Source: a virus. From it: DNA of 64,000 nt. Under the pieces are notes generated by a model. The model did not search any database. It was not told the DNA's origin and saw only the letters and a list, made by a program, of their open reading frames with translations. Within the stretch, counting starts at the first letter, position 1, and each line of letters starts with the position of its first letter. The DNA is taken from positions 1-64,000 of the IMG/VR virus record IMGVR_UViG_3300021963_000054. One strand, written 5' to 3'. Shown here in pieces: positions 1 to 64,000 of this stretch. Made by a program: the position numbers and the translations under genes.

Positions 1-298
1 CTTCAATCTTGTCCATAGCATCAAAGAATGTTCCCAACTGGTCTCCGATGGTTGACATGATATCATTTGGATCCTTTGATAGGTTTTCCTTTATCTCTTT
101 TTTCTTTTGCTCAAACTGTTGCTTTTGCTCTTTTGTTGGTGCCTTGCCTTCGTGCTGTTTGGAGAATTGCTTGTCCAAATCATCCAAAACACCCTTTACG
201 TCACCAGCGGCGCTTTTGATATCTTTGTAGAGTTGACAGCCCTTTTTAACTGCGGCTACAGCGCCATTAGCTAGGGCAAGGAGTGTTAACGGATCCAT
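1..298 (-). CDS. Phage protein of unknown function, 5' part
   Basis: Reading leftward from the ATG at 298, the frame stays open to the window edge, so only the first 99 codons are visible. The product starts MDPLTLLALANGAVAAVKKG and continues with a charged, Lys/Gln/Glu-rich helical stretch (about residues 45-75) likely to form a coiled coil. Similar short proteins beginning MDPLTL.ALANGAVAAV occur in T4-like phages of aquatic bacteria, without known function as far as I recall. It is divergent from the rightward early genes, and the intergenic region carries their first promoter. Coding is well supported by the open frame and codon pattern; function is unknown. Confidence 0.75.
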   Translation of the reverse strand, partial: MDPLTLLALANGAVAAVKKGCQLYKDIKSAAGDVKGVLDDLDKQFSKQHEGKAPTKEQKQQFEQKKKEIKENLSKDPNDIMSTIGDQLGTFFDAMDKIE

Positions 299-340
299 TT
301 TTTGTTATTGTTGTTTTTTTACTACATAACAAAAAAAGAC

Positions 341-369
341 TTGACATTATTACCTATTTATTGTATACT
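341..369 (+). promoter_or_regulatory. Sigma-70-type promoter
   Basis: TTGACA (341-346) and TATACT (364-369) are separated by 17 bases. The transcript would begin near 376, at a CATAGATTGA motif that recurs downstream of two other promoters in this window. It drives the small gene at 398. Confidence 0.85.
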
Positions 370-397
370 CTATCCATAGATTGAAAAAGGAACGAAA

Positions 398-595
398 ATG
401 TCTTGGATTCTAGAAGGTCAAAAAGTTGCAGGTGAGTACCTTGGTACTCATTCCTTTACCGGCGTTGTTGTTGAGAGCCGTGTTAAATATGGTGGTAAAG
501 TTAGTAATACTATTGTGTTAGATACACCCATTGTGGTGTTTGGTGATATCCGTGAGCGAGTCCTGATGGATACCGAAGAATTAATACTTTTGTGA
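398..595 (+). CDS. Small conserved phage protein, function unknown
   Basis: 65 codons starting MSWILEGQKVAGEYLG. An AAGGA-type ribosome site lies just upstream of the ATG, and the gene directly follows a strong promoter. The sequence looks like a compact beta-rich fold (short strands VVVESRVKYGG and NTIVLDTPIVVFG, then an acidic end). Proteins with this GEY.G..FTGVV.ESRVKYGGKV pattern are familiar from phages, but I know no function. A second promoter (599-626) begins after the stop, so it is transcribed as its own short early unit. Confidence 0.8.
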   Translation: MSWILEGQKVAGEYLGTHSFTGVVVESRVKYGGKVSNTIVLDTPIVVFGDIRERVLMDTEELILL

Positions 596-598
596 TAC

Positions 599-626
599 TT
601 GACATTCCTACCATTCCTGTTATACT
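599..626 (+). promoter_or_regulatory. Sigma-70-type promoter
   Basis: TTGACA (599-604), 16-base spacer, TATACT (621-626), followed by CATAGATTGATTGAAAGAG leading to the ATG at 656. Spacer and leader closely match the promoter at 8532. Confidence 0.85.
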
Positions 627-655
627 AAACCCATAGATTGATTGAAAGAGCCAAA

Positions 656-928
656 ATGTCCAAGATGATTGAATACACCCTTGAAATTTACAAGACTGAC
701 AAGCGTACCAAAGAAGGCAAGCGCCTTGTCGCCAAACAAGATTTTGCTCCATCTACCAAAGATTACATTTCCACAGTTGTTGAATCAAAACGCAAATTGG
801 GTTTCATTGTTGAAGTTTTTGAAACCTATGTCACCCGCAAAAACCTGATGGCTGGCAAAGAATTCCAAGAACGATACGACACACCGTATTTTTGTTCTCC
901 CTCCAGTGAATCTTACTGGTCAATGTAA
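656..928 (+). CDS. Small phage protein, function unknown
   Basis: 90 codons beginning MSKMIEYTLEIYKTDKRTKE. The ATG at 656 is preferred over the in-frame TTG at 638, because a GAAAGAG ribosome site lies just before 656 and the TTG falls inside the promoter-linked leader motif. The product is basic at the N-terminus and looks like a mixed alpha/beta protein. I do not recognise the family. It is the first gene of a cluster continuing with 953-1363. Confidence 0.75.
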   Translation: MSKMIEYTLEIYKTDKRTKEGKRLVAKQDFAPSTKDYISTVVESKRKLGFIVEVFETYVTRKNLMAGKEFQERYDTPYFCSPSSESYWSM

Positions 929-952
929 AAATTTTATTAAAGGAGTTTCCAA

Positions 953-1363
953 ATGGCTTATATGAACCAAGAGCGTAAAGCAAAAATCAAAGCAAACCTT
1001 GATGCCGCATTGAAAGGCACTGGCGTTAAATTTTCGTTGAAATGTTCTAGCCTTTCCATTACTTGCACAATCAAGTCCGCACCGATTGACTTTATCGCAA
1101 ATTCCAACGAGACTTGTGGTAAAGATTTTTATCAAGTGGCTAAAGGTTTCAAACCCAATACAACTGGTTATGAACAGGTCAATCCTTACTGGTACCAGGA
1201 TCACTATTCTGGCAAAGCCAAAGAGTTGATGACCAAAATTGTCAAGGCTATGTACTCTGCCGATTACTATGACCGTTCGGATGCCCAAACCGATTACTTT
1301 GATACCGCCTATTATGTGCATATCAATGTCGGTAGCTGGAACAAACCTTTCATTGTAAAATGA
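953..1363 (+). CDS. Phage protein resembling LPD29-type proteins
   Basis: 136 codons, preceded by AAGGAG. The start MAYMNQERKAKIKANLDAAL and the pattern K.SL...SLSITCTIKSAPIDFIAN match a protein type seen in many phages and mobile elements (possibly the large polyvalent protein-associated domain 29 family, named from memory). The C-terminus holds aromatic-rich YYDRSD...DYFDTAYYVHINVG. Function is not established; roles in anti-defence have been suggested for related polyvalent proteins but nothing here proves this. Its stop overlaps the ATG of the next small gene (ATGA). Confidence 0.75.
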   Translation: MAYMNQERKAKIKANLDAALKGTGVKFSLKCSSLSITCTIKSAPIDFIANSNETCGKDFYQVAKGFKPNTTGYEQVNPYWYQDHYSGKAKELMTKIVKAMYSADYYDRSDAQTDYFDTAYYVHINVGSWNKPFIVK

Positions 1364-1482
1364 AGAAGTATGCCGTAATTCACAACGGCAAGATTATTGG
1401 AATTTTCAACATTCTTGCCTGTGCAAAAATTTACGTGGCTGGCTTAAAAAATGCTTGCATTCAGCAGATGGATCTGTTATAA
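1360..1482 (+). CDS. Very small protein, translationally coupled
   Basis: 40 codons, MKKYAVIHNGKIIGIFNILA... ending QQMDLL. The ATG overlaps the previous stop in an ATGA arrangement, which implies translational coupling. The beginning resembles short phage proteins that start with a K.Y.V...G.I.GIF.. strand pair. Its last codons overlap the promoter for the next gene (1455-1483). Coding is likely but not certain because of the length. Confidence 0.5.
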   Translation: MKKYAVIHNGKIIGIFNILACAKIYVAGLKNACIQQMDLL

Positions 1483-1483
1483 T
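1455..1483 (+). promoter_or_regulatory. Sigma-70-type promoter
   Basis: TTGCAT (1455-1460), 17-base spacer, TATAAT (1478-1483). It lies inside the end of the 40-codon ORF and serves the genes from 1503 on. Confidence 0.8.
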
Positions 1484-1502
1484 TGTTTTTTAGGAATTTA
1501 TT

Positions 1503-1631
1503 ATGTTTGAAAAAAATGAATTTGAATCTTTGATGGTTGATTCTCCTGAAGTGCCAATGACGGATGAAGATGTGTTGCGAATGGCAGAATATTATGGATA
1601 CGGACTAGAAGAAGAAAGCGAGTTTGATTAA
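1503..1631 (+). CDS. Very small acidic protein
   Basis: 42 codons, MFEKNEFESLMVDSPEVPMT... ending EEESEFD. AGGA lies shortly before the ATG, and the gene sits directly downstream of a good promoter. The product is strongly acidic. No family recognised. Its stop is followed immediately by the ATG of the next gene at 1633, so the two form a tight unit. Confidence 0.6.
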   Translation: MFEKNEFESLMVDSPEVPMTDEDVLRMAEYYGYGLEEESEFD

Positions 1632-1632
1632 A

Positions 1633-1935
1633 ATGCCTCAAGGGACTTATATACTAATAACAAGCGATGGTTATCGTGTCACGCCGTTAAACGATTATGA
1701 TAGTTTATTTGACGGCTATATGCCGGATATGTCAAAATATTTAAATACAGATAAGTTAGTTGAAGCCTTCGGTGAATGTCATGTGTTTAAAACACAATCC
1801 GAAGCCATAGAAGTAGCCAGAACATTATCAAAAGCATACCAAGAAACCGAAGATGGTATTCTTGTGATGACAGATTATAGAAAATATTCTTTTCAGGAGT
1901 TGAAAGATGGCAAAGCCAGCAAGAGTTCGGATTGA
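1633..1935 (+). CDS. Phage hypothetical protein
   Basis: 100 codons, MPQGTYILITSDGYRVTPLN.... The ATG at 1633 is chosen over an upstream in-frame TTG (1624), because 1633 abuts the preceding stop. The protein looks like a small alpha/beta domain with a beta hairpin first and a helix around EAIEVARTLSKAYQE. It overlaps the next gene by 29 bases. Family and function are not recognised. Confidence 0.7.
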   Translation: MPQGTYILITSDGYRVTPLNDYDSLFDGYMPDMSKYLNTDKLVEAFGECHVFKTQSEAIEVARTLSKAYQETEDGILVMTDYRKYSFQELKDGKASKSSD

Positions 1936-2950
1936 TGATGAACCGCGATTTAGTGAACCAATGTCTAAACTGGAATTGGTTCATACACTAAATTGGTACC
2001 ACCAAAACAAAGAATCCAAAGATGCATTAAATTACATAAATTTATACGTTAAGAAAAATAAAATTCAAGGCAAGATTGATACATCCAATGGTATTTTGAC
2101 CGTTGGATGGTTGTGTCGTTTGGTATTGAACGGCAATGACATTGGTGATACTGGTCGTGCATATATCAAAAAGAATTTATTCTTCATTGATGATACACCA
2201 GCGCCAGTTGTTGTCGTTGATAAAGGTCCATCTATTCAAGACCGATTGAACGAGAAAATATCGGAGATTGCCGGCGACCTTGAAGGTGCAATTGATGAAG
2301 TTGTTACCAGTAAATTTAATACCATGCCATCGCCGTTTGCAATTATGCAAGACCGAGCAAAAGGAATGCATGCCAATAAGTTGGTTGATATTTTCAAAAA
2401 ACGCCGAAGTGAATTTGATGAAGTTCTAAACACAAAAGATGCCGAATTGCGTGAAGGTTATTCCAATTTTACAAAACCGCAATTGAAGAAATTGGTTGCG
2501 TATTGTGATACAATTATTACCGATGCAATGAAGATTGCGGGTGAGGCTAAAATAAATCGTAAGCCACGAAAACGCAAAGCAAAAACGCCGGACCAACTTG
2601 TATCCAAAGTACAATACTGTGAAAAATTTGATGACTTGAAATTGGTATCAATAAAGCCAAAAGATATCATTGGTGCTATGCAGTTATGGGTGTTCAATAC
2701 CAAAAATAAAAAACTTGGCGTTTATCATGCGGATGATGCTGGTGGTTTTGGTATTAAGGGAACATGCGTTACAAATTATACCGAATCCAAATCTATAAGT
2801 AAGACAGTAAGAAAGCCAGGCGAAATGTTGCCAGAAGTATTGAAAGCTGGCAAAATAGCTTTGCGTAATATTTTATCTGGTATTGCTACAAAAGAATCTT
2901 TATTGAATGGTAGAATTAATAAAGATGTTGTCCTGTTGCGTGTCCTATGA
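1907..2950 (+). CDS. Conserved T4-like phage protein, function unknown
   Basis: 347 codons with AGGAG before the ATG. The N-terminal half is helical. Residues ~220-231 are a basic patch (NRKPRKRKAK). The C-terminal part (about 235-347) follows the pattern LWVFNTKNKKLGVY...GGFGIKGT...SISKTVRKPGEMLPEVLKAGKIALR, which I recognise as a conserved domain of T4-like phages of aquatic bacteria. The basic patch suggests nucleic-acid contact, but this is inference. It sits directly upstream of the RNase H gene, which has its own promoter. Confidence 0.8.
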   Translation: MAKPARVRIDDEPRFSEPMSKLELVHTLNWYHQNKESKDALNYINLYVKKNKIQGKIDTSNGILTVGWLCRLVLNGNDIGDTGRAYIKKNLFFIDDTPAPVVVVDKGPSIQDRLNEKISEIAGDLEGAIDEVVTSKFNTMPSPFAIMQDRAKGMHANKLVDIFKKRRSEFDEVLNTKDAELREGYSNFTKPQLKKLVAYCDTIITDAMKIAGEAKINRKPRKRKAKTPDQLVSKVQYCEKFDDLKLVSIKPKDIIGAMQLWVFNTKNKKLGVYHADDAGGFGIKGTCVTNYTESKSISKTVRKPGEMLPEVLKAGKIALRNILSGIATKESLLNGRINKDVVLLRVL

Positions 2951-2973
2951 TTACCTATCTTTTCTAAAAACTT

Positions 2974-2983
2974 ATGCTATAAT
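2974..2983 (+). promoter_or_regulatory. Extended -10 promoter, leaderless start
   Basis: TATAAT at 2978-2983 is preceded by TG and one base (extended -10), and no clear -35 is seen. The expected start of transcription coincides with the ATG at 2990, so the message is probably leaderless. Confidence 0.65.
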
Positions 2984-2989
2984 GACCAA

Positions 2990-3829
2990 ATGATTATATT
3001 CGACTACAACCAAGTTGTGATTGCCAACTTGATGGAACAAATTGGCTCCTCAAAAACACCTGTTGAAGAATCTTTGGTTCGCCATATGGTTCTTAATACT
3101 ATCCGTGCTAACGTGAAGAAATTCCGTGAGTATGGTGAAGTGATTATTGCTTGCGATAATCGCCATTACTGGCGCAGAGAAATCTTTCCGCCATACAAAG
3201 GTCACCGAAAGAAAAATCGTGATGCATCCGGGCATGACTGGACTGCAATTTTTGATTGCATGGCTAAGATTCGCCAAGAGTTGAAAGACCATTCGCCATA
3301 CAAAGTGATTGATATCCATGGTGCCGAAGCTGATGATATCATCGGTGTGTTGACGCAAGCCTATTCAAAAAATGAACCTGTATTGATTTTGTCTTCCGAT
3401 AAAGACTTTGTGCAATTACAAATCTATCCGAATGTTAAACAATACTCACCAACAATGAAGAAATTCATTAATACTGATGATCCAATCAAGCAGTTAAATG
3501 AATTGATTGTTACTGGTGATAAGGGTGATGGTATTCCAAACATTTTGTCGCCAGATAATTCTATTATTGACGGCATTCGGCAAAAATCTGTGACCAAGAA
3601 GTTTCTGGAAGAAGTTGCTGAAACGGGCACAAGTAAATTTAATGATGTGCAAATGCGAAATTGGTCTCGGAACAAACAGTTGATTGATTTGACTATGATT
3701 CCTGGATCAATCTCAAAAAACATTATAGATACATACATAGAAACAAAACCAGCAACCCGCCAGCAATTTATGAATTACATGATTGCAAACCGGCTAAAGA
3801 ATTTGCTTGAAGTAATTGATGAATTTTGA
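2990..3829 (+). CDS. rnh: RNase H / 5'-3' flap exonuclease (T4 Rnh type)
   Basis: 279 codons. It matches the FEN-1-like T4 RNase H family, which removes RNA primers and flaps during lagging-strand synthesis. Visible motifs in order: FDYNQ near the start (first metal-binding Asp), IACDN with YWRREIFPPYKGHRK (substrate-contact region, ~65-88), AEADDIIG (~132-139), SSDKDFVQL (~160), and TGDKGDGIPN (helix-two-turn-helix and metal site, ~190). Length is near that of T4 RNase H. The start lies at the predicted transcription start, with no Shine-Dalgarno site. Downstream genes follow at short spacing. Confidence 0.92.
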   Translation: MIIFDYNQVVIANLMEQIGSSKTPVEESLVRHMVLNTIRANVKKFREYGEVIIACDNRHYWRREIFPPYKGHRKKNRDASGHDWTAIFDCMAKIRQELKDHSPYKVIDIHGAEADDIIGVLTQAYSKNEPVLILSSDKDFVQLQIYPNVKQYSPTMKKFINTDDPIKQLNELIVTGDKGDGIPNILSPDNSIIDGIRQKSVTKKFLEEVAETGTSKFNDVQMRNWSRNKQLIDLTMIPGSISKNIIDTYIETKPATRQQFMNYMIANRLKNLLEVIDEF

Positions 3830-3838
3830 GGAAAATAA

Positions 3839-4270
3839 ATGAATGATTTAATGTACCACGAAATCTTTGCTTTGTTTGAAAAAACAGAAAAGAGAGCCGA
3901 AAAGATTAATGTTTTACGGAAACATGGCGACAGGAACTTGAAAGAGTTTTTGGTTGCAGTTTTTAATCCAAATGTAATCTTTGATGTTGAGATTCCAGAT
4001 TATAAACCAGCAAAAGAACCTGAGGGTCTAAACATTCTCTATCTTCATAATGAGGTACCGAGATTGTACCGATTTATTGCTGGGCATCCACGCAGGGCGC
4101 AAGGATTGACACCCCAAAAACAAATGAGTTTGTTGATTCCTCTGTTGGAAGCACTTCATAAAGATGAGGCTGATTTGCTTGTTAGGGCTATGAAAAAAGA
4201 TTTACGTATTCCTTTTCTCACACCAAAACTAGTCAAAGATGCTTTTCCAGATATTGATTTAGGAGATTAA
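3839..4270 (+). CDS. Conserved T4-like phage protein (possibly DUF6433)
   Basis: 143 codons, with a GAGGAAAATAA ribosome site and a nine-base gap from RNase H. The helical protein reads YHEIFALFEKTEKRAEKINVLRKHGD and later HNEVPRLYRFI, followed by a helical C-terminus (LLEALHKDEADLLVRAMKKD). This pattern fits the phage family I recall as DUF6433, common in T4-like aquatic phages near replication genes. Function unknown. It is probably co-transcribed with rnh. Confidence 0.7.
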   Translation: MNDLMYHEIFALFEKTEKRAEKINVLRKHGDRNLKEFLVAVFNPNVIFDVEIPDYKPAKEPEGLNILYLHNEVPRLYRFIAGHPRRAQGLTPQKQMSLLIPLLEALHKDEADLLVRAMKKDLRIPFLTPKLVKDAFPDIDLGD

Positions 4271-4271
4271 A

Positions 4272-4487
4272 ATGTCTGATGGTGGTAAAGGTAGTATACC
4301 AAGACCATTTAGCGTTACCCAACAAGAATATGATACCAGATGGGATGCAATTTTTGGTCGTGACATAAAAAGTGATGAACGTTTGATGGAAATGCCAGGC
4401 ACAGTTGGTAGTGCCAAATTGACATTTAAGGATGAAAATGAAAGTAGCTGTAATAACACCGACAATCGGAACCAAGTATCTCAGTAA
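4272..4487 (+). CDS. Small conserved phage protein (SDGGKGS type)
   Basis: 71 codons, with AGGAG before the ATG. The N-terminus MSDGGKGSIPRPFSVTQQEY followed by RWDAIFGRD is a signature of very small proteins found in many phages, often only 35-45 residues long. Here the conserved core is followed by a less conserved tail that overlaps the glycosyltransferase gene by 50 bases, so the extra C-terminus may be a by-product of a lost earlier stop. Function unknown. Confidence 0.8.
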   Translation: MSDGGKGSIPRPFSVTQQEYDTRWDAIFGRDIKSDERLMEMPGTVGSAKLTFKDENESSCNNTDNRNQVSQ

Positions 4488-5202
4488 GTGTATTCAATCC
4501 GTTGATAGTCAAACATATGATGATTTGACGCATTATGTTTTCATGGATGGAATGCAATACTGGAAAGAAATTGATGATATCATTGAAGGTTCTGAAAAAG
4601 TCCGTGTAATAAAAATTGAAGAAAACGTCGGTAAAGGATGGTACGGTCATCGTGTTTACTCGGCGTGTTCATTTTTGGTGAATGCTGATGTAATCATTTA
4701 CCTTGATGAAGATAATTGGATTGATCCGTGTCACGTTGAAAAACTTGTTAAAGTTATACAAAAGGGAAATGATTGGGCATATAGCCTTAGAAAGATTTAC
4801 GATAAAGATGAAAAATTACTATGCGAAGACAATTGCGAAAGTCTTGGAAAATGGCCTGTTTTCTTTGACGAGAAAGTTAACCACATTGATACTTCCAGCT
4901 TTGCTATTAAGCGTGATATTGCTGTTCGCATTGGTCACGCATGGTATGGGCAGTGGGGCGCTGATAGACAATTTTATCAAGCACTATCAACCCATTTTCC
5001 CAATTACGATTGCACCAATGCACACACCTTATGCTATCGCTTAGATGGTAATCCGAATTCTGTGAAAGCAGATTTCTTTGAGAGTGGTAATGCTATCAAT
5101 GCGACAAAATATAATGGAAGTTTCCCATGGAAAATAAACAAATTGCTAAAAATAGAACCGCGCTCATTACCGGTGGGTCAGGTTATCTCGGTTCGCACCT
5201 AA
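4438..5202 (+). CDS. Family 2-type glycosyltransferase
   Basis: 254 codons. The N-terminus MKVAVITPTIGTKYLSKCIQ is the nucleotide-sugar-binding strand and loop of GT-A fold glycosyltransferases, and YLDEDNW (about residues 88-94) is the metal-binding DxD-type motif. Later FAIKRDIAVRIG and GADRQFYQAL fit the acceptor half. The ATG at 4438 sits five bases after AAGGA; an ATG at 4432 is in frame but overlaps that site. It likely transfers a sugar to phage or host surface glycan or to DNA; the acceptor cannot be told from sequence. It overlaps the GalE-like gene by 76 bases. Confidence 0.85.
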   Translation: MKVAVITPTIGTKYLSKCIQSVDSQTYDDLTHYVFMDGMQYWKEIDDIIEGSEKVRVIKIEENVGKGWYGHRVYSACSFLVNADVIIYLDEDNWIDPCHVEKLVKVIQKGNDWAYSLRKIYDKDEKLLCEDNCESLGKWPVFFDEKVNHIDTSSFAIKRDIAVRIGHAWYGQWGADRQFYQALSTHFPNYDCTNAHTLCYRLDGNPNSVKADFFESGNAINATKYNGSFPWKINKLLKIEPRSLPVGQVISVRT

Positions 5203-6095
5203 GCAAAAAACTAAAGCAACAAGGATGGAAAGTAATTATCCTTGATAGAAAGATGGGTCCCACACATCCTTACGTGGATGCATTTTATTGTGGCGATGTT
5301 CGGAATAGATTTCTCTTAGAAGATATTTTCAAAAACAATTTAATTGATATTGTATTTCACTTAGCTGGTCGGATTGAAGTTGGCGAATCAGTAAATAATC
5401 CTACCGAATTCTGGGAAGTCAATGTTGGCGGAACAGTCGCTGTTCTAAATGCCACGAGTAAATTTGGTGTGAATAAGATTGTTTTTTCATCCACTGCTGG
5501 AGTTTACTGGGCAGGTGCTATGGAAATACCAGAAGATGAATGCACCACAAGTAATAATCCTTACAGCAATAGTAAAATGTCTTGTGAGTATGCCATTGAA
5601 GATTCTGGTTTGAAATATGTAATTTTTAGGTATTTCAATCTGGCTGGCGCTGATCCAGATGGAGAAATGGGTGAGTGCCATGAACCGGAAACACATCTAA
5701 TTCCCAGAATTCTACAAAATCTAAATACGGTTGAAGTGTATGGAAATGACTATGACACACCAGATGGAACATGCGTTAGGGATTACGTCCACGTTTGTGA
5801 TGTTGTTGACGCACACTTGGAAGCGATAAAATATCTTGACAATTCTGGTGAATCTGGAGTTTTTAATCTAGGTTCAGGAGTTGGCTATAGTGTTCTTGAT
5901 ATTATAAAAACAGTTAAAAAAGTAACAAATAAAAAAGTAAATTATACCATAATGCCAAGGAGAGAAGGCGATCCAAGTCATTTGGTCGCTGATATCACCA
6001 AAGCAAAAACCATTTTGAATTTTAATCCAAAACATGATATATCATCCATCGTCAAATCGGCCTATGAGTGGGAAGAGATTAGGTCAATCACCTGA
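5127..6095 (+). CDS. NAD-dependent sugar epimerase (GalE-like)
   Basis: 322 codons, extended short-chain dehydrogenase family. GGSGYLG at residues 16-22 binds NAD; a Ser-Ser-Thr element near residue 120 and Tyr146-X3-Lys150 form the catalytic set; GTCVRDYVHVCDV is the C-terminal signature typical of UDP-glucose 4-epimerases. Length matches GalE. The expected reaction is UDP-glucose/UDP-galactose interconversion (or an N-acetyl or uronic equivalent), supplying substrate to the overlapping glycosyltransferase. The 76-base overlap with that gene and 32-base overlap with the protease gene suggest coupled translation. Exact substrate is unproven. Confidence 0.9.
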   Translation: MENKQIAKNRTALITGGSGYLGSHLSKKLKQQGWKVIILDRKMGPTHPYVDAFYCGDVRNRFLLEDIFKNNLIDIVFHLAGRIEVGESVNNPTEFWEVNVGGTVAVLNATSKFGVNKIVFSSTAGVYWAGAMEIPEDECTTSNNPYSNSKMSCEYAIEDSGLKYVIFRYFNLAGADPDGEMGECHEPETHLIPRILQNLNTVEVYGNDYDTPDGTCVRDYVHVCDVVDAHLEAIKYLDNSGESGVFNLGSGVGYSVLDIIKTVKKVTNKKVNYTIMPRREGDPSHLVADITKAKTILNFNPKHDISSIVKSAYEWEEIRSIT

Positions 6096-6648
6096 AGATA
6101 TTCCATTCAACGTTCAAGATAAGTTTGACAATGTATTTCTTGACAACCATATCTTTTTCTTGAGCGGTGAAATAAATGAAGAAAACATCCTCAAAGCAAC
6201 ACAATGGTTAGTCTATGAAAATGCTTACCATGATCCAGAAAAACTTTTACAGTTGTATATCAATTCTACGGGCGGTGATTTGTATCAAGCACTTGGTCTA
6301 ATTGATATGATGCGTATTAGCAAAAATAGAATCCGAACAATCGGTGTTGGTGCTGTTATGTCGGCTGCATTCCTAATCTTTGCATCCGGTGAAAAGGGCG
6401 AAAGATTAATTTCCAAAAATTGTAGTATCATGTGTCACCAGTATTCTGATACCTACGAGGGAAAGCACCACGACTTAAAGTCATTCACAAAAGAGGCTGA
6501 ATTGACTAATCAAAGAATGTTGAATATACTTCAAGAGGCTACGGGCATGAGCGCACGTAATGTTAAGACCAAACTTTTATCACCTAGCGATGTTTGGTTG
6601 ACTGCTGATGAAGTTATTAAGCTAGGTGTAGCTGACCGCATTCTTTAA
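6064..6648 (+). CDS. clpP: ClpP-like serine protease
   Basis: 194 codons from the ATG at 6064 (in-frame ATG 6034 would add ten residues; neither has a strong ribosome site). The full ClpP catalytic triad can be aligned: Ser100 in GAVMSAAFL, His125 in MCHQYSD, Asp176 in SPSDVWLTADE, plus the NSTGGDLYQALGLIDMM handle region. This is the fold of the proteolytic ring that works with AAA+ unfoldases. The phage copy may be fed by host ClpX/ClpA or work alone; no phage unfoldase is adjacent. It overlaps the epimerase gene. Confidence 0.88.
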   Translation: MSGKRLGQSPEDIPFNVQDKFDNVFLDNHIFFLSGEINEENILKATQWLVYENAYHDPEKLLQLYINSTGGDLYQALGLIDMMRISKNRIRTIGVGAVMSAAFLIFASGEKGERLISKNCSIMCHQYSDTYEGKHHDLKSFTKEAELTNQRMLNILQEATGMSARNVKTKLLSPSDVWLTADEVIKLGVADRIL

Positions 6649-6670
6649 CGGAGGTTAATCAAAAGAAAAA

Positions 6671-6850
6671 ATGATTGGTGGCACTAAGGTAGAAAAAGTC
6701 TACAAAACTAAATTTCGGAAAAAAGAAGATTCAGTATCCGACTGGAAACAACCAAAACAAAAACACCACGATAAATCTTTTTATCGTTTGGTGAAGGAAG
6801 AAAACAATGAGTATGATTCAGGTTATTCAAAAGCAAATAAAAGAAATTGA
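6671..6850 (+). CDS. Small basic protein
   Basis: 59 codons, MIGGTKVEKVYKTKFRKKED.... CGGAGG lies about 15 bases upstream, with A-rich spacing. The protein is Lys-rich and probably disordered. The next small gene starts inside it (44-base overlap). The pattern resembles other short Lys-rich phage proteins, but I cannot name a family. Confidence 0.55.
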   Translation: MIGGTKVEKVYKTKFRKKEDSVSDWKQPKQKHHDKSFYRLVKEENNEYDSGYSKANKRN

Positions 6851-6974
6851 AGCTAGAATCAAAACAGATTCTGGTGATGTTGAGGAACTCAAGAAGGCTT
6901 TAGCCCGCTTGAAAATGCAGGAATTTGAAGAAGATATAAAAGAGTCCGACAACAGGCAACTATTACAAGGTTGA
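6807..6974 (+). CDS. Small coiled-coil protein
   Basis: 55 codons, MSMIQVIQKQIKEIEARIKT... then EELKKALARLKMQEFEED. GAAGGA precedes the ATG at good spacing. The sequence has heptad-like hydrophobic spacing over most of its length, predicting one long helix or coiled coil. It overlaps the previous gene in another frame. Function unknown. Confidence 0.6.
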   Translation: MSMIQVIQKQIKEIEARIKTDSGDVEELKKALARLKMQEFEEDIKESDNRQLLQG

Positions 6975-6998
6975 TGTTGTAGAAAAACAACAAGAGGG

Positions 6999-7026
6999 TT
7001 GACAGGTGCTTATATTATGATATAAT
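6999..7026 (+). promoter_or_regulatory. Strong sigma-70 promoter, leaderless start
   Basis: Consensus TTGACA (6999-7004), 16-base spacer, consensus TATAAT (7021-7026). The ATG at 7034 lies seven bases after the -10 element, so the transcript should begin at or next to the start codon. Confidence 0.88.
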
Positions 7027-7033
7027 AAGCACT

Positions 7034-7405
7034 ATGAATATCCCTTCCGTTGGTTCAAAAGTTTCCGTTACTGTTCGCCTTAGAACTAATTACTTATACG
7101 CACCAGAGCCGTATGAGGATGTTGAATTAACGGGCACAGTCGTTAAAAGTCAACGATGGGTTGATGCCGATAGTTTTTCACTTGAAACTATTGACAAAGA
7201 ATACCCGGTCAAAATAATTCCGTCCTCTTGGGTGCGGAATGTCAAAATAATTTCTGGCTCGGTTCAGAGTATCAGAAAATTCCTAGTCAAAGGTAGCAAA
7301 GGTGAGTATACCGTAACGCAAAACGGCAAGCATTACTCCTGCACCTGCATTGGCTTCAAGTATCATGGAAAATGCAAGCATATTACCGCTGTTGCAAAAA
7401 TGTAA
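7034..7405 (+). CDS. SWIM zinc-finger protein
   Basis: 123 codons. The C-terminus carries Cys103-X-Cys105-X8-Cys114-X-His116 (YSCTCIGFKYHGKCKHI), the CxCx(n)CxH pattern of SWIM zinc fingers, which mediate DNA or protein binding. The N-terminal 75 residues look like a small beta barrel (GSKVSVTVRLRTNY, ELTGTVVKSQ). The gene stands alone between two promoters and seems to be read from a leaderless message. Role unknown; an early regulator or a DNA-binding protein is possible. Confidence 0.8.
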   Translation: MNIPSVGSKVSVTVRLRTNYLYAPEPYEDVELTGTVVKSQRWVDADSFSLETIDKEYPVKIIPSSWVRNVKIISGSVQSIRKFLVKGSKGEYTVTQNGKHYSCTCIGFKYHGKCKHITAVAKM

Positions 7406-7413
7406 CACTATGC

Positions 7414-7442
7414 TTGCAAAATATCCTGGCTTGTGTTATAAT
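7414..7442 (+). promoter_or_regulatory. Sigma-70-type promoter
   Basis: TTGCAA (7414-7419), 17-base spacer, TATAAT (7437-7442). The following ATGACTTATCTT closely resembles the start of the transcript from the promoter at 9359. Confidence 0.82.
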
Positions 7443-7470
7443 GACTTATCTTTGTTAATTAGGAGTGTAT

Positions 7471-7692
7471 ATGAATGATTGGGACCGAGACAATCTAAAT
7501 TTTTTGACGCATTGCTCTAGGGCAGAATTGTGTGACATGGCAAAAGAGATGGATCTTGAAGACTTAAATTATGCAATAAAATTACTTCGGATTGGTCGTT
7601 CCGAATTGATGGTTCAAGAAATGGAACAATGCTTGGATGATGTTGAAGACCTGACGGTGGCTAAAAATTTGTTGAATAAAATTAAGGGATAA
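7471..7692 (+). CDS. Small acidic helical protein
   Basis: 73 codons from ATG 7471, with AGGAG ending five bases before. MNDWDRDNLNFLTHCSRAEL... is acidic and mostly helical (EDLNYAIKLLRIGRSELMVQEME). The pattern DRDNLNFL...S...L..........DL.YA.ELL resembles short phage proteins of unknown function. It is first in a chain of tightly packed small genes ending at 8499. Confidence 0.75.
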   Translation: MNDWDRDNLNFLTHCSRAELCDMAKEMDLEDLNYAIKLLRIGRSELMVQEMEQCLDDVEDLTVAKNLLNKIKG

Positions 7693-7693
7693 T

Positions 7694-7891
7694 ATGGATC
7701 AGTTTACACTAATGGCAGAAACACTCACGGGTTACAATTACAAGTTTGTCCGAAATTACGTTATGGAAGATGAAGAAGCCACCAATGAATCGTTAGCATT
7801 GGTTGAGAGTACATTACTTCATGGTTATACAATCACCAATATTCAAGAATATAAAACCGTGATGAAACGGGTAACTCAAAAGGTGGCATGA
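7694..7891 (+). CDS. Small phage protein
   Basis: 65 codons, MDQFTLMAETLTGYNYKFVR..., starting one base after the previous stop, with AAGGGA upstream. Its TGA overlaps the ATG of the next gene. Mixed alpha/beta composition; no family recognised. Confidence 0.7.
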   Translation: MDQFTLMAETLTGYNYKFVRNYVMEDEEATNESLALVESTLLHGYTITNIQEYKTVMKRVTQKVA

Positions 7892-8022
7892 TGCGTGAAT
7901 TTTCTTTTTTTCTTGAAGCCTGGAAATTCTGTATTCAGAATAAAATTCCCACAACAACAATCCAACGAAAAAGCTGGAAAGTTTGGACAGTTGCAGTAAA
8001 CTCAGGATTTGAATTAGCATGA
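7888..8022 (+). CDS. Very small protein, coupled
   Basis: 44 codons, MMREFSFFLEAWKFCIQNKI.... Start and stop both overlap neighbouring genes by ATGA, which supports real coupled translation. Aromatic and basic; function unknown. Confidence 0.6.
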   Translation: MMREFSFFLEAWKFCIQNKIPTTTIQRKSWKVWTVAVNSGFELA

Positions 8023-8369
8023 TTATACATGGTCGCTTGGGTAAGAGTAAGCCCAAAAAGAAAACGAAAAAAGAATTGGCCGAGTATGATGCTTGGCTCC
8101 AAAGTGTCAATAGCATGACCACAAATTTTTCTATTAAGAAGACAAAAGTGATTTTACAAAATAAATTTCCCAAGTTGGCTATTCCTGCGGATCGTGATTC
8201 AAAAAAGTATCCTAGCAAAGTGACTCCCGGCGGTTCTGCAACAAAACCAATCTACGGCAAAGTGTACACTGGTACCGAAATGAAAGGCATTGGCACTTTA
8301 CATAAGAGTAATGCGGTGCCAATTTTCTCAGCCGAGGAAGCGATTGACCAAGCAAACATGAGGCGGTAA
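8019..8369 (+). CDS. Conserved phage protein (MHKSNAVP-type)
   Basis: 116 codons beginning MIIHGRLGKSKPKKKTKKE, with a Lys-rich N-terminus. The C-terminal segment Y.GTEMKGIGTLHKSNAVPIF...EAIDQANMRR is a motif I recognise from many phages, always at the C-terminus of small basic proteins. Function unknown; the basic N-terminus suggests nucleic-acid binding. Coupled to the preceding gene by ATGA. Confidence 0.8.
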   Translation: MIIHGRLGKSKPKKKTKKELAEYDAWLQSVNSMTTNFSIKKTKVILQNKFPKLAIPADRDSKKYPSKVTPGGSATKPIYGKVYTGTEMKGIGTLHKSNAVPIFSAEEAIDQANMRR

Positions 8370-8370
8370 G

Positions 8371-8499
8371 ATGGAAGTATTCATTTCCACAAGTAGTATA
8401 TTTGTTTTAGGATTATTCTTCGGCGCACTATTGGGCCGAATTGTAACCTTTAGTATTCTAGCCGCTGGCTGTGTGGTAATGTTAATACTTAGGTACTAA
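8371..8499 (+). CDS. Small membrane protein
   Basis: 42 codons, MEVFISTSSIFVLGLFFGAL... then IVTFSILAAGCVVMLILRY. Nearly the whole chain is hydrophobic, with a GALLGR turn between two membrane-crossing segments, so an inner-membrane hairpin is expected. It starts one base after the previous stop. Possible roles (holin-like, exclusion) are guesses. Confidence 0.6.
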   Translation: MEVFISTSSIFVLGLFFGALLGRIVTFSILAAGCVVMLILRY

Positions 8500-8531
8500 T
8501 GTTGTATTTCTGCGACAACTCCAAAAAATGC

Positions 8532-8559
8532 TTGACAATTTTTACCATCCTGTTATACT
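8532..8559 (+). promoter_or_regulatory. Sigma-70-type promoter
   Basis: TTGACA (8532-8537), 16-base spacer, TATACT (8554-8559), then CATAGATTGATAGAAAGAGG leading to the ATG at 8591. Near-duplicate of the promoter at 599. Confidence 0.87.
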
Positions 8560-8590
8560 ATATTCATAGATTGATAGAAAGAGGTTGAAA

Positions 8591-9343
8591 ATGAAGTTGC
8601 TCTCCACTGGTAATCCAAAAGTTCTCAAAGGCATGTCTCAAGGATATAACACTTATATCTTACACTTAGCCCCTGCTGATTTGTCGGGTTATGAAACCTG
8701 TGCAAAGCGCACCGCTGGTTGTACCGCGGCTTGTCTCAATACCGCTGGTCGTGGCGGCATGTTCAAGCGTGGCGAGAATACCAACGTTATTCAACAAGCC
8801 CGCATCCGCAAAACAAAAATGTTTTTTGAGAACCGCGTAGAATTTATGGCTACACTGGTTAAAGATATTGAGTTGGCTATCAAGCAAAGCAAAAAAATGG
8901 AATTGGTGCCTGTGTTCCGCTTGAATGGCACTTCCGACTTGGCTTGGGAAAAATACGAAGTTGTTCGCAACGGTCAATTATTCCGTAACATCTTCACCGC
9001 TTTCCCAGAAGTCCAATTTTACGACTACACTAAAATCCTTGGTCGTAAAATCAAAGAGTATTCAAATTATCAATTGACGTTTTCAGCCGCGGACGGTAAC
9101 GATTCCGATGTGTTGAAAGCCTTGAATGAGGGTTTGAATGTTGCGGTAGTCTTCGGTATCAAAAAAACATTGCCGATGCCTGTTGATTACCTCTCTCGCC
9201 CAGTCTTTAACGGCGATGAATCCGACTTGCGTTTCCTTGACCCTAAAGGTGTGATTGTCGGTCTCTATGCTAAAGGCAAAGCAAAAAAAGATACTACCGG
9301 TTTCGTTAAGTATCCTACTATCATGTTGCAACAAGCCGCATGA
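8591..9343 (+). CDS. Conserved phage protein (DUF7227-type)
   Basis: 250 codons. The ATG at 8591 follows GAAAGAGG; the upstream in-frame TTG (8585) overlaps that site. MKLLSTGNPKVLKGMSQGYN, then HLAPADLSGYETCA, CTAACLNTAGRGG and PVFRLNGTSDLAWE, match a phage family I recall as DUF7227, widespread and uncharacterised. The conserved cysteines near residues 37-50 could bind a metal. It has its own strong promoter and host-like codon choice, suggesting high early expression. Confidence 0.8.
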   Translation: MKLLSTGNPKVLKGMSQGYNTYILHLAPADLSGYETCAKRTAGCTAACLNTAGRGGMFKRGENTNVIQQARIRKTKMFFENRVEFMATLVKDIELAIKQSKKMELVPVFRLNGTSDLAWEKYEVVRNGQLFRNIFTAFPEVQFYDYTKILGRKIKEYSNYQLTFSAADGNDSDVLKALNEGLNVAVVFGIKKTLPMPVDYLSRPVFNGDESDLRFLDPKGVIVGLYAKGKAKKDTTGFVKYPTIMLQQAA

Positions 9344-9358
9344 TTACCAGCCATCTGG

Positions 9359-9387
9359 TTGACAGGTGGCATTTTTCCTTGTATAAT
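9359..9387 (+). promoter_or_regulatory. Strong sigma-70 promoter
   Basis: Consensus TTGACA (9359-9364), 17-base spacer, consensus TATAAT (9382-9387). Confidence 0.88.
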
Positions 9388-9416
9388 GATTTATCTTAAA
9401 TTAAATGGAGTTTATT

Positions 9417-9803
9417 ATGACCAAAGCTAAAAATGTTAAACCTGCTAAGACCGTTCGTTTGAAAGCATGGGAGCCAATCTTCCAATTGCTTATGACTGGT
9501 GATGCGGTTAAAAAAGAAGTGTTTGAGAATTTACTTGGCGATGCCTTGAAATACAAATTGTCGGCTCACATTCTTGAAATTAAAATTCGGAGTGAAGCCG
9601 TTATCCGTGTCGTGAAAGATGGTCGTAAAGTTGTATCATACCAACTTATGAATCCTACCGCTGATACGGTTCTAAAATATTGGAAAGACCGCGGTATCGT
9701 TCTTGATGCTGTGAAGAACCTTAAAGATTTGCAAGCTACGCCTGCAAAAGAAACCGAAGTCCTTACTGTGACTGAGGTTACCGAGCCAACTGTTTCGGCT
9801 TAA
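9417..9803 (+). CDS. Early protein of unknown function
   Basis: 128 codons from ATG 9417, five bases after GGAG; an in-frame ATG at 9405 contains the ribosome site and is less likely. MTKAKNVKPAKTVRLKAWEP is basic, the middle is alpha/beta, and the tail is Thr/Val/Glu-rich. No family recognised. It is a single-gene unit: own promoter upstream, rho-independent terminator downstream, implying strong expression. Confidence 0.78.
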   Translation: MTKAKNVKPAKTVRLKAWEPIFQLLMTGDAVKKEVFENLLGDALKYKLSAHILEIKIRSEAVIRVVKDGRKVVSYQLMNPTADTVLKYWKDRGIVLDAVKNLKDLQATPAKETEVLTVTEVTEPTVSA

Positions 9804-9826
9804 GTTAAAAACTTTCATAAGTTTAG

Positions 9827-9852
9827 CCTGGGTGCAATGCCCAGGTTTTTTT
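9827..9852 (+). terminator. Rho-independent terminator
   Basis: Stem CCTGGG (9827-9832) / CCCAGG (9840-9845) with a seven-base loop, followed by seven T residues. It lies 23 bases after the stop of the 9417 gene. Confidence 0.88.
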
Positions 9853-9867
9853 CTATGGAGAAATGAA

Positions 9868-10017
9868 ATGTGGAGATTATGGGCTAAAGCACTAGGTGAA
9901 AAATCTGGAGAAGATAATAGCGAGGCTGATAAAGTTGCTTGCATTCGGTCGCTGATTGTGTTATCATACATCATCACTAACCTTTTTATTATTGCTGGCG
10001 TAATTCGCCATTGGTAA
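9868..10017 (+). CDS. Small conserved membrane protein
   Basis: 49 codons from ATG 9868, with GGAG upstream. MWRLWAKALGEKSGEDNSEA followed by DKVACIRSLIVLSYIITNLFI gives a short cytoplasmic head and one transmembrane helix. The MWRL...ALGE......EADK.A.IR pattern recurs in T4-like and other phages; function unknown. It begins just past a terminator, so it depends on read-through or an unseen promoter. Confidence 0.75.
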   Translation: MWRLWAKALGEKSGEDNSEADKVACIRSLIVLSYIITNLFIIAGVIRHW

Positions 10018-10020
10018 ACT

Positions 10021-10263
10021 ATGTCATTCTTATCTACTCACACGTATACTACGGTACCTGTTGTACAGGTAAATACTGCTGGTCCTACAATGACTTTTCC
10101 TGAACCAATCAGTTATGAATTTCAAGTTGTTGAATATATTGATGATGATGAAAAAATAACTAGAGTTGCTTTGCAAGTGAAAAAAAATGTCCATGACCAA
10201 TTTGGAAATATTAAACTAGCTGGCTATTGGCAAGATGTGCCTCGAATAAAGATGAAACTATGA
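10021..10263 (+). CDS. Small phage protein
   Basis: 80 codons, MSFLSTHTYTTVPVVQVNTA..., rich in beta-forming residues, with an EFQVVEYIDDDEKITRVALQ strand pair. It starts three bases after the previous stop and overlaps the next ATG by ATGA. No family recognised. Confidence 0.65.
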   Translation: MSFLSTHTYTTVPVVQVNTAGPTMTFPEPISYEFQVVEYIDDDEKITRVALQVKKNVHDQFGNIKLAGYWQDVPRIKMKL

Positions 10264-10799
10264 ATATTTTTTACCTTGACCATGATGTTTCTAATTGTGC
10301 TATGATGCACAACGACAAGCATTGTGTTAAAATGATCCTTGAATATGCTCAATTACTTTCTACTGCCCATCGTTATCTTGATGGCACTCAATCTGTTGGC
10401 CTCTCTAAAACTGGTCGCAAACAAACTAGATATGTTCTTCCTGACGGGCGTGAATCTGTGCTTTATTCTGCTACTCATATCAATCATCCTTCAGCCGTAT
10501 GGGTAAGAAAATCTGATGCCAACTATGCTTGGTTGTACAGACTGTTTGGCGCACTGATGGACGAATACACATATCGTTATGGTAAAATTCATTCGTGTGA
10601 ACGACTTTCACAAGCACTGAGTTATAGACCCCAAAATATTCCTGTTGGTCCATTTACTGAACCTACTCCTGCTATGCCTGATGAAGTGAAAATTCTCGGT
10701 GATTCTATTGCATCATATCGGAATTACTACATAAACAACAAAACCCATCTCGCAAACTGGAAGAAAAGAGAAATTCCTTCCTGGTTCTGTGCTATATAA
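10260..10799 (+). CDS. Conserved phage protein (NDKHCVKMILE family)
   Basis: 179 codons from ATG 10260. MNIFYLDHDVSNCAMMHNDK continuing into HCVKMILEYAQLLSTAHRYLDG, then THINHPSAVWVRKSDANYAWLY, GALMDEYTYRYGKIH, PVGPFTEPTPAMPDE and a final IASYRNYYINNKTHLANWKKREIPSWF, is the complete pattern of a phage family found in many T4-like and other phages. His, Lys, Glu and Trp are the conserved polar residues, which suggests an enzyme, but I know no proven activity. Coupled by ATGA to the upstream gene. Confidence 0.8.
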   Translation: MNIFYLDHDVSNCAMMHNDKHCVKMILEYAQLLSTAHRYLDGTQSVGLSKTGRKQTRYVLPDGRESVLYSATHINHPSAVWVRKSDANYAWLYRLFGALMDEYTYRYGKIHSCERLSQALSYRPQNIPVGPFTEPTPAMPDEVKILGDSIASYRNYYINNKTHLANWKKREIPSWFCAI

Positions 10800-10808
10800 G
10801 AGTGTAAC

Positions 10809-11108
10809 ATGCCTACATATAACTTCCTGAATATTGAAACTGGTGAAGAATTTGAAGCGTTTATGAAATTTTCTGAACGTGAAGAATATCTGAAAACCAA
10901 TCCACAGATTCAATCTGTGATGACTGCACCTGCGATTGTGTCGGGCGTGTCTACATCAAAACAAAACCGTGTTCCCGATGGGTTCAAAGAGGTTCTATCA
11001 AAAATCTCTGAGGCTCATCCTGCTAGTACAGTTGCGGATAAGCACGGAAGAAAATCAATCAAACAAGCCAGAACCGAACAGGTGATTAAAAAGCACATGA
11101 AAGGATAA
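10809..11108 (+). CDS. Conserved small phage protein
   Basis: 99 codons, MPTYNFLNIETGEEFEAFMK..., with FSEREEYLKTNPQIQSVMTAP and PDGFKEVLSKISEAHPAST. This MPTY.F.N.ETGE start resembles the FmdB-type zinc ribbon, but the cysteines are absent, as in the T4-like phage version. The basic C-terminus (KHGRKSIKQARTEQVIKKHM) may contact nucleic acid. It precedes phoH at short distance. Confidence 0.75.
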   Translation: MPTYNFLNIETGEEFEAFMKFSEREEYLKTNPQIQSVMTAPAIVSGVSTSKQNRVPDGFKEVLSKISEAHPASTVADKHGRKSIKQARTEQVIKKHMKG

Positions 11109-11134
11109 TGGCATCAAAAATATAGAGGGTCTTC

Positions 11135-11887
11135 ATGGCAAGAAAAGCAAATACAAAGATTAGACTTGTTGATGAATCTGATGTGCAACCGAAACCAACG
11201 AATGCATTAAAAATCAGAATAGATGATTTAAAAACTTTTGACCCACTAACAAACAATCAAAAATTATTTTTTGATGCATATAAGAGAGGCGATTATTTTG
11301 TAGCATTACATGGTGTAGCAGGAACAGGTAAAACATTCTGTGCATTATACAAAGCACTAGAAGAAGTTTTAGATAAGAGTAATCCATTTCATAAAATCAT
11401 TATTGTCCGTTCTGCGGTACAATCAAGAGAAATGGGTCATTTGCCTGGTGATGTTGCAGAGAAGATGGAAATCTATCAGCAACCATATCAACAAATTTGT
11501 CATACTTTGTTTGGTCGCAAAGATGCGTATCAAAGACTTGAAGAACAAGGATATGTTGAATTCATTTCAACATCATTCATTCGTGGTATGTCATTTGATG
11601 ATGCAATTATTATCGTTGATGAAATGCAAAATTTGACGTTTGAAGAAATTGATACTGTTATGACCCGTGTTGGTTATCGTTCAAAGATTATCTGGTGTGG
11701 CGACTATCGCCAAACAGATTTGAACAAAAAGAAAAATGATATGAGTGGTATTTTGAAATTCTTTGATATTGCAATGCACATGAATGCATTCACTAGAATT
11801 GAATTTACCGCAGATGATATCGTTCGGTCATCACTTGTGAAAGATTACATCCTCGCTAAAATGCAACATGAGGATGCATGTAATTAA
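11135..11887 (+). CDS. phoH: PhoH-like ATPase
   Basis: 250 codons. Walker A GVAGTGKT (residues 60-67) and Walker B IIIVDEMQNL (~157-166), with SREMGHLPGD and WCGDYRQTDL between and after, are diagnostic of PhoH P-loop ATPases. PhoH is a very common auxiliary gene in aquatic T4-like phages; its function (phosphate stress, RNA metabolism) is unsettled. No Pho box is evident here. It is followed after three bases by the nuclease gene, so the two are probably co-transcribed. Confidence 0.93.
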   Translation: MARKANTKIRLVDESDVQPKPTNALKIRIDDLKTFDPLTNNQKLFFDAYKRGDYFVALHGVAGTGKTFCALYKALEEVLDKSNPFHKIIIVRSAVQSREMGHLPGDVAEKMEIYQQPYQQICHTLFGRKDAYQRLEEQGYVEFISTSFIRGMSFDDAIIIVDEMQNLTFEEIDTVMTRVGYRSKIIWCGDYRQTDLNKKKNDMSGILKFFDIAMHMNAFTRIEFTADDIVRSSLVKDYILAKMQHEDACN

Positions 11888-11890
11888 ATT

Positions 11891-12568
11891 ATGTTTACCT
11901 ATTGCCCACCTAAGAAACTTGAAGACTTAAAATCAGAAACACTAGAGAACGGAAGATTTTATGTGACGCCAGATGGTAAGAGATTGCCATCTGTAACAAC
12001 AGTCTTGGGCGCAATGGGTAAGAAAGCCATCTATGAATGGCGCCAGCGTGTTGGTGCAGAGGAAGCAAATCGTATATCACGAATTGCATCTGGGCGTGGT
12101 ACACGTATGCATACGCTATGCGAAAAGTATTTGAATAATCAAGACATAGGTAAACCGATGCCCGATGCTTTGGAATTGTTTAGAAAAGTAAAGCCGTATC
12201 TAAATAAAATCAACAACATTCATTATCAAGAATGTGCATTGTGGTCAACAAAACTTGGCATGGCTGGGCGTGTAGATTGTATCGCAGAATATGATGGTGT
12301 TCTTTCTGTCATTGATTTTAAGACTTCGGCTAGAGTGAAAACAAGAGAAGATATTCCTGCATATTTTGCTCAATGTACCGCTTATGCATTGATGTATGAA
12401 GAATTGATTGGTGTAAGAATTGACCAAATAGTTGTTATCATGGCAGTTCAAGAAGATAACCCAATCATCTTTGTTGAGCCGATGAGAAAACATATAAATA
12501 CTTTACTAGAGTATATTAGTTTTTACCGAAAACAAAATGAAAAGAACAATTATTACCCGACAAACTAG
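11891..12568 (+). CDS. PD-(D/E)XK-type exonuclease
   Basis: 225 codons. GRVDCIAEYDGVLSVIDFKT (about residues 125-145) contains the catalytic Asp and D-X-K of the PD-(D/E)XK (RecB/Cas4-like) superfamily, and the RMHTLCEKYL helix near residue 75 is the usual upstream Glu-containing element. The N-terminal PSVTTVLGAMGKKAIYEWR matches phage exonucleases next to phoH in T4-like aquatic phages. Likely role: host DNA degradation or recombination. Its 3' end overlaps the -35 element of the tmRNA promoter. Confidence 0.83.
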   Translation: MFTYCPPKKLEDLKSETLENGRFYVTPDGKRLPSVTTVLGAMGKKAIYEWRQRVGAEEANRISRIASGRGTRMHTLCEKYLNNQDIGKPMPDALELFRKVKPYLNKINNIHYQECALWSTKLGMAGRVDCIAEYDGVLSVIDFKTSARVKTREDIPAYFAQCTAYALMYEELIGVRIDQIVVIMAVQEDNPIIFVEPMRKHINTLLEYISFYRKQNEKNNYYPTN

Positions 12569-12585
12569 TTTTGTTGTGTTATAAT
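12557..12585 (+). promoter_or_regulatory. Promoter of the split tmRNA
   Basis: A weak -35 (CCGACA, 12557-12562), 17-base spacer and consensus TATAAT (12580-12585). Transcription is expected near 12592, at the 5' end of the acceptor piece. Confidence 0.72.
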
Positions 12586-12591
12586 TAGTGT

Positions 12592-12656
12592 TATTGCTGT
12601 ATGAAGCAAAGAGAAAAGTGTCCTGGACGGGGGTGCGAATCCCCCCACCTCCACCA
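12592..12656 (+). ncRNA. ssrA: tmRNA acceptor piece (3' half, encoded first)
   Basis: The T arm is GGGGG (12629-12633), loop TGCGAAT, CCCCC (12641-12645). The acceptor strand CACCTCC (12646-12652) is followed by an encoded ACCA. This strand pairs over all seven positions with GGGGGTG at the start of the coding piece (12828-12834), leaving G3-U70, the alanine identity pair. TGTCCTG (12619-12625) pairs with CAGGGCA of the coding piece to form helix 2. A tRNA is excluded because no D or anticodon arm precedes the T arm. The order acceptor-first, coding-second is that of circularly permuted two-piece tmRNAs. The 5' boundary is inferred from the promoter. Confidence 0.88.
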
Positions 12657-12667
12657 TAAGGATTTAA

Positions 12668-12826
12668 GTGGATAATAAACTTAAAGAATTGCAGGAAAAC
12701 TTAGCTAAAGATTTAGTTAAGTGTGAAGCCCGTGAGGGAATAACATTAACTGAAGAAAATTTAGAAAAGATTTCCGATGCTTATTCAAAAGTTTATGATA
12801 TCATTACTGAGATAAAATCTTTATGA
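12668..12826 (+). CDS. 52-residue ORF inside the tmRNA intervening segment
   Basis: GTG start at 12668, with AAGGA six bases before it; TGA at 12824-12826, two bases before the first G of the coding piece. The product begins MDNKLKELQENLAKDLVKCE and continues EGITLTEENLEKISDAYSKV: helical and mostly polar, no membrane segment. The ORF occupies nearly the whole spacer (12657-12827) that must be removed from the precursor. Translation would compete with tmRNA maturation or occur on the excised spacer. No family recognised; coding is supported by start, ribosome site and fit, not by homology. Confidence 0.6.
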   Translation: MDNKLKELQENLAKDLVKCEAREGITLTEENLEKISDAYSKVYDIITEIKSL

Positions 12827-12827
12827 T

Positions 12828-12995
12828 GGGGGTGACCTAGATTCGACAGGGCAACAAGTACATGCGTGGACAGCACGGTAGGCGATGACCGTAAATCAAG
12901 CAAAAAACGTAAATGCAAATGACGAAAGTTTTGCTTTAGCGGCCTAAACGCCGCTTAGGGTTTCGGTAGGTTTCCTCGTAACAGAATAACCTACC
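12828..12995 (+). ncRNA. ssrA: tmRNA coding piece (5' half with proteolysis tag)
   Basis: It starts GGGGGTGACC and has the conserved TAGATTCGACAGG D-loop-like segment of tmRNA. ACGGT/ACCGT around 12876-12891 forms a PK1-like stem. The resume codon GCA (12915-12917) opens the tag A-N-D-E-S-F-A-L-A-A with TAA at 12945-12947, close to betaproteobacterial ANDERFALAA. GCGGC (12939-12943) pairs with GCCGC (12950-12954) around the stop, as in helix 5. A further stem GGTAGGT (12965-12971)/ACCTACC (12989-12995) marks the likely 3' end. The molecule should rescue stalled ribosomes and tag products for ClpXP-type proteolysis. 3' end approximate. Confidence 0.9.
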
Positions 12996-13019
12996 AATAT
13001 TTTAACAAGGAGTTTTATT

Positions 13020-13556
13020 TTGAAGAAAATCGCAATCGCAAGTTTAATTGCTATCGCCGCTACAGTACAAGCTGGTGGTTTTGTTTCGTATGGTGTTGAC
13101 CAAGTTACTGACCGAGTAAGCAACCAACAAAGTATCGCACAGTATGTCCGTGCTGGTACTACGTTAGGTGGTTTCAATCTTGGCTTGCAAAATCGCAATG
13201 CTCGTACTAATGACAATCTCTCCATGTACAATAGTTTGGAACTTACCGCTGGTAAAACAGTTTTTGGTATTAACCCATTCGTTGGCGTTGGTTTTGATAA
13301 TGGTGGCGCTGGTGCAAAGCCATATGAATATGGTCTAGTCGGCGCAAACGCTGGAGTTAAAGTTGGTCCTGGTTATGCCATGGCTGGTGCTAAGACCCGT
13401 GTAAATTGGGATAGCGCAAATCCAAAACAATCTGTAGTATTTGCTAGTTACGACATGCCAGTCATCAGCAAAGTATCTGTTGGTGTTGGTGTTAGCCAAA
13501 GCTATCAAGATATTCAAGACCGTGCGGTCGGACTTACAGTCTCAGTAGGATTCTAA
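13020..13556 (+). CDS. Outer-membrane beta-barrel protein with signal peptide
   Basis: 178 codons from a TTG start seven bases after AAGGAG (13007-13012). Residues 1-18 (MKKIAIASLIAIAATVQA) form a signal peptide with an A-x-A-type cleavage site. The mature part alternates Gly/aromatic-rich strands (GGFNLGLQ, FGINPFVGVGF, YEYGLVGANAGVKVG, KVSVGVGVSQSY) and ends in LTVSVGF: a terminal Phe is the usual beta-barrel assembly signal. The product is expected in the host outer membrane. It follows the tmRNA with no visible promoter of its own, so it may share that transcript. Possible roles are superinfection exclusion or altered permeability (inference). Confidence 0.78.
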   Translation: MKKIAIASLIAIAATVQAGGFVSYGVDQVTDRVSNQQSIAQYVRAGTTLGGFNLGLQNRNARTNDNLSMYNSLELTAGKTVFGINPFVGVGFDNGGAGAKPYEYGLVGANAGVKVGPGYAMAGAKTRVNWDSANPKQSVVFASYDMPVISKVSVGVGVSQSYQDIQDRAVGLTVSVGF

Positions 13557-13566
13557 TATCGGAGTT

Positions 13567-13591
13567 TGTTAGTTCTCAATAAAAACTAACA
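13567..13591 (+). other. AT-rich hairpin after the outer-membrane protein gene
   Basis: TGTTAGTT (13567-13574) and AACTAACA (13584-13591) form an eight-base-pair stem with a nine-base loop. No T-run follows, so it is not a standard terminator; it may stabilise mRNA ends. A CTAACACA motif is repeated twice just after. Confidence 0.5.
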
Positions 13592-13614
13592 CACACTAAC
13601 ACACAGGAGAAACT

Positions 13615-13887
13615 ATGTCAAACATGACACCTTTTGAGATACGCCTTGACCTACTAAAAATGGCACAAGGAATGCTATCAGATGATTATTATGGTAAGCG
13701 TGAACAAATCAGTAACGATTGGTCCATGCAATGTGAATCTGCAAAAATCAAAGGCGAGACACCGCCAGCACACCCAGGCTTTCCGCCTTACCCCTCCGAA
13801 ACAGAAATTATAGCCAAAGCACAAGTGCTTAATGGTTTCGTTTCTAACGTTTCTATAGAAACTCCAAAAGTCTCTAAGAAATCTTAA
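13615..13887 (+). CDS. Conserved T4-like phage protein
   Basis: 90 codons with AGGAG before the ATG. MSNMTPFEIRLDLLKMAQGM, then DDYYGKREQISNDW and PPAHPGFPPYPSETEIIAKAQVL, is a near-universal small protein of T4-like aquatic phages. Function unknown. It precedes the lysis-like hydrolase gene; the 47 bases between hold another ribosome site. Confidence 0.82.
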   Translation: MSNMTPFEIRLDLLKMAQGMLSDDYYGKREQISNDWSMQCESAKIKGETPPAHPGFPPYPSETEIIAKAQVLNGFVSNVSIETPKVSKKS

Positions 13888-13934
13888 TTGGAGGTATGCC
13901 AGTTATCTGGCATTCACACACAGAAAGGAAACAG

Positions 13935-14492
13935 ATGCGAAGTAAACCTATACTTTTGAGTATAATTTTCTCATCAATAATTTTGTCATTATCATTGGTG
14001 AATGTTGACACCAGAAACATTCTACCGATGAAGTCAACATTCAATGCACTCACTATGGATGCAAAGAAACAGGTAACATGCCTAGCTGAAAATATTTATT
14101 TTGAAGCGGCGCATGAACCAAACGAAGGTAAGAAAGCGGTAGCATTCGTAACCTTTAACAGAGTACAGTCCGGGTATGCCGATGACATATGCGGAGTTGT
14201 AAAGCAAAAGACTGGTAACACTTGCCAATTTTCTTGGTATTGTGACAGCACATTTACCAGTAAGACATTGACAATCAAGAACACTTTGTTGTATAATGAG
14301 ATTTTAGAGTTATCAACAAACCTTTTCTTGAATTTTGAAAGAATGACCGATGTAACAAACGGAGCAACTTATTACCATGCTGATTATGTAAATCCAGGTT
14401 GGACAAAACTAAAAAAGGAGAAACAAATTGGCAGGCATATTTTCTACAAAAGCAAAGGTGACAAAATTGACAGAAACAAAGGAATTATCTAA
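13935..14492 (+). CDS. SleB-type cell wall hydrolase
   Basis: 185 codons from ATG 13935, with AAAGGAA upstream. Residues 5-22 (PILLSIIFSSIILSLSLV) form a signal anchor. LAENIYFEAAHEPNEGKKAV, FNRV, ICGVVKQK and CQFSWYCD are the ordered motifs of the SleB/cell wall hydrolase family (PF07486); the Glu in YFEA is the likely catalytic residue. The protein should act on peptidoglycan in the periplasm, perhaps as a membrane-released (SAR-like) endolysin. It is the only candidate lysin in the early region. Confidence 0.85.
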   Translation: MRSKPILLSIIFSSIILSLSLVNVDTRNILPMKSTFNALTMDAKKQVTCLAENIYFEAAHEPNEGKKAVAFVTFNRVQSGYADDICGVVKQKTGNTCQFSWYCDSTFTSKTLTIKNTLLYNEILELSTNLFLNFERMTDVTNGATYYHADYVNPGWTKLKKEKQIGRHIFYKSKGDKIDRNKGII

Positions 14493-14493
14493 A

Positions 14494-14712
14494 ATGAACA
14501 AAGACTTGATTACGATATTTGTGTCCATGACTATAGTTCTATGCACTCTTATAGTCTCAATGGGATTTTACAGTATAAACGACAGAAACAATATGGCAAA
14601 AAACATTGAAGCGGCTATTGCCAAAGGTGTTGATCCAGTTTCTGTTAAGTGTGCATATGAAACAAACACAAATGCAATCTGTATAACTTACGCAGCCACG
14701 GTTAGAAAATGA
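14494..14712 (+). CDS. Small membrane-anchored phage protein
   Basis: 72 codons from ATG 14494 (the open frame extends upstream inside the hydrolase gene, but AAAGGA marks this start). Residues 4-25 (DLITIFVSMTIVLCTLIVSMG) span the membrane once. The tail NIEAAIAKGVDPVSVKCAYE recalls the AI.KGIDP..V.C.Y pattern of short T4-like phage proteins. Its position next to the wall hydrolase makes a holin or spanin-like role thinkable but unproven. It overlaps the AAA+ gene by ATGA. Confidence 0.72.
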   Translation: MNKDLITIFVSMTIVLCTLIVSMGFYSINDRNNMAKNIEAAIAKGVDPVSVKCAYETNTNAICITYAATVRK

Positions 14713-15872
14713 GTGACGTAGATAGAATTTTTAGAGAATTGAAACTCGCCGCATCACAAATCGGCGAAGGTGCACCTAGGAAATATCGGGTTTCTAAATC
14801 AAAAGGAAAACGGAGAAAACGTGCAATGAAAGCATGGACTTATGACGCAATGGATATGAATATGAATGAAATGAAAACAGGTATAAACGATAAATTTTTT
14901 GTTGGCGCATCTGATTACAGCGATTGGCTGTACATGCAAATGATTGATGCTCGGTCAGAAAAGAAAATTTCAACACACAATTCTGAATTGAAGTTGCATG
15001 GCAATCGTCAAAAGTGGAAAGAATTTATTGAAGAAGAATTTGAGGGTGACCACATTCTTCAATTCACCAGTTCCAGTGGTCTTATCATCACCGAAGGTTT
15101 TAATTTCATTCGCTATGATGTGAATTCTAATTCCATTACTACTCAAACTTATGGTGATAAAATCTTCATTAAAAATGTTGAAGACATGTTCCTAAAACAT
15201 TTTGAAGAAGTTACATCATACATTGAGTGGGTGTATGGTGCGAATGGTGATAGCGTCAATGTTCCTTTGAATGCGGATCGTTTGCCTGTTGATGAAATGT
15301 ATCCGTTTCTCAAAGAACCATTGACCGACTACTATGACCGTTACCTGGAATCTAATGCAAACATTCTTTTGTTGATTGGACCACCAGGAACTGGTAAGAC
15401 TACTTTCATTCGTGGTCTTCTTGCACACAGTAACTCCTCGGCTATCGTAACATACGATGCCGCAATTCTGGAGAAAGATTATCTGTTTGCACGATTCATT
15501 GAAGATGAAACTGGTGTAATGGTGCTTGAAGATTCTGATAACTTCCTGAAAGCACGTAGCGATGGTAATACCATGATGCATCGTTTTCTGAACGTTGGTG
15601 ATGGTCTTGTTACAACAAAAGGTAAGAAGTTGATTTTCTCAACTAACTTGCCAAGCATTCGTGACATTGATCCTGCGTTGATTCGCCCTGGTCGTTGTTT
15701 TGACATTGTTTCTTTTGATTCATTAAAACAAAAAGAAGCCGAAGCACTGGCTAAGAAAATCGGTGTTAAGTTGGATGGTAAGCGTGATAGCTGGACTATC
15801 GCAGAAGTGTTCAACAAACAAATTGAACAAAGTGCCAACAAAACAGTTGGTAGCAAAATGGGTTTCGTTTAA
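14709..15872 (+). CDS. AAA+ ATPase (BCS1/FtsH-like core)
   Basis: 387 codons. Walker A GPPGTGKTT (~224-232), Walker B VMVLEDSD (~269-276), sensor STN and the RPGR arginine region form a complete AAA+ module. The N-terminal 190 residues are phage-specific, with a very basic stretch (SKSKGKRRKRAMK, ~30-42). T4-like aquatic phages carry this protein near the late-transcription genes; the substrate is unknown. It might remodel replication or transcription complexes. It is followed by dsbA after ten bases. Confidence 0.85.
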   Translation: MSDVDRIFRELKLAASQIGEGAPRKYRVSKSKGKRRKRAMKAWTYDAMDMNMNEMKTGINDKFFVGASDYSDWLYMQMIDARSEKKISTHNSELKLHGNRQKWKEFIEEEFEGDHILQFTSSSGLIITEGFNFIRYDVNSNSITTQTYGDKIFIKNVEDMFLKHFEEVTSYIEWVYGANGDSVNVPLNADRLPVDEMYPFLKEPLTDYYDRYLESNANILLLIGPPGTGKTTFIRGLLAHSNSSAIVTYDAAILEKDYLFARFIEDETGVMVLEDSDNFLKARSDGNTMMHRFLNVGDGLVTTKGKKLIFSTNLPSIRDIDPALIRPGRCFDIVSFDSLKQKEAEALAKKIGVKLDGKRDSWTIAEVFNKQIEQSANKTVGSKMGFV

Positions 15873-15882
15873 GGAGTATATT

Positions 15883-16155
15883 ATGGCAGTAAAACAATTT
15901 AGTATTAATCAAATCTCTAGTGAGGCTGACCGCAAGAAATTGCTTGATGCTATGAAAGAGTGTTCCAATTCTATGATTCGTATGGAAGGCGAAAAAGACT
16001 TTATCAAGGAAGCAATCAAAGAAATTTGTGAAGACTTGAAGTTACCAAAGCGAATTGTGAATCGTCTAGTTAAAGTTTATCACAAACAAAACTATGATGA
16101 AGAAGTTGCTGTGCATGAACAATTTGAACAATTGTATGAAACGATTGTTAAGTGA
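15883..16155 (+). CDS. dsbA: DsbA-like dsDNA-binding protein
   Basis: 90 codons from ATG 15883, six bases after AAGGAG. Length and pattern (SSEADRKKLLDAMKECSNSM, KDFIKEAIKEICEDLKLPK, RLVKVYHKQNYDEE, EQFEQLYETIV) match T4 DsbA, an 89-residue protein that binds double-stranded DNA at late promoters. Position next to gp33 supports this, since T4 also keeps rnh, dsbA, 33, 59 and 32 together. The downstream gp33 start overlaps its TGA by one base. Confidence 0.85.
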   Translation: MAVKQFSINQISSEADRKKLLDAMKECSNSMIRMEGEKDFIKEAIKEICEDLKLPKRIVNRLVKVYHKQNYDEEVAVHEQFEQLYETIVK

Positions 16156-16376
16156 TGCCGACAAAAGATGAAATGTTTAAGTTCCAGGAAGAGATTGAAA
16201 AACTCGTAGCTGGAACCGACTATAACTATATGGAAGCAATCATTGAGTATTGTAATCAGACTGGCATGGAGATTGAATTAGCCTCTAGTTTGGTAAACAA
16301 AGACTTGAAATCAAAAGTGGAAATTGATGCACAAGAACTCAATATGTTACCAAAAACACGTAGACTTCCTATTTGA
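16155..16376 (+). CDS. 33: Late transcription coactivator gp33
   Basis: 73 codons; the ATG shares its A with the upstream TGA. MPTKDEMFKFQEEIEKLVAG, MEAIIEYCNQTGMEIELASS and the final ELNMLPKTRRLPI match the short gp33 of T4-like aquatic phages. T4 gp33 bridges host RNA polymerase and the sliding clamp for late transcription. It is shorter than T4 gp33 (112 residues), as is usual in these phages. The promoter for gp59 lies in its last codons. Confidence 0.83.
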   Translation: MPTKDEMFKFQEEIEKLVAGTDYNYMEAIIEYCNQTGMEIELASSLVNKDLKSKVEIDAQELNMLPKTRRLPI

Positions 16377-16389
16377 TTTGTGATATAAT
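16361..16389 (+). promoter_or_regulatory. Sigma-70-type promoter, leaderless start
   Basis: TAGACT (16361-16366), 17-base spacer, TATAAT (16384-16389). The ATG of the gp59 gene at 16396 lies six bases past the -10, at the expected transcription start. Confidence 0.75.
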
Positions 16390-16395
16390 TATAGC

Positions 16396-16983
16396 ATGAC
16401 TGGTTATGAAGCATTCACCCTCTATCACGTACTAAAATTGCATTTCACTTCGGGCTATGACTTTTTCAAGTACAACGGTAAAACAAATATCACCATAGAG
16501 ACATTTGAGAAAAGAAAAGACAAGTACCATTTCTACAAGTTATCCCGAAAGTTTAACAATCGCAGAAATGATTACATAGATTTTGTAATATCAAATCTTC
16601 TACACAATGATAATTGTTGGGCAGGCACTTTGCTTGAAGATGGATCCGATGAAGTCAATATACGGCGTTTGACTGTCATTCAAGCATTGAGTTATAACTT
16701 CCAAAATGATTGTTCGGTGATTGGTGAGAGTGGTAGCATAAACGATTTATTAAAAACTGATGGTGAATATCCAGAGTTATTGACGATGACATTGCAAAAA
16801 GTTATTCAGATTGAAACTATGTGCATACTGAATTCAATGATGAATTTTCTTCCTATGTGGCAAAGAAAAATCTCAGATGACATTCGTTGGCCACTATTAC
16901 ATAAAAAGTGGACAAAATATTCTCCGTTTTTAACTTTTGATAAAAACAAGTTTCGTGAAATAGCATTGAAAGAATTGAAATGA
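16396..16983 (+). CDS. 59: Helicase loader gp59
   Basis: 195 codons. MTGYEAFTLYHVLKLHFTSG, then FKYNGKTNITIETFEKRKDK and FYKLSRKF, match T4 gp59, which loads gp41 helicase onto gp32-coated DNA at forks and recombination intermediates. Length is close to T4 (217). It has a promoter inside the gp33 gene and no visible ribosome site, consistent with a leaderless transcript. It overlaps the next gene by four bases. Confidence 0.9.
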   Translation: MTGYEAFTLYHVLKLHFTSGYDFFKYNGKTNITIETFEKRKDKYHFYKLSRKFNNRRNDYIDFVISNLLHNDNCWAGTLLEDGSDEVNIRRLTVIQALSYNFQNDCSVIGESGSINDLLKTDGEYPELLTMTLQKVIQIETMCILNSMMNFLPMWQRKISDDIRWPLLHKKWTKYSPFLTFDKNKFREIALKELK

Positions 16984-17480
16984 TAGAAAAGATTTATTTA
17001 GATATGGATGGTGTTCTTTGCAACTTTGAACGCCGGTACTTTCAGTTATACAATGAACTCCCAGGTTCAATGCGTGACAGGAAAGATTTTAATCTCCATT
17101 GGGACCACTTCATTGAGAACAAGCAATTTGAAACTTTGGAATGGTATCCTGGTGGAAAACAATTGGTAGATTTTTGCTTCAAAACAAAACTACCAATTGA
17201 GTTGTTGACTTCATCTGGTGGACAAAAACACCATAAGGAAGTTGAACGACAAAAAATTGTTTGGTTAGAAAACAATGGTCTTGGCAAACTAAAGGCGAAC
17301 GTTGTTCCCGGTCGTAAGCACAAGGCTGAGTATGCTACACCAAACACTATTCTTATTGATGATACACCAGATATTATCCAGTCGTTTAATGCGGCAGGTG
17401 GTGTTGGTATTCTTCACAAAGAAATTGGTAATACTTTAATGATGTTAGAAGACCGCATTGAAAGTGTGCTAAATACATGA
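16980..17480 (+). CDS. HAD-family phosphatase (5'-nucleotidase-like)
   Basis: 166 codons. The N-terminal IYLDMDGVLCNF holds the D-X-D nucleophile/acid pair (Asp8, Asp10); LLTSSG is motif II, and TILIDDTPDIIQSF is motif IV of HAD hydrolases. The type resembles phage 5'(3')-deoxyribonucleotidases, which would alter the nucleotide pool, but substrate choice is inferred. Its final codons form one arm of the hairpin upstream of gp32. Confidence 0.82.
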   Translation: MIEKIYLDMDGVLCNFERRYFQLYNELPGSMRDRKDFNLHWDHFIENKQFETLEWYPGGKQLVDFCFKTKLPIELLTSSGGQKHHKEVERQKIVWLENNGLGKLKANVVPGRKHKAEYATPNTILIDDTPDIIQSFNAAGGVGILHKEIGNTLMMLEDRIESVLNT

Positions 17481-17540
17481 TACAATGAATCATGTGGATA
17501 ATTTTATACAACGCATACAATTTATACAAAGGAAAATACT
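17475..17540 (+). promoter_or_regulatory. gp32 leader: hairpin and unstructured tract
   Basis: ACATGAT (17475-17481) and ATCATGT (17489-17495) form a perfect seven-base-pair stem with a seven-base loop. An AT-rich, poorly structured stretch with repeated TATACAA follows to the AAAGGA ribosome site and the ATG at 17541. T4 gp32 represses its own translation by nucleating at a folded element upstream and spreading over an AU-rich leader; the arrangement here has the same layout. The hairpin is seen, the regulatory role is inferred. Confidence 0.6.
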
Positions 17541-18422
17541 ATGTCTTTCGCTAATCTAAAACGCAACCGCGACAGCCTTGATAAACTCACTAAGGCTATT
17601 GAGACCACCACACAAACTGCTGAGGCTGGCTCAAAAGATGACACCCGATTCTGGGCTCCAACTGTAGATAAATCTGGTAACGGCATGGCTGTTATTCGTT
17701 TTCTACCAGCACCTTCCATTGATGGTGATGATGGACTTCCATGGGTACGCCGTTTTGACCACGGCTTTCAAGGACCAGGCGGCTGGTTCATTGATAACTG
17801 TTTGACAACTACAGGTGATAAGTGTCCCGTTTGTGAACATAACTCTACATTGTGGAATTCTGGTGTTGAAGCAAACAAAGAAATCGTTCGTAAACAAAAG
17901 CGCCGCTTGAGTTACATTGCGAACATCTATGTTATTTCTGATCCAAGCAATCCTGAAAATGAAGGTACTGTTCGCTTGTACAAATTCGGAAAGAAAATCT
18001 TTGATAAGATTTCCGAAGTTATGAATCCAGAGTTTCCTGATGAAACACCTTTGAACCCATTTGACTTGTGGGAAGGTGCTAACTTCAAATTGAAGATTCG
18101 TAATGTTGAGGGATATCGCAATTATGACAAATCAGAATTTGCTGATAAGTCTGCATTGCTTGATGGTGATGATGCTAAATTGGAAGCAGTCTACAGCAAA
18201 GAGCATTCTTTGAAAGATTTTACTGACAAGAAACATTTCAAACCATACGAACAACTTAAGGCTCGCCTTGACAAAGTTCTTGGTTTTGAAGGTGACGCTG
18301 TTCCTAATATTCGTGCAGAAGATGTTGAATTGCCATCATCAGTTACAAGAGCGAAGGCTCCTGTTTCTACCTCTGTAGATGATGACTTGGATTACTTCAA
18401 GTCGTTAGCTGAACAAGAATAA
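17541..18422 (+). CDS. 32: Single-stranded DNA-binding protein gp32
   Basis: 293 codons. A basic N-terminal domain (LKRNRDSLDKLTKAI) for cooperativity precedes the core. His74-X12-Cys87-X7-Cys95-X2-Cys98 corresponds to the zinc ligands of T4 gp32 (His-Cys-Cys-Cys). The C-terminus (DDDLDYFKSLAEQE) is the acidic protein-interaction tail. gp32 coats single strands and organises replication, recombination and repair. It is preceded by a leader hairpin and followed by a strong terminator, so it ends the early/middle block. Confidence 0.95.
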   Translation: MSFANLKRNRDSLDKLTKAIETTTQTAEAGSKDDTRFWAPTVDKSGNGMAVIRFLPAPSIDGDDGLPWVRRFDHGFQGPGGWFIDNCLTTTGDKCPVCEHNSTLWNSGVEANKEIVRKQKRRLSYIANIYVISDPSNPENEGTVRLYKFGKKIFDKISEVMNPEFPDETPLNPFDLWEGANFKLKIRNVEGYRNYDKSEFADKSALLDGDDAKLEAVYSKEHSLKDFTDKKHFKPYEQLKARLDKVLGFEGDAVPNIRAEDVELPSSVTRAKAPVSTSVDDDLDYFKSLAEQE

Positions 18423-18452
18423 ACTAAAGCTCCTTTCTCAGAACTTAGTTTG

Positions 18453-18474
18453 CCCCGCCTAGTGCGGGGTTTTT
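18453..18474 (+). terminator. Rho-independent terminator after gp32
   Basis: CCCCGC (18453-18458) and GCGGGG (18464-18469) with a five-base loop, followed by five T residues. It sits between converging transcription units; the leftward tape-measure gene ends at 18473. Confidence 0.9.
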
Positions 18475-20608
18475 ATATTGGTCTTACGCCTGCGGCTGCT
18501 TGGAAGAACAATTCTAATGCATCAATGTTTGTAGCAGCCGCAACCGTTTGTGGTGCTGAACTTGATCCACTATTATTGATTGTTTGTGGCGCACTAAATG
18601 CAATGACGGGAGGCTGTGAAGATGATTCCCTCATTGCAGAAGCCATTGCCGTACTTGCTTGATCCAAAGCACTACCAGGTAATGCTGGTTGTATTTGTGC
18701 TGTTAAAATAGATGCTTTATTATTTCCTACATTTCCATAACGAGATAATCCAGTATTTGGATCAGCAACCGCCGCCCATATTTTTGATATCTCAAGTTGT
18801 TGTTTTATCGGATCATTCCCTGCGTTTTTCAGCGCAAAATTAAGTAATGTCTCTCCTAATTTATCTTGCGTGGTTTTATCAAAAGTGTCATTCATGGAAA
18901 CACCGGTTTTTCCATACCTACCTTGCATTAAATCATTAAGAGTGTCTGGAATGATTTGATACGCTCCTGCCGCAAATAATTTTTTATCGGCTTGTAATTG
19001 CATGACTTCGCCAACTTTCAAACTAGATAATCCTGGAATTCCTCCTTTCATATCTCCCGCTTTTCCTTTATTGGCAGCATCATACCCCATTTTTCCTGCT
19101 TCTCCTCCACGTATCATTGATAGTAATTCGCTATTATCTACTCTACTTGGTGAAGTTCCCGATGGAATAATTTCTTCATTGGCGCTCAAACTTTCTTTAA
19201 TTGGAACTGGAGAAACTTTAGATACATCTTCTTTCATTACTTCATCATAAAGACCTCCTTCACCAAAAATAAGATTATATATTTCTATTAAATCTTTTAT
19301 GGCCCATATTGCCCCGCCAACTGCAAATATTAAACTTAGACCGAAAGTCATCGGCGCGGCTGCAATTGATGTTCCTATTGCGACTATTCTTAGCATAGCC
19401 GCTTCACCAACTCTTTTTAATAATTTTGATTTGAATACATTCATCAATTTTGGATTGTTGGAAAGTTTTGTAAAGAATGCTTTAACCTTCTCATACATGG
19501 TTTTATTTTTTACCATTTCTCTTTTTTCGCCAACACTTCCAAAAGATGTTAATGGTTTACCTTCAGGAATTTTTGTCATAGGAGAAGGCGCTGTTGGCAC
19601 AGGCGCTTTATACATTCCTGCAATTCCCTTAGCACCACGATATGCGACAGCCGCGGCGGCTGCGCCCGTAACTGCTGTTGCTCCTACTTCGCCCATATCA
19701 ATATCTCCTGCTCTAGGAGCATCTGGATCAACATTACTTCCAGAAGGATTTGGAACTCCAGCATTTTTTAATTGTTCATTAATAAATGCTCCTATTTCAT
19801 CTTTGAAGTAATATGCTAAACCTAAAAGTCCGGCTGCGCCACCCATCATCATTAAGTTTTTTCCTTTTGGACTTGGTGGACTTGGTGGTTTAATACCTCC
19901 AGAAGGACCACCGCCACCTCCTCCGAGCAAACCTTTTCCTAGTAAAGCGCCTTTCAATACATTACCTAAAGTTTCAAGGGCGGATCTAATTACTGCGCCT
20001 AGTTCTGTTACCAATTTTGTTCCTAGCGTCAGTATTGCTACAGATATTGCTCCAACAGCCTTTACCAATGTGGACAATAATCCGCCACTATCTTCTTTCT
20101 TTGGGACAGCACTTATTGCAACAGGAGAAGTAGTCTTTTTGCCTCCACTTTTTCCAAATTGACTTTCATATGCGGATTCTCTTGCGGCGGCATCTTTGAA
20201 GAACATATCTGATCCTCTTGATGCTTTTCCGCCACCCATTGTTACCAATTTCATAATGTTTTGTCGCACGACATTCATGTCTCTGGCCATTGCATTACTA
20301 TTCATTGTATTTTTTGCAATGATAGAAAGTTGTGCTTCTTGATTTTTGCTGGAAATAATTAGCGCATTTAATGCCTGTGATTGCATTCCACTATCGCCGA
20401 GCGATTTGCCAGAAGATGATTTATTTAATGCAGAATATCCTTTACCGAATATTTTTTGACCAATAGCAGAAGTTATGCCTGAGCCACCAAACAGAATGTT
20501 TCTTGGATCAAGACGTTCCTTTGACCGCTTAAACATAGTAGAACCCAAAGAGGATAAAACTCCTTTGCTCTTTAGTTCTTGTTTATAAACATCCGTAAAA
20601 GTTGCCAT
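18473..20608 (-). CDS. Tape-measure-like tail protein with lytic-type domain
   Basis: 711 codons. It occupies the tape-measure position just downstream of gp26/gp51. The N-terminus MATFTDVYKQELKSKGVLSS with DPRNILFGGSG is typical of T4-like aquatic phages. Ala/Gly-rich hydrophobic segments lie near residues 185-235, 255-275 and 405-440. A C-terminal region (~495-620; IRGGEAGKMGYDAANKG, then FAAGAYQIIPDTLNDLM) resembles lysozyme/transglycosylase-like domains of virion proteins, with Glu in RGGEAG as a candidate catalytic residue. It probably sets tail length and locally opens the cell wall at infection. Equivalence to T4 gp29 is by position, not clear similarity. Confidence 0.75.
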   Translation of the reverse strand: MATFTDVYKQELKSKGVLSSLGSTMFKRSKERLDPRNILFGGSGITSAIGQKIFGKGYSALNKSSSGKSLGDSGMQSQALNALIISSKNQEAQLSIIAKNTMNSNAMARDMNVVRQNIMKLVTMGGGKASRGSDMFFKDAAARESAYESQFGKSGGKKTTSPVAISAVPKKEDSGGLLSTLVKAVGAISVAILTLGTKLVTELGAVIRSALETLGNVLKGALLGKGLLGGGGGGPSGGIKPPSPPSPKGKNLMMMGGAAGLLGLAYYFKDEIGAFINEQLKNAGVPNPSGSNVDPDAPRAGDIDMGEVGATAVTGAAAAAVAYRGAKGIAGMYKAPVPTAPSPMTKIPEGKPLTSFGSVGEKREMVKNKTMYEKVKAFFTKLSNNPKLMNVFKSKLLKRVGEAAMLRIVAIGTSIAAAPMTFGLSLIFAVGGAIWAIKDLIEIYNLIFGEGGLYDEVMKEDVSKVSPVPIKESLSANEEIIPSGTSPSRVDNSELLSMIRGGEAGKMGYDAANKGKAGDMKGGIPGLSSLKVGEVMQLQADKKLFAAGAYQIIPDTLNDLMQGRYGKTGVSMNDTFDKTTQDKLGETLLNFALKNAGNDPIKQQLEISKIWAAVADPNTGLSRYGNVGNNKASILTAQIQPALPGSALDQASTAMASAMRESSSQPPVIAFSAPQTINNSGSSSAPQTVAAATNIDALELFFQAAAGVRPI

Positions 20609-20611
20609 TTT

Positions 20612-20809
20612 TTATCTTTTCTTATTCTGCATTTGCTGTTTTATTTTTTCATTTTCTTCTTCAATATATCGCATCAACATAGTAACATATAAACTCTTTT
20701 CCCAAGGTACCAAAGATTCTATGTCACTTAAGGAATATTTATGATGTTGCATCAAAGCAAAGTTTGTCTGGTAATGATTGGTTAGACTATCATGCCTAAA
20801 AGTTACACG
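20612..20809 (-). CDS. 51: gp51-like segment in the -1 frame after gp26
   Basis: A 65-codon frame reads RVTFRHDSLTNHYQTNFALM, then QHHKYSLSDIESLVPWEKSL, and ends in a Lys-rich helix just before the tape-measure ATG. The NFALMQHHKYSL..IE...PWEK pattern resembles short baseplate hub assembly proteins of the gp51 type. No ATG, GTG or TTG opens this frame before its middle (TTG 20755, ATG 20752, neither with a ribosome site). It lies in the -1 frame relative to gp26 and joins at a slippery heptamer, so it is most likely made as a gp26-gp51 fusion. Confidence 0.65.
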   Translation of the reverse strand, partial: RVTFRHDSLTNHYQTNFALMQHHKYSLSDIESLVPWEKSLYVTMLMRYIEEENEKIKQQMQNKKR

Positions 20810-21534
20810 AAAAAACTTTGTACTCCCTCCAACACCACTTCTTCCTGATACTCACACTTATTGCATTTGAAGTTGAGTGTCTTTTTCATTTTAGGAATAG
20901 TTTCAAAAAAGTCCTGTATTTTTTGGAATTGGTCTCTAGTTAAACTATCCACAAAATCAATTAATTCTGTTTCAGAAGCATCTTTAGCATAATATAAAGT
21001 TTCTTCATCATAGATGTAATCTATACAGTTAGTAACCATTTTTTGTATGGCTTCTGTTTCAGACTGCGTATCCATTTTTTCCATAATTTTGAAATCTGGA
21101 TATTTCATCATTACACCAAGTTTTGGAGTTAGTTGAATTTTTTGTGAATGATTTTCATTCTCCTCAGGTTCAACTTCCAGTGCATTGAAACTCAATTTAA
21201 TGATGTTGTTGCACTTCTTTTCGTTTCCTTCATCATCTTTAACATCGTTATTGCATTTGTATTGTAAATCAATTATCTCACCAATAGACCTTGCTCTTAA
21301 TTGCAAGAACATATATTCCAAGTCTAATATGGGCAAATCATCAACATTGATATTTTCCACACAGCAGTTTGTCACAATCTGCTTAATTGCTAAAAGAATG
21401 GATTTTTCATCCTCAGATTCCATAGCCATCAACAGAATTTTTTCCTCTTTAACCAAGAACGGTCTAATTTTTACTTTCTTTTTTAACAATGGTAAAGTAA
21501 TTTCATATAAAGGCACATCAATTTTAGGTAACAT
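20803..21534 (-). CDS. 26: Baseplate hub assembly protein gp26
   Basis: 243 codons. MLPKIDVPLYEITLPLLKKK with VKIRPFLVKEEKILLMA is the standard start of gp26 in T4-like phages. Two Cys pairs (YKCNNDVKDDEGNEKKCNN near residue 90, and FKCNKCEYQ near 225-230) suggest a metal site. gp26 acts in assembly of the central baseplate hub. The last sense codons contain the heptamer T TTT TTC in the reading frame, next to the stop, allowing -1 frameshifting into the gp51-like frame. Confidence 0.85.
   Translation of the reverse strand: MLPKIDVPLYEITLPLLKKKVKIRPFLVKEEKILLMAMESEDEKSILLAIKQIVTNCCVENINVDDLPILDLEYMFLQLRARSIGEIIDLQYKCNNDVKDDEGNEKKCNNIIKLSFNALEVEPEENENHSQKIQLTPKLGVMMKYPDFKIMEKMDTQSETEAIQKMVTNCIDYIYDEETLYYAKDASETELIDFVDSLTRDQFQKIQDFFETIPKMKKTLNFKCNKCEYQEEVVLEGVQSFFV
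20809..20815 (-). promoter_or_regulatory. Candidate -1 ribosomal slippery site
   Basis: Read leftward the sequence is T TTT TTC, with TTT and TTC being gp26 codons, followed by GTG TAA. This fits the X XXY YYZ rule. After a -1 slip, reading continues CGT GTA ACT for 65 codons. Confidence 0.62.
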
Positions 21535-21549
21535 ATAATCTCCAAATAA

Positions 21550-22320
21550 TTAAAATATTCTTCTCACAGCTTCAGCCGTTCCTCTAATTTGTGATTGTAG
21601 AATTTGTGAAACTGGTACTCCAGCAACGGAAGAACCAAGAAGTGCGGCTGCGGCTGCACCAAGGTCATAGTCGCCTTCATAAATTGTTTTGAATTTCTGA
21701 TAAGCAAAATTGACTGTCAATCTGTGGAAGCCATCATCTGACCAAGCTAATGGTTGCGCTGAGATTCCAATAGGAAAGGCATCAAATAATTCTACAGCAT
21801 AAATCTGTTTAATAAAATCATCATACTGAACAATTTTAATGTTTGTCATGTAGTATGTTTCTTTGCCCTTGGGAAATCTAGCATTGTTTGTATCGTTAGG
21901 CACGATTGCTTCTAGCCAACGGTCAAATAGCTTTCTCTCATAGAATTCGTTTGTGCAAATCCAAGTCAATTGTATTCCATCATCATATTGTGCTTTGTAT
22001 GGAACTTTGAAACTTGGACCATAAATTTCAACATCACTAGTTTGTAGAGTTTTTCCGGGTAATGAAGCACTCTCACATTGAAGTGCTAGATATCTTGATA
22101 TTGATGAATTGTATGATACTGCTTGTTCACCGCCAAGTACTCTTGCGGTAACATCTGAGAAAACTGAATTTGGAAAATTAAGAATTTGCTCAAGCAAACC
22201 ATTCTCAACAAACTTGCTAATATATTGTGGTATCGGTAATATAACTTGGAAACGACTTGGACGAGCTAAGCCTTCCTTAGCTTTTATGTTTGCTAAAAAT
22301 AATTGGGGTAAAAATGACAT
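21550..22320 (-). CDS. 54: Baseplate tail-tube initiator gp54 (tube-like fold)
   Basis: 256 codons. RPSRFQVILPIPQYI, LQCESASLPGKTLQT, YGPSFKVPYKAQYDDGIQLT and FYERKLFDRWLEAIV are hallmarks of the gp19/gp54 tail-tube family of T4-like phages. The Ala-rich C-terminal extension (GAAAAALLGSSVAGV) is not typical of the main tube protein, so I favour gp54, which starts tube polymerisation on the baseplate. It overlaps the upstream gene by one base (TAATG). Confidence 0.75.
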   Translation of the reverse strand: MSFLPQLFLANIKAKEGLARPSRFQVILPIPQYISKFVENGLLEQILNFPNSVFSDVTARVLGGEQAVSYNSSISRYLALQCESASLPGKTLQTSDVEIYGPSFKVPYKAQYDDGIQLTWICTNEFYERKLFDRWLEAIVPNDTNNARFPKGKETYYMTNIKIVQYDDFIKQIYAVELFDAFPIGISAQPLAWSDDGFHRLTVNFAYQKFKTIYEGDYDLGAAAAALLGSSVAGVPVSQILQSQIRGTAEAVRRIF

Positions 22321-22898
22321 TAGAATTTTTTCCTAGAATCGGCCCAGACTTTGTGTTTTGTTGCCTTTTCAAATTGTTCAACCGGTAATAGTGCCGCAAT
22401 GTCCCATTCATCAGCTGGAATTTCAACAAATCTAGATTGTACGTGAGAACCTAGATATCGCTTAATGCAAGGTGTTGCCTCATACGCTTTTGAGAATGCC
22501 GCCAGCATTTGATAATTCAATCTTAGCTTGGTTTGTGCATCAAAGCGATTATCGGTGGCATGTTCGCTCAATTTATCCAAAAGAATGATACGTTGCTTTG
22601 GGTGAATGTAATGTAAATTCAGCCCTAGAAAACCGTCTGGGTATAGTTGTATTGGTAGAACCAATGGAAACTTGTCGTAATATGGCAACTTATCCTTCGT
22701 TTTCGGATCATAATAAAAATAGTACATATGACCGATAAAATGTGAGGTTGTCTGTCTCTCACGGTCCTGCATTAATTTTTGAGGCGTTGGCTTTAACTCG
22801 CCAACTTTTGAACGCAACCAATCACGGGCTTGTCTGCTACGAGCCGTATAACCAGTCTTTTGCAACTGCTGATTGATTCTGTCCATTAAGTAAGCCAT
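22320..22898 (-). CDS. Conserved T4-like protein next to gp4
   Basis: 192 codons. MAYLMDRINQQLQKTGYTAR with HMYYFYYDPKTKDKLPYYDK and FLGLNLHYIHPKQRIILLDK is strongly conserved among T4-like aquatic phages, where I recall it beside the gp4 gene and sometimes labelled a DNA end protector. I cannot confirm that role. Many aromatic and basic residues suggest DNA or protein binding in the virion. A late-promoter-like AATAAATA lies six bases upstream of its ATG. Confidence 0.7.
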   Translation of the reverse strand: MAYLMDRINQQLQKTGYTARSRQARDWLRSKVGELKPTPQKLMQDRERQTTSHFIGHMYYFYYDPKTKDKLPYYDKFPLVLPIQLYPDGFLGLNLHYIHPKQRIILLDKLSEHATDNRFDAQTKLRLNYQMLAAFSKAYEATPCIKRYLGSHVQSRFVEIPADEWDIAALLPVEQFEKATKHKVWADSRKKF

Positions 22899-22903
22899 GA
22901 ATG

Positions 22904-22911
22904 TATTTATT
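22904..22911 (-). promoter_or_regulatory. Late-promoter-like element
   Basis: AATAAATA on the minus strand, one base off the T4 late consensus TATAAATA, just upstream of the gene starting at 22898. Confidence 0.5.
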
Positions 22912-22916
22912 ACAGA

Positions 22917-23363
22917 TTAAATGCCTAAATCTTTTTCCGTAACTATTTTGAATTGCCAGCCATGTGCGTGACAGAATTCATCGGCTGCTTTCCATTTCAT
23001 CTGATTAACAACGTATGTAATGGATTCTTTTATAAACTGCTTTGTCTTACGCTTTTGTGTTGGTTTTTTGGTCTGTGCTTCTGGTTTCACCTCAACTACA
23101 TAAGTCATAATGGTATCATCTTTTTTTTTGACTTTGATGATGAAATCTGGAAAGTAACGATGCATTCGTTTGTCAACTGGACTGTAGTATGGAATAGCCA
23201 ATTCTTCCGATGACCACCAAATGATGTTCGGATTATCGTCAAACCACTTCATACAACGCAATTCCCAGGATGACCTATAGATTATGTTATCTGGATTGCC
23301 GTTATATTTTTGGGGGTTTTGTGGGGTAAACTTACCTTTGTAAGAATTAGTTCCATAAGACAT
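22917..23363 (-). CDS. 4: Head completion nuclease gp4
   Basis: 148 codons. GKFTPQNPQKYNGNPDNIIY, RSSWELRCMKWFDDNPNI, YFPDFIIK and VVEVKPEAQTKKP align with T4 gp4 (gp50/4), a PD-(D/E)XK-like nuclease that completes DNA-filled heads before tail joining; D in FPDF and E-X-K in VEVK are the expected catalytic residues. Length equals T4 gp4. It is divergent from gp48, with the late promoter element overlapping its start codon. Confidence 0.9.
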   Translation of the reverse strand: MSYGTNSYKGKFTPQNPQKYNGNPDNIIYRSSWELRCMKWFDDNPNIIWWSSEELAIPYYSPVDKRMHRYFPDFIIKVKKKDDTIMTYVVEVKPEAQTKKPTQKRKTKQFIKESITYVVNQMKWKAADEFCHAHGWQFKIVTEKDLGI

Positions 23364-23370
23364 ATAAATA
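23363..23370 (+). promoter_or_regulatory. T4-type late promoter
   Basis: Perfect TATAAATA (23363-23370), 23 bases before the gp48 start and overlapping the divergent gp4 start codon. It should launch the rightward baseplate operon, with gp33 and the phage late sigma. Confidence 0.75.
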
Positions 23371-23393
23371 TGTAGTAAAACTTCAGGATCAAC

Positions 23394-24698
23394 ATGGCAC
23401 TTTTCACATTATCCGACATAACTTATAAAGAGCAAGAAGCCAGAAAAATTGGACCTTTGCCAAATGATAAATTTGGTACAAATTTACTGAGATATCCAAT
23501 TGATATTGGATCAGTAGACAAAGGACACTATATGGTTATTCATATTCAAGTCCAAGACAAAACAGAATATTCTTATGAATTTGCGCCAGATACTAGGTCA
23601 CAAATACAAAAAAATAGACAAGGCCTTTTTGGACAAACCAATTCAACTAATCTTGGTGGAACTTTGAATTCCGTTGTAGGTGCGGCACAAAAACTAGGAC
23701 AAAGTGGATCTGAATTTTTAAGAGATAAAATTTCTGGTGATTTTGCTGATAAAGCAATTTCTGCAGGTAAAAGTGTAAATAATTTTCTTGGAGATACACT
23801 AAATGCCGTGAGTGTGAAATCTTCTGATGTTGGTGGTGTTGTTACAGGAGCCGCTCAAGGTGCTGGTGAAGCATTTGGTTCCCTAAATAATGTTAATTTT
23901 TTGAGAAGAACAAAAAGAACTACCGATAGTATCGCATTGTATATGCCGAATACTTTAAATTTTACTCACACTCAAGGATATTCTGATTTAGATTTGGGTT
24001 CAGAAACGGCAGCTTTGTTAGGAGCTGTTGGAAAAGTCGGTTTAGAAGGTGGAGTAAATCCAAATCAGAGAGGTAGAAACTTATCTCCTTTTTTACTACA
24101 GAAAATTGCATCAGGACTTTTGTCCAATAAATTAATAGATTCGCCAAAAGCAGCCACAGCCGCATTTATTGGTGCAACAGGACTTACACAAAATCCACAA
24201 TTAGAATTAATTTACACAACTCCAAGTTTTAGAGATTTTAGATTCTCTTTTATGTTTTATCCTAGAAGTGAGCAAGAAGCACTTGAAGTACAAAAATTAA
24301 TTAAACGATTAAAATTTCATCAAGCACCAGAAGTTAAATCTGGATCGGCTGGTTATTTTTTGGTTCCGCCATCTGAATTTGACATTGAATTTTATTATAA
24401 CGGTCAAATCAATCCAAATATACCAACAATTTCAACTTGTGTCTTAACGTCAATAGACATGGATTATGCACCAAATGGTTTTCATACTTTTGAAACTCCT
24501 GGCGATAATTCTCCACAACTTGGTGCCACTGGTATGCCAACTGCAATTAGAATGGATTTGACATTTAAAGAAACTGAAATTATGACAAAATTTAATTTTC
24601 AAGACTTTAGTCCTGGAGATAGAACATACGGTGGCGCAACTCAAGCCGAAAATGATGCCCTCCTAAAAGCCCTTTATCAACCTAATAATCCAAACTAA
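23394..24698 (+). CDS. 48: Baseplate tail-tube cap gp48
   Basis: 434 codons. The N-terminal YPIDIGSVDKGHYMVIHI and the C-terminal half (PQLELIYTTPSFRDFRFSFM, FYPRSEQEALEVQKLIKRLK, FDIEFYYNG, TCVLTSIDMDYAPNG) match gp48, the platform connecting hub to tail tube. The middle (~85-190) is Gly/Ser-rich and variable. First gene of the late operon. Confidence 0.88.
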   Translation: MALFTLSDITYKEQEARKIGPLPNDKFGTNLLRYPIDIGSVDKGHYMVIHIQVQDKTEYSYEFAPDTRSQIQKNRQGLFGQTNSTNLGGTLNSVVGAAQKLGQSGSEFLRDKISGDFADKAISAGKSVNNFLGDTLNAVSVKSSDVGGVVTGAAQGAGEAFGSLNNVNFLRRTKRTTDSIALYMPNTLNFTHTQGYSDLDLGSETAALLGAVGKVGLEGGVNPNQRGRNLSPFLLQKIASGLLSNKLIDSPKAATAAFIGATGLTQNPQLELIYTTPSFRDFRFSFMFYPRSEQEALEVQKLIKRLKFHQAPEVKSGSAGYFLVPPSEFDIEFYYNGQINPNIPTISTCVLTSIDMDYAPNGFHTFETPGDNSPQLGATGMPTAIRMDLTFKETEIMTKFNFQDFSPGDRTYGGATQAENDALLKALYQPNNPN

Positions 24699-24705
24699 TG
24701 TTATA

Positions 24706-25425
24706 ATGGCAAAATACTTTAGATACTTTCCCAAGACCATCTATAATTTGGATGGCTCAAATTCTCTTGATACAGTTACAAATCTAACTGCAAGTTTTTC
24801 GTTTGATAAAAGTCTTGCCGAAAATTCGGTTGCATACTATCAGTACACCGTGCCCGACGGCGAAACTCCAGAAATAGTTGCAAATAAATTTTATGGAGCA
24901 TCGGAGAAACATTGGATCATTTTGAAGATGAATAACATCTTTGATGTTAAAACTGATTGGCCTCTTGAACAAAGAGTTTTGAATGAAGTAATTCGCTCAA
25001 AATATGCTAATAATTGGATAACAGAAACGATTGAAATGACGGATGAAGAAGGCAATCTTTTTGTTGCCGAAAACGGCGAATCATTAATCTATGAAACGGG
25101 TAAAGAAAGAGATGGTTTGGAATGGGCCATAATTAACAATCATTCGTTTTATAAAATTGAGACAAGATTATTTCCAGTCACTGGAGAAAAAACAATAGAC
25201 AAGTTACAAATAACTGAAGAAGACTATAACAATCTTGTGGAAGAAAATGCAAGCTATACACTATCAGATGGAAATACACTAACGGTATCAACCACAAAAA
25301 CAAGAATGTCTTTCTATGATTATGAAGTTGAAGGAAATGATGCTAAAAGAATTATAAAAATCTTAAAGAACGAGTTTGTTTCCACAGTGGATCAAGAATT
25401 TATTGAGGTAATTAGTAATGTCTGA
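24706..25425 (+). CDS. 53: Baseplate wedge gp53
   Basis: 239 codons. FRYFPKTIYNLDGSNSLDTV, then YYQYTVPDGETPEIVANKFY and GASEKHWIILKMNNI, is the gp53 signature, a LysM-like segment used inside the wedge. gp53 joins wedges to the hub. It overlaps gp27 by eight bases. Confidence 0.9.
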   Translation: MAKYFRYFPKTIYNLDGSNSLDTVTNLTASFSFDKSLAENSVAYYQYTVPDGETPEIVANKFYGASEKHWIILKMNNIFDVKTDWPLEQRVLNEVIRSKYANNWITETIEMTDEEGNLFVAENGESLIYETGKERDGLEWAIINNHSFYKIETRLFPVTGEKTIDKLQITEEDYNNLVEENASYTLSDGNTLTVSTTKTRMSFYDYEVEGNDAKRIIKILKNEFVSTVDQEFIEVISNV

Positions 25426-26764
25426 TAATCGTGTTTTACAGACAACACAATATACAATAAAGCCAAACGGTTTATCATTAGCAACTAAATTAGGTGTTAT
25501 TGACTTGACTGGTATGTTTGAAGAATTGAATATTTTTGACAGTATCTTTAATCCGTGCATGACTGGAACTATTCTTATACGAGATGCGAAAGGATTGTCA
25601 AATAAACTATCGTTTGATGGCTCAGAAATTCTTTTGATTGATATGGGAAAAACAGAAAACGAAGCAACAATTAAAAAATCGTTTAGAGTTTATAAGCAAA
25701 GTTCCCGTAAAACTGTAAATATAAGTACCGAACTTTATGTTCTACATTTCGTTTCAGATGAATTTATTCTATCACAGCAAATCAAAATATCAAAATCATA
25801 TCGGGACACTTATACCAATGTCGCTCTTGATATTCTAAAAAATTATTTGTTGGTAAATTCTGATGGATTATTCTTAATGGAATCATCAAAGGGAATAAGA
25901 ACGGTTGTTTTACCAAATAAAACTCCATTTGAATGTTTAGATTGGTGTTCAAAGAAAGCGGTTAATGATGATTTGTCACCAACATTCTTATTCTTTGAGA
26001 ATAAGTTTGGATATAATTTTTTGACAATATCAAGTATGTTGCAACAAAAAGCAATCCATGACATTAACTATCAGCCAAAAAATTTAGCATTGAAAGATTT
26101 GGAAGAAAATGAAATGATGGGTGCTAGATATCTTGAAGTTGTTTCTCAATTTGATTTGAATAAAAACATCAAGCATGGGGTTTATGCTGGTACATTCATT
26201 GGCTTTGATATTACCACACGAAATGTTGTTAAGAAAATAGTGGATTTTGATAGTGTGTATTCAACTGGCAATCATGCAAACAAAACACCAAACATAGGCG
26301 TTATTACAAATAAAGCTGGTATCAAAAATACCGAGATGTTTAACTCCAGAAGAGTTTTGTTTTCGTCTGGAATTTTCAATTCTGCAAGCAATTACATTAA
26401 AGAAAATGATCCATCATCCATTGATTCTGATGATGATACATACAACTATGTGATACAGAGAGAATCAGCTATCCGAAATTTGATGAATCAAAGATTGAAA
26501 GTTGTTATGCCAGGAAACTTTGATTTGATTTCTGGTACGAATGTGAACATAACAGTTCCAACAATCAGCGAACAATCTTCGGAAGATTCTCAAGATAACA
26601 CAGACAAAACAAAGAGTGGTAAATATTTGATTGTAGCTACCAGACAGATGATTACTTACGATAAGCATGAGACTATTATGGAAGTAGCAACAGATTCCAC
26701 AAACAAAGATACAGTTTATCAAAGCACACAGATACAAAACGATTTAGCGGACTTCTATGGATAA
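25418..26764 (+). CDS. 27: Baseplate hub gp27
   Basis: 448 codons. N-terminal LATKLGVIDLTGMFEELNIF with FDSIFNPCMTGTILIRDA, and VLPNKTPFECLDWCSKKAVN in the middle, fit gp27, the trimeric hub ring that holds gp5. Length is slightly above T4 gp27 (391). The C-terminus carries an acidic Ser/Asp linker (SSEDSQDNTDKTKSG) before a final strand pair. It overlaps the gp5 gene by eight bases. Confidence 0.85.
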   Translation: MSDNRVLQTTQYTIKPNGLSLATKLGVIDLTGMFEELNIFDSIFNPCMTGTILIRDAKGLSNKLSFDGSEILLIDMGKTENEATIKKSFRVYKQSSRKTVNISTELYVLHFVSDEFILSQQIKISKSYRDTYTNVALDILKNYLLVNSDGLFLMESSKGIRTVVLPNKTPFECLDWCSKKAVNDDLSPTFLFFENKFGYNFLTISSMLQQKAIHDINYQPKNLALKDLEENEMMGARYLEVVSQFDLNKNIKHGVYAGTFIGFDITTRNVVKKIVDFDSVYSTGNHANKTPNIGVITNKAGIKNTEMFNSRRVLFSSGIFNSASNYIKENDPSSIDSDDDTYNYVIQRESAIRNLMNQRLKVVMPGNFDLISGTNVNITVPTISEQSSEDSQDNTDKTKSGKYLIVATRQMITYDKHETIMEVATDSTNKDTVYQSTQIQNDLADFYG

Positions 26765-27878
26765 TAATTTTGCTGGCATGAATGGTTTTATTTGGTGGGT
26801 TGGTGTAGTTGAAAATCGCTACGATCCACTAAAGCTAGGACGTTTGCGTGTCAGAATTGTTGGCTGGCACAATGAAGATAAGAATGAATTAAAATCAGAA
26901 CACTTACCTTGGGCTGATGCGCTTACACCATTAACTCATACAAATGCATCACTTGATGTAAAAGAAGGCGATTGGGTTACTGGATTTTTTACTGATGGAA
27001 CTAATGCACAGAAGCCGGTTGTCTTCGGTCAATTGAATGGAATAAAATCCTCAGAATTTAATACGAATCAAGGATTTTCGCCACAGCTTACTGATGCACA
27101 AAAAGCAATACAGCCAAAAGCGGCTGATGCTATTGTGACGGAAAAACTGGATGAACCTACCACACCAAGAACAGCAAGAGGTGTAGTAGCTGGAACTCCA
27201 GTTGGCGTAGCAAATGAAAAACGAGCGCACGTTTGTGACATTAGAGAAGAAATGAAAATGGCAGCCGCTCTAGCAAGACTTAAATTTTCTCAATTGGTAC
27301 AAGCAATAAGAACAGCAGTAAGAGCAATTCTGGATGCGTTAGGAAATTCGCCAGATGGAATAGTGGCTAGATTTATTGAGATTGCAAAAGCCTTATTAAG
27401 AGATTTGAAATTCATACAATCTATCATAGAAGAAATTCGTGACTGGACGAGAGTGATTGTAGATTTTGCAAGAAAAGTTCGTGCTATGATTGATTGGATA
27501 TTAACGTTACCAAAAAAGTTATTAGCATTTCTGAAAGATTGTCTTGCTGAATTATACGCATCTTTGAAAACTGGAATAGCAGATTTATTTTCTCTTTCCG
27601 GCGGTGTCGGTGATAATACAGAATCTGGAATAACAGAAGCAATGGGAGTATTTGGAGAAATTGTAGATACAGCAAAATCAACAGTTCAAGCTGGTATTGA
27701 AGTTGTAGCCGCACCAGTTGCTATTGTGACCGCGTTTACTTCTCCAACTTCTGCGGCCGATATTACTAAAGCTGGAGATTTAGTTACCGGATATCTATCG
27801 GAGACCGCATTAAGTAACGCTTCTTCAAATACAATAAATGATATACAAAATAGTAGTTCTAATTTACAAATGGCTTAA
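26757..27878 (+). CDS. 5: Hub protein gp5 N-terminal part, no lysozyme domain
   Basis: 373 codons. GFIWWVGVVENRYDPLKLGR, RLRVRIVGWH and GDWVTGFFTDGTNAQKPVVF form the OB-fold that T4 gp5 uses to bind gp27. Where T4 has lysozyme and beta-helix domains, this protein instead has a long amphipathic helical region (~165-285; AIRTAVRAILDAL, IEEIRDWTRVIVDFARKVRA) and a Ser/Thr/Ala-rich tail. The needle is supplied by the next gene, three bases downstream. Cell-wall lysis is therefore not encoded in this protein. Confidence 0.83.
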   Translation: MDNNFAGMNGFIWWVGVVENRYDPLKLGRLRVRIVGWHNEDKNELKSEHLPWADALTPLTHTNASLDVKEGDWVTGFFTDGTNAQKPVVFGQLNGIKSSEFNTNQGFSPQLTDAQKAIQPKAADAIVTEKLDEPTTPRTARGVVAGTPVGVANEKRAHVCDIREEMKMAAALARLKFSQLVQAIRTAVRAILDALGNSPDGIVARFIEIAKALLRDLKFIQSIIEEIRDWTRVIVDFARKVRAMIDWILTLPKKLLAFLKDCLAELYASLKTGIADLFSLSGGVGDNTESGITEAMGVFGEIVDTAKSTVQAGIEVVAAPVAIVTAFTSPTSAADITKAGDLVTGYLSETALSNASSNTINDIQNSSSNLQMA

Positions 27879-27881
27879 ATT

Positions 27882-28766
27882 ATGACAGATACATTAGCAA
27901 ATCCTGATGAATTAAACAAACCAGCCGAAGATGAATCTTGGACCGAAAGGGAGTCTGACGCTAGTGTTGAAAATCCACCAACTTATCCACATAACAAAGT
28001 TATGATGACCGAATCTGGTCATCTATTTGAAATGGATGATACACTTGGTCGTGAGAGAATTCGTCTACAACATGGTGGTGCAAAAAATAACGGCGTTGGT
28101 TCTTTCTTTGAAATGCATTCCAACGGCGACATGACCACAAAGATACAACGAGACAATTATGAAATTGTTCTTGGTAAAAATAGAGTATTGATTAAAGGCG
28201 TGTGTAATGTTACAATAGAGGGCGATTCTATCGTGCATGTTAAGGGTAATAAGTATGAGAGAATTGATGGTGATTTAGTTCAAGAAGTTCGTGGTAATGT
28301 TACACAAAATTTTAAAAAGAAAGCAAAGATTCTTTCCGACGGAGATATGTCTATAGGTTGTGGAGATCCAGCAACAGGAAAATTGTCTATATCAAATGGC
28401 GACCATACATACATACAAGGCGATTTAGTTGTTGCAGGATCAATTGAAGCAGACATGGTAACAGCAAAAACTAAAGTAAATGCGGGCAAACAAGTTAATG
28501 CTGGTCCTCTCGGTTTTGTTTCCGAGACGGGTGGACTTGCTGTGGGGTTTCCGGTAGCTATACCATATTGTATTACTGCTCCCGAGGGTTTTATATCTGC
28601 TGGAACAACAGTTTTTGCTGGCGTTTCTGTTGAAGCTCCTTTGGTCGCAGGCGTCATAGTTACCGATGTGCTTGGACCAATGCAAATGATGAGAGATATT
28701 TACAACTTCCACCAACACGCTGGTGTTCATGGAATTACTAGCGAACCGCTAGAACCTATGCTTTGA
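27882..28766 (+). CDS. Separate tail spike (gp5 beta-helix-like)
   Basis: 294 codons. PHNKVMMTESGHLFEMDDTL and GRERIRLQHGGAKN with SFFEMHSNGDMTTKIQRD match the VgrG/gp5 spike entry. It is followed by repetitive short strands (VLIKGVCNVTIEGDSIVHVK, YERIDGDLVQEVRGNVTQNF, DGDMSIGCGD) of a triple-stranded beta-helix, then Ala/Val/Gly repeats and a His-containing tip (YNFHQHAGVHG). It should trimerise as the membrane-piercing needle. In T4 these sequences are the gp5 C-terminal part; here they are an independent gene. Confidence 0.8.
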   Translation: MTDTLANPDELNKPAEDESWTERESDASVENPPTYPHNKVMMTESGHLFEMDDTLGRERIRLQHGGAKNNGVGSFFEMHSNGDMTTKIQRDNYEIVLGKNRVLIKGVCNVTIEGDSIVHVKGNKYERIDGDLVQEVRGNVTQNFKKKAKILSDGDMSIGCGDPATGKLSISNGDHTYIQGDLVVAGSIEADMVTAKTKVNAGKQVNAGPLGFVSETGGLAVGFPVAIPYCITAPEGFISAGTTVFAGVSVEAPLVAGVIVTDVLGPMQMMRDIYNFHQHAGVHGITSEPLEPML

Positions 28767-28778
28767 TATGGAGATAAA

Positions 28779-29597
28779 ATGAGTAGCATTTTTGGTAAGT
28801 TAGGTTATAATTTTGATAGCACCAAATTTGGTGATTCTTTGGCTTTGCCCGATAAAGTTAAAAATTATTTGAATACTGCGCCTGTTAAGTTAGAAACTTG
28901 GCAACTAAATGATATCGCTAATGGAAATATTCAACTGACGGATTACTATAAAAATCCTGTTTTGAATATTTGTAATCAAATAATGGCGAATGTGAATACA
29001 ATAATTGCCGTGGTAGATACGATAACGACATACGATTCTCCGACGGCACAAGCTGTAATGACTACATTATCATCTAATGTTAACAGTACAATTATTGAAT
29101 TTCAAAAATTCATATCGCATACATCTAATGTATCCGGAGTTACCAATTCTAGAAAAACAGCAGGAACTGATATTGATTATCCAGACTATAATAAAGCAGT
29201 AAACTTGGGACAGCAATTGTTGTTATTGACAAATCAATCAGATTCTGTACAAAATTCTACGCCATTGTTGGGCAGTATGACCAGTTTGTTTGTTGGTAAT
29301 GATTTAGCCGCAAACTTAATAGTTTTTCTTTCCGATTTAAGCACATTGAATGCCAGTATTCGCCCAGTAACAACATCAAACATAACATTAAGTCAAGCAA
29401 CCGCAATATTATCCCACATTAACACAGCAAACAATTTGGTGACAACCAGAAAAGACCATGATTTTAATTTCTATAGAAATGGCCAAATTGTAATGACCGA
29501 TTACAATAAAGTTAGTCGTTTGACTAAACTTGGAAATACGCAGACTTATTTGGTGAATAATTTGATAGGCACAGACAAGTATAAAGATAACATCTAA
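28779..29597 (+). CDS. Virion structural protein between spike and gp25
   Basis: 272 codons with GGAGATAAA before the ATG. The product is rich in Asn/Thr/Ser/Leu, with helical stretches (PVLNICNQIMANVNTIIAVV; SQATAILSHINTANNLVTTR). In T4-like aquatic phages a similar gene stands between the gp5/spike genes and gp25. Location implies a hub or baseplate part; no biochemical role known to me. Confidence 0.65.
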   Translation: MSSIFGKLGYNFDSTKFGDSLALPDKVKNYLNTAPVKLETWQLNDIANGNIQLTDYYKNPVLNICNQIMANVNTIIAVVDTITTYDSPTAQAVMTTLSSNVNSTIIEFQKFISHTSNVSGVTNSRKTAGTDIDYPDYNKAVNLGQQLLLLTNQSDSVQNSTPLLGSMTSLFVGNDLAANLIVFLSDLSTLNASIRPVTTSNITLSQATAILSHINTANNLVTTRKDHDFNFYRNGQIVMTDYNKVSRLTKLGNTQTYLVNNLIGTDKYKDNI

Positions 29598-29605
29598 GTA
29601 ACTAA

Positions 29606-29613
29606 GATAAATA
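29606..29613 (+). promoter_or_regulatory. Late-promoter-like element before gp25
   Basis: GATAAATA followed by GAACATG, four bases before the gp25 start. It is nearly the same as the element before gp8 (34881). Confidence 0.45.
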
Positions 29614-29617
29614 GAAC

Positions 29618-30022
29618 ATGGCCACAGTAGTAACAGCAACAACTAGAAAATATAAAGACCTGGACTTGGCTTTTATGGCTCATCCTATAAAAAAGGATGT
29701 AAATAAGCACGTGGACGAGATGGCGGTAATCAATTCAGTTAAGAATTTGATTTCAACTTCTCGGTATGAAAGACCTTTCCAGCCTCAATTGGGATCCGGT
29801 GTTCGTAACTTGCTATTTGAAAACATGGATTCCATAACATCTTCCGCATTGAAGCGTGAGATTGTGCAGACTTTAGAAAACTATGAGCCAAGAGTTATCG
29901 TGAAAAGTGTAGCAGTATCGCCAGATTATGAAAACAATTCTTACAGTATTGGTATGACATTTTTGATAGTCAATAGAACAGACCCAATAACAATAAACTT
30001 CTTCTTACAACGAGACAGATAA
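29618..30022 (+). CDS. 25: Baseplate wedge gp25
   Basis: 134 codons. YKDLDLAFMAHPIKKDVNKH, AVINSVKNLISTSRYERPFQ, PQLGSGVRNLLFEN and YEPRVIVKSVAVSP are the gp25/GpW-like signature (lysozyme-like fold without enzymatic activity). gp25 with gp6 and gp53 forms the conserved wedge core that sheds the sheath. Length equals T4 gp25 (132). Confidence 0.94.
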   Translation: MATVVTATTRKYKDLDLAFMAHPIKKDVNKHVDEMAVINSVKNLISTSRYERPFQPQLGSGVRNLLFENMDSITSSALKREIVQTLENYEPRVIVKSVAVSPDYENNSYSIGMTFLIVNRTDPITINFFLQRDR

Positions 30023-30023
30023 G

Positions 30024-32096
30024 ATGGCTGACCGTTTAACCGTAACCGAATTAGATTTTGATTCTATCAAAACTAATCTTAGAAATTTTCTAAGACAACA
30101 AACTGAATTTCAAGACTATGATTTTGAAGGTTCTGGACTAAGTGTTCTATTGGACATTCTAGCATACAATACTCACTACAATGCATATTACTTAAATATG
30201 ATTGCCAATGAAGCATTCTTGGATAGTGCTTCTCTTAGAAATTCAGTTGTTTCACATGCAAAACGAGTTGGATATACACCACGTTCAGCTAGAGCGCCAA
30301 GAGCAATTGTTAATGTAACTGTAGAAACAACAAATGCTACGCCAGGATCACTAACTCTTCCTAGAGGATACGCATTCTCATCTTCACAATTAGATGGCGT
30401 ATCATACAAGTTTGTTACCGTAGAATCCACAACAGTTTCTAAAACAGCAAATAATTTTGTTTTCACAAATGTTCCAATCTATCAGGGACAACTTGTTTCA
30501 TACTCTTATACAAACAGTTATTTTTCTAACCCAAAACAACTGTTTACAATACCAGATGCAAACATTGATACTACAACTTTGAGAGTTTCGGTGAAACAGT
30601 CTGCTTCAAATACAGAAACTGTGGTTTATGATTTGTCTACGAATGCTCTTACGGTAGATTCAGCATCAGAAGTTTATTACCTACAAGAAGGCAAAAACAG
30701 TCAGTATGAAATTTATTTTGGTGATAACACCTTAGGAAAAAAGATACCGGATGGTGGTGTAATTACCTTAGAATATTTGATTACCAGCGCAGATGCATCA
30801 AACAAAGCAAATAGTTTTGTTTCTTCTACAACAGTTGGTGGTTATAGTTTAATTTCCGTAAATTCAATTTCTGCGGCTGCTGGTGGTGTTACCAGAGAAT
30901 CTGTAGATTCAATTAAGTTTGCGGCACCTCTTGCTCTACTATCACAGAATCGTGCTGTGACCAAGAATGACTACATCAAGTTAATTCAACAAAACTATCC
31001 AGCTTTTGAAGCTGTGAATGTGTGGGGCGGAGAAGAAAATGATCCACCAGTCTTTGGTAAAGTATTCGTGTCAGCCAAGCCAAAATTAGGTTTTGAAGTT
31101 TCAGACACGGAAAAAGATTTTGTAAAAAATACAATATTGAAGCCAATCAGTATGTTGACAATTACACCAGAAATTGTTGATATTGATTACAATTATTTAA
31201 AAGTAGAATCAAGCGTTTTCTATGACAAATCAAAGTTATCATTAAACGATTCCGAATTGAAAAGTGCAATAGTAACTTTGATTAAGAATTACACAGCTAC
31301 AAATTTGAATCAATTCAACACTTATTTTAGATATTCTGGACTTGAGACAGCGATTGATAATTTTGATAGGTCAATCATATCAAATGAAATAAGTTTGTTT
31401 GTTGCCAAGAAGTTTAGACCCGATTTGATTAATTCGGATAGTTATATTTTGGATTTTGGTTTTGAATTGGCTAGAGGCACAACAAACGATAATTTCTATT
31501 CAACACCAGACTTTACAATGACTGATGAAGATGGCGTTTCACGCCAATGCTTCTTTGAAGAAGTTCCATCATCATTCTCAGGTCTTGAATCTGTAACGGT
31601 AATTAATCCTGGCTTCAATTACACATCAACACCAAAAGTTACGATTGTTGGTGATGGAGAAGGTGCTGTAGCAGTGGCTGAAATAGTTAATGGAAAATTG
31701 AACAAAATTACTGTCACAAATCCAGGCATTGGATACACCACAGCAGCCGTTCAAATCACTGGCGGTGGTGGATCTTTAGGTGCTGGATTGGCTGTGCTTG
31801 AAGGTCGTTATGGACAAATCAGAATTTCATACTTCAAGCCAGATGAAATCAGTAGTCAAAGTACAAAAGTTATTTTGAACAAAAATAAAAACAATGGTGT
31901 AACTGGTGTTATTGATTATACATTGGGTAGAATAACAATCAGTAATTTTAATCCGACGGCAGTTAACAATGACTTCGGCGATATCATGGTTCACATTAAG
32001 CCAAAGATTAGCATCATTCAATCTAAATTAAATAAAATGCTTGTTCTGGATGCAGATGATCCTACCAGCGTTGTTGTTAAAACTACTACAATTTAA
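30024..32096 (+). CDS. 6: Baseplate wedge gp6
   Basis: 690 codons. LTVTELDFDSIKTNLRNFLR, then DYDFEGSGLSVLLDILAYNT and HYNAYYLNMIANEAFLDSAS, is diagnostic of gp6/GpJ wedge proteins, which dimerise into the iris ring of the baseplate. T4 gp6 has 660 residues. Residues ~520-590 hold a GY-containing repeat (VTVINPGFNYTSTPKVTIVG ... ITVTNPGIGYT) that also occurs in the next three genes and is not in T4 as far as I recall. It overlaps the next gene's ATG by one base. Confidence 0.93.
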   Translation: MADRLTVTELDFDSIKTNLRNFLRQQTEFQDYDFEGSGLSVLLDILAYNTHYNAYYLNMIANEAFLDSASLRNSVVSHAKRVGYTPRSARAPRAIVNVTVETTNATPGSLTLPRGYAFSSSQLDGVSYKFVTVESTTVSKTANNFVFTNVPIYQGQLVSYSYTNSYFSNPKQLFTIPDANIDTTTLRVSVKQSASNTETVVYDLSTNALTVDSASEVYYLQEGKNSQYEIYFGDNTLGKKIPDGGVITLEYLITSADASNKANSFVSSTTVGGYSLISVNSISAAAGGVTRESVDSIKFAAPLALLSQNRAVTKNDYIKLIQQNYPAFEAVNVWGGEENDPPVFGKVFVSAKPKLGFEVSDTEKDFVKNTILKPISMLTITPEIVDIDYNYLKVESSVFYDKSKLSLNDSELKSAIVTLIKNYTATNLNQFNTYFRYSGLETAIDNFDRSIISNEISLFVAKKFRPDLINSDSYILDFGFELARGTTNDNFYSTPDFTMTDEDGVSRQCFFEEVPSSFSGLESVTVINPGFNYTSTPKVTIVGDGEGAVAVAEIVNGKLNKITVTNPGIGYTTAAVQITGGGGSLGAGLAVLEGRYGQIRISYFKPDEISSQSTKVILNKNKNNGVTGVIDYTLGRITISNFNPTAVNNDFGDIMVHIKPKISIIQSKLNKMLVLDADDPTSVVVKTTTI

Positions 32097-34885
32097 TGGA
32101 AAACGTTCGCACATCAAACCTGGTATCTTCACAGTTACCAGATTTCGTAAGAAGTGACTATCCAAAATTTGTCACATTCTTAGAGAAATACTATGAATGG
32201 CTGGAAACTACAAATAGCGTTTCCTTTGAAATTGATGCATTACGTAATGCAAATGATATTGATAGTTCTGATGACTATTACATTGAACAACTAAAGAAGG
32301 ATTTAGCTCCTTATTTTCCTCAAGAGATTGTAACCGACAAAAGACTTTTCTTAAAGTTGGTAACTCAATTTTATAAATCCAGCGGAACACAAGAATCTGT
32401 TAAGTTCCTTTTCAGAGCATTGTATAATGAAAACATTGATATCTACTATCCAAAAGAAGATATTTTAAAAACTTCTGATGGTAAATGGGTTTTGCCTTTA
32501 GCCCTTAGAATTGACACCAATGATAACAACATTTTCAACATTGCAAAAACTTTAATTACCGGACAAACTTCAAAAGCTACTGCTTTGGTTGAAAAAGTAA
32601 TTCAATCTGTTGACCGTCAACTTGGTATTACATATACTGAAATTTATGTTTCAAACGTTCAGAGACTGTTTACAACAGGCGAAAGAATAACAGCAACGTA
32701 TGTTGATGAAGATACTGGTCTAAACGTTACTGTTGGCGGTCGTTTGATTGGTGCTCTATCAGAAATAAAAATAAATCCGAACAATAGAGGTCTTTTTTAT
32801 AACGCATATGATCCTGAAACTGGATATGATGGAGATCCTGTTAGTATTGTTGGTGGTTTAAACCCTGTTGCAAATACTCCAGTTGGCGCTGTTGCTTATG
32901 TTGGAGTAACAACAAAGGGTGGTATTACCGATATCATTGTGGAAAAAAGTGGATTTGGATTTAGAGATCCTGCAATAAATTTGAATTCTTCAATCATTGA
33001 CTTCAAAGGCGGTTTTGCCAATACAGTTTTTGGTACAGAAGCAAAAGCCTCTATTAATCTTTTAGACACTTCAGTTTCAAGGAAATTAAATGTCTCAAAT
33101 ATGTCCATTCAAACATTACATGGTTTGCATCCAAATGTTGCAAACGTGGAAAATGTTACGGTAGCAAATGCATCAACATTTGATGCGTTCACAGTTTTTC
33201 CAATTTCATTCGTTATAGTTGATGGCTCCGGCGGTGGTTATCGTCAAAAGCCAACCGTTGAAACTTATAGTTTTTACAATGAAGACTATGATGACATTTT
33301 AGTATGTACTGCAAGAAACATCGTAGCAGGAACATCCCTTATAAATGATACTACACAAAACTTAACAGTTTCTTTTGAGACTGGTGACTATGTTAGATTG
33401 TTTATCAATAATAAATTTGAAGCAATTCGTGAAGTTTCTTCCGTAGATACGAATAATTTATATTTTGCTGAATCATTTCCTAATGATTTATCTGGAGTAT
33501 CCGTTTATAAAGTTCTAAGAAATGATTTATATAAAATCGGATCACTTGGCAGAATAACCATAAACAGTGGTGGTACAAATTACGCAAATGGCGATATTTT
33601 AATTTTTACTGGTGGTTCTGGATATGGAGCAAATGCATTTGTGAACGTTGCTCCGGGCGGCATAATTACTTCTGTAACAATGAATAATCATTCGTCAAAC
33701 GCTTTTGTTATTGGCGGCGAGGGATATAAAAGAGACTCATTGCCAACAATTACCATACAATCATCATCTGGCACAAGTGCTAATCTATCTGTCTCAGAGA
33801 TAACTGGCGATGGTGAGCAATATGGATTGACCACATCAAGAATTGGCGCAATAACATCATTGAGAGTTAGCAGTTATGGTTATGATTATGTTGAAGCTCC
33901 AACAGTCTCTTTGAGAAATGCGGACATTATATTGAATAGTGTTACAGAAGGACAATTGTTTGTTTCAAATACCTCAATTTATCAAGGCACATCAAACATT
34001 AGTTCTTCATTTAGCGCAACAGTGGATTCATATAATTCTGGAACTACAACTCTTAGAATATTTAATTATCGTGGCGTTTTTGACGCAACTAAAGTTATCA
34101 AGTCGGATGATGGAACAGTTACCGGAAATGTAACCTCATCGTTATTTTATGGTGATGGTAACGCAAAAGCTACAGCAAACTTTGAAAATGGATTGATTCG
34201 TTATCCAGGTATTTACTTGAATACTGATGGACAAATTAGTGCGGATAAGAAGTTGCAAGATGGCGAAAAATATCATAACTTCTCATACATTATTAAATCA
34301 CAAACCGACTATTCTAAGTTTAAGAAACCACTAAACGATATTGTACATCCTATTGGAACAAAAACTTTTATCACCAAGATTGACAACAATGAAGAAATGT
34401 TGGCTCAAGTTAACACTTCGTCTTTTATAACAATCACTTCACTCGCCGATACTTACAATATTGCCAATGGCTCTAATAAAATTATTACCACAAATACCAG
34501 CGCAAATCTACAGGCAACGGTTAATGTGGGCGATTTAATCCTTCTGTCAAATGTCCATAGAAGATTGCAAAATACAGTTAATGTTGTTTCAGGATCAAAC
34601 ATCTTGTTTGGTGCGGCTAACAGTGTCAATTTCATAAATGACCTGCAAGACGGCGATACGATATATTTGTCTACCGGTAATACTGTGACAATTAAAGAAG
34701 TCACCAATTCTTCTTTTGCTATACTAGACACCATAATTAATGTAACATCAACTTCAGCGACTGTTAATCTTGTTTATACTGCTACTGTCAGGGCTAATTC
34801 CAGAAATGCAAATACTATTTTTGCAAGTAGCATATTTACATCAAACGGTAGCAATTTGAGCGCAACCATTCAAAAAGTTAGATAA
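32096..34885 (+). CDS. 7: Large baseplate wedge protein in the gp7 position
   Basis: 929 codons. The start SNLVSSQLPDFVRSDYPKFV with FLEKYYEWLE, then FLKLVTQFYKSSGTQESVKF and LFRALYN, is common to the large protein lying between gp6 and gp8 in T4-like aquatic phages; T4 gp7 is 1032 residues. The rest is beta-rich, with several copies of the GY module (about 270-296, 484-540, 585-607). Assignment to gp7 rests on position and size. Confidence 0.72.
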   Translation: MENVRTSNLVSSQLPDFVRSDYPKFVTFLEKYYEWLETTNSVSFEIDALRNANDIDSSDDYYIEQLKKDLAPYFPQEIVTDKRLFLKLVTQFYKSSGTQESVKFLFRALYNENIDIYYPKEDILKTSDGKWVLPLALRIDTNDNNIFNIAKTLITGQTSKATALVEKVIQSVDRQLGITYTEIYVSNVQRLFTTGERITATYVDEDTGLNVTVGGRLIGALSEIKINPNNRGLFYNAYDPETGYDGDPVSIVGGLNPVANTPVGAVAYVGVTTKGGITDIIVEKSGFGFRDPAINLNSSIIDFKGGFANTVFGTEAKASINLLDTSVSRKLNVSNMSIQTLHGLHPNVANVENVTVANASTFDAFTVFPISFVIVDGSGGGYRQKPTVETYSFYNEDYDDILVCTARNIVAGTSLINDTTQNLTVSFETGDYVRLFINNKFEAIREVSSVDTNNLYFAESFPNDLSGVSVYKVLRNDLYKIGSLGRITINSGGTNYANGDILIFTGGSGYGANAFVNVAPGGIITSVTMNNHSSNAFVIGGEGYKRDSLPTITIQSSSGTSANLSVSEITGDGEQYGLTTSRIGAITSLRVSSYGYDYVEAPTVSLRNADIILNSVTEGQLFVSNTSIYQGTSNISSSFSATVDSYNSGTTTLRIFNYRGVFDATKVIKSDDGTVTGNVTSSLFYGDGNAKATANFENGLIRYPGIYLNTDGQISADKKLQDGEKYHNFSYIIKSQTDYSKFKKPLNDIVHPIGTKTFITKIDNNEEMLAQVNTSSFITITSLADTYNIANGSNKIITTNTSANLQATVNVGDLILLSNVHRRLQNTVNVVSGSNILFGAANSVNFINDLQDGDTIYLSTGNTVTIKEVTNSSFAILDTIINVTSTSATVNLVYTATVRANSRNANTIFASSIFTSNGSNLSATIQKVR

Positions 34886-34888
34886 ATA
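34881..34888 (+). promoter_or_regulatory. Late-promoter-like element before gp8
   Basis: GATAAATA followed by GAAACATG, five bases before the gp8 start and overlapping the end of the upstream gene. Confidence 0.45.
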
Positions 34889-34893
34889 GAAAC

Positions 34894-36222
34894 ATGTCAG
34901 CACTCTTAACTAAAAATTTCAAAATTTTGATGGCAGAGCAAGTCTATAACCTGTTGGACTTGGGTGCAAATTCATACTTGCCCGCCGAAAAAAAATCTTA
35001 TATGTATGCCTTTTTTGGTAGACATTTACCATGGAATTCAGGCACTGAGGTAGAAGGAAGTCCTTCGGAAACCGATGCGGCTATAAATGATTACTACAAG
35101 CGTGGTGTTCTTGCAAAACAAATATCTTTAGAAAACGCATCTCTTGTTATTCCAAGAAATGATTGGGTTTCAAATACCGTATATAACACGTATGAAGCCA
35201 ATACAAATTTTTATGTAATAAATTCTAAGGATCAAGTTTTTAAGTGTCTTTCAAATGTTTCGCCAGGTACAGCTTCTACAGTATCACCAGAATTGACGCT
35301 ATCAACAACATCACTAGAAGAACCTTATGTTGAGACTTCCGATTTTTACAAATGGAAGTACATGTACACATTAACATCTGTACAGAAACAAAAATTCTTA
35401 ACTGATGATTGGATGCCAGTATCAGTAAACAAGTTTGTACGAGCCGCAGCCGAACCAGGCTCAATTGATATTGTGACTGTAACAAATTCTGGTAATAATT
35501 ACACAGTTGGTACTGTACAAAACATCATTACGATTGATGGCGATGGAACAGGTGCAGTATTGAAAGCCAACGTTTCTGGTGGTAAAGTACAAAATATAGT
35601 TATTCAAAATCGTGGAAATTATTACACTTATGCCAATCTAACTTTTACTGATGTTACTGGTGGAATAGGAACATTGGCGACTGCTGAAGTCTCAATCGCT
35701 CCACATAATGGTCATGGTTATGAGCCCGCTTATGAGTTGGGTGGTTCTACAATAATGTTTAATGTGGAATTTGACCAAGATGAGGGTGGAGTATTACCTG
35801 TGGATAATGATTTCCGTGAAGTTGTCATTTTACGAAATCCATACAAATATGGCACAACATCATTAGCCACCGCACAAACATATTCTTTATACACTCTTAT
35901 TAAAGTGTCGCCAGGTGTTGGTGATTTTAATAATGACGAAGTTGTTTATCAGGGAGCAACATACGGCAGTGCGACATTTACGGCTGACGTAATTTCATTT
36001 AGTGAAACACCAAACTTATTGTATCTAAACAATGTTCGTGGAACATTACAAACAAATCAAGCGATTAGAGGTTTGCAAACCGGCGCTATTCGTATCGTAA
36101 ATTCCGTAACAAATCCAACTCTCGATTTGTACTCCGGAAAGATATTATACATATCAGATAAATTACCAATTACAAGAGATCCAGCCCAAACCGAACGAAT
36201 TCGTTTCATTTTGAGTTTCTAA
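34894..36222 (+). CDS. 8: Baseplate wedge gp8
   Basis: 442 codons. YMYAFFGRHLPWNSGTEVEG, then DFYKWKYMYTLTSVQKQKFL and the C-terminal LYISDKLPITRDPAQTERIR, match gp8 of T4-like phages. T4 gp8 (334 residues) is a dimer linking gp10/gp7 in the wedge; the extra length here is the GY module near residues 190-255. Confidence 0.85.
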   Translation: MSALLTKNFKILMAEQVYNLLDLGANSYLPAEKKSYMYAFFGRHLPWNSGTEVEGSPSETDAAINDYYKRGVLAKQISLENASLVIPRNDWVSNTVYNTYEANTNFYVINSKDQVFKCLSNVSPGTASTVSPELTLSTTSLEEPYVETSDFYKWKYMYTLTSVQKQKFLTDDWMPVSVNKFVRAAAEPGSIDIVTVTNSGNNYTVGTVQNIITIDGDGTGAVLKANVSGGKVQNIVIQNRGNYYTYANLTFTDVTGGIGTLATAEVSIAPHNGHGYEPAYELGGSTIMFNVEFDQDEGGVLPVDNDFREVVILRNPYKYGTTSLATAQTYSLYTLIKVSPGVGDFNNDEVVYQGATYGSATFTADVISFSETPNLLYLNNVRGTLQTNQAIRGLQTGAIRIVNSVTNPTLDLYSGKILYISDKLPITRDPAQTERIRFILSF

Positions 36223-36233
36223 ACGAGGAATAA

Positions 36234-39200
36234 ATGACTGCTACTTTTAACTACGATCCATACTATGATGATTTTGATGAAGATAAAAACTTCATGCGAG
36301 TTTTGTTTCGTCCTGGGTATTCGGTTCAAGCCCGTGAATTAACACAGCTACAAACTATATTAGCTAACCAAATTGAAAAATTTGGTAATCATATTTTTAA
36401 GAGCGGTAGTCCGATTGTTGGTGGTAAAGTTTCATTAGACACTAAAGCGAATTATGTTGTTCTGGCTGCTCAGTATAATAACTTGGACGTTGATGCTACA
36501 CAATTTCTAAACAAGACTGTCGTTTCGTATAACTCATCAAAAATAATTAGAGCAAAAGTTATCGCAATTGACACATCAACTGCGAATCCAATTCTAATTT
36601 TGAAATATCTAAGTGGCGAAAGATTTTCTGAATCGGACGAAATTCGTGTTTATGGACAAGAAATTTATGCACAACTAAGATCCACAGCAGCCGTTGGTGG
36701 TTCTTACGTTGCTAAATTGCAAGAGGGCATATACTACTTCAAAGGACAATTCGTAAAAGTAGTTCCACAATATCTTGTTCTTGAAATTTTCTATCGTGTA
36801 GGATATAACACATCAACAATCAATCTAAATCCATCTTACAAAGTTGGTATTGAATTTACCGAAACCATTGTTGATGAAATTGATGACACCTCTCTATTGG
36901 ATCCAGCGCAGGGAGCATTTAATTATCAAGCCCCCGGCGCAGAACGTTTTGCGATCCAAACATCTCTTTCAAAGCGGACATTAGATTCTGCTGACATTTC
37001 CACATTCTTTGAAATCGTTCGTCTTGTTAATGGCGTAAAAACAAAAGAAATTGAATATCCAATTTATAGCGAAATTGAAAAAACTTTAGCTCGCCGAACA
37101 CATGACGAATCTGGAAACTATACAGTGGACCCATTTGTAGTTTCTCTTGAAGAAGGAGATAGTGCTAATGGCAAATTTAACGTTGTTTTGGATCCAGGTA
37201 AAGCATATGTGAGTGGTTATGAGTTTGAAACTATTGCTCCAACAATTATTGAAGTTGACCGAGCGAGAGATGTTTCAAATGTTTCAAGTTTTGACTTACC
37301 AACAAACTATGAAAGTAGTTTAGTTCTAGCAAACGTTCGTGGTACACTTGATATTACATCATTCCCATCTTTGGATATTCATTCCGTTCCACTGACAAAC
37401 ATAAGTTTGTCCACAACAGCAACATATAATTCTACCAAAATTGGTACCATTAATGCGAATATGATTCGCTACAATGATTCAACACTTTCATCAAATGGAA
37501 ATAGTCACAGTCATGTAGTGAATACGTTTGGAGCAAACACAACTCCTATCACAGGAACATTAGCCGCATCAGGTTCATCTGCTACTACAATCGCAATTCC
37601 TGCCGCATTCAATGCTGGTTTGCCATTGAATGCATATGCAAACATGTATTTTCAAATTACCAATGGTGCTGGCGCTTCATTGTCGCCAATTCTAATTACT
37701 AGTTCAAATACCGTAACTCTCAATTTAGCATCATCATTGACTTTTATTCCAGGTTCAAACACATTCACTATTCAGTCTGATATTAGAAATGCAGAATCGT
37801 TAGTTCAAAATGGTGGATCATATATTCAATTTGGTGGTAATATTGATGTAGATTCAAAAGATCCAACTACAGGATTTGTATCTATCAGTGAACCAGCAAG
37901 AACAAGTCTTGTTTTTGAAACTCCATATGAAGCTATTAAAGCTAATACAATTAGCAATATGGACTTTCAAGTTAGAAAACTATATCAGGGAACAACGGTA
38001 GGCTCTAGCGGTGTATTTACTGTGACCGCTTCTGGCACAGATACGTTCTCGTTCTCATCTGGAGTAGATCCACTTAGCAATTCGCAGATTCAAGACAATA
38101 TAATTTGTTTTGTTCGTTCCGATAGTGCAAGTAATACTCAGTATGGTATTCAACCTAATACAGTTATTAGTTTATCGCAATCTGGTTTTGCTGTTACTCC
38201 GATATCAGCATCTCAGTTTTCAATTGATTTGAAAGCTACTCAAACAATCAAAGTTGATTTGCTTATAAAAACAAAAATTAATAACGCTGAAGATGGTACA
38301 AACGGTGTTACCAAGCGTAAACAATTGGTGCCAATTACGGGCGGAATAGACTTACATTCATTGATTCCTTATGAAATGAATACTGCTGGAACTGAGGGAA
38401 CAACTGTTCTATATTCAGCAAATACATCTGGCGAAGTAACCTATTTTGCTGGCGGTGCGGTATTCAAAAGTATCGGCGCAATCAATTTTGATAACGGCAC
38501 AGTATTAACAGATTTGAGAACACCAGGAAAAGCAGTTAGCTTGCAAGTTCCGGATGTGTATGAAATTATTGGCATTTATGATTCTAAAAATACAGGATCA
38601 AATGTTACCTCTGCTATGTTGACAACTGCATCTAATGATATTACAACACACTATGAGTTTGACAATGGTCAACGCAAAACTCATTATGACCACGCAACAA
38701 TTAAATTGAAACGTGGTTATTCTGCGCCTGTTGGAAAAGTATTTGTACAATATAGATACTTCAAAAGTTTATCCGTATTTGCAGGCTTATTTGATGTTGA
38801 TTCATACTCAAAAGGTTCAAACATCTCTTATGATGAAATTTCTAAGTTTGATAATAAAGAAGATAAAAAACTTATTCCTCTAAGAGGCGCATTTGACTTT
38901 AGACCCTACAGAGCAATTGGTGGAACATCATTATCTGGAGCATTGAATCCAGAACCACTAGAAAACATCACGATGAATTATGATTACTACTTGCCAAGAA
39001 TTGACCAAGTGGTAGTTAAATCTTCTAGAGAAATTGGAGTGTTGAAAGGACAATCAGCCGTTGTTCCAGTTCCACCTCCAGTTGATAAAAAAGATATGTT
39101 GATTTATACTTTGTATATTCCAGCATATACCGAAAGTGTTAAAGATATCCGCGCAGACTTTAAGAATCATCGCAGATATACGATGAGTGACATTCAGGCG

Positions 39201-42200
39201 TTTGAGGATAGAATTCGTGGACTAGAGTACTATGTTGCATTGACAACATTGGAAAAGGATGCAGCCTCAACAAAAATTCTGGACAACAATGGTCTTGAAC
39301 GCTCAAAATATGGTATTCTTGTTGATAACTTCACAACAAAAGATTCACAAGCCACATTCTCAGACGCAGACTATGATAACAGAAACTTGATTGATGCTGG
39401 AAGATTGTATCCAGCTTCTCTAATGAGAACTGTTGCATTGGAAGCAAATACATCATTAAGCACAGGTGCAACAAAAGTTGTTGGAACTGGTACCAAAAAA
39501 GCATTGATGCTTTCATACACAACCTCTGAATTTGCAAAGCAACCTTATGCAACAAAATCTTTAGCGATTGCTGATGCAACTTTTGCTAACTTTAAAGGTA
39601 AAACAAAACTGTTCCCAGAATTTACTGGAGATGTTGATACTGGTTCTACAGCGAGAGTTACACTAAATTCAACTCAGGGCATTGATAATGCTTTCAACTT
39701 TATCAATGATGCATTTAAGTATGTTGCTGACAATAATAAACAATGGGCTGATGATAGAAATAGTCCCTTTGCTCAAATTGCTGATAGTAAATGGTATAAA
39801 ACTTTAAGAGAAACAGATTATACTAAACAAACAACCATACATTTAGGCGGAAGAACTTTCGGTCAATATGCAGCCGTTAATGACAACACTTATTTGACTA
39901 AGGGCGCAGAACTAAATCAGAAACAAATTTCCACATCAACTTCACAAGTGGACGTTGGAACTTTTGTTACAGATTTGGCTATTCAACCATACATGAAGTC
40001 AAAGCAAATTCTTTTTGCTACCGAAGGCATGAGACCTTCAACAGTAATGTATTCTTTCTTTGATGAAACTGATGTTAACAAGTATATTGTAGTGCCAAAC
40101 AAAGTTACTTTGAATGCTAATACAACTTTGATTTCTGGCGAATCAGTTCTTACAGCAAACACTATTGCAGACTTGACCGCAAACTTAGTAAGTCTATTAT
40201 CTGGTGGAAATTCTTTTGATGCTGGATTTGTTGTTGTAAGTGAGATTGGATCTGCTAATGTATCCATTATCAATGAAACAGGTAAACCTCTTTCGGGTAA
40301 ATATGTTTATGGACTAGACACCGGTAAATATTACACAGTAAGTTCCGTAGATGACCATCGTTCCGGTGTAACAAGAGGCGTTAGTGCTTCAACAATTACC
40401 CTTGCTTCCGATGCGCCAGCTTACAGCATAGTTGGAAACACGATTACTCTTATTCGCTCAACTTCATCATTTGAAGGAGTGGGCGCACAATTTACAGTAA
40501 CATCGTATGATACCAGCACAAAGGTTGCTACCGTAAGTGGAGCAAGTGCATATGCTGGTGGAACATATGTCTATAGTTTTGGAACAAATAGAACGAACAC
40601 TTTAGGACAAGTTGGCGGTGCATTCTATATGCCAAAAGCAACATTCCGTTCAGGTGAAAGAAACTTCCGCGTTACTGAATCTTTTAATAACACATATGAC
40701 GCAGATTCAATTTCGTTCTCAGATAAAACATACAACGCAACTGGTCTAACAGTAAGCAAAACAACTCTTGTTGATACTGTATTGAATGTTGATGTTGATA
40801 GAAAAATTGTTGGCACACAAACTTCTGATAGATTGATTGGTTCTGTAGCATCTGGTCAAGAATTTTTATATGCATGGTCTACTACCGATCCACTTGCACA
40901 AACATTCTTTGTTGATCCTGTAGTATATCCACAAGGTTTGTTCTTAAGTAGTGTTGATTTATTCTTTAAAGCAAAAGATGATGGCAACTTGCCAGTGACA
41001 ATGCAAATTCGTCCAACGGTAAATGGATTTCCATCTTCTGATTACTGGTATCCAGAATCTGTTGTGGTTAAATATCCATCACAGATTAATGTGTCTGAAT
41101 CGCCAAGCGTTTCAATTGCAAGTACAGCTACCAATTTTGAGTTTAGTTTTCCTGTTTATTTGAAACCAGGTCTATACGCACTAATTGTTTTGGCTGATAC
41201 TCAAGACTACATTCTTTGGCAAGCTGAAAAGGGCGGAACAACTACCAACAATGAGTATGTTGATAAACAGCCATACATGGGTACTTTGTATAAATCACAA
41301 AATACCGCAGAATGGACTCCGTTTATTAATGAAGACTTGATGTTTAGATTAAATCGTTGTGTTTTCACAACAAACAGCACTGCAACATATTACTTAAGAA
41401 ATGAAGCATTAGGCAGCGTTACAAATTATGATAAATTGAGATTGATTACAAATTCAATTGTACCAGATGCAAAAGTTACATCGTTGACGCATAGCATCGC
41501 AACGACTACGATTTCGGGCGCAAAAGAATCTTCATTTAGAACATTGTCTCCAGGACAAACATATGATTTCTCCAACGATGACTTATATCAAATTGGTTAT
41601 CGTAGAAAGAAAATGCTCAATGCAAATGATTTTACATTGAAACTTGATATGACAACAACAAGTGATGCTGTGTCGCCAATCTTCTCATTAGAATCTGCTT
41701 ATGTTAACATGTGGGAAAACTACATTGATAATGCAGAAATTAATTCTGAAGACTTCACAATCATTGCCCCAGGCAGTGGTTACAGTAATGCAAACTTGAT
41801 TACTATCACAAGTTCATCTGGTACCGGAGCAAATGCTAACGTGACTGTTGACGCAAATGGTAATGTTATTGCAGTTTATGTAACATCGCCAGGTTCTGGT
41901 TATTTGGATGACTTTGAAATTTCTTACTATACGCATCCAACAACTCCAGCAACAATCGTATTGAATAGCGAATATGATTCTACTGGTGGACCATGTTTAG
42001 CACGTTACATTACCAAGCCAGTTAAGTTAGCTGATGGATATGATGCTGGCGATTTGCGTGTATTCCTTGGCGCAAACAAGCCAGGATCTTCGGAAGTTTC
42101 GGTATTTTATAAAGTATTATCTGATAGTGATGCAACTTCATTTAAGGATAGACCATATCAGAAAATGGTATGTATTAATCCTACGGTAACTGCATCGCCA

Positions 42201-42392
42201 GATACAGAAGGCTTCCGTGATTATGAATATCGCCCATCTGCAACAGTAAACGCAATTACATATACTGGCGAAAATGGAGTTACATATGATACATTTAAGA
42301 CTTTTGCAATTAAAATTGTATTGACCTCCAGTGATCCAGCGATTGTGCCAAGTGTTAAAGACTTGCGTATCATCGCAACTCCTGCCGAGTAA
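36234..42392 (+). CDS. Giant DUF4815-type baseplate/fibre-base protein
   Basis: 2052 codons, the largest gene in the window. The N-terminus FNYDPYYDDFDEDKNFMRVL with FRPGYSVQARELTQLQTILA is the DUF4815 signature of T4-like aquatic phages. It lies where T4 has gp9-gp11 and so may replace the gp10 module that carries short fibres. A helical region (~960-1010; DIRADFKNHRRYTMSDIQAF) interrupts long beta-rich parts. One GY module sits near 1840-1895. The C-terminus (FKTFAIKIVLTSSDPAIVPS) is also conserved in this class. Confidence 0.8.
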   Translation: MTATFNYDPYYDDFDEDKNFMRVLFRPGYSVQARELTQLQTILANQIEKFGNHIFKSGSPIVGGKVSLDTKANYVVLAAQYNNLDVDATQFLNKTVVSYNSSKIIRAKVIAIDTSTANPILILKYLSGERFSESDEIRVYGQEIYAQLRSTAAVGGSYVAKLQEGIYYFKGQFVKVVPQYLVLEIFYRVGYNTSTINLNPSYKVGIEFTETIVDEIDDTSLLDPAQGAFNYQAPGAERFAIQTSLSKRTLDSADISTFFEIVRLVNGVKTKEIEYPIYSEIEKTLARRTHDESGNYTVDPFVVSLEEGDSANGKFNVVLDPGKAYVSGYEFETIAPTIIEVDRARDVSNVSSFDLPTNYESSLVLANVRGTLDITSFPSLDIHSVPLTNISLSTTATYNSTKIGTINANMIRYNDSTLSSNGNSHSHVVNTFGANTTPITGTLAASGSSATTIAIPAAFNAGLPLNAYANMYFQITNGAGASLSPILITSSNTVTLNLASSLTFIPGSNTFTIQSDIRNAESLVQNGGSYIQFGGNIDVDSKDPTTGFVSISEPARTSLVFETPYEAIKANTISNMDFQVRKLYQGTTVGSSGVFTVTASGTDTFSFSSGVDPLSNSQIQDNIICFVRSDSASNTQYGIQPNTVISLSQSGFAVTPISASQFSIDLKATQTIKVDLLIKTKINNAEDGTNGVTKRKQLVPITGGIDLHSLIPYEMNTAGTEGTTVLYSANTSGEVTYFAGGAVFKSIGAINFDNGTVLTDLRTPGKAVSLQVPDVYEIIGIYDSKNTGSNVTSAMLTTASNDITTHYEFDNGQRKTHYDHATIKLKRGYSAPVGKVFVQYRYFKSLSVFAGLFDVDSYSKGSNISYDEISKFDNKEDKKLIPLRGAFDFRPYRAIGGTSLSGALNPEPLENITMNYDYYLPRIDQVVVKSSREIGVLKGQSAVVPVPPPVDKKDMLIYTLYIPAYTESVKDIRADFKNHRRYTMSDIQAFEDRIRGLEYYVALTTLEKDAASTKILDNNGLERSKYGILVDNFTTKDSQATFSDADYDNRNLIDAGRLYPASLMRTVALEANTSLSTGATKVVGTGTKKALMLSYTTSEFAKQPYATKSLAIADATFANFKGKTKLFPEFTGDVDTGSTARVTLNSTQGIDNAFNFINDAFKYVADNNKQWADDRNSPFAQIADSKWYKTLRETDYTKQTTIHLGGRTFGQYAAVNDNTYLTKGAELNQKQISTSTSQVDVGTFVTDLAIQPYMKSKQILFATEGMRPSTVMYSFFDETDVNKYIVVPNKVTLNANTTLISGESVLTANTIADLTANLVSLLSGGNSFDAGFVVVSEIGSANVSIINETGKPLSGKYVYGLDTGKYYTVSSVDDHRSGVTRGVSASTITLASDAPAYSIVGNTITLIRSTSSFEGVGAQFTVTSYDTSTKVATVSGASAYAGGTYVYSFGTNRTNTLGQVGGAFYMPKATFRSGERNFRVTESFNNTYDADSISFSDKTYNATGLTVSKTTLVDTVLNVDVDRKIVGTQTSDRLIGSVASGQEFLYAWSTTDPLAQTFFVDPVVYPQGLFLSSVDLFFKAKDDGNLPVTMQIRPTVNGFPSSDYWYPESVVVKYPSQINVSESPSVSIASTATNFEFSFPVYLKPGLYALIVLADTQDYILWQAEKGGTTTNNEYVDKQPYMGTLYKSQNTAEWTPFINEDLMFRLNRCVFTTNSTATYYLRNEALGSVTNYDKLRLITNSIVPDAKVTSLTHSIATTTISGAKESSFRTLSPGQTYDFSNDDLYQIGYRRKKMLNANDFTLKLDMTTTSDAVSPIFSLESAYVNMWENYIDNAEINSEDFTIIAPGSGYSNANLITITSSSGTGANANVTVDANGNVIAVYVTSPGSGYLDDFEISYYTHPTTPATIVLNSEYDSTGGPCLARYITKPVKLADGYDAGDLRVFLGANKPGSSEVSVFYKVLSDSDATSFKDRPYQKMVCINPTVTASPDTEGFRDYEYRPSATVNAITYTGENGVTYDTFKTFAIKIVLTSSDPAIVPSVKDLRIIATPAE

Positions 42393-42394
42393 TC

Positions 42395-42628
42395 ATGCTT
42401 GTGAAAGTTGAAGGTACCAATTTTATTAAAGATACCGGCACAAACGCCCTGTTGATGACGGGGCGGAATGCTTTGGTAGAAAATGAAGCAAGGAAAAAAC
42501 TTGCCGATAGGATGAATGGCAAAAATAATGAGATAAATAACTTGAAGAATCAAGTGGAAGAATTGTCTTCGGATATGAAGGAAATTAAGTCCCTACTAAA
42601 CGCATTGTTGAAACAGAGTAAAGAATAA
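42395..42628 (+). CDS. Small protein with C-terminal coiled coil
   Basis: 77 codons. The beta-like N-terminal MLVKVEGTNFIKDTGTNALL with MTGRNALVENE is followed by a heptad helix (NEINNLKNQVEELSSDMKEI). Genes of this kind regularly stand between the DUF4815 protein and the first fibre in related phages, suggesting a linker or trimerisation role. Its stop overlaps the fibre ATG (TAATG). Confidence 0.72.
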   Translation: MLVKVEGTNFIKDTGTNALLMTGRNALVENEARKKLADRMNGKNNEINNLKNQVEELSSDMKEIKSLLNALLKQSKE

Positions 42629-45600
42629 TGTCAATTAATAACATTACACGAACAAATACGATTGATGAATGGCGCATCCAGACAAATCAATCTGCGACCG
42701 AACTTAATAAAATAGAGACTGGAAATTATGATAAATTTTCTGGCTCTCTTAATATTGCATGTACCGCAGTTTTATCCATTACCGCTCAAGGAACTCCGCT
42801 TCAAGTTTCAAATAATGCACTAATTGGCACTCAACTTACCGTCGGTAAAGATATTATTTTAGGTTCAGAAATATCTCAAACCGGTAATTTGTCAGTTGGC
42901 AATACAGTTTATATTTACGGTGGTGCAACGGCACTTTATGTTGCAAACAATGTAATATCTAATGGCAGTCTTCTTGTTAGAAACACAATCACAACAAACA
43001 ATGTAACCGTAAATTCAAACGTAGTTGTTGTGGGTACAGCAAACGCAGGATATTTAGGTGTAGCAAATAGTGGTTATGTTGGCACAACTTTAACTGTTAT
43101 TGGAAATACAGCAGTTGGTAATTTGACAACCGCAAACTCAGTTGTTGCAGACAATGGTCGCTTTAGTAATAACGTAACTGTAGAACATATCATAGCGGCT
43201 AATTCTGTTGTATCTTATGGCGCTAGAATAACCAATAACACAATTACAGGCAATTTAAATTCAACATCTGTTGTAGCTGATAATGCAAGAATCACAGCAA
43301 ATGCTACAGCAACAGAAATAACTGTCACAACTCTAAATGCAACAAATGCTAGAGTGTCGGGAAATGCAAACGTTGCACACCTAACATCTTCTGGTTCTGT
43401 TGTTGCTGATAATGCAAGAATCACAGCAAATGCTACAGTTGCACACCTAACATCTTCTGGTTCTGTTGTTGCTGATAATGCAAGAATCACAGCAAATGCT
43501 ACGGCAACTGAAGTAACTGTGACAACTTTAAATGCAACTAATGCTAGAATTTCAGCAAACGCAAACGTTGCACATCTAACATCTTCCAGCTCTGTTGTTG
43601 CAGACAATCTAAGAATAACAAGTCCAACTGCTTCTGCTAACATCAGCGGTAACGTTATTGCCGGAAACGTAAATACACAAGGTATGGTGTATGCTGGTTC
43701 TTTAGTATCAGGTAAGACAGATGTTGGCGCATTAACTGTAACATCTTTAAGTACAGGTGGAGAGGCAACGGTTGGCGATTTAAATGTAACTGGCGATTTT
43801 GTATTGTCTGGTAGCATTGTTTATGATGCAGATATATTAACAATTAGCACTGCATCACCAATAACAACTACCGGAGAAGCATACTTTGGTGTATTCAGAG
43901 GAAATGATAAAGGCGGTGTATCTGGTGGATCTGGTGGCGCATCAGCAAATGCCAACGCATATATTCGCTGGAGTTCATCGGCTAACAACTGGCAAATTCG
44001 TGATGTATTCAATTCAGATTCCACAACAACATATTCCAAAATACTTACCGCAAATCTAATTACAACAAGTACTGCATCGGTAAGTAACAATGATTTTGCG
44101 TCTTCATGGTTAATGAAAAACTATGTTGATAATGCAAATACAAATCTAAAAAGTTACGTAGACACAAGTGCTATTCAAACAGCGGCTGCAAATGCTGGAT
44201 TACTTGGTATCAATTTAAGCGCAAACATTGGTGCCGCTAGAATTGCTGATACCGCAAATTCTGGTTTGGGCGATATCATTGTAATGGGTCGTGCTAATGG
44301 CGCATTTGGTGTTGCTAATCTCGCATCAAATACATTCAACGGAACATCAGGTTCTGCGGCACCAAGTAACGGCATAATTTCGTTTACAAGCACGAATGGT
44401 GTCACATTAGTCGGTGCGTCTAATACCATTACTGTTAATACGCCACAAGATGTAAGAACAACGGCAAGTCCAACATTTAGCGGATTGACACTAACCAATG
44501 CTCTTCCTACATCACAAGGTGGTACAGGAGCAACTTCACCTGGCGGTGCGCTAACGAATTTATTACCAGCTGGCGGAACATCAGGATATGTTTTAGCGAC
44601 TAGCGGATCAGGAACTTATTACTGGGCCGCTGGTGGTACTGGAGGTGGTGGTAGTGCAACTCCCGGTACAACAATTGTTTCAACGAGAACAACACCAACT
44701 GTTAATGCATCACAAAGAATATTCGCAACACCTATCTATCAAACTGGTACAGGTCAGTTAAGAGTTTTTATCAATGGTGTTAGACAGTTTGCATCCGAAT
44801 ATACTGAAGGCGCAAATAACTTAACAGGTGTGGCATCAGTATCATCAAATGGTTATTTTTCAACAACATCAGCAACTTCAACTCTTGTTGCTAACGCGGC
44901 TCTTGCGATTACTGGAACATTAACCGGAACAGGAACAATTACATCGTATGTTTCCGGAAAAACATATTATATAAGCAACATAAATGGCAATTTCTTCTCA
45001 CTATCCGAAACTGTAGGTGGTGCGGCTATTACAACAACAGCAGGCACAACAACTGGTCTTTCATTCACGACTGGACATAATGTAACATTAACAACTGGAA
45101 CAAGTGCTGGTGATGCAATTTTACTTGAAGTTGATGCATACACGGTGAATCCTTATTACGCAAATAACATAGCATATGGACCTGTAACTGGCGAAATTGC
45201 CGCATCAGCAAATACCATTCAGTTGGCTATTGACAGTTTGGAATCAAGAAAGATTACAACAACAGCGGCACAAGCAAACGTTGGTGCTGGTCTAATTACA
45301 GTTACAAACGCATATCAAGCCAACGTTGGTGCGGCTAGAATTTCTGATGTAGCAACACTTCAAGCAAATACTGGTGCATTAAGTATTGGTTTAACTAATG
45401 AAATTTCTGGTAGACAAGCAAACGTAGGTGCGGCTGTAATCTCAGTCACAAATGGTTATCAAGCAAATACAGGTGCAGTAAACATTGGTTTAAGTAACGA
45501 GATAACGAATAGACAAGCAAATACTGGTGCAGTAAACATTGGTTTAAGTAACGAGATAACGAATAGACAAGCAAACGTAGGTGCGGCTGCAATTACTGTC

Positions 45601-46230
45601 ACAAATGGTTATCAAGCAAATACTGGTGCAGCCTTAATTACTGCATTAAATGCAAGTAACATTTCTTCGGGTACATTACCATCGGGTAGAATTTCTGGTT
45701 CTTATACTGGTATAACTGGCGTTGGTACACTCACAGCAGGGACTTGGAATGCCACTAGCATTAGTACAACATACACAGATGCTAAAGTAACTTCTGTTGC
45801 TAGTAAGACTGGAGCGGTTTCATTGGCGCAAGCGGACATTTCGGGATTAACAACCGCCAGCAGTCCAACATTTGCTGGACTAACTATAAATGGCTCAATT
45901 ACTGCTACTGGTGATATCACAGCTGGTTACTCGGATGATAAACTAAAAACAAGATTGGGTAATATTGAGAATGCTCTTGATAAAGTCTCGGCTATTTCAG
46001 GATTCTTCTATGAGCCAAATAAAACAGCACAAGATTTAGGTTTTGAAGTTAAGAGAGAAGTTGGTGTATCTGCACAAGAAGTTCAAGCAATTATGCCAGA
46101 AGTTGTTGTTCCTGCTCCAATAGATAATCAATACTTAACTGTTTACTATGAAAAACTTATTCCTCTGTTGATTGAAGCTATTAAAGAATTGAGAGCAGAA
46201 GTTGAAGAAATAAAAGGACAAATTAAATGA
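42628..46230 (+). CDS. Long tail fibre with peptidase S74 chaperone domain
   Basis: 1200 codons. N-terminus MSINNITRTNTIDEWRIQTN is the attachment type of T4-like aquatic phage fibres. The shaft holds repeated VADNARITANAT / VAHLTSSGS units and QANTGAVNIGLSNEITNR units, two of which are exact tandem DNA repeats. From about residue 1099 (GYSDDKLKTRLGNIENALDK ... EVGVSAQEVQAIMPEVV) it has the S74 intramolecular chaperone, which trimerises the fibre and normally cuts itself off before the SD motif. It ends in a coiled coil. ATGA overlap with the next fibre gene. Confidence 0.88.
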   Translation: MSINNITRTNTIDEWRIQTNQSATELNKIETGNYDKFSGSLNIACTAVLSITAQGTPLQVSNNALIGTQLTVGKDIILGSEISQTGNLSVGNTVYIYGGATALYVANNVISNGSLLVRNTITTNNVTVNSNVVVVGTANAGYLGVANSGYVGTTLTVIGNTAVGNLTTANSVVADNGRFSNNVTVEHIIAANSVVSYGARITNNTITGNLNSTSVVADNARITANATATEITVTTLNATNARVSGNANVAHLTSSGSVVADNARITANATVAHLTSSGSVVADNARITANATATEVTVTTLNATNARISANANVAHLTSSSSVVADNLRITSPTASANISGNVIAGNVNTQGMVYAGSLVSGKTDVGALTVTSLSTGGEATVGDLNVTGDFVLSGSIVYDADILTISTASPITTTGEAYFGVFRGNDKGGVSGGSGGASANANAYIRWSSSANNWQIRDVFNSDSTTTYSKILTANLITTSTASVSNNDFASSWLMKNYVDNANTNLKSYVDTSAIQTAAANAGLLGINLSANIGAARIADTANSGLGDIIVMGRANGAFGVANLASNTFNGTSGSAAPSNGIISFTSTNGVTLVGASNTITVNTPQDVRTTASPTFSGLTLTNALPTSQGGTGATSPGGALTNLLPAGGTSGYVLATSGSGTYYWAAGGTGGGGSATPGTTIVSTRTTPTVNASQRIFATPIYQTGTGQLRVFINGVRQFASEYTEGANNLTGVASVSSNGYFSTTSATSTLVANAALAITGTLTGTGTITSYVSGKTYYISNINGNFFSLSETVGGAAITTTAGTTTGLSFTTGHNVTLTTGTSAGDAILLEVDAYTVNPYYANNIAYGPVTGEIAASANTIQLAIDSLESRKITTTAAQANVGAGLITVTNAYQANVGAARISDVATLQANTGALSIGLTNEISGRQANVGAAVISVTNGYQANTGAVNIGLSNEITNRQANTGAVNIGLSNEITNRQANVGAAAITVTNGYQANTGAALITALNASNISSGTLPSGRISGSYTGITGVGTLTAGTWNATSISTTYTDAKVTSVASKTGAVSLAQADISGLTTASSPTFAGLTINGSITATGDITAGYSDDKLKTRLGNIENALDKVSAISGFFYEPNKTAQDLGFEVKREVGVSAQEVQAIMPEVVVPAPIDNQYLTVYYEKLIPLLIEAIKELRAEVEEIKGQIK
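43372..43503 (+). repeat. 66-bp tandem repeat in fibre shaft
   Basis: Two adjacent 66-bp copies (43372-43437, 43438-43503), nearly identical, coding for a 22-residue unit VAHLTSSGSVVADNARITAN-AT. Partial copies lie upstream (~43268) and downstream (~43567). Confidence 0.9.
45460..45567 (+). repeat. 54-bp tandem repeat in fibre shaft
   Basis: Two adjacent 54-bp copies (45460-45513, 45514-45567) differing at one base, coding for QANTGAVNIGLSNEITNR. Degenerate copies flank both sides. Confidence 0.92.
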
Positions 46231-47408
46231 CAACAAAAGTCACAGGTTCAGTTTTAGCGGATACCGCAGTTAGTGCGGGAACTTATGGCGGTACACAAAC
46301 CCTTAAAGCATTTACTGTTGATGCACAAGGCAGAGTTACATATGCCGCAAACATAACTTCCGGTGTTATTACTGCTGGAACAAGAGGACAAGGCGCAGAT
46401 ATTATTGTTCCAACAATTCAGTATAATGCATTGGGTCAAATTGTTGCGGCTACAAATACTACAATTCGCACAGCAACAACTTCTGTTACTGGTGTTGTTC
46501 AATTAGCTGATTCTGTTTCTAATACAAGTACTACAGCGGCCGCAACAGCAAGTGCAGTAAAAGCCGCTTTTGATGCGGCGGCTTCAAATGCGTCAACTGC
46601 GCTATCTTCCGCACAAGCAAATACGGGTGCTGTAAATATTGCACTAAGTAATGAAAGTTCAAGTAGACAAGCAAACGTAGGTGCAGTTGCCATTTCAGCC
46701 AAAAATGCTGATAATCTATCATCTGGTACAGTTGCATCTGGTAGAATTTCTGGATCATACACTGGCATAACTGGAGTTGGAACTTTAACTGTAGGATCAA
46801 TACCATACGCAACAAGTGCTGGTAGCGCAAGTTCAGCAACAAATGCAACATATGCAACAAGTGCTGGTAGTGCAACAAATGCATCTGCGGCTACAAATGC
46901 AACATATGCAACAACAGCGGGCAGTGCAACTTATGCTTCAAGTTCTGGTGGAACAAGTAGCGTTGCTTGGACTAATGTAAGTTCAAGACCATTTCAATTA
47001 GTTAGTAGTGGTAGTTTTGCTATTACGGGCACAGATACATTTTATACATTAGCATCACGCCAATCATTCTTTCAAGACCAAGCTGGTATATTCATGTTAT
47101 CTGTTTCTTGGGATTATAATTTTTCATATTTCAGAGGCGCATATATCATAGGGGCAACATATGGTTTAAATCAATTGGGATCAGTTTGGTATTTTCCACA
47201 ACCCAACACCGGCTATCATTTAGGTTTTCCTGGCTCATATGGCGAATACGCAAGATTATATTACTATAATGCCGGCGTAGGTTCAACACAAGAATTTAGA
47301 ATATATTTACAACAAACTACAGCTTACTATTATGGATCAATTCCTGGCGGTAGCGGAAATTGGTATCTACATAGAATTACTGATGGTTATGGCGGATATA
47401 TTGGTTAA
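46227..47408 (+). CDS. Tail fibre / receptor-binding protein
   Basis: 393 codons, overlapping the S74 fibre by four bases. N-terminal LADTAVSAGTYGGTQTLKAF with VDAQGRVTYAAN is a shaft module that recurs in the 48518 gene. QANTGAVNIALSNESSSRQA echoes the S74 fibre shaft. A low-complexity (YATSAGSA)n stretch follows (~198-240), then an aromatic, Gly-rich C-terminal head (YNFSYFRGAYIIGATYGLNQ). The head is the likely receptor-contact part. Confidence 0.75.
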   Translation: MTTKVTGSVLADTAVSAGTYGGTQTLKAFTVDAQGRVTYAANITSGVITAGTRGQGADIIVPTIQYNALGQIVAATNTTIRTATTSVTGVVQLADSVSNTSTTAAATASAVKAAFDAAASNASTALSSAQANTGAVNIALSNESSSRQANVGAVAISAKNADNLSSGTVASGRISGSYTGITGVGTLTVGSIPYATSAGSASSATNATYATSAGSATNASAATNATYATTAGSATYASSSGGTSSVAWTNVSSRPFQLVSSGSFAITGTDTFYTLASRQSFFQDQAGIFMLSVSWDYNFSYFRGAYIIGATYGLNQLGSVWYFPQPNTGYHLGFPGSYGEYARLYYYNAGVGSTQEFRIYLQQTTAYYYGSIPGGSGNWYLHRITDGYGGYIG

Positions 47409-47417
47409 GGATAAAAA

Positions 47418-47864
47418 ATGGAAATAATTTACGAACTAGATTCCGGATGCATTGTTAACAATGAATCTGAACAATATTTGACAAACGCTGGAGCAAGAGG
47501 TGCACTAGGAACAATAACAATATTACAAAATATTCCAACGGAAGAACTTGTTTTATATACAGTAAACACTACTACAAAGAAGATAGTTAAAGTTGTTAAC
47601 TCACTACAAGAGAAAGAACATTTAACTTATTTGGATGGAGCAAGAGCCGTTCGTAGTATGATGTTATCACAAACAGATATTTTGATGGGGCAATCGGATA
47701 GACTATCTCTAACGGAAAAAGAAGCATTGGAACAATTCAGACAGGATCTTAGAGATTTCAATAAAGATTTGGAATTAAACGAGAATCATCATTCGGGCGC
47801 AAAAATACAATTAGTTTTGCCTGAAGTACCTGAAGTTCTTAAAAAATATAAGTTATTCTATTAA
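47418..47864 (+). CDS. Probable tail-fibre assembly chaperone
   Basis: 148 codons, AAGGA before the ATG. The core ARAVRSMMLSQTDILMGQSD with LSLTEKEALEQFRQDLRDFN recalls the R..LL..TD......LS..E...FRQ.LRD pattern of phage tail assembly chaperones, and LPEVPEVLKKYKL is a common end. It follows the fibre genes it may help fold. Assignment is by pattern and location. Confidence 0.65.
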   Translation: MEIIYELDSGCIVNNESEQYLTNAGARGALGTITILQNIPTEELVLYTVNTTTKKIVKVVNSLQEKEHLTYLDGARAVRSMMLSQTDILMGQSDRLSLTEKEALEQFRQDLRDFNKDLELNENHHSGAKIQLVLPEVPEVLKKYKLFY

Positions 47865-47873
47865 AGATAAAAC

Positions 47874-48206
47874 ATGGCTGCATTTTCAGAAATCGTTATA
47901 GAGCAAGGCGCAACATTCAACACTACAATTAATGTTGAAGATACAGCTGGAGCCGCAATTAATCTTTATGGTTATACTGCAAACTCCATGATGCGTAAAT
48001 CATACTATTCCTCAAGCGCAACAACAATTACATCTACAGTAACTGGCACAGCAAATGGTGAAGTAACCCTTTCCGTAACTGCGGCTAATACTGCGGCATT
48101 AACTCCCGGAAGATATGTGTATGATGTTATCATTACATCTCCAACTTCCGTTGTCACACGGGTTGTTGAAGGAATTGTTACTGTTCTACCTTCAGTTACG
48201 AGGTAA
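47874..48206 (+). CDS. Small beta-sandwich structural protein
   Basis: 110 codons. FSEIVIEQGATFNTTINVED, then INLYGYTANSMMRKSYYSSS and LTPGRYVYDVIITSPTSVVT, match a small conserved protein of T4-like aquatic phages, with Ig-like strand pattern and a V..G.V.V.P.VT end. Probably a virion component near the fibres; exact place unknown. Confidence 0.75.
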   Translation: MAAFSEIVIEQGATFNTTINVEDTAGAAINLYGYTANSMMRKSYYSSSATTITSTVTGTANGEVTLSVTAANTAALTPGRYVYDVIITSPTSVVTRVVEGIVTVLPSVTR

Positions 48207-48208
48207 TT

Positions 48209-48463
48209 ATGGTCACAGCTAGAATCAATACTCCAGGAGTGATTGGTAAAGTTGCTGTTCGCCCAAATCAAAGAACAACAATTGCAGATCCAAAGTTTAT
48301 TCCTAAACCAAATGTTGGTTTAGTTGAATTGTATGATACCACAGTTGATGCTCCGGAAGAGGGCGATGTTATCGCATATGTGGCTAGCACAGGAAAGTTT
48401 GAGAATCAGCCACTCGGTAACGTAAGTGTTCAAGTTCCAAGGATAAATGGCGGAGCTTTTTGA
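48209..48463 (+). CDS. Small phage structural protein with GGAF end
   Basis: 84 codons starting two bases after the previous stop. MVTARINTPGVIGKVAVRPN, then FIPKPNVGLVELYDTTVDAP and GDVIAYVASTGKFENQPLG, is conserved in T4-like aquatic phages. The C-terminal INGGAF matches the GG[T/A]F ends of the next two proteins. Confidence 0.75.
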   Translation: MVTARINTPGVIGKVAVRPNQRTTIADPKFIPKPNVGLVELYDTTVDAPEEGDVIAYVASTGKFENQPLGNVSVQVPRINGGAF

Positions 48464-48474
48464 CTTACCAAATT

Positions 48475-48482
48475 CATAAATA
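48475..48482 (+). promoter_or_regulatory. Late-promoter-like element
   Basis: CATAAATA followed by GAAG, 35 bases before the start at 48518. One mismatch to TATAAATA. Confidence 0.5.
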
Positions 48483-48517
48483 GAAGAATAAGAAGATTCC
48501 ACAATTAAGGAACGATA

Positions 48518-50167
48518 ATGGCAAATACAGTAATCCAGTTAAAATATTCCAGCATAACCAACAAACCGCCTACACTTAATGTAGCGGAACCAGCATACTC
48601 TAGTGTATCCGAAACTCTTTGGATTGACAATGGAACTGGTGTCGTAGCGATTGGCGGTAAAGCATATACTGACAAAATTGATGCGGCTGCCTCAGCGGCG
48701 ACAGCTAACGTTCTTGTTAAGAGAGATACTACAGGTAACGCATCTTTCAATTACATCACTGCTAACATTGTTGGTAGCATTTATGGTAATGCAACAAGTG
48801 CAGACAAATGGTATACTCCTAGAGATATTGGTGTTTCCGGTGATGCAACAGGTATCGTTTCTGTTGACGGTACAGCAAACGCTAATATTCCATTAGTTCT
48901 TTCCAACTCTGGTGTGGCTGCTGGAAATTATGGTGGTGCAACAAATGCCGCAGTAATTTCTGTAGACACAAAAGGTCGTGTAACATACGCGGCTAACGTT
49001 CCGATTTCTTCTACACTAAACTTCTCGGGCGATATTGGTGCGGCTCCAGGAACATTATCTCTAATCTCCGATACCCTAACAATCAAGGGCAGTCTAAACG
49101 GCGGTATCAGTACCAATGCTGTTGATGCAAACAATACAGTACTTGTTAATGTTGATAATACTGTTCTTAGAAATTCTGGAAATCAATTTATCTCCGGCGA
49201 CTTGTCATTAACAGGAAGTTTGTTTGTTGCTGGTAATACCACAACAGTGGATACTACAACAATATCAACAGCAGACTCTTTAATTAGACTAGGCGCAAAT
49301 AACACAGTAAGCGATGTTCTAGATATTGGTTTCTATGGCAAAGCAAATACAGGCACAGAAGTAACTCATCACGGTCTTGTTCGTAGAGCAGGAACTGGTA
49401 ATGACTTCTTCTTGTTCAAAAATTTAAATACTGATCCAACAGCAAACGTTCTTGCTACAGGTTCAGTAACGGCTGCTAATACCGCAACATTAAGGGCTAA
49501 CCTAACTGGCGGTATGATTTCCGCTCTTGCTAATACTATTGGTGTTGTTGACGGTGGTACTGGCGCAGGCACATTTGCGACTGGTAGCATTCTAGTTGGT
49601 GATGGAACAAACTCATTAAAAGTACTAGCTAATACCGGTACAGCAGGAGCATATGGTTCTGCATCTAATACATTAATTGTTACCACAGATGCGTATGGTC
49701 GTGTGTCAGCTATTACAAATAGTGCAATTCAAATTGATGCTTCAAACATCGTATCTGGTAATTTAGCAATTAATAGAGGCGGCACAAACAACGATTCTTA
49801 CACAACTGGTGCCGCAGTATTCTATGATGGTACTGCAATTAAGACATTAGCAAATACTGGCACAGCAGGAACTTATGGTTCAGCATCTTATGTTCCTGTG
49901 GTTACAACTGATGCTTTAGGTCGTGTTTCGGGTGTAAGCAATACTGCAATCAATATTGATACAAGCGCAGTCGTTTCCGGCACACTAGGTATCGCAAGAG
50001 GCGGTTCAGGAGCATCTTCATTCTCAGTTAAAGGTGTTATCGTTTCTGATGCGGCATCAACAACTGGTGCATTGTCTGCATTGACTTCACCAACCGAAGG
50101 TCATCTATTACAAATTAATTCATCTGGAGCACCAACTTTTGCACACCTAAATGGTGGAACATTCTAA
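48518..50167 (+). CDS. Fibre-like structural protein, GGTF end
   Basis: 549 codons with AAGGAACG before the ATG. N-terminus MANTVIQLKYSSITNKPPTL with NVAEPAYSSVSETLWIDNG is a small attachment module shared with the 50761 gene. A module DSLIRLGANNTVSDVLDIGF ... HGLVRRAGTGNDFFLFKNL (~240-310) recurs in the 51902 gene. Three copies of a GTAG.YGSAS...VTTDA.GRVS unit form the distal shaft. The C-terminus is NGGTF. Probably a virion fibre or baseplate appendage. Confidence 0.75.
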   Translation: MANTVIQLKYSSITNKPPTLNVAEPAYSSVSETLWIDNGTGVVAIGGKAYTDKIDAAASAATANVLVKRDTTGNASFNYITANIVGSIYGNATSADKWYTPRDIGVSGDATGIVSVDGTANANIPLVLSNSGVAAGNYGGATNAAVISVDTKGRVTYAANVPISSTLNFSGDIGAAPGTLSLISDTLTIKGSLNGGISTNAVDANNTVLVNVDNTVLRNSGNQFISGDLSLTGSLFVAGNTTTVDTTTISTADSLIRLGANNTVSDVLDIGFYGKANTGTEVTHHGLVRRAGTGNDFFLFKNLNTDPTANVLATGSVTAANTATLRANLTGGMISALANTIGVVDGGTGAGTFATGSILVGDGTNSLKVLANTGTAGAYGSASNTLIVTTDAYGRVSAITNSAIQIDASNIVSGNLAINRGGTNNDSYTTGAAVFYDGTAIKTLANTGTAGTYGSASYVPVVTTDALGRVSGVSNTAINIDTSAVVSGTLGIARGGSGASSFSVKGVIVSDAASTTGALSALTSPTEGHLLQINSSGAPTFAHLNGGTF

Positions 50168-50189
50168 ATTATAATGAAAGGATTTTATT

Positions 50190-50750
50190 ATGGATGTGAG
50201 ATTACAAAATGCTTATGTAGAGGTTTTGCTTGGCAATTTTATGGAAGTTGTCAAGCAGAATTTAATGTTTCAAGCACAAATTGAAGTAAATAAGAATAGT
50301 TTACAAGAAGCAGAAGATTCAGTAAGAAGATTAAAAGAAGTTTCTGAAGCGAATATAACATATCAATCTCAACTTGTTGAAAAAGATAAAATTATAAATG
50401 AGTTAACGAGCGAAAGAAATAACCTAAAAAGTTCTTCAGGAAATAATGATTCTTTGAAACAAGAAAAAGATAGATTGCAAAGTGCAGTCAATGACTACAT
50501 GAGACAATTAAAATCTGCACAACAAGAAGTATTGACGGTTAAGAGTGAATCTCAAAATGTTTTATTACAAAACAATAATCGGATTGAAGAACTCACTAAA
50601 TATGTTGCAAGATTGGAAACTGTAGTTCCGGCAAACAAACTTAAAAAAGTTAAACTTGGTGAAGTTATTCAACCTGATACTTCAGAGATTACAGTTGAAG
50701 AACCTGTTCTTCCAATTGATGATGTTGTGAAATCTGGCGGAACATTCTAA
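50190..50750 (+). CDS. Coiled-coil structural protein, GGTF end
   Basis: 186 codons, AAAGGA before the ATG. An N-terminal helix (VLLGNFMEVVKQNLMFQAQI) leads into a long coiled coil (~30-145; SVRRLKEVSEANITYQSQLV, KQEKDRLQSAVNDYMRQLKS), then an acidic linker and KSGGTF. The shared terminal motif suggests it docks at the same partner as its neighbours. Confidence 0.75.
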   Translation: MDVRLQNAYVEVLLGNFMEVVKQNLMFQAQIEVNKNSLQEAEDSVRRLKEVSEANITYQSQLVEKDKIINELTSERNNLKSSSGNNDSLKQEKDRLQSAVNDYMRQLKSAQQEVLTVKSESQNVLLQNNNRIEELTKYVARLETVVPANKLKKVKLGEVIQPDTSEITVEEPVLPIDDVVKSGGTF

Positions 50751-50760
50751 GATTCGGTAA

Positions 50761-51870
50761 ATGGCAAATACAGTAATTCAATTAAAAAATTCGGGAGCAT
50801 CAGGTAATACACCAAGCACATTAGCGCCGGGTGAATTGGCTATTAACTATGCCGATGGTAAACTGTATTATGGTAATCAAGTAAATACTCCAATTCTATT
50901 TGATGTTATAACTGAGCCTACCGGACTAAATCAAGAAATTCAATTTAATGATTCTGGTGCATTTGGCGCATCAGCAAATCTAAAATTTGATAAAACAACA
51001 AAAACTTTAACTACCGATAAAATTGTTTCGGCGAATATTGAAGTTTCATCAAACTTAGTTGCTGATAATGTAATTGCACATACAGCATTGTATGTTGGCA
51101 TTGCAGATATTTCCCACACTCCTCTAGCGAACTCATTAGGGTACTTCACAGGAAATTCTTCTCCGTATGTTCAAGTAAACATTGAGAATATTGATCCAGA
51201 TGGTTCGGCTGATTGGGTTGCTACTGCTGACGTTGGTAGCGATTCAACATTCTACACAGACGTAGGTATTCAAAACTCAGGCAATTCAGATGGAACAATT
51301 AAACCACTAGATGGTTATTTGTTAGTACAAGGTAACACAGGTCAAATTGGTGGCAATCTTATAATTGGTACCATCTCTGGAACACCAGGGCAAGAAATTC
51401 GTGTTGTCGTTGATGGCAATGAAGATGCGAATGTAGTCTTAAAAATTAATTCTTCTGGTTTGCAGATGGTCAGAGGTGATATCACAAGTAATGTCACCAC
51501 AAGAATTAGTAACGTTTCAAACTCAGCATTTGCACAAGCAAACTTAGCATACAACGCAGCCAATTCCGCAGTAACGACAGGACAAGCCAACGTAGGCGCA
51601 GGATTAATTGTTGTTACTGGAAGAACAAATTTAGCATACGATAAAGCAAATGCCGCATATGATTATGCTAATACACTTATAACAGGTGGTGCTTCTGGTG
51701 ATTATTTTCCAACAAGTTCATATGGTTTCGTGTCTCAAAGTATAATTGCTCTTGTTTCGGATGACACATTCATACAGGGAGAATTAACTGGACCAGTTTA
51801 TGATTGTTCAGATAATCCAATAACTCCCGAAGGCTTTTACTTGGAAAAAGACCTTGGCTATTTAACGTAA
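50761..51870 (+). CDS. Fibre-like structural protein
   Basis: 369 codons. N-terminus MANTVIQLKNSGASGNTPST with LAPGELAINYADGKLYYGN resembles the N-terminal attachment domain of the major tropism determinant type. The middle (~115-245; NSLGYFTGNSSPYVQVNIEN, STFYTDVGIQNSGN) is a beta module known from T4-like phages. The end holds SAFAQANLAYNAANSA-type repeats and a non-repetitive tip. No visible ribosome site is strong; the gene starts 11 bases after the previous one. Confidence 0.72.
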   Translation: MANTVIQLKNSGASGNTPSTLAPGELAINYADGKLYYGNQVNTPILFDVITEPTGLNQEIQFNDSGAFGASANLKFDKTTKTLTTDKIVSANIEVSSNLVADNVIAHTALYVGIADISHTPLANSLGYFTGNSSPYVQVNIENIDPDGSADWVATADVGSDSTFYTDVGIQNSGNSDGTIKPLDGYLLVQGNTGQIGGNLIIGTISGTPGQEIRVVVDGNEDANVVLKINSSGLQMVRGDITSNVTTRISNVSNSAFAQANLAYNAANSAVTTGQANVGAGLIVVTGRTNLAYDKANAAYDYANTLITGGASGDYFPTSSYGFVSQSIIALVSDDTFIQGELTGPVYDCSDNPITPEGFYLEKDLGYLT

Positions 51871-51878
51871 CATAAATA
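51871..51878 (+). promoter_or_regulatory. Late-promoter-like element
   Basis: CATAAATA followed by GATTG, 23 bases before the 51902 start, with AAGGAT between. Confidence 0.5.
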
Positions 51879-51901
51879 GATTGATAATTTAAGGATATTA
51901 A

Positions 51902-53710
51902 ATGCCAACGCAATTACAGTTAAGAAGAGGAAATACAGCGCAGACTGCAACATTTACTGGAGCAGTGGCTGAGATTACCGTTGACACAGATAAGAAAACA
52001 GTTGTTGTTCACGACGGCACAACAGCTGGTGGTTTTGCTCTTGCTTTAGAATCAGCACAGTTAGACCAATTTGCATTCACAAAAGCAAACTTAGCATTTG
52101 ATAGAGCAAACTCAGCATTTGCTCAAGCAAATGCAGCCTATGATACAGCTAACACAAAATTCAATTCTGCTGGCGGTACAATTTCTGGTAATGTAATCGT
52201 AACTGGTAACGTAACTCCAACAACAGATAATGTTTACAGTTTAGGTTCAGCAGGAAATCGTTGGAAAGATTTGTTTGTTGGACCAGGTTCAGTCAACATT
52301 GATGGTATTGTTATCGGAAACACTGGCGGGAATATTGTAATTAGTGGCGCATCTGATTTTGTTTTTCAACCCACAGGTGGCGCACCTTCAGTTTCTACTT
52401 CCGGTAGTGCTAACATCGCACTCAACGCATTCAATCAAGCTAACTTAGCATACAATCAAGCAAACGTTTCTTATGGTTCTTTTGCACAAGCTAATCTAGC
52501 ATACAGTCAAGCAAACTCTGGAACTGGTATTGCAGTTTCCGCTTTTGCACAAGCCAACTTAGCTTATACCGCGGCTAATAATGCTGTAGACACTTGGGTT
52601 AGAAATCAAGCTAACACAGCATATGACCAAGCAAATAATGCATTCGCTCAAGCTAATCTAGCGTTTACGGCTGCAAATAATGCTGTAGACACTTGGGTTA
52701 GAAATCAAGCTAACACCGCTTATAATAGAGCAAACTCAGCATTCGCACAGGCTAACCTAGCTTACGATACAGCAAATGCCGCATTGCCAAAACTTGGTGG
52801 TACAATTACTGGTGACTTGACTGTTTCTGGTAACTTAGTTATTTCTGGTAATACAACAACACTTAATGTTTCTTCATTGGCTGTTACTGATACTGTTATC
52901 CGATTAGGTACAGATAATCAAACCGACCTACTAGATATCGGTTTTGTTGGTCACTACGCTAATACGCCAAATAATCACACAGGTTTGATTCGTAAATTTA
53001 GCGATGGCAAATATTACTTGTTTGATAATTTGCAAACAGATAATGAGCCAACTAATATTGTTGATATTGCAAACACAAGAGTTGCAACACTAAGCGCAAA
53101 TCTAATCACGAACGTAATCTCATTGCGTGGACTTGATCCATTAGAATATTCAAATACAATTTATACTAATGCACAAGCAAATACAGGCAATGCAGTAATT
53201 ACATTAACATCTGCTTATCAAGCAAACGTCGGTGCTGGACTTATTACTGTAACATCAGATTATCAAGCAAACGTAGGTGCAGGTCTAATTACCAAGGTTG
53301 ATAAAGCTGGTGATGTAATGACTGGCGGTTTGTCTGCTAACGGCGCAATAATTGGCTCAAGTTTGACAGCAAACACTACAGCAACAATTAATACGAATGC
53401 TGTTTATGAATCTACTGCTGTAACAACTGCGGCCAATACTCAATTTACATTAGATTCATTTTCAACAACTGCATATCGTTCAGCTAAATATCTCGTTCAG
53501 ATTTCTAGCGGTTCATCATATGAATTACTAGAAATGACTTTGATCCATGATGGAACGACTGTGTATTTGTCTCAGTATGGTAACATTAAAACTGGTGCAA
53601 CATTAGGTGTATTTGACGCTACAATTTCAACTGGTACTTTAAGTTTGTTAGCTACACCAAACAATGCAGTAACTACGTTCAAGACAGCTATAACTCTGAT
53701 ACCGACATAA
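51902..53710 (+). CDS. Fibre protein with tropism-determinant-type N-terminus
   Basis: 602 codons. MPTQLQLRRGNTAQTATFTG with AVAEITVDTDKKTVVVHDGT is a clear Mtd-type N-terminal domain, used in many phage fibres for attachment. The shaft repeats AFAQANLAYxxAN (with two WVRNQANTAYDQANNAFAQA-type units), followed by the RLGT.NQTDLLDIGFVGHYA module shared with the 48518 gene, then QANVGAGLITVTSDY units. The C-terminal ~100 residues (STTAYRSAKYLVQISSGSSY) form a compact beta domain often found at fibre tips. Confidence 0.8.
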   Translation: MPTQLQLRRGNTAQTATFTGAVAEITVDTDKKTVVVHDGTTAGGFALALESAQLDQFAFTKANLAFDRANSAFAQANAAYDTANTKFNSAGGTISGNVIVTGNVTPTTDNVYSLGSAGNRWKDLFVGPGSVNIDGIVIGNTGGNIVISGASDFVFQPTGGAPSVSTSGSANIALNAFNQANLAYNQANVSYGSFAQANLAYSQANSGTGIAVSAFAQANLAYTAANNAVDTWVRNQANTAYDQANNAFAQANLAFTAANNAVDTWVRNQANTAYNRANSAFAQANLAYDTANAALPKLGGTITGDLTVSGNLVISGNTTTLNVSSLAVTDTVIRLGTDNQTDLLDIGFVGHYANTPNNHTGLIRKFSDGKYYLFDNLQTDNEPTNIVDIANTRVATLSANLITNVISLRGLDPLEYSNTIYTNAQANTGNAVITLTSAYQANVGAGLITVTSDYQANVGAGLITKVDKAGDVMTGGLSANGAIIGSSLTANTTATINTNAVYESTAVTTAANTQFTLDSFSTTAYRSAKYLVQISSGSSYELLEMTLIHDGTTVYLSQYGNIKTGATLGVFDATISTGTLSLLATPNNAVTTFKTAITLIPT

Positions 53711-53740
53711 TAAAATTCATAAACAAAGGGATAGTGAACT

Positions 53741-55696
53741 TTGGCAACAACAAGATTATCAACAGTAATTGGTAACGTCATTGTAGGCGCTACTGGACCT
53801 ACGGGTCCAACAGGTCCCACTGGTCCTACACCATCAATTGGCGGTTCAAACACTCACATTCAATTCAACAATAGTGGTTCTTTAGGTGGATCTTCTAGTT
53901 TAGTTTGGAATGGTACAGGGTTGAGTGTTGCAGGAGATATATTTGCAACTGGCAATAAAATTATAGGTATTAACGGCACAGGAGTTGCTGCCGGTACTTT
54001 TGCTTTTAGAAATTCTTCGGGTGTACAAAAGTCTGCTATTGGTTCATATTACAATATTGCGAATGAGGGGAACCTTGAGTTTATAAATGGCACAACCACT
54101 AGTATGGTGCTTAATTCTAGCGGTAACTTGGGTATTGGGACAAGTTCGCCTCAAGGCTCATTAGATGTTACGGCTACAGGTGCAACAGTTAATCAATTTT
54201 TGACTGGCGGCGGTGGTAACAATTCAGTAACAGGCATTTTTAGAATTGGCTCTGGCTCGGGTAGAGGTGCGAGTATCCAAGGCTTTCGTGGTGCATCTTC
54301 TAATATCCACAGCCTAGATTTCTACACATACAATTCCGCTGATGTTTTTGGTATGCGCCTTGATTCCAGCGGTAACTTGGGTATTGGTACAAGTTCTCCA
54401 GCGGCTGATTTAGAAATTAAACGAACAGGAGCAGTCAATGTTAAATTACAAGTAACTAGTGCTTATGAATCTGCATTATGGCTTGTAAATGGAGGAGGCT
54501 CTGAAGTAAGTGTTATTAACGCTGGAGGTAGTAATATACTTTCGTTTCGCACTAACAACACCGAGCGTATGCGTATCGACTCCAGCGGTAACGTAGGATT
54601 AACAACATCTGCATATACTCTTGGCTCCTTGTTGCAATTGGGTCGAGTATTTTCTTTTGCTCAAGATATTAACAGTGGATATTTAGGCGCTGGCTGGGTT
54701 GGTGGGTCAGCGCCAACTTTTGCAGTCACGGGCAATTATGCAGTACGTGAATATTTTGATAGTGCCCTAGGTACAATAGTTTGGCAGACGGCGGGAACAG
54801 GCACGGCAGGAAACGCAGTTGGTTTTGCCACAAGAATGACTCTCGATAACGCTGGTAACTTGGGTATTGGCACTACAACACCTTCAACTGGTAAATTTAG
54901 TGATGCGTCATATGCGTTTCTAAATCAATCTGCAAGCACTAGCACAGGCACAAATATTTTTGCCAGCAATTCTGATAACTCAAAATATATTGGCTTATGG
55001 AGCGGACATTCAGGGGCAGAGCCTGCAATTGGTGTTAAGACTGGAAATGCATTTACATTTGGTAAATGGGCGGCAATAAACGGAACTGGTGGTTTTACCG
55101 AAAATATGCGTATCGACTCTAGTGGCTCATTATTATTAGGTACAACAACTAACCCAACATCTGGCAGTTTTCCTCGTCCCACTTTATCAATAAAACAGTT
55201 GAATGATTCAGGTAGCGGGTACACCGCTATGCATATTGAGGCATTTGGGGATCAGTCAGTGCTTGGTATTGGTTATAACGGCGATGTTTTTGCATTTAGT
55301 ACGTCATACCGCGGCACAGGAGCTTACCGAGGTATATCTTTCAACACAAGTGGTACTGAAAGAATGCGTATCGACACCAGCGGTAACTTTAGCATTACTC
55401 AAACACCTGGTAAATACACAGTTGACGTAACTGGAGGAGCTACCAGTATTGCTAACGGCGGCACAGTTGATTTTCCTAGTGCGTCAGGAATGCTAGTAGT
55501 GAATAATTGGTTAAATGGAGCCGTAACACTATACCTTTGCGGTGGCGGATCAGTAACTGTAGTTTCAAACGTCATTGCTCAAGCTGGATCTTTTGCTTAT
55601 AACAGTGGTATTGGTGGGTATACTTGGACTAATAATGTTTATGGTGGAACTGCTACATTTGGGTTCTTCTTTGTCCGAACAAGAACAACAGCCTAA
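53741..55696 (+). CDS. Tail fibre with collagen-like start and LGIGTSSP repeats
   Basis: 651 codons from a TTG start, with AAAGGGA upstream. Residues 16-32 are a short collagen-like [12 protein letters not shown] stretch, then SIGGSNTHIQFNNSGSLGGS. The shaft has repeated (M)RIDSSGNLGIGTSSPxxxLD units, typical of phage fibre shafts, encoded by a recurrent DNA repeat. The end (AGSFAYNSGIGGYTWTNNVY) looks like a small head. The following small gene (55705) is probably its partner. Confidence 0.78.
   Translation: MATTRLSTVIGNVIVGATGPTGPTGPTGPTPSIGGSNTHIQFNNSGSLGGSSSLVWNGTGLSVAGDIFATGNKIIGINGTGVAAGTFAFRNSSGVQKSAIGSYYNIANEGNLEFINGTTTSMVLNSSGNLGIGTSSPQGSLDVTATGATVNQFLTGGGGNNSVTGIFRIGSGSGRGASIQGFRGASSNIHSLDFYTYNSADVFGMRLDSSGNLGIGTSSPAADLEIKRTGAVNVKLQVTSAYESALWLVNGGGSEVSVINAGGSNILSFRTNNTERMRIDSSGNVGLTTSAYTLGSLLQLGRVFSFAQDINSGYLGAGWVGGSAPTFAVTGNYAVREYFDSALGTIVWQTAGTGTAGNAVGFATRMTLDNAGNLGIGTTTPSTGKFSDASYAFLNQSASTSTGTNIFASNSDNSKYIGLWSGHSGAEPAIGVKTGNAFTFGKWAAINGTGGFTENMRIDSSGSLLLGTTTNPTSGSFPRPTLSIKQLNDSGSGYTAMHIEAFGDQSVLGIGYNGDVFAFSTSYRGTGAYRGISFNTSGTERMRIDTSGNFSITQTPGKYTVDVTGGATSIANGGTVDFPSASGMLVVNNWLNGAVTLYLCGGGSVTVVSNVIAQAGSFAYNSGIGGYTWTNNVYGGTATFGFFFVRTRTTA
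54571..54592 (+). repeat. Interspersed fibre-shaft repeat (RIDSSGN)
   Basis: A GTATCGACTCCAGCGGTAAC unit, also present at about 58820 and 59084, with variants at 54365, 55110, 55369, 59384 and 59617. It codes for RIDSSGN(L/V) and is conserved in DNA across different fibre genes. Confidence 0.8.
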
Positions 55697-55704
55697 GGAA
55701 AAAA

Positions 55705-55977
55705 ATGGAATATACTGTCAACAAGATTCAAGACCAATCATTTGGATATAATATTTCAATGGAACATTTGGGGAAAAAAATTAACTTTAATGTTTTTTGT
55801 GCAAACAGTGAAACTGAAATTCCCGAATTGGTAGCCCATCACCTTGCTTTTTTAGAAGCACCCGTTCCTGTATATCAGACTGAACCCCAAGTCTCTAGTT
55901 TACAAACTTTACTAGAACAACAACAAGCACTCATCACCCAACTGCAAGCCGATGTAGCGGCGCTTAAAGGAGCATAA
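55705..55977 (+). CDS. Fibre accessory protein with C-terminal leucine zipper
   Basis: 90 codons, AAGGA before the ATG. MEYTVNKIQDQSFGYNISME is followed by a helical C-terminus SLQTLLEQQQALITQLQADV-AALKGA with heptad spacing. The last 20 codons recur alone at 59989-60051. Proteins of this layout follow fibre genes in aquatic phages and may be chaperones or clamps (inference). Confidence 0.7.
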   Translation: MEYTVNKIQDQSFGYNISMEHLGKKINFNVFCANSETEIPELVAHHLAFLEAPVPVYQTEPQVSSLQTLLEQQQALITQLQADVAALKGA

Positions 55978-55980
55978 ACA

Positions 55981-56022
55981 ATGTCAACAATCACATGGAA
56001 CATCAGCGACAAGACTATATAA
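55981..56022 (+). pseudogene. Truncated N-terminus of a DUF7936-like small gene
   Basis: ATG then MSTITWNISDKTI and TAA, 13 codons. The start resembles MRTIVWNVSA of the gene at 62249. The coding sequence stops at the junction CAAGACTATATAA that also follows that gene, before an identical collagen-like start. It looks like a deletion or recombination scar. Confidence 0.6.
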
Positions 56023-56139
56023 AATATGGCATCTAATCAAGACTTCATCATAAAGAATGGGCTAACAGTTGGCTCATCGCAAGTGATTGCAGCCAATGGT
56101 CGTTGGGTTGGTGCCAACACAGGACTTATTGGTCCACAG
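56010..56139 (+). repeat. Duplicated junction and N-terminal module, copy 1
   Basis: A direct repeat of 62597-62726. The first ~36 bases, spanning the intergenic junction and the ATG, are identical; the next ~95 bases code for the same [27 protein letters not shown] module with silent changes. Confidence 0.85.
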
Positions 56140-57015
56140 GGAAGTGCTGGTCCTGCAGGTCCTCAAGGCGCTCAGGGAGCAACTGGTCCACAGGGAGCGG
56201 CTGCACCTTGGACAGTAATTACAACAAACACTACTGCAACATCAGGTCAACAATTAATTGCAAATACTTATACTGGTGGATTCATAGTAACATTACCAGC
56301 TTCACCTTCAGTTGGTAATGTAGTTAGAATTACCGATGGTTATGATTGGTCAGTAAATAATTTAACTATTGCGGGTAATGGAAGTACAATTGAAAATTCA
56401 GTTAATGATTTGTTAGCTGACGTTAGAGGAACAACAATTGAACTTGTTTATGATAGTTATACATGGCAAGTTGTATCAACGATTGGTCCAACAGGACCTA
56501 CCGGCGCAACAGGACCAACGGGTCCAACAGGTCCGCAAGGAGCACAAGGACCAGGCGGACCAACTGGACCTACTGGCGCACAAGGATTGACTGGTTCTAC
56601 TGGACCAACAGGACCGCAAGGTGCCCAAGGCGCACAAGGTCCTACTGGCGCAACAGGACCAACTGGTGCTCAAGGTGCTCAAGGTCCAACAGGAGCAACA
56701 GGTCCGACAGGCCCAGCTGGACCACAAGGATCTACTCCACCAATTAATGGTTCAAACACGAATATTATTTTTAATAATGCTGGCACTTTAGCTGGCTCTA
56801 ATAATTTTACATGGAATGGTTCAAAAGTAACTGTAACCGGTGAGAATCATGCGAATGTTCATGTAGCAACAAATGGAATTGTAGTGAACAGTTTAAATGT
56901 AGCAACTAGTTATACAATTGCGGCTGGCTATTCCGGCACATCAGCTGGACCAATTACCGTGAATTCTGGCGCAACAGTTACTATAGCGTCTGGTTCACGC
57001 TGGGTAATAGTTTAA
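56026..57015 (+). CDS. Collagen-like fibre protein
   Basis: 329 codons. N-terminal [20 protein letters not shown] with [19 protein letters not shown] is an attachment module. A short Gly-X-Y run leads to a globular insert (~55-150; [20 protein letters not shown]), then a second Gly-X-Y run (~155-240; [19 protein letters not shown]). It ends with [20 protein letters not shown] and a short beta cap. Gly-X-Y stretches imply a collagen-type triple helix. No clear ribosome site precedes it. Confidence 0.82.
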
Positions 57016-57023
57016 GGAAAAAA

Positions 57024-58292
57024 ATGAGTTCAATTGTTGTTTCAGGTGATACAAGCGGCGCAGTAACATTAAATGCACCAACGGTTGCGGGTACGGTAAC
57101 TGTAACATTACCGTCTACTACTGGCACGATGCTAACAACAGCATCAACAACGGGCATCAGCGGTAGCGCAATATCTTCGGGTACTGTTGCAGAGGCTTAT
57201 GGCGGCACAGGCACTACAACGGGCTACTACGGCTTCAAGAACCGCATCATCAATGGTGGCATGACAATTGACCAGAGAAATGCTGGTGCTCTTGTAAGTG
57301 GTGCTTTAGCTGGCTCATACGTTTTGGATAGATGGAAGTTTTGGGTTAATGGAGGCGGCGGTTCTGCCGCTTATACTGTTCAGCAATCAACAATTTCACC
57401 AGCTGGTTTTACAAACTCAATTGCTATTACACAAACAGCTTCCCATTCGCCAATTACCACTCAGTATAATGCAATTGCTCAATATATTGAGGGATATAAT
57501 GTTGCAGATTTTGGGTGGGGCGAGGCTGGAGCAACTGCCGTTACTTTATCTTTTTGGGTTCGCAGTTCTTTAACAGGAACATTTGGGGGTGCTGTATCAA
57601 ATTCAAGTCAAGCTAGGTCGTATCCATTCACATATACCATTAGTTCTGCAAACACTTGGGAATATAAAACAATCACAATTCCTGGAGATACTACTGGCAC
57701 TTGGATCAAAAATAATGGCGCAGGTATTCTTTTATTTTGGCAACTTGGCGTTGGCTCAACATATCTGGGTACTGCTACAGGCGCTTGGCAGGCAGCTACA
57801 TATCTTGGTGCAACAGGTGCTACACAAATCACCGCAACAAACGGAGCCACCTTCTACATCACAGGTGTCCAGTTGGAAAAAGGCGCAACAGCGACTAGCT
57901 TTGACTACAGACCATATGGGACTGAGTTGCAACTTTGTCAGCGATACTTTCAAAGTTTTTCATACACAGGCGGAACAATGATTGCTACTGGCAGTACATT
58001 TGGAACAAGTACTGGAGCGATTCCTTTTAGTTTTTATTTCCCAATGCGTACAACGCCCTCAACAATAACACTTCCAGCAGTGGGAAACACTAGTGGGCAA
58101 TGGACAGTTTTAACTCCCGCAGGAGGTTTTCCGGGGACATTTGGAACGATTACCCTTAACAGCGCAGGCCAAAATAACATGAGGTTAAATTTTGATGGTT
58201 ATACAGGAGTTTATGCTTCCTCTGGTCAGGCGGCATTTCTGTACGCTTGTGGCTCAACGACTACGGTTGTAACTGCATCTGCGGAGTTGTAA
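57024..58292 (+). CDS. Tail fibre with carbohydrate-binding-like domain
   Basis: 422 codons, AAGGA before the ATG. N-terminal VVSGDTSGAVTLNAPTVAGT forms a short stalk; GFKNRIINGGMTIDQRNAGA starts a widespread phage/prophage fibre domain that continues with DRWKFWVNGGGGSAAYTVQQ, WGEAGATAVTLSFWVRSSL and VQLEKGATATSFDYRPYGTE-LQLCQRYF, similar to carbohydrate-binding beta-sandwiches. It should contact host surface glycans. The GC-richer codon use in its first third differs from the baseplate genes and hints at acquisition. Confidence 0.82.
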   Translation: MSSIVVSGDTSGAVTLNAPTVAGTVTVTLPSTTGTMLTTASTTGISGSAISSGTVAEAYGGTGTTTGYYGFKNRIINGGMTIDQRNAGALVSGALAGSYVLDRWKFWVNGGGGSAAYTVQQSTISPAGFTNSIAITQTASHSPITTQYNAIAQYIEGYNVADFGWGEAGATAVTLSFWVRSSLTGTFGGAVSNSSQARSYPFTYTISSANTWEYKTITIPGDTTGTWIKNNGAGILLFWQLGVGSTYLGTATGAWQAATYLGATGATQITATNGATFYITGVQLEKGATATSFDYRPYGTELQLCQRYFQSFSYTGGTMIATGSTFGTSTGAIPFSFYFPMRTTPSTITLPAVGNTSGQWTVLTPAGGFPGTFGTITLNSAGQNNMRLNFDGYTGVYASSGQAAFLYACGSTTTVVTASAEL

Positions 58293-58294
58293 TC

Positions 58295-58459
58295 ATGTAC
58301 AAACTAATAAACACACAAACACCAAACGGCTTGCAATTGAGTGATTACGCTTTGCGATTATCTGATGGCGCTTTTGTCAATAGAGAAAACAACGAAGAGT
58401 ATCTAAAATGGCTTGCAGAGGGCAACACGCCTGAACCAGCGGACGAAGGAACAGCATGA
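58295..58459 (+). CDS. Small fibre accessory protein
   Basis: 54 codons from ATG 58295 (three bases after the fibre stop). MYKLINTQTPNGLQLSDYAL then FVNRENNEEYLKWLAEGNTP-EPADE. The final EYL.WLAEGNTPEPADE is a motif I know from short proteins after phage tail fibre genes (assembly helper type). It overlaps the next fibre by ATGA. Confidence 0.75.
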   Translation: MYKLINTQTPNGLQLSDYALRLSDGAFVNRENNEEYLKWLAEGNTPEPADEGTA

Positions 58460-59985
58460 CAACAACTATTAATGCAGATACCACAAACGGCGTTAAGATA
58501 ACATCTGATACATCAGGCGTTTTAGGTCTACAAACTAATGGTAATACAGCCGTTACAATTAATGGAAGTCAAAATGTGGGGATTGGGACTACAACACCAG
58601 ATATTTTTAGCCGTGGTTATGGAAGAACTGTTGGAATCAATGATTCTGGTTCAAGTGGTGCGGTTTTACAAATAAATTCTGCATCTTCATATTCTGCTTT
58701 AGAATTAGGTAGAGGCGGTGTAAGAAAAGCATTTTTTACAGCACAATCAACTGTTACGGAATTAGGAAACTTAGAGGCTGTTCCGTTAGCTTTTTATACT
58801 AACAGCGCAGAGCGTGCCCGTATCGACTCCAGCGGTAACTTGGGTATTGGGACTACAAGTCCAGATGCAAAACTAGATGTAACTTCTATAGGTACTGCAT
58901 CAGCGTACACAGTCACGGCAGTTATTCAAGACGCACAATATCCTGCAAGTGGCAACTCAACACTTGAATTTAATGGGTTTATTGGTGGTAATGGTTATCG
59001 TTCTGGCATTGGCTCTATTGGTGGTCAACAACTTGCTTTTTACACTCCAAGCACTTTTGGTGTTGCTCCAACAGAGCGTGCCCGTATCGACTCCAGCGGT
59101 AACTTGCTGGTGGGGACTACGACAGCAAGTGCAAACTTTTATGTTTATAACGCTCCTGTTTCGTATGCAGGATTAAATACAACGGCAATTTTTAGTTCGT
59201 CAGCATCGCAATCAACAGGTACAGGTGGTTTGATAGCTTTTGAGGGCAAATACACCTCTGGCGGTTCTCTTGCTAATTTTGCGGCTATTGGCGGGTTAAA
59301 AGAAAATTCAACCGATAGTAACTATTCTGGTTACCTTGGTTTCTATACTCGCTTAAATGGTTCTTTACCGGCAGAGCGCATGCGGCTGGACTCCAGCGGT
59401 AAATTGCTTTTGGGTGTTACATCTGGAACAGGATTGTCTGTTGGTGATTTTGCCATGGCGAATGGTAAGGCTATTCGTTTTAGAAATGCCGCTGACAGCG
59501 CATATATAAGTGCGTTTGAGTTTAATACATCAAATGGTTTAGACATAGGAAAAAACGGTTCTTTGGCCACTATTACTTTTGGTATTAGTGGTATTGGTGA
59601 GGTGAGCCGATTTGACACCAGCGGTCAATTGCTGGTAGGGACTACAACATCTGCGGGTGCTGTATCCAATACCAAAAGAATAGTTGGTGGGTCATTTAGT
59701 TCGTTTAATGGTGTATTAACTTCAGTAAGCAGTGGTGTCGCATACACGATGTTTACCATGACTGCTGACTTTACATCTTATTTGGTTACAGTTTCTGCTT
59801 TAGTTTCTACTGCGGCTTATTCAGAAACTGCAATAGTCCATTTAAACAATACCTCCGTAAATGTAATAGTAATTGCCGGGGGGTCTGCTATTACAATCCA
59901 AAATACAGGTATGGCTGTACAAGTTTACCAAAGTTCAGGTGCAACAGTATCAGAGTTAATATGGTCTGCAATACGAATAACTTAA
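58456..59985 (+). CDS. Tail fibre with RIDSSGNLGIG repeats
   Basis: 509 codons. TTTINADTTNGVKITSDTSG is followed by at least five shaft units of the type ARIDSSGNLGIGTTSPDAKL, with LLVGTT variants, encoded by conserved DNA repeats. The C-terminal ~90 residues (VAYTMFTMTADFTSYLVTVS ... VSELIWSAIRIT) form a non-repetitive head. Followed by a fragment of a helper gene instead of an intact one. Confidence 0.78.
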   Translation: MTTTINADTTNGVKITSDTSGVLGLQTNGNTAVTINGSQNVGIGTTTPDIFSRGYGRTVGINDSGSSGAVLQINSASSYSALELGRGGVRKAFFTAQSTVTELGNLEAVPLAFYTNSAERARIDSSGNLGIGTTSPDAKLDVTSIGTASAYTVTAVIQDAQYPASGNSTLEFNGFIGGNGYRSGIGSIGGQQLAFYTPSTFGVAPTERARIDSSGNLLVGTTTASANFYVYNAPVSYAGLNTTAIFSSSASQSTGTGGLIAFEGKYTSGGSLANFAAIGGLKENSTDSNYSGYLGFYTRLNGSLPAERMRLDSSGKLLLGVTSGTGLSVGDFAMANGKAIRFRNAADSAYISAFEFNTSNGLDIGKNGSLATITFGISGIGEVSRFDTSGQLLVGTTTSAGAVSNTKRIVGGSFSSFNGVLTSVSSGVAYTMFTMTADFTSYLVTVSALVSTAAYSETAIVHLNNTSVNVIVIAGGSAITIQNTGMAVQVYQSSGATVSELIWSAIRIT

Positions 59986-59988
59986 TTT

Positions 59989-60051
59989 ATGCAACAACAA
60001 GTCCTCATCACCCAATTGCAAGCCGATGTAGCGGCGCTTAAAGGAGCATAA
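59989..60051 (+). pseudogene. C-terminal fragment of the 55705 helper gene
   Basis: MQQQVLITQLQADVAALKGA and TAA, 20 codons. It matches the last 20 codons of the gene at 55705-55977 at 57 of 60 bases, plus the following ACAATG junction. The N-terminal ~70 codons are missing. It could still be translated as a small zipper, but is best read as a recombination remnant. Confidence 0.7.
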
Positions 60052-60054
60052 ACA

Positions 60055-61917
60055 ATGGCAATCACGCTAGACGGTACTACAGGAATAACTACGCCAGGAT
60101 TGTCCTTGGCTATTGAGAATTTTTCCACAACGGGCAACACTACGCTTGGTGATGCAAGTACCGATACTCTTAATGTGGGTAATGGCGGTTTGGTAAAAGA
60201 TGCAAACGGCAATGTAGGTATTGGGACTACTTCTCCAGTACTAAGACTGCATGTATCTGAATCAAACGGTTCTGGAGCTATGCAACTTGGATCTAACACT
60301 GCCAGTCAATATCAATACATTAATTTTGGTGGTGCAAGTGGCGGACAAAACGCCTGGCAGATAGGTAAAGCAGATGCTAGTGGTTCAATTGTTCCATCTC
60401 AGGGATTTTATCTATATGACTTTAAAAATTCTGTAACTAGAATGGTTGTTGACACATCGGGTAATGTAGGTATTGGGACAACCTCAGCCTCCGCATCTTA
60501 TGGCAGACTTACTGTTGCAGGAACAGGAATTTCAATTACACCGGATACAAGTGCCAAACTGCAAATAGGTAGGTATAGTGCAGGTGCCCCTTTCAGTTAT
60601 ATTAAGATGGGGTCAACATCGTCAGGTTTAAAAATTACTGACCCTGCTGATTCAGTAGATTTGATAACCCTCACTGCTAACGGTGACTTCGGTATAGGGA
60701 CCAGTGCGCCGACGGGTAAATTAACGGTTGATCCGGGTTCTACCTCTGGCACACGAATTGACGGATTACATCTACCTAAAAACCTTACTGCACAAGCAAA
60801 TTATTTGGCTTGGCAACAGGGTGTGAATGGATGGCGGGTGGGTATTGTATATAACGATAACACTTACCCCCTGGCTTTTTACTACGGAGCATCAACTCCT
60901 ACAGCATCATCCCCAGGCACCGAATTAATGAGAATAGATTCCGACGGTAACTTAGGGGTGGGTGTTACACCTAATGGAGTATCACTAGGCGGCAGCTACA
61001 AATTGCTTTCACTTGGAAAGTCCGGGGGATCCGGGATTTTTATGGGGCAGACGGATCTAACTACTGCTGGTTCATATTCCGCTCAATTTTTAGGTAAGAC
61101 AATCGGAGCTTCTGGGTATCAAATACACGGAGGGATGGTGATTGGAGCAGAGGGATCATCTAGCACTAATGCTACTGGACTAGTAACATTCTATACAGCA
61201 ACTGGTGGAACCATTTTAGAACGTATGCGAATAGATTCAGGTGGTTTTGTTGGTATAGGCACTACTGCATCTTACAGCTCGGTATGGGGCGCTGATTCAT
61301 GGCAACTAAACATAGGCGGGTCAAGATCCTATAGTTCTCTTATTCTTGGTAATACTAGTCGTTTCTATTCAATGGGTGCTGGTGCTGGTTATCATTATAT
61401 GTCTTATGACCATACAGCGGCAGCACACAACATAATAGTAAATACTACCGGAGTAGTTGCCTTAAGAGGAGGCGCCTACTCCACAGCCACGGGTGTAGGC
61501 ATCGCTTTTCCTCCAACTCAAGTCGCATCAACTGACGCAAATACACTGGATGATTATGAAGAGGGGACTTGGACACCAGCCATTTCTGGTTTTACGTTAA
61601 CTGTACCCCGCGCCAACTATACAAAAATTGGTAGATTAGTTACCGTATCTGCCACATTAACCACATCAAGTGGTAGTGGTTCAGGCTCTGTGGCTATTAC
61701 TAATCTTCCTTTTCCAGGAGCTATTGGGGAATTCACCGGTGCTGTAATGTTAAATAACATAGCATATACCGGTGATCCAGTTTTATACTGTTACCCCCCA
61801 AATTCATTTTTCGAAATTTATTTAAGCACTAGCAATAGTTCGTGGGTGACTTTACAAAAAAATGTTTTGGGGTCGTCCAGCTCCATTATTTTTAGTATTA
61901 CCTACACCACACCTTAA
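60055..61917 (+). CDS. Tail fibre with GIGTTSP repeats
   Basis: 620 codons, with GGAG upstream. MAITLDGTTGITTPGLSLAI is a common N-terminus of podo- and myophage fibres. Shaft units DANGNVGIGTTSPVLRLHVS, DTSGNVGIGTTSASASYGRL and similar follow. DDYEEGTWTPAISGFTLTVP (~500-520) begins a widespread C-terminal fibre domain (ANYTKIGRLVTVSATLTTSS). Likely trimeric and receptor-facing. Confidence 0.8.
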   Translation: MAITLDGTTGITTPGLSLAIENFSTTGNTTLGDASTDTLNVGNGGLVKDANGNVGIGTTSPVLRLHVSESNGSGAMQLGSNTASQYQYINFGGASGGQNAWQIGKADASGSIVPSQGFYLYDFKNSVTRMVVDTSGNVGIGTTSASASYGRLTVAGTGISITPDTSAKLQIGRYSAGAPFSYIKMGSTSSGLKITDPADSVDLITLTANGDFGIGTSAPTGKLTVDPGSTSGTRIDGLHLPKNLTAQANYLAWQQGVNGWRVGIVYNDNTYPLAFYYGASTPTASSPGTELMRIDSDGNLGVGVTPNGVSLGGSYKLLSLGKSGGSGIFMGQTDLTTAGSYSAQFLGKTIGASGYQIHGGMVIGAEGSSSTNATGLVTFYTATGGTILERMRIDSGGFVGIGTTASYSSVWGADSWQLNIGGSRSYSSLILGNTSRFYSMGAGAGYHYMSYDHTAAAHNIIVNTTGVVALRGGAYSTATGVGIAFPPTQVASTDANTLDDYEEGTWTPAISGFTLTVPRANYTKIGRLVTVSATLTTSSGSGSGSVAITNLPFPGAIGEFTGAVMLNNIAYTGDPVLYCYPPNSFFEIYLSTSNSSWVTLQKNVLGSSSSIIFSITYTTP

Positions 61918-61982
61918 CCACAAAATTTATTAGCCTGAATGGATTATTAGCCGGGCACTAACCCAACTTTAAGGAAATTAAA
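61918..61982. other. Intergenic gap with ribosome site
   Basis: 65 bases with no convincing promoter or terminator; TAAGGAAATTAAA at its end provides the ribosome site for 61983. Confidence 0.6.
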
Positions 61983-62252
61983 ATGTCATTAACAAAAGCG
62001 ACCTCAATAGACCAAATCACCGTCACTGAGAACGGCATCGTTCTCTATCGTGAAGCCACCCGCATCATGGAAGATGGCACTGAACTAAGCAAGACCTATC
62101 ATCGTTCAAGCCTCACGCCGGGGCAAGACTTGACGGGTATCCCTGCCAATGTCGTTGCAATCTGCAATGCGGCCTGGACTGCTGAAGTCATTGCGGCTTA
62201 TCAAGCGCAAGTGGCTGAACAAGCGGCACAATTTCAAGGAGCGCCAGCATGA
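61983..62252 (+). CDS. Small fibre-region protein
   Basis: 89 codons. SIDQITVTENGIVLYREATR with IMEDGTELSKTYHRSSLTPG, then PANVVAICNAAWTAEVIAAY, is a small protein known from fibre regions of several aquatic phages; N-terminal beta hairpins and an Ala/Gln-rich helix. Function unknown, perhaps structural. Overlaps the next gene by ATGA. Confidence 0.72.
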   Translation: MSLTKATSIDQITVTENGIVLYREATRIMEDGTELSKTYHRSSLTPGQDLTGIPANVVAICNAAWTAEVIAAYQAQVAEQAAQFQGAPA

Positions 62253-62581
62253 GAACCATAGTCTGGAATGTGTCGGCAATGAACTGTTATCCCCAAGCAG
62301 AGGGACAAACAAATGTCGTATTCACCGTTCACTGGCAATGCAACGGCACTCAAGAGCAAGATGGCAAGACATACAACGGATCTGTCTACGCAAGTTGTGG
62401 TGTGACTTACGCCGCTGGATCAACATACATACCATATGCTAACTTAACAAAAGAAGATGTTCTTGGTTGGATTTGGGCATCTGGCGTGGACAAGGACGCT
62501 ACAGAAGCGGCCGTACAACAACAGATTGACACAGCAATTAATCCACCTTCGATTACTCCAACCTTGCCTTGGGAAAATTAA
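62249..62581 (+). CDS. DUF7936-like small protein
   Basis: 110 codons. MRTIVWNVSAMNCYPQAEGQ, then VVFTVHWQCNGTQEQDGKTY, YASCGVTYAAG and YANLTKEDVLGWIWASGVDK match small proteins next to fibres that I recall as DUF7936 (VHW...DG.Y......G......T....LT.E.V..W). It ends TPTLPWEN. An N-terminal fragment of a related gene lies at 55981. Confidence 0.75.
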   Translation: MRTIVWNVSAMNCYPQAEGQTNVVFTVHWQCNGTQEQDGKTYNGSVYASCGVTYAAGSTYIPYANLTKEDVLGWIWASGVDKDATEAAVQQQIDTAINPPSITPTLPWEN

Positions 62582-62596
62582 AATCCTATTTTTTAA

Positions 62597-62726
62597 CAAG
62601 ACTATATAAAATATGGCATCTAATCAAGACTTTATTGTAAAAAACGGTTTAACAATCGGCAGCTCACAAGTAATTGCCGCTAACGGTCGTTGGGTTGGTG
62701 TCAGCACAGGATTAATTGGTCCTCAA
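62597..62726 (+). repeat. Duplicated junction and N-terminal module, copy 2
   Basis: Partner of 56010-56139. Identity is complete over the intergenic junction and start codon, then falls to mostly silent differences. Confidence 0.85.
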
Positions 62727-64000
62727 GGCGCACAGGGAGCCCAAGGTTCTCAAGGCGCAACAGGACCGACCGGACCTCAGGGAGCACAGGGAGCAACAGG
62801 TGGAACTGGTCCCACTGGTCCTCAAGGCGCTCAAGGTGCAACTGGAGGAACTGGACCAACTGGACCTCAAGGTGCTCAAGGAGCACAAGGTCCCGCTGGA
62901 CCAACTGGACCACAAGGCGCACAGGGAACACAAGGCGCACAAGGAAGTGCTGGACCTCCTGGTCCTACTGGTGCACAGGGACCAACTGGCGCACAGGGAC
63001 CAACTGGTGCTCAAGGTCCGACAGGTGCTACAGGACCAACAGGTCCAAGCAGCTGGTCAGCAATACCTGCTGGTACTAGAACCAACTATGATTTAAAATT
63101 TCAACCCAACAATGCTGACTATGCAGGATTTCAGTTTTTAAACGATGCTGGCTCGGGAGCTGGGTATCTGTTAGTTCGGTCTACTTCATCCGATAGCTTT
63201 CCACCCTATACAGCGGGCGGAATAACGCTTGTTTCAGACGTTGGCGGGTTAAACTTTTTTGCGAGAAGTGGAACCCAACTTGTAAGGATGGGGACGGGAA
63301 GCACCGAAACCTTTAGGCTCGAATCAAATTATTCACTGTCTATCAACAGCTCCCGTGCACCAATCTTCTACGACTACAACAACACTGGGTATTACACTGA
63401 CCCAGCCAGCACGTCAAATATGTATAATATAACTGTTCGTTCTGGCAGTCCATACGCAGCCGTTACAGATTTAGGATATGTATCTCCTATACAAGTCAGC
63501 GAAACAGGAACAGGAACAAACTCAGACCGATATGTTCCGATGATTTCAGGAACATCAACATCTTCTTCAGGTTATAGACAACATACTGTTTTTGGTTCTT
63601 TAAGAGGTTCTGTTTGGGGTTCCGCTTTTATTGCAGTTGGTGGTAACGACTCTTATCCGACTGTAGCATACACTTTTCACTATACTGGATATGGAACTGC
63701 TCCAGATTCTTGGAGAGCACCAATCTTCTACGACTCCAACAACACCGGGTATTACACTGACCCAGCCAGCACATCAGTTTTGAATGGACTAACAGTTGGT
63801 GGTGGAACTATTGCAACAACATCAGGCTCTCCTTCATACTATATGGCTAGAGCATGGGTAAATTTTGACGGTGCGGGAAGCATCCGGGCGCAAGTTAACG
63901 TGTCATCAATTTCTAAAAGTACTACAGGTACGTACCAAATAAATTTTGCAACTGCAATGCCAGATGCAAACTACGTAATGTCATATTCAAATAGCTATTT
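62613..64000 (+). CDS. Collagen-like fibre protein, 3' end outside window
   Basis: Open from ATG 62613 to the window edge (462 codons). The same MASNQDFI attachment module as the 56026 gene is followed by a long Gly-X-Y run (~38-147; [20 protein letters not shown] and so on), which ends at [17 protein letters not shown] distal region contains two copies of [20 protein letters not shown] (about nucleotides 63353 and 63713), a spacer motif common in fibre shafts before S74-type ends. Receptor-binding fibre likely; C-terminal domain not visible. Confidence 0.83.

Follow-up and report, generated by a model that had tools for sequence, protein, structure and literature searches.

Circularly permuted, two-piece tmRNAs have already been described in phages, including T4-like ones. 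Buchholz et al. (PMC9004378) reported a two-piece tmRNA in the T4-like Methylophilales phage Melnitz, also mentioned Pelagibacter phage Mosig, and counted 53 two-piece tmRNAs in 18,146 phage genomes, with 50 of the 53 coming from marine or aquatic samples. The Mosig tmRNA is annotated as SsrA, and our DNA search located further examples in cultured Stenotrophomonas menderaviruses, in Xanthomonas phages, and in a freshwater Synechococcus phage. A preliminary description of the locus studied here had held that no permuted tmRNA was described in a T4-like phage, which is wrong in view of Melnitz, Mosig, and the annotated menderavirus tmRNAs. So far, the permuted tmRNA has been regarded as an RNA gene whose spacer is simply discarded. 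Extra content in the spacer position has been reported in one case each as a tRNA-Ala gene and as a repeat (PMC11915505), but these are an RNA gene and a repeat rather than protein genes. The same paper describes a group I intron tmRNA with a homing-endonuclease gene, which resembles our locus in having a protein gene within the removed part of a tmRNA gene; however, the insert there is a T-loop intron that splices itself out, whereas ours lies between the permuted gene ends. We found no report of a protein gene in a permuted tmRNA spacer in the openly licensed papers, and PMC11915505 mentions none. Relative to that literature, what appears from the sequence to be new at our locus is the spacer protein gene and not the presence of a permuted tmRNA in a T4-like phage.

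The locus lies in a 64-kb window (the whole stretch of 64,000 nucleotides that we analyzed), which belongs to a virus record of 104,951 bases. Its carrier had been taken for a T4-like phage, and PHROGs matches to T4-type structural and replication genes (phrog_213, 138, 2, 23, 168, 77, 224, and 269) bear this out, with genes for the portal, major head protein, terminase, and sheath, along with gp44- (clamp loader), gp46-, gp32-, and gp59-like genes. No tRNA genes were found in the virus record, nor was an SmpB gene, so host SmpB would be needed. As in Mosig, the tmRNA is located between a PD-(D/E)XK nuclease (43% identity) and gp59 (31% identity) plus gp32, in the same order; the exonuclease gene is directly upstream (11891 to 12568, plus strand), and gp59 and gp32 follow 3.5 to 5 kb downstream. 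Comparison with Mosig did not confirm a gp33 gene adjoining the tmRNA.

ARAGORN calls a permuted tmRNA with the tag ANDESFALAA at 12564 to 13038, and two Rfam models match the region above their cut-offs, namely RF04321 (tmRNA_permuted; 12595 to 12947, 138.8 bits, E 3.7e-27, cut-off 47) and RF01850 (beta_tmRNA; 12556 to 13004, 115.2 bits, E 2.4e-34, cut-off 84). Together, ARAGORN and the two models give an extent of 12595 to 12995, with the acceptor piece encoded 5' of the coding piece; this and all other tmRNA parts below are on the plus strand. The acceptor (tRNA-like 3') piece at 12595 to 12656, whose 5' end we take from the Rfam match, holds one strand of helix 2 (12595 to 12600), the T arm (12629 to 12645), which is continuous, an acceptor strand (12646 to 12652), and an encoded ACCA (12653 to 12656) that supplies the CCA end. 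The coding (mRNA-like) piece at 12828 to 12995 contains the other acceptor strand (12828 to 12834), the other strand of helix 2 (12870 to 12875), the tag reading frame with its TAA (12915 to 12947; ARAGORN and Rfam), and a 3' hairpin (12965 to 12995). Between the pieces is an intervening sequence of 171 nt (12657 to 12827) that is absent from the mature tmRNA, and an Rfam scan showed no group I intron in the tmRNA gene. In the acceptor stem, CACCTCC-ACCA (12646 to 12656) faces GGGGGTG with seven of seven pairs, including G3-U70, while TGCTGT and ACAGCA join both pieces as helix 2.

Relatives of this tmRNA vary in ways that preserve both helices. In three of them (L025, L030, and L038), the acceptor stem reads CAGGTCC/GGGCCTG; these two compensatory changes, in strands that lie more than 140 nt apart, show that the stem is a maintained structure. 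In helix 2, the paired strands change together (GCTGT/ACAGC, GTTGT/ACAAC, and ACTGT/ACAGT), and the helix averages 5.85 of 6 pairs compared to 5.23 (maximum 5.58) when its strands are re-paired among sequences. The preliminary description had proposed a permuted tmRNA with this tag at 12592 to 12995, a seven-pair acceptor stem with G3-U70, and helix 2, and had suggested a covariance search with Rfam models; the tool calls, the sequence, and the changes in relatives confirm all of these features. Its coordinates stand, but it overlooked the protein gene between the halves as well as a promoter-like site just upstream. The latter is a sigma-70-like promoter at 12557 to 12585 on the plus strand (CCGACA-17-TATAAT with TG before the -10, 10 of 12 consensus matches); the region has about as many promoter-like sites as expected by chance, but this one is kept in close relatives.

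Compared to described relatives, the tmRNA is betaproteobacterial in type and its gene is unusually long. While the Melnitz tmRNA is alphaproteobacterial in type (PMC9004378), the best clade model here is the betaproteobacterial permuted form (RF01850), with which the tag type is also shared, although the 3' part of the phage tmRNA is shorter. Betaproteobacterial cell tmRNAs are 55-66% identical to the phage mature core, and the closest permuted ones (65-66%) belong to Burkholderiales genomes of 1.9-2.3 Mb. On the other hand, full matches in the 15 Burkholderiales genomes above the cut-off extend over 323-345 nt compared to 449 here, and the cell spacers are short and without a gene (5-42 nt in sixteen parsable cell sequences). 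Across 398 Pseudomonadota genomes, a gene span of more than 282 was seen in 3 of about 137 strong matches, compared to 353 here. One cell genome (G465, locus L571) has a permuted tmRNA match spanning 332 nt, with a long spacer that contains hairpin-like repeats. Among phages, the menderaviruses Marzo, Yut2, and Bhz51, which are cultured phages of about 160 kb with T4-type genes, also carry a permuted tmRNA, but it lies within a tRNA cluster and its spacer of 56-57 nt has no ORF. The spacer of Mosig, at 44 nt, likewise differs from ours in lacking a gene, although its sequence ends pair as they do here.

The spacer at our locus contains a 52-aa gene on the plus strand (12668 to 12826), which starts with GTG just downstream of an AAGGA (12658 to 12662) and stops with a TGA (12824 to 12826) that ends one base before the coding piece. 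A total of 39 viral contigs encode homologues of the protein, either within a tmRNA intervening sequence or as stand-alone genes, and at three loci (L028, L029, and L044) the homologue immediately precedes a permuted tmRNA. The nested copies differ from one another mostly by synonymous substitutions (pN/pS 0.27 over 36 pairs). The stand-alone copies are without the C-terminal tail KSL of the nested ones. Structure prediction gives a two-helix hairpin (pLDDT 76, pTM 0.42, only a fair model), and we found nothing significant for the protein in Pfam (best E 0.03), in PHROGs, or by tblastn of the phage collection. A chance ORF is ruled out by shuffles that keep the spacer ends, by the homologues, and by the codon pattern. 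Judging from these comparisons, the 171 nt that would be discarded at tmRNA maturation hold a conserved protein gene. We also observed a tandem arrangement in L026 (1464 to 2000) and L027, where degenerate tmRNA halves surround the 52-aa ORF and a second permuted tmRNA comes after them; this looks like duplication and decay.

To put the nested gene in context, we searched viral contigs using two T-arm/CCA patterns, neither of which depends on spacer length, and obtained at least 110 non-redundant permuted tmRNAs. The fractions that follow cover these two acceptor patterns and the matches listed, and are not population frequencies. We counted a spacer as filled when one ORF covered at least 80% of the intervening sequence, and obtained expected values from shuffles that kept the first 14 and last 11 spacer bases. 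Among the matches listed, ORFs filled 24 of 56 non-redundant spacers of at least 80 nt (1.9 expected) and 12 of 15 of those of at least 130 nt (0.3 expected), and below 80 nt they were not above chance. In 18 of the 24 filled spacers listed, the stop was a TGA one base from the coding piece. BLAST clustering placed the nested ORFs of all loci in at least 31 families, of which a few singletons may have arisen by chance. They include a thioredoxin (PF00085, E 4e-21), a CxxCxxCC domain, the 52-aa family, and hydrophobic miniproteins that resemble single membrane helices. At L416, a complete thioredoxin-like gene of 84 codons is found inside the permuted tmRNA spacer. All examples of nested genes come from uncultivated metagenomic contigs; the cultured phages with permuted tmRNA that we inspected had no convincing nested ORF, and tblastn of named phages with two other nested families gave no match.

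The spacer ends also pair with one another. At our locus, the head of the spacer (12657 to 12663), which holds the AAGGA Shine-Dalgarno sequence, forms seven of seven pairs with 12817 to 12823, within a tail (12817 to 12827, both on the plus strand) that comprises the last codons of the nested gene and TGAT and faces the head and ACCA. Among the matches listed, the first seven bases of the spacer form a mean of 6.44 of 7 pairs with the bases before the final TGAT, compared to 4.28 when heads and tails are re-paired among sequences (maximum 4.68 in 2000 trials), and this excess shows that the precursor has a helix prolonging the acceptor stem. A terminal TGAT was seen in 72 of the listed spacers in all, including 49 of the 73 without a filling ORF, and also in four parsed cell sequences. 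Since both the helix and TGAT occur with or without a nested ORF, the simplest reading is that the helix is older and that nested genes later adopted its UGA as a stop codon and its AAGGA side as a ribosome-binding site. For the window sequence, the predicted open fraction of the Shine-Dalgarno is 0.2% for the precursor and 5% for the free spacer RNA. With the spacer ends paired as an extension of the acceptor stem, the nested Shine-Dalgarno would therefore be locked against the gene's own last codons in the predicted precursor helix.

Together, these findings make it probable that the locus is a working permuted tmRNA that doubles as a nested-gene cassette with coupled output, for which we infer expression, processing, and coupling. 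Host RNA polymerase would transcribe one precursor from the promoter at 12557 to 12585, as its consensus matches suggest. In this precursor, as the covariation shows, the paired spacer ends extend the acceptor stem. By analogy with known permuted tmRNAs, RNase P would cut before G12828 and tRNA 3' processing would occur after CCA12656, and the resulting RNAs of about 62 and 170 nt would remain base-paired and join host SmpB. The two-piece tmRNA would then rescue stalled ribosomes in infection and add ANDESFALAA for host proteases, a role that is supported by the intact and conserved tag. The pre-existing UGAU of the helix, which is also seen in genes without an ORF, may have become the stop codon of the nested gene. 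The 52-aa protein, a predicted helical hairpin, could be made either on the growing precursor, while its helix is still open, or on the spacer once this has been cut out. Since the Shine-Dalgarno is paired in the precursor and mostly paired in the free spacer, translation would be favored on nascent RNA that does not yet include the second half; release by processing alone may not open the site because the free spacer RNA still folds over it. With its Shine-Dalgarno held in the precursor helix, the nested gene would depend for its output on tmRNA transcription and processing; conversely, a ribosome translating it would hold back the folding of the acceptor stem.

This coupled reading differs only in the step of nested-protein translation and coupling from one in which the tmRNA is normal and the spacer is a tolerated landing site for small genes, read as part of one transcript with no regulatory coupling. 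We give such a neutral arrangement a little less than an even chance. It would account for the very diverse, unrelated proteins in the slot, for a 52-aa family that also stands alone, and for a helix that forms irrespective of an ORF, but it leaves unexplained why the Shine-Dalgarno and the last codons are within the paired ends, why the in-frame stop is usually the TGA of the helix, and why the tail KSL is present in nested copies and missing from stand-alone ones.

The tag bears on two further alternatives. Among close relatives, the pattern AND[ES][SQ]FALAA is kept (ANDESFALAA, ANDEQFALAA, and ANDSQFALAA) while the coding halves diverge. An intact tag frame of host type that is kept under divergence argues against a phage RNA that would prevent rescue by competition with host tmRNA or SmpB; we regard such interference as improbable, although the tag-less tmRNA of phage DS6A does inhibit endogenous tmRNA in E. 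coli (PMC11915505). A non-functional relic captured from the host is very improbable given the complete helices with compensatory changes, the intact tag, and the many independent copies, despite the degenerate halves in the L026/L027 relative and the pick-up of tmRNA fragments by phages discussed in PMC9004378. Three loci (L030, L038, and L032) have altered tag ends, ANDEKFRIAA, ANDSRFLMAA, and ANDSQFSIAA in place of ALAA, which could change the protease that reads the tag.

As for the host, the preliminary description had suggested comparing the tag with tmRNAs of candidate hosts. ANDESFALAA is common and widespread in betaproteobacteria, mostly in one-piece tmRNAs. Almost every genome checked for the tag (Paraburkholderia, Aquabacterium, and others) had a standard, one-piece tmRNA, so the tag is not host-diagnostic. 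The ClpP homologue noted upstream is real (6034 to 6648, plus strand; PF00574, 116 bits); by eye, the Ser and His of its triad seem to be kept, while the Asp is not obvious. Since a separate head maturation protease is present elsewhere in the record, the ClpP-family protein is probably not the head protease, and it is possibly unrelated to the tmRNA. Adjoining it is an NAD-dependent epimerase/dehydratase gene (5127 to 6095), possibly involved in sugar modification.

In seven loci of the survey (L206, L241, L247, L252, L235, L236, and L250), the nested frame has no stop and stays open to the RNase P site. On this sequence, the message remaining after maturation would be a nonstop one, on which tmRNA itself naturally acts. 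A broader proposal, which we consider rather unlikely as it stands, is that in aquatic phages the permuted tmRNA serves as a standing regulated slot for nested genes, with the helix as a translation switch and arfA-like feedback in the no-stop subset. If true, the helix would both hide the Shine-Dalgarno and give the stop codon, coupling ribosome rescue to the nested protein, and in the no-stop loci maturation would produce a nonstop mRNA that is a substrate of the very tmRNA it freed.

If the spacers of permuted tmRNAs are regularly phage protein genes, then standard annotation would miss or mask many small phage proteins, and tmRNA processing would become a step in phage gene expression. It would also offer a possible reason why phages keep permuted tmRNAs, in that one short transcript would give both a rescue RNA and a protein tied to RNA folding.
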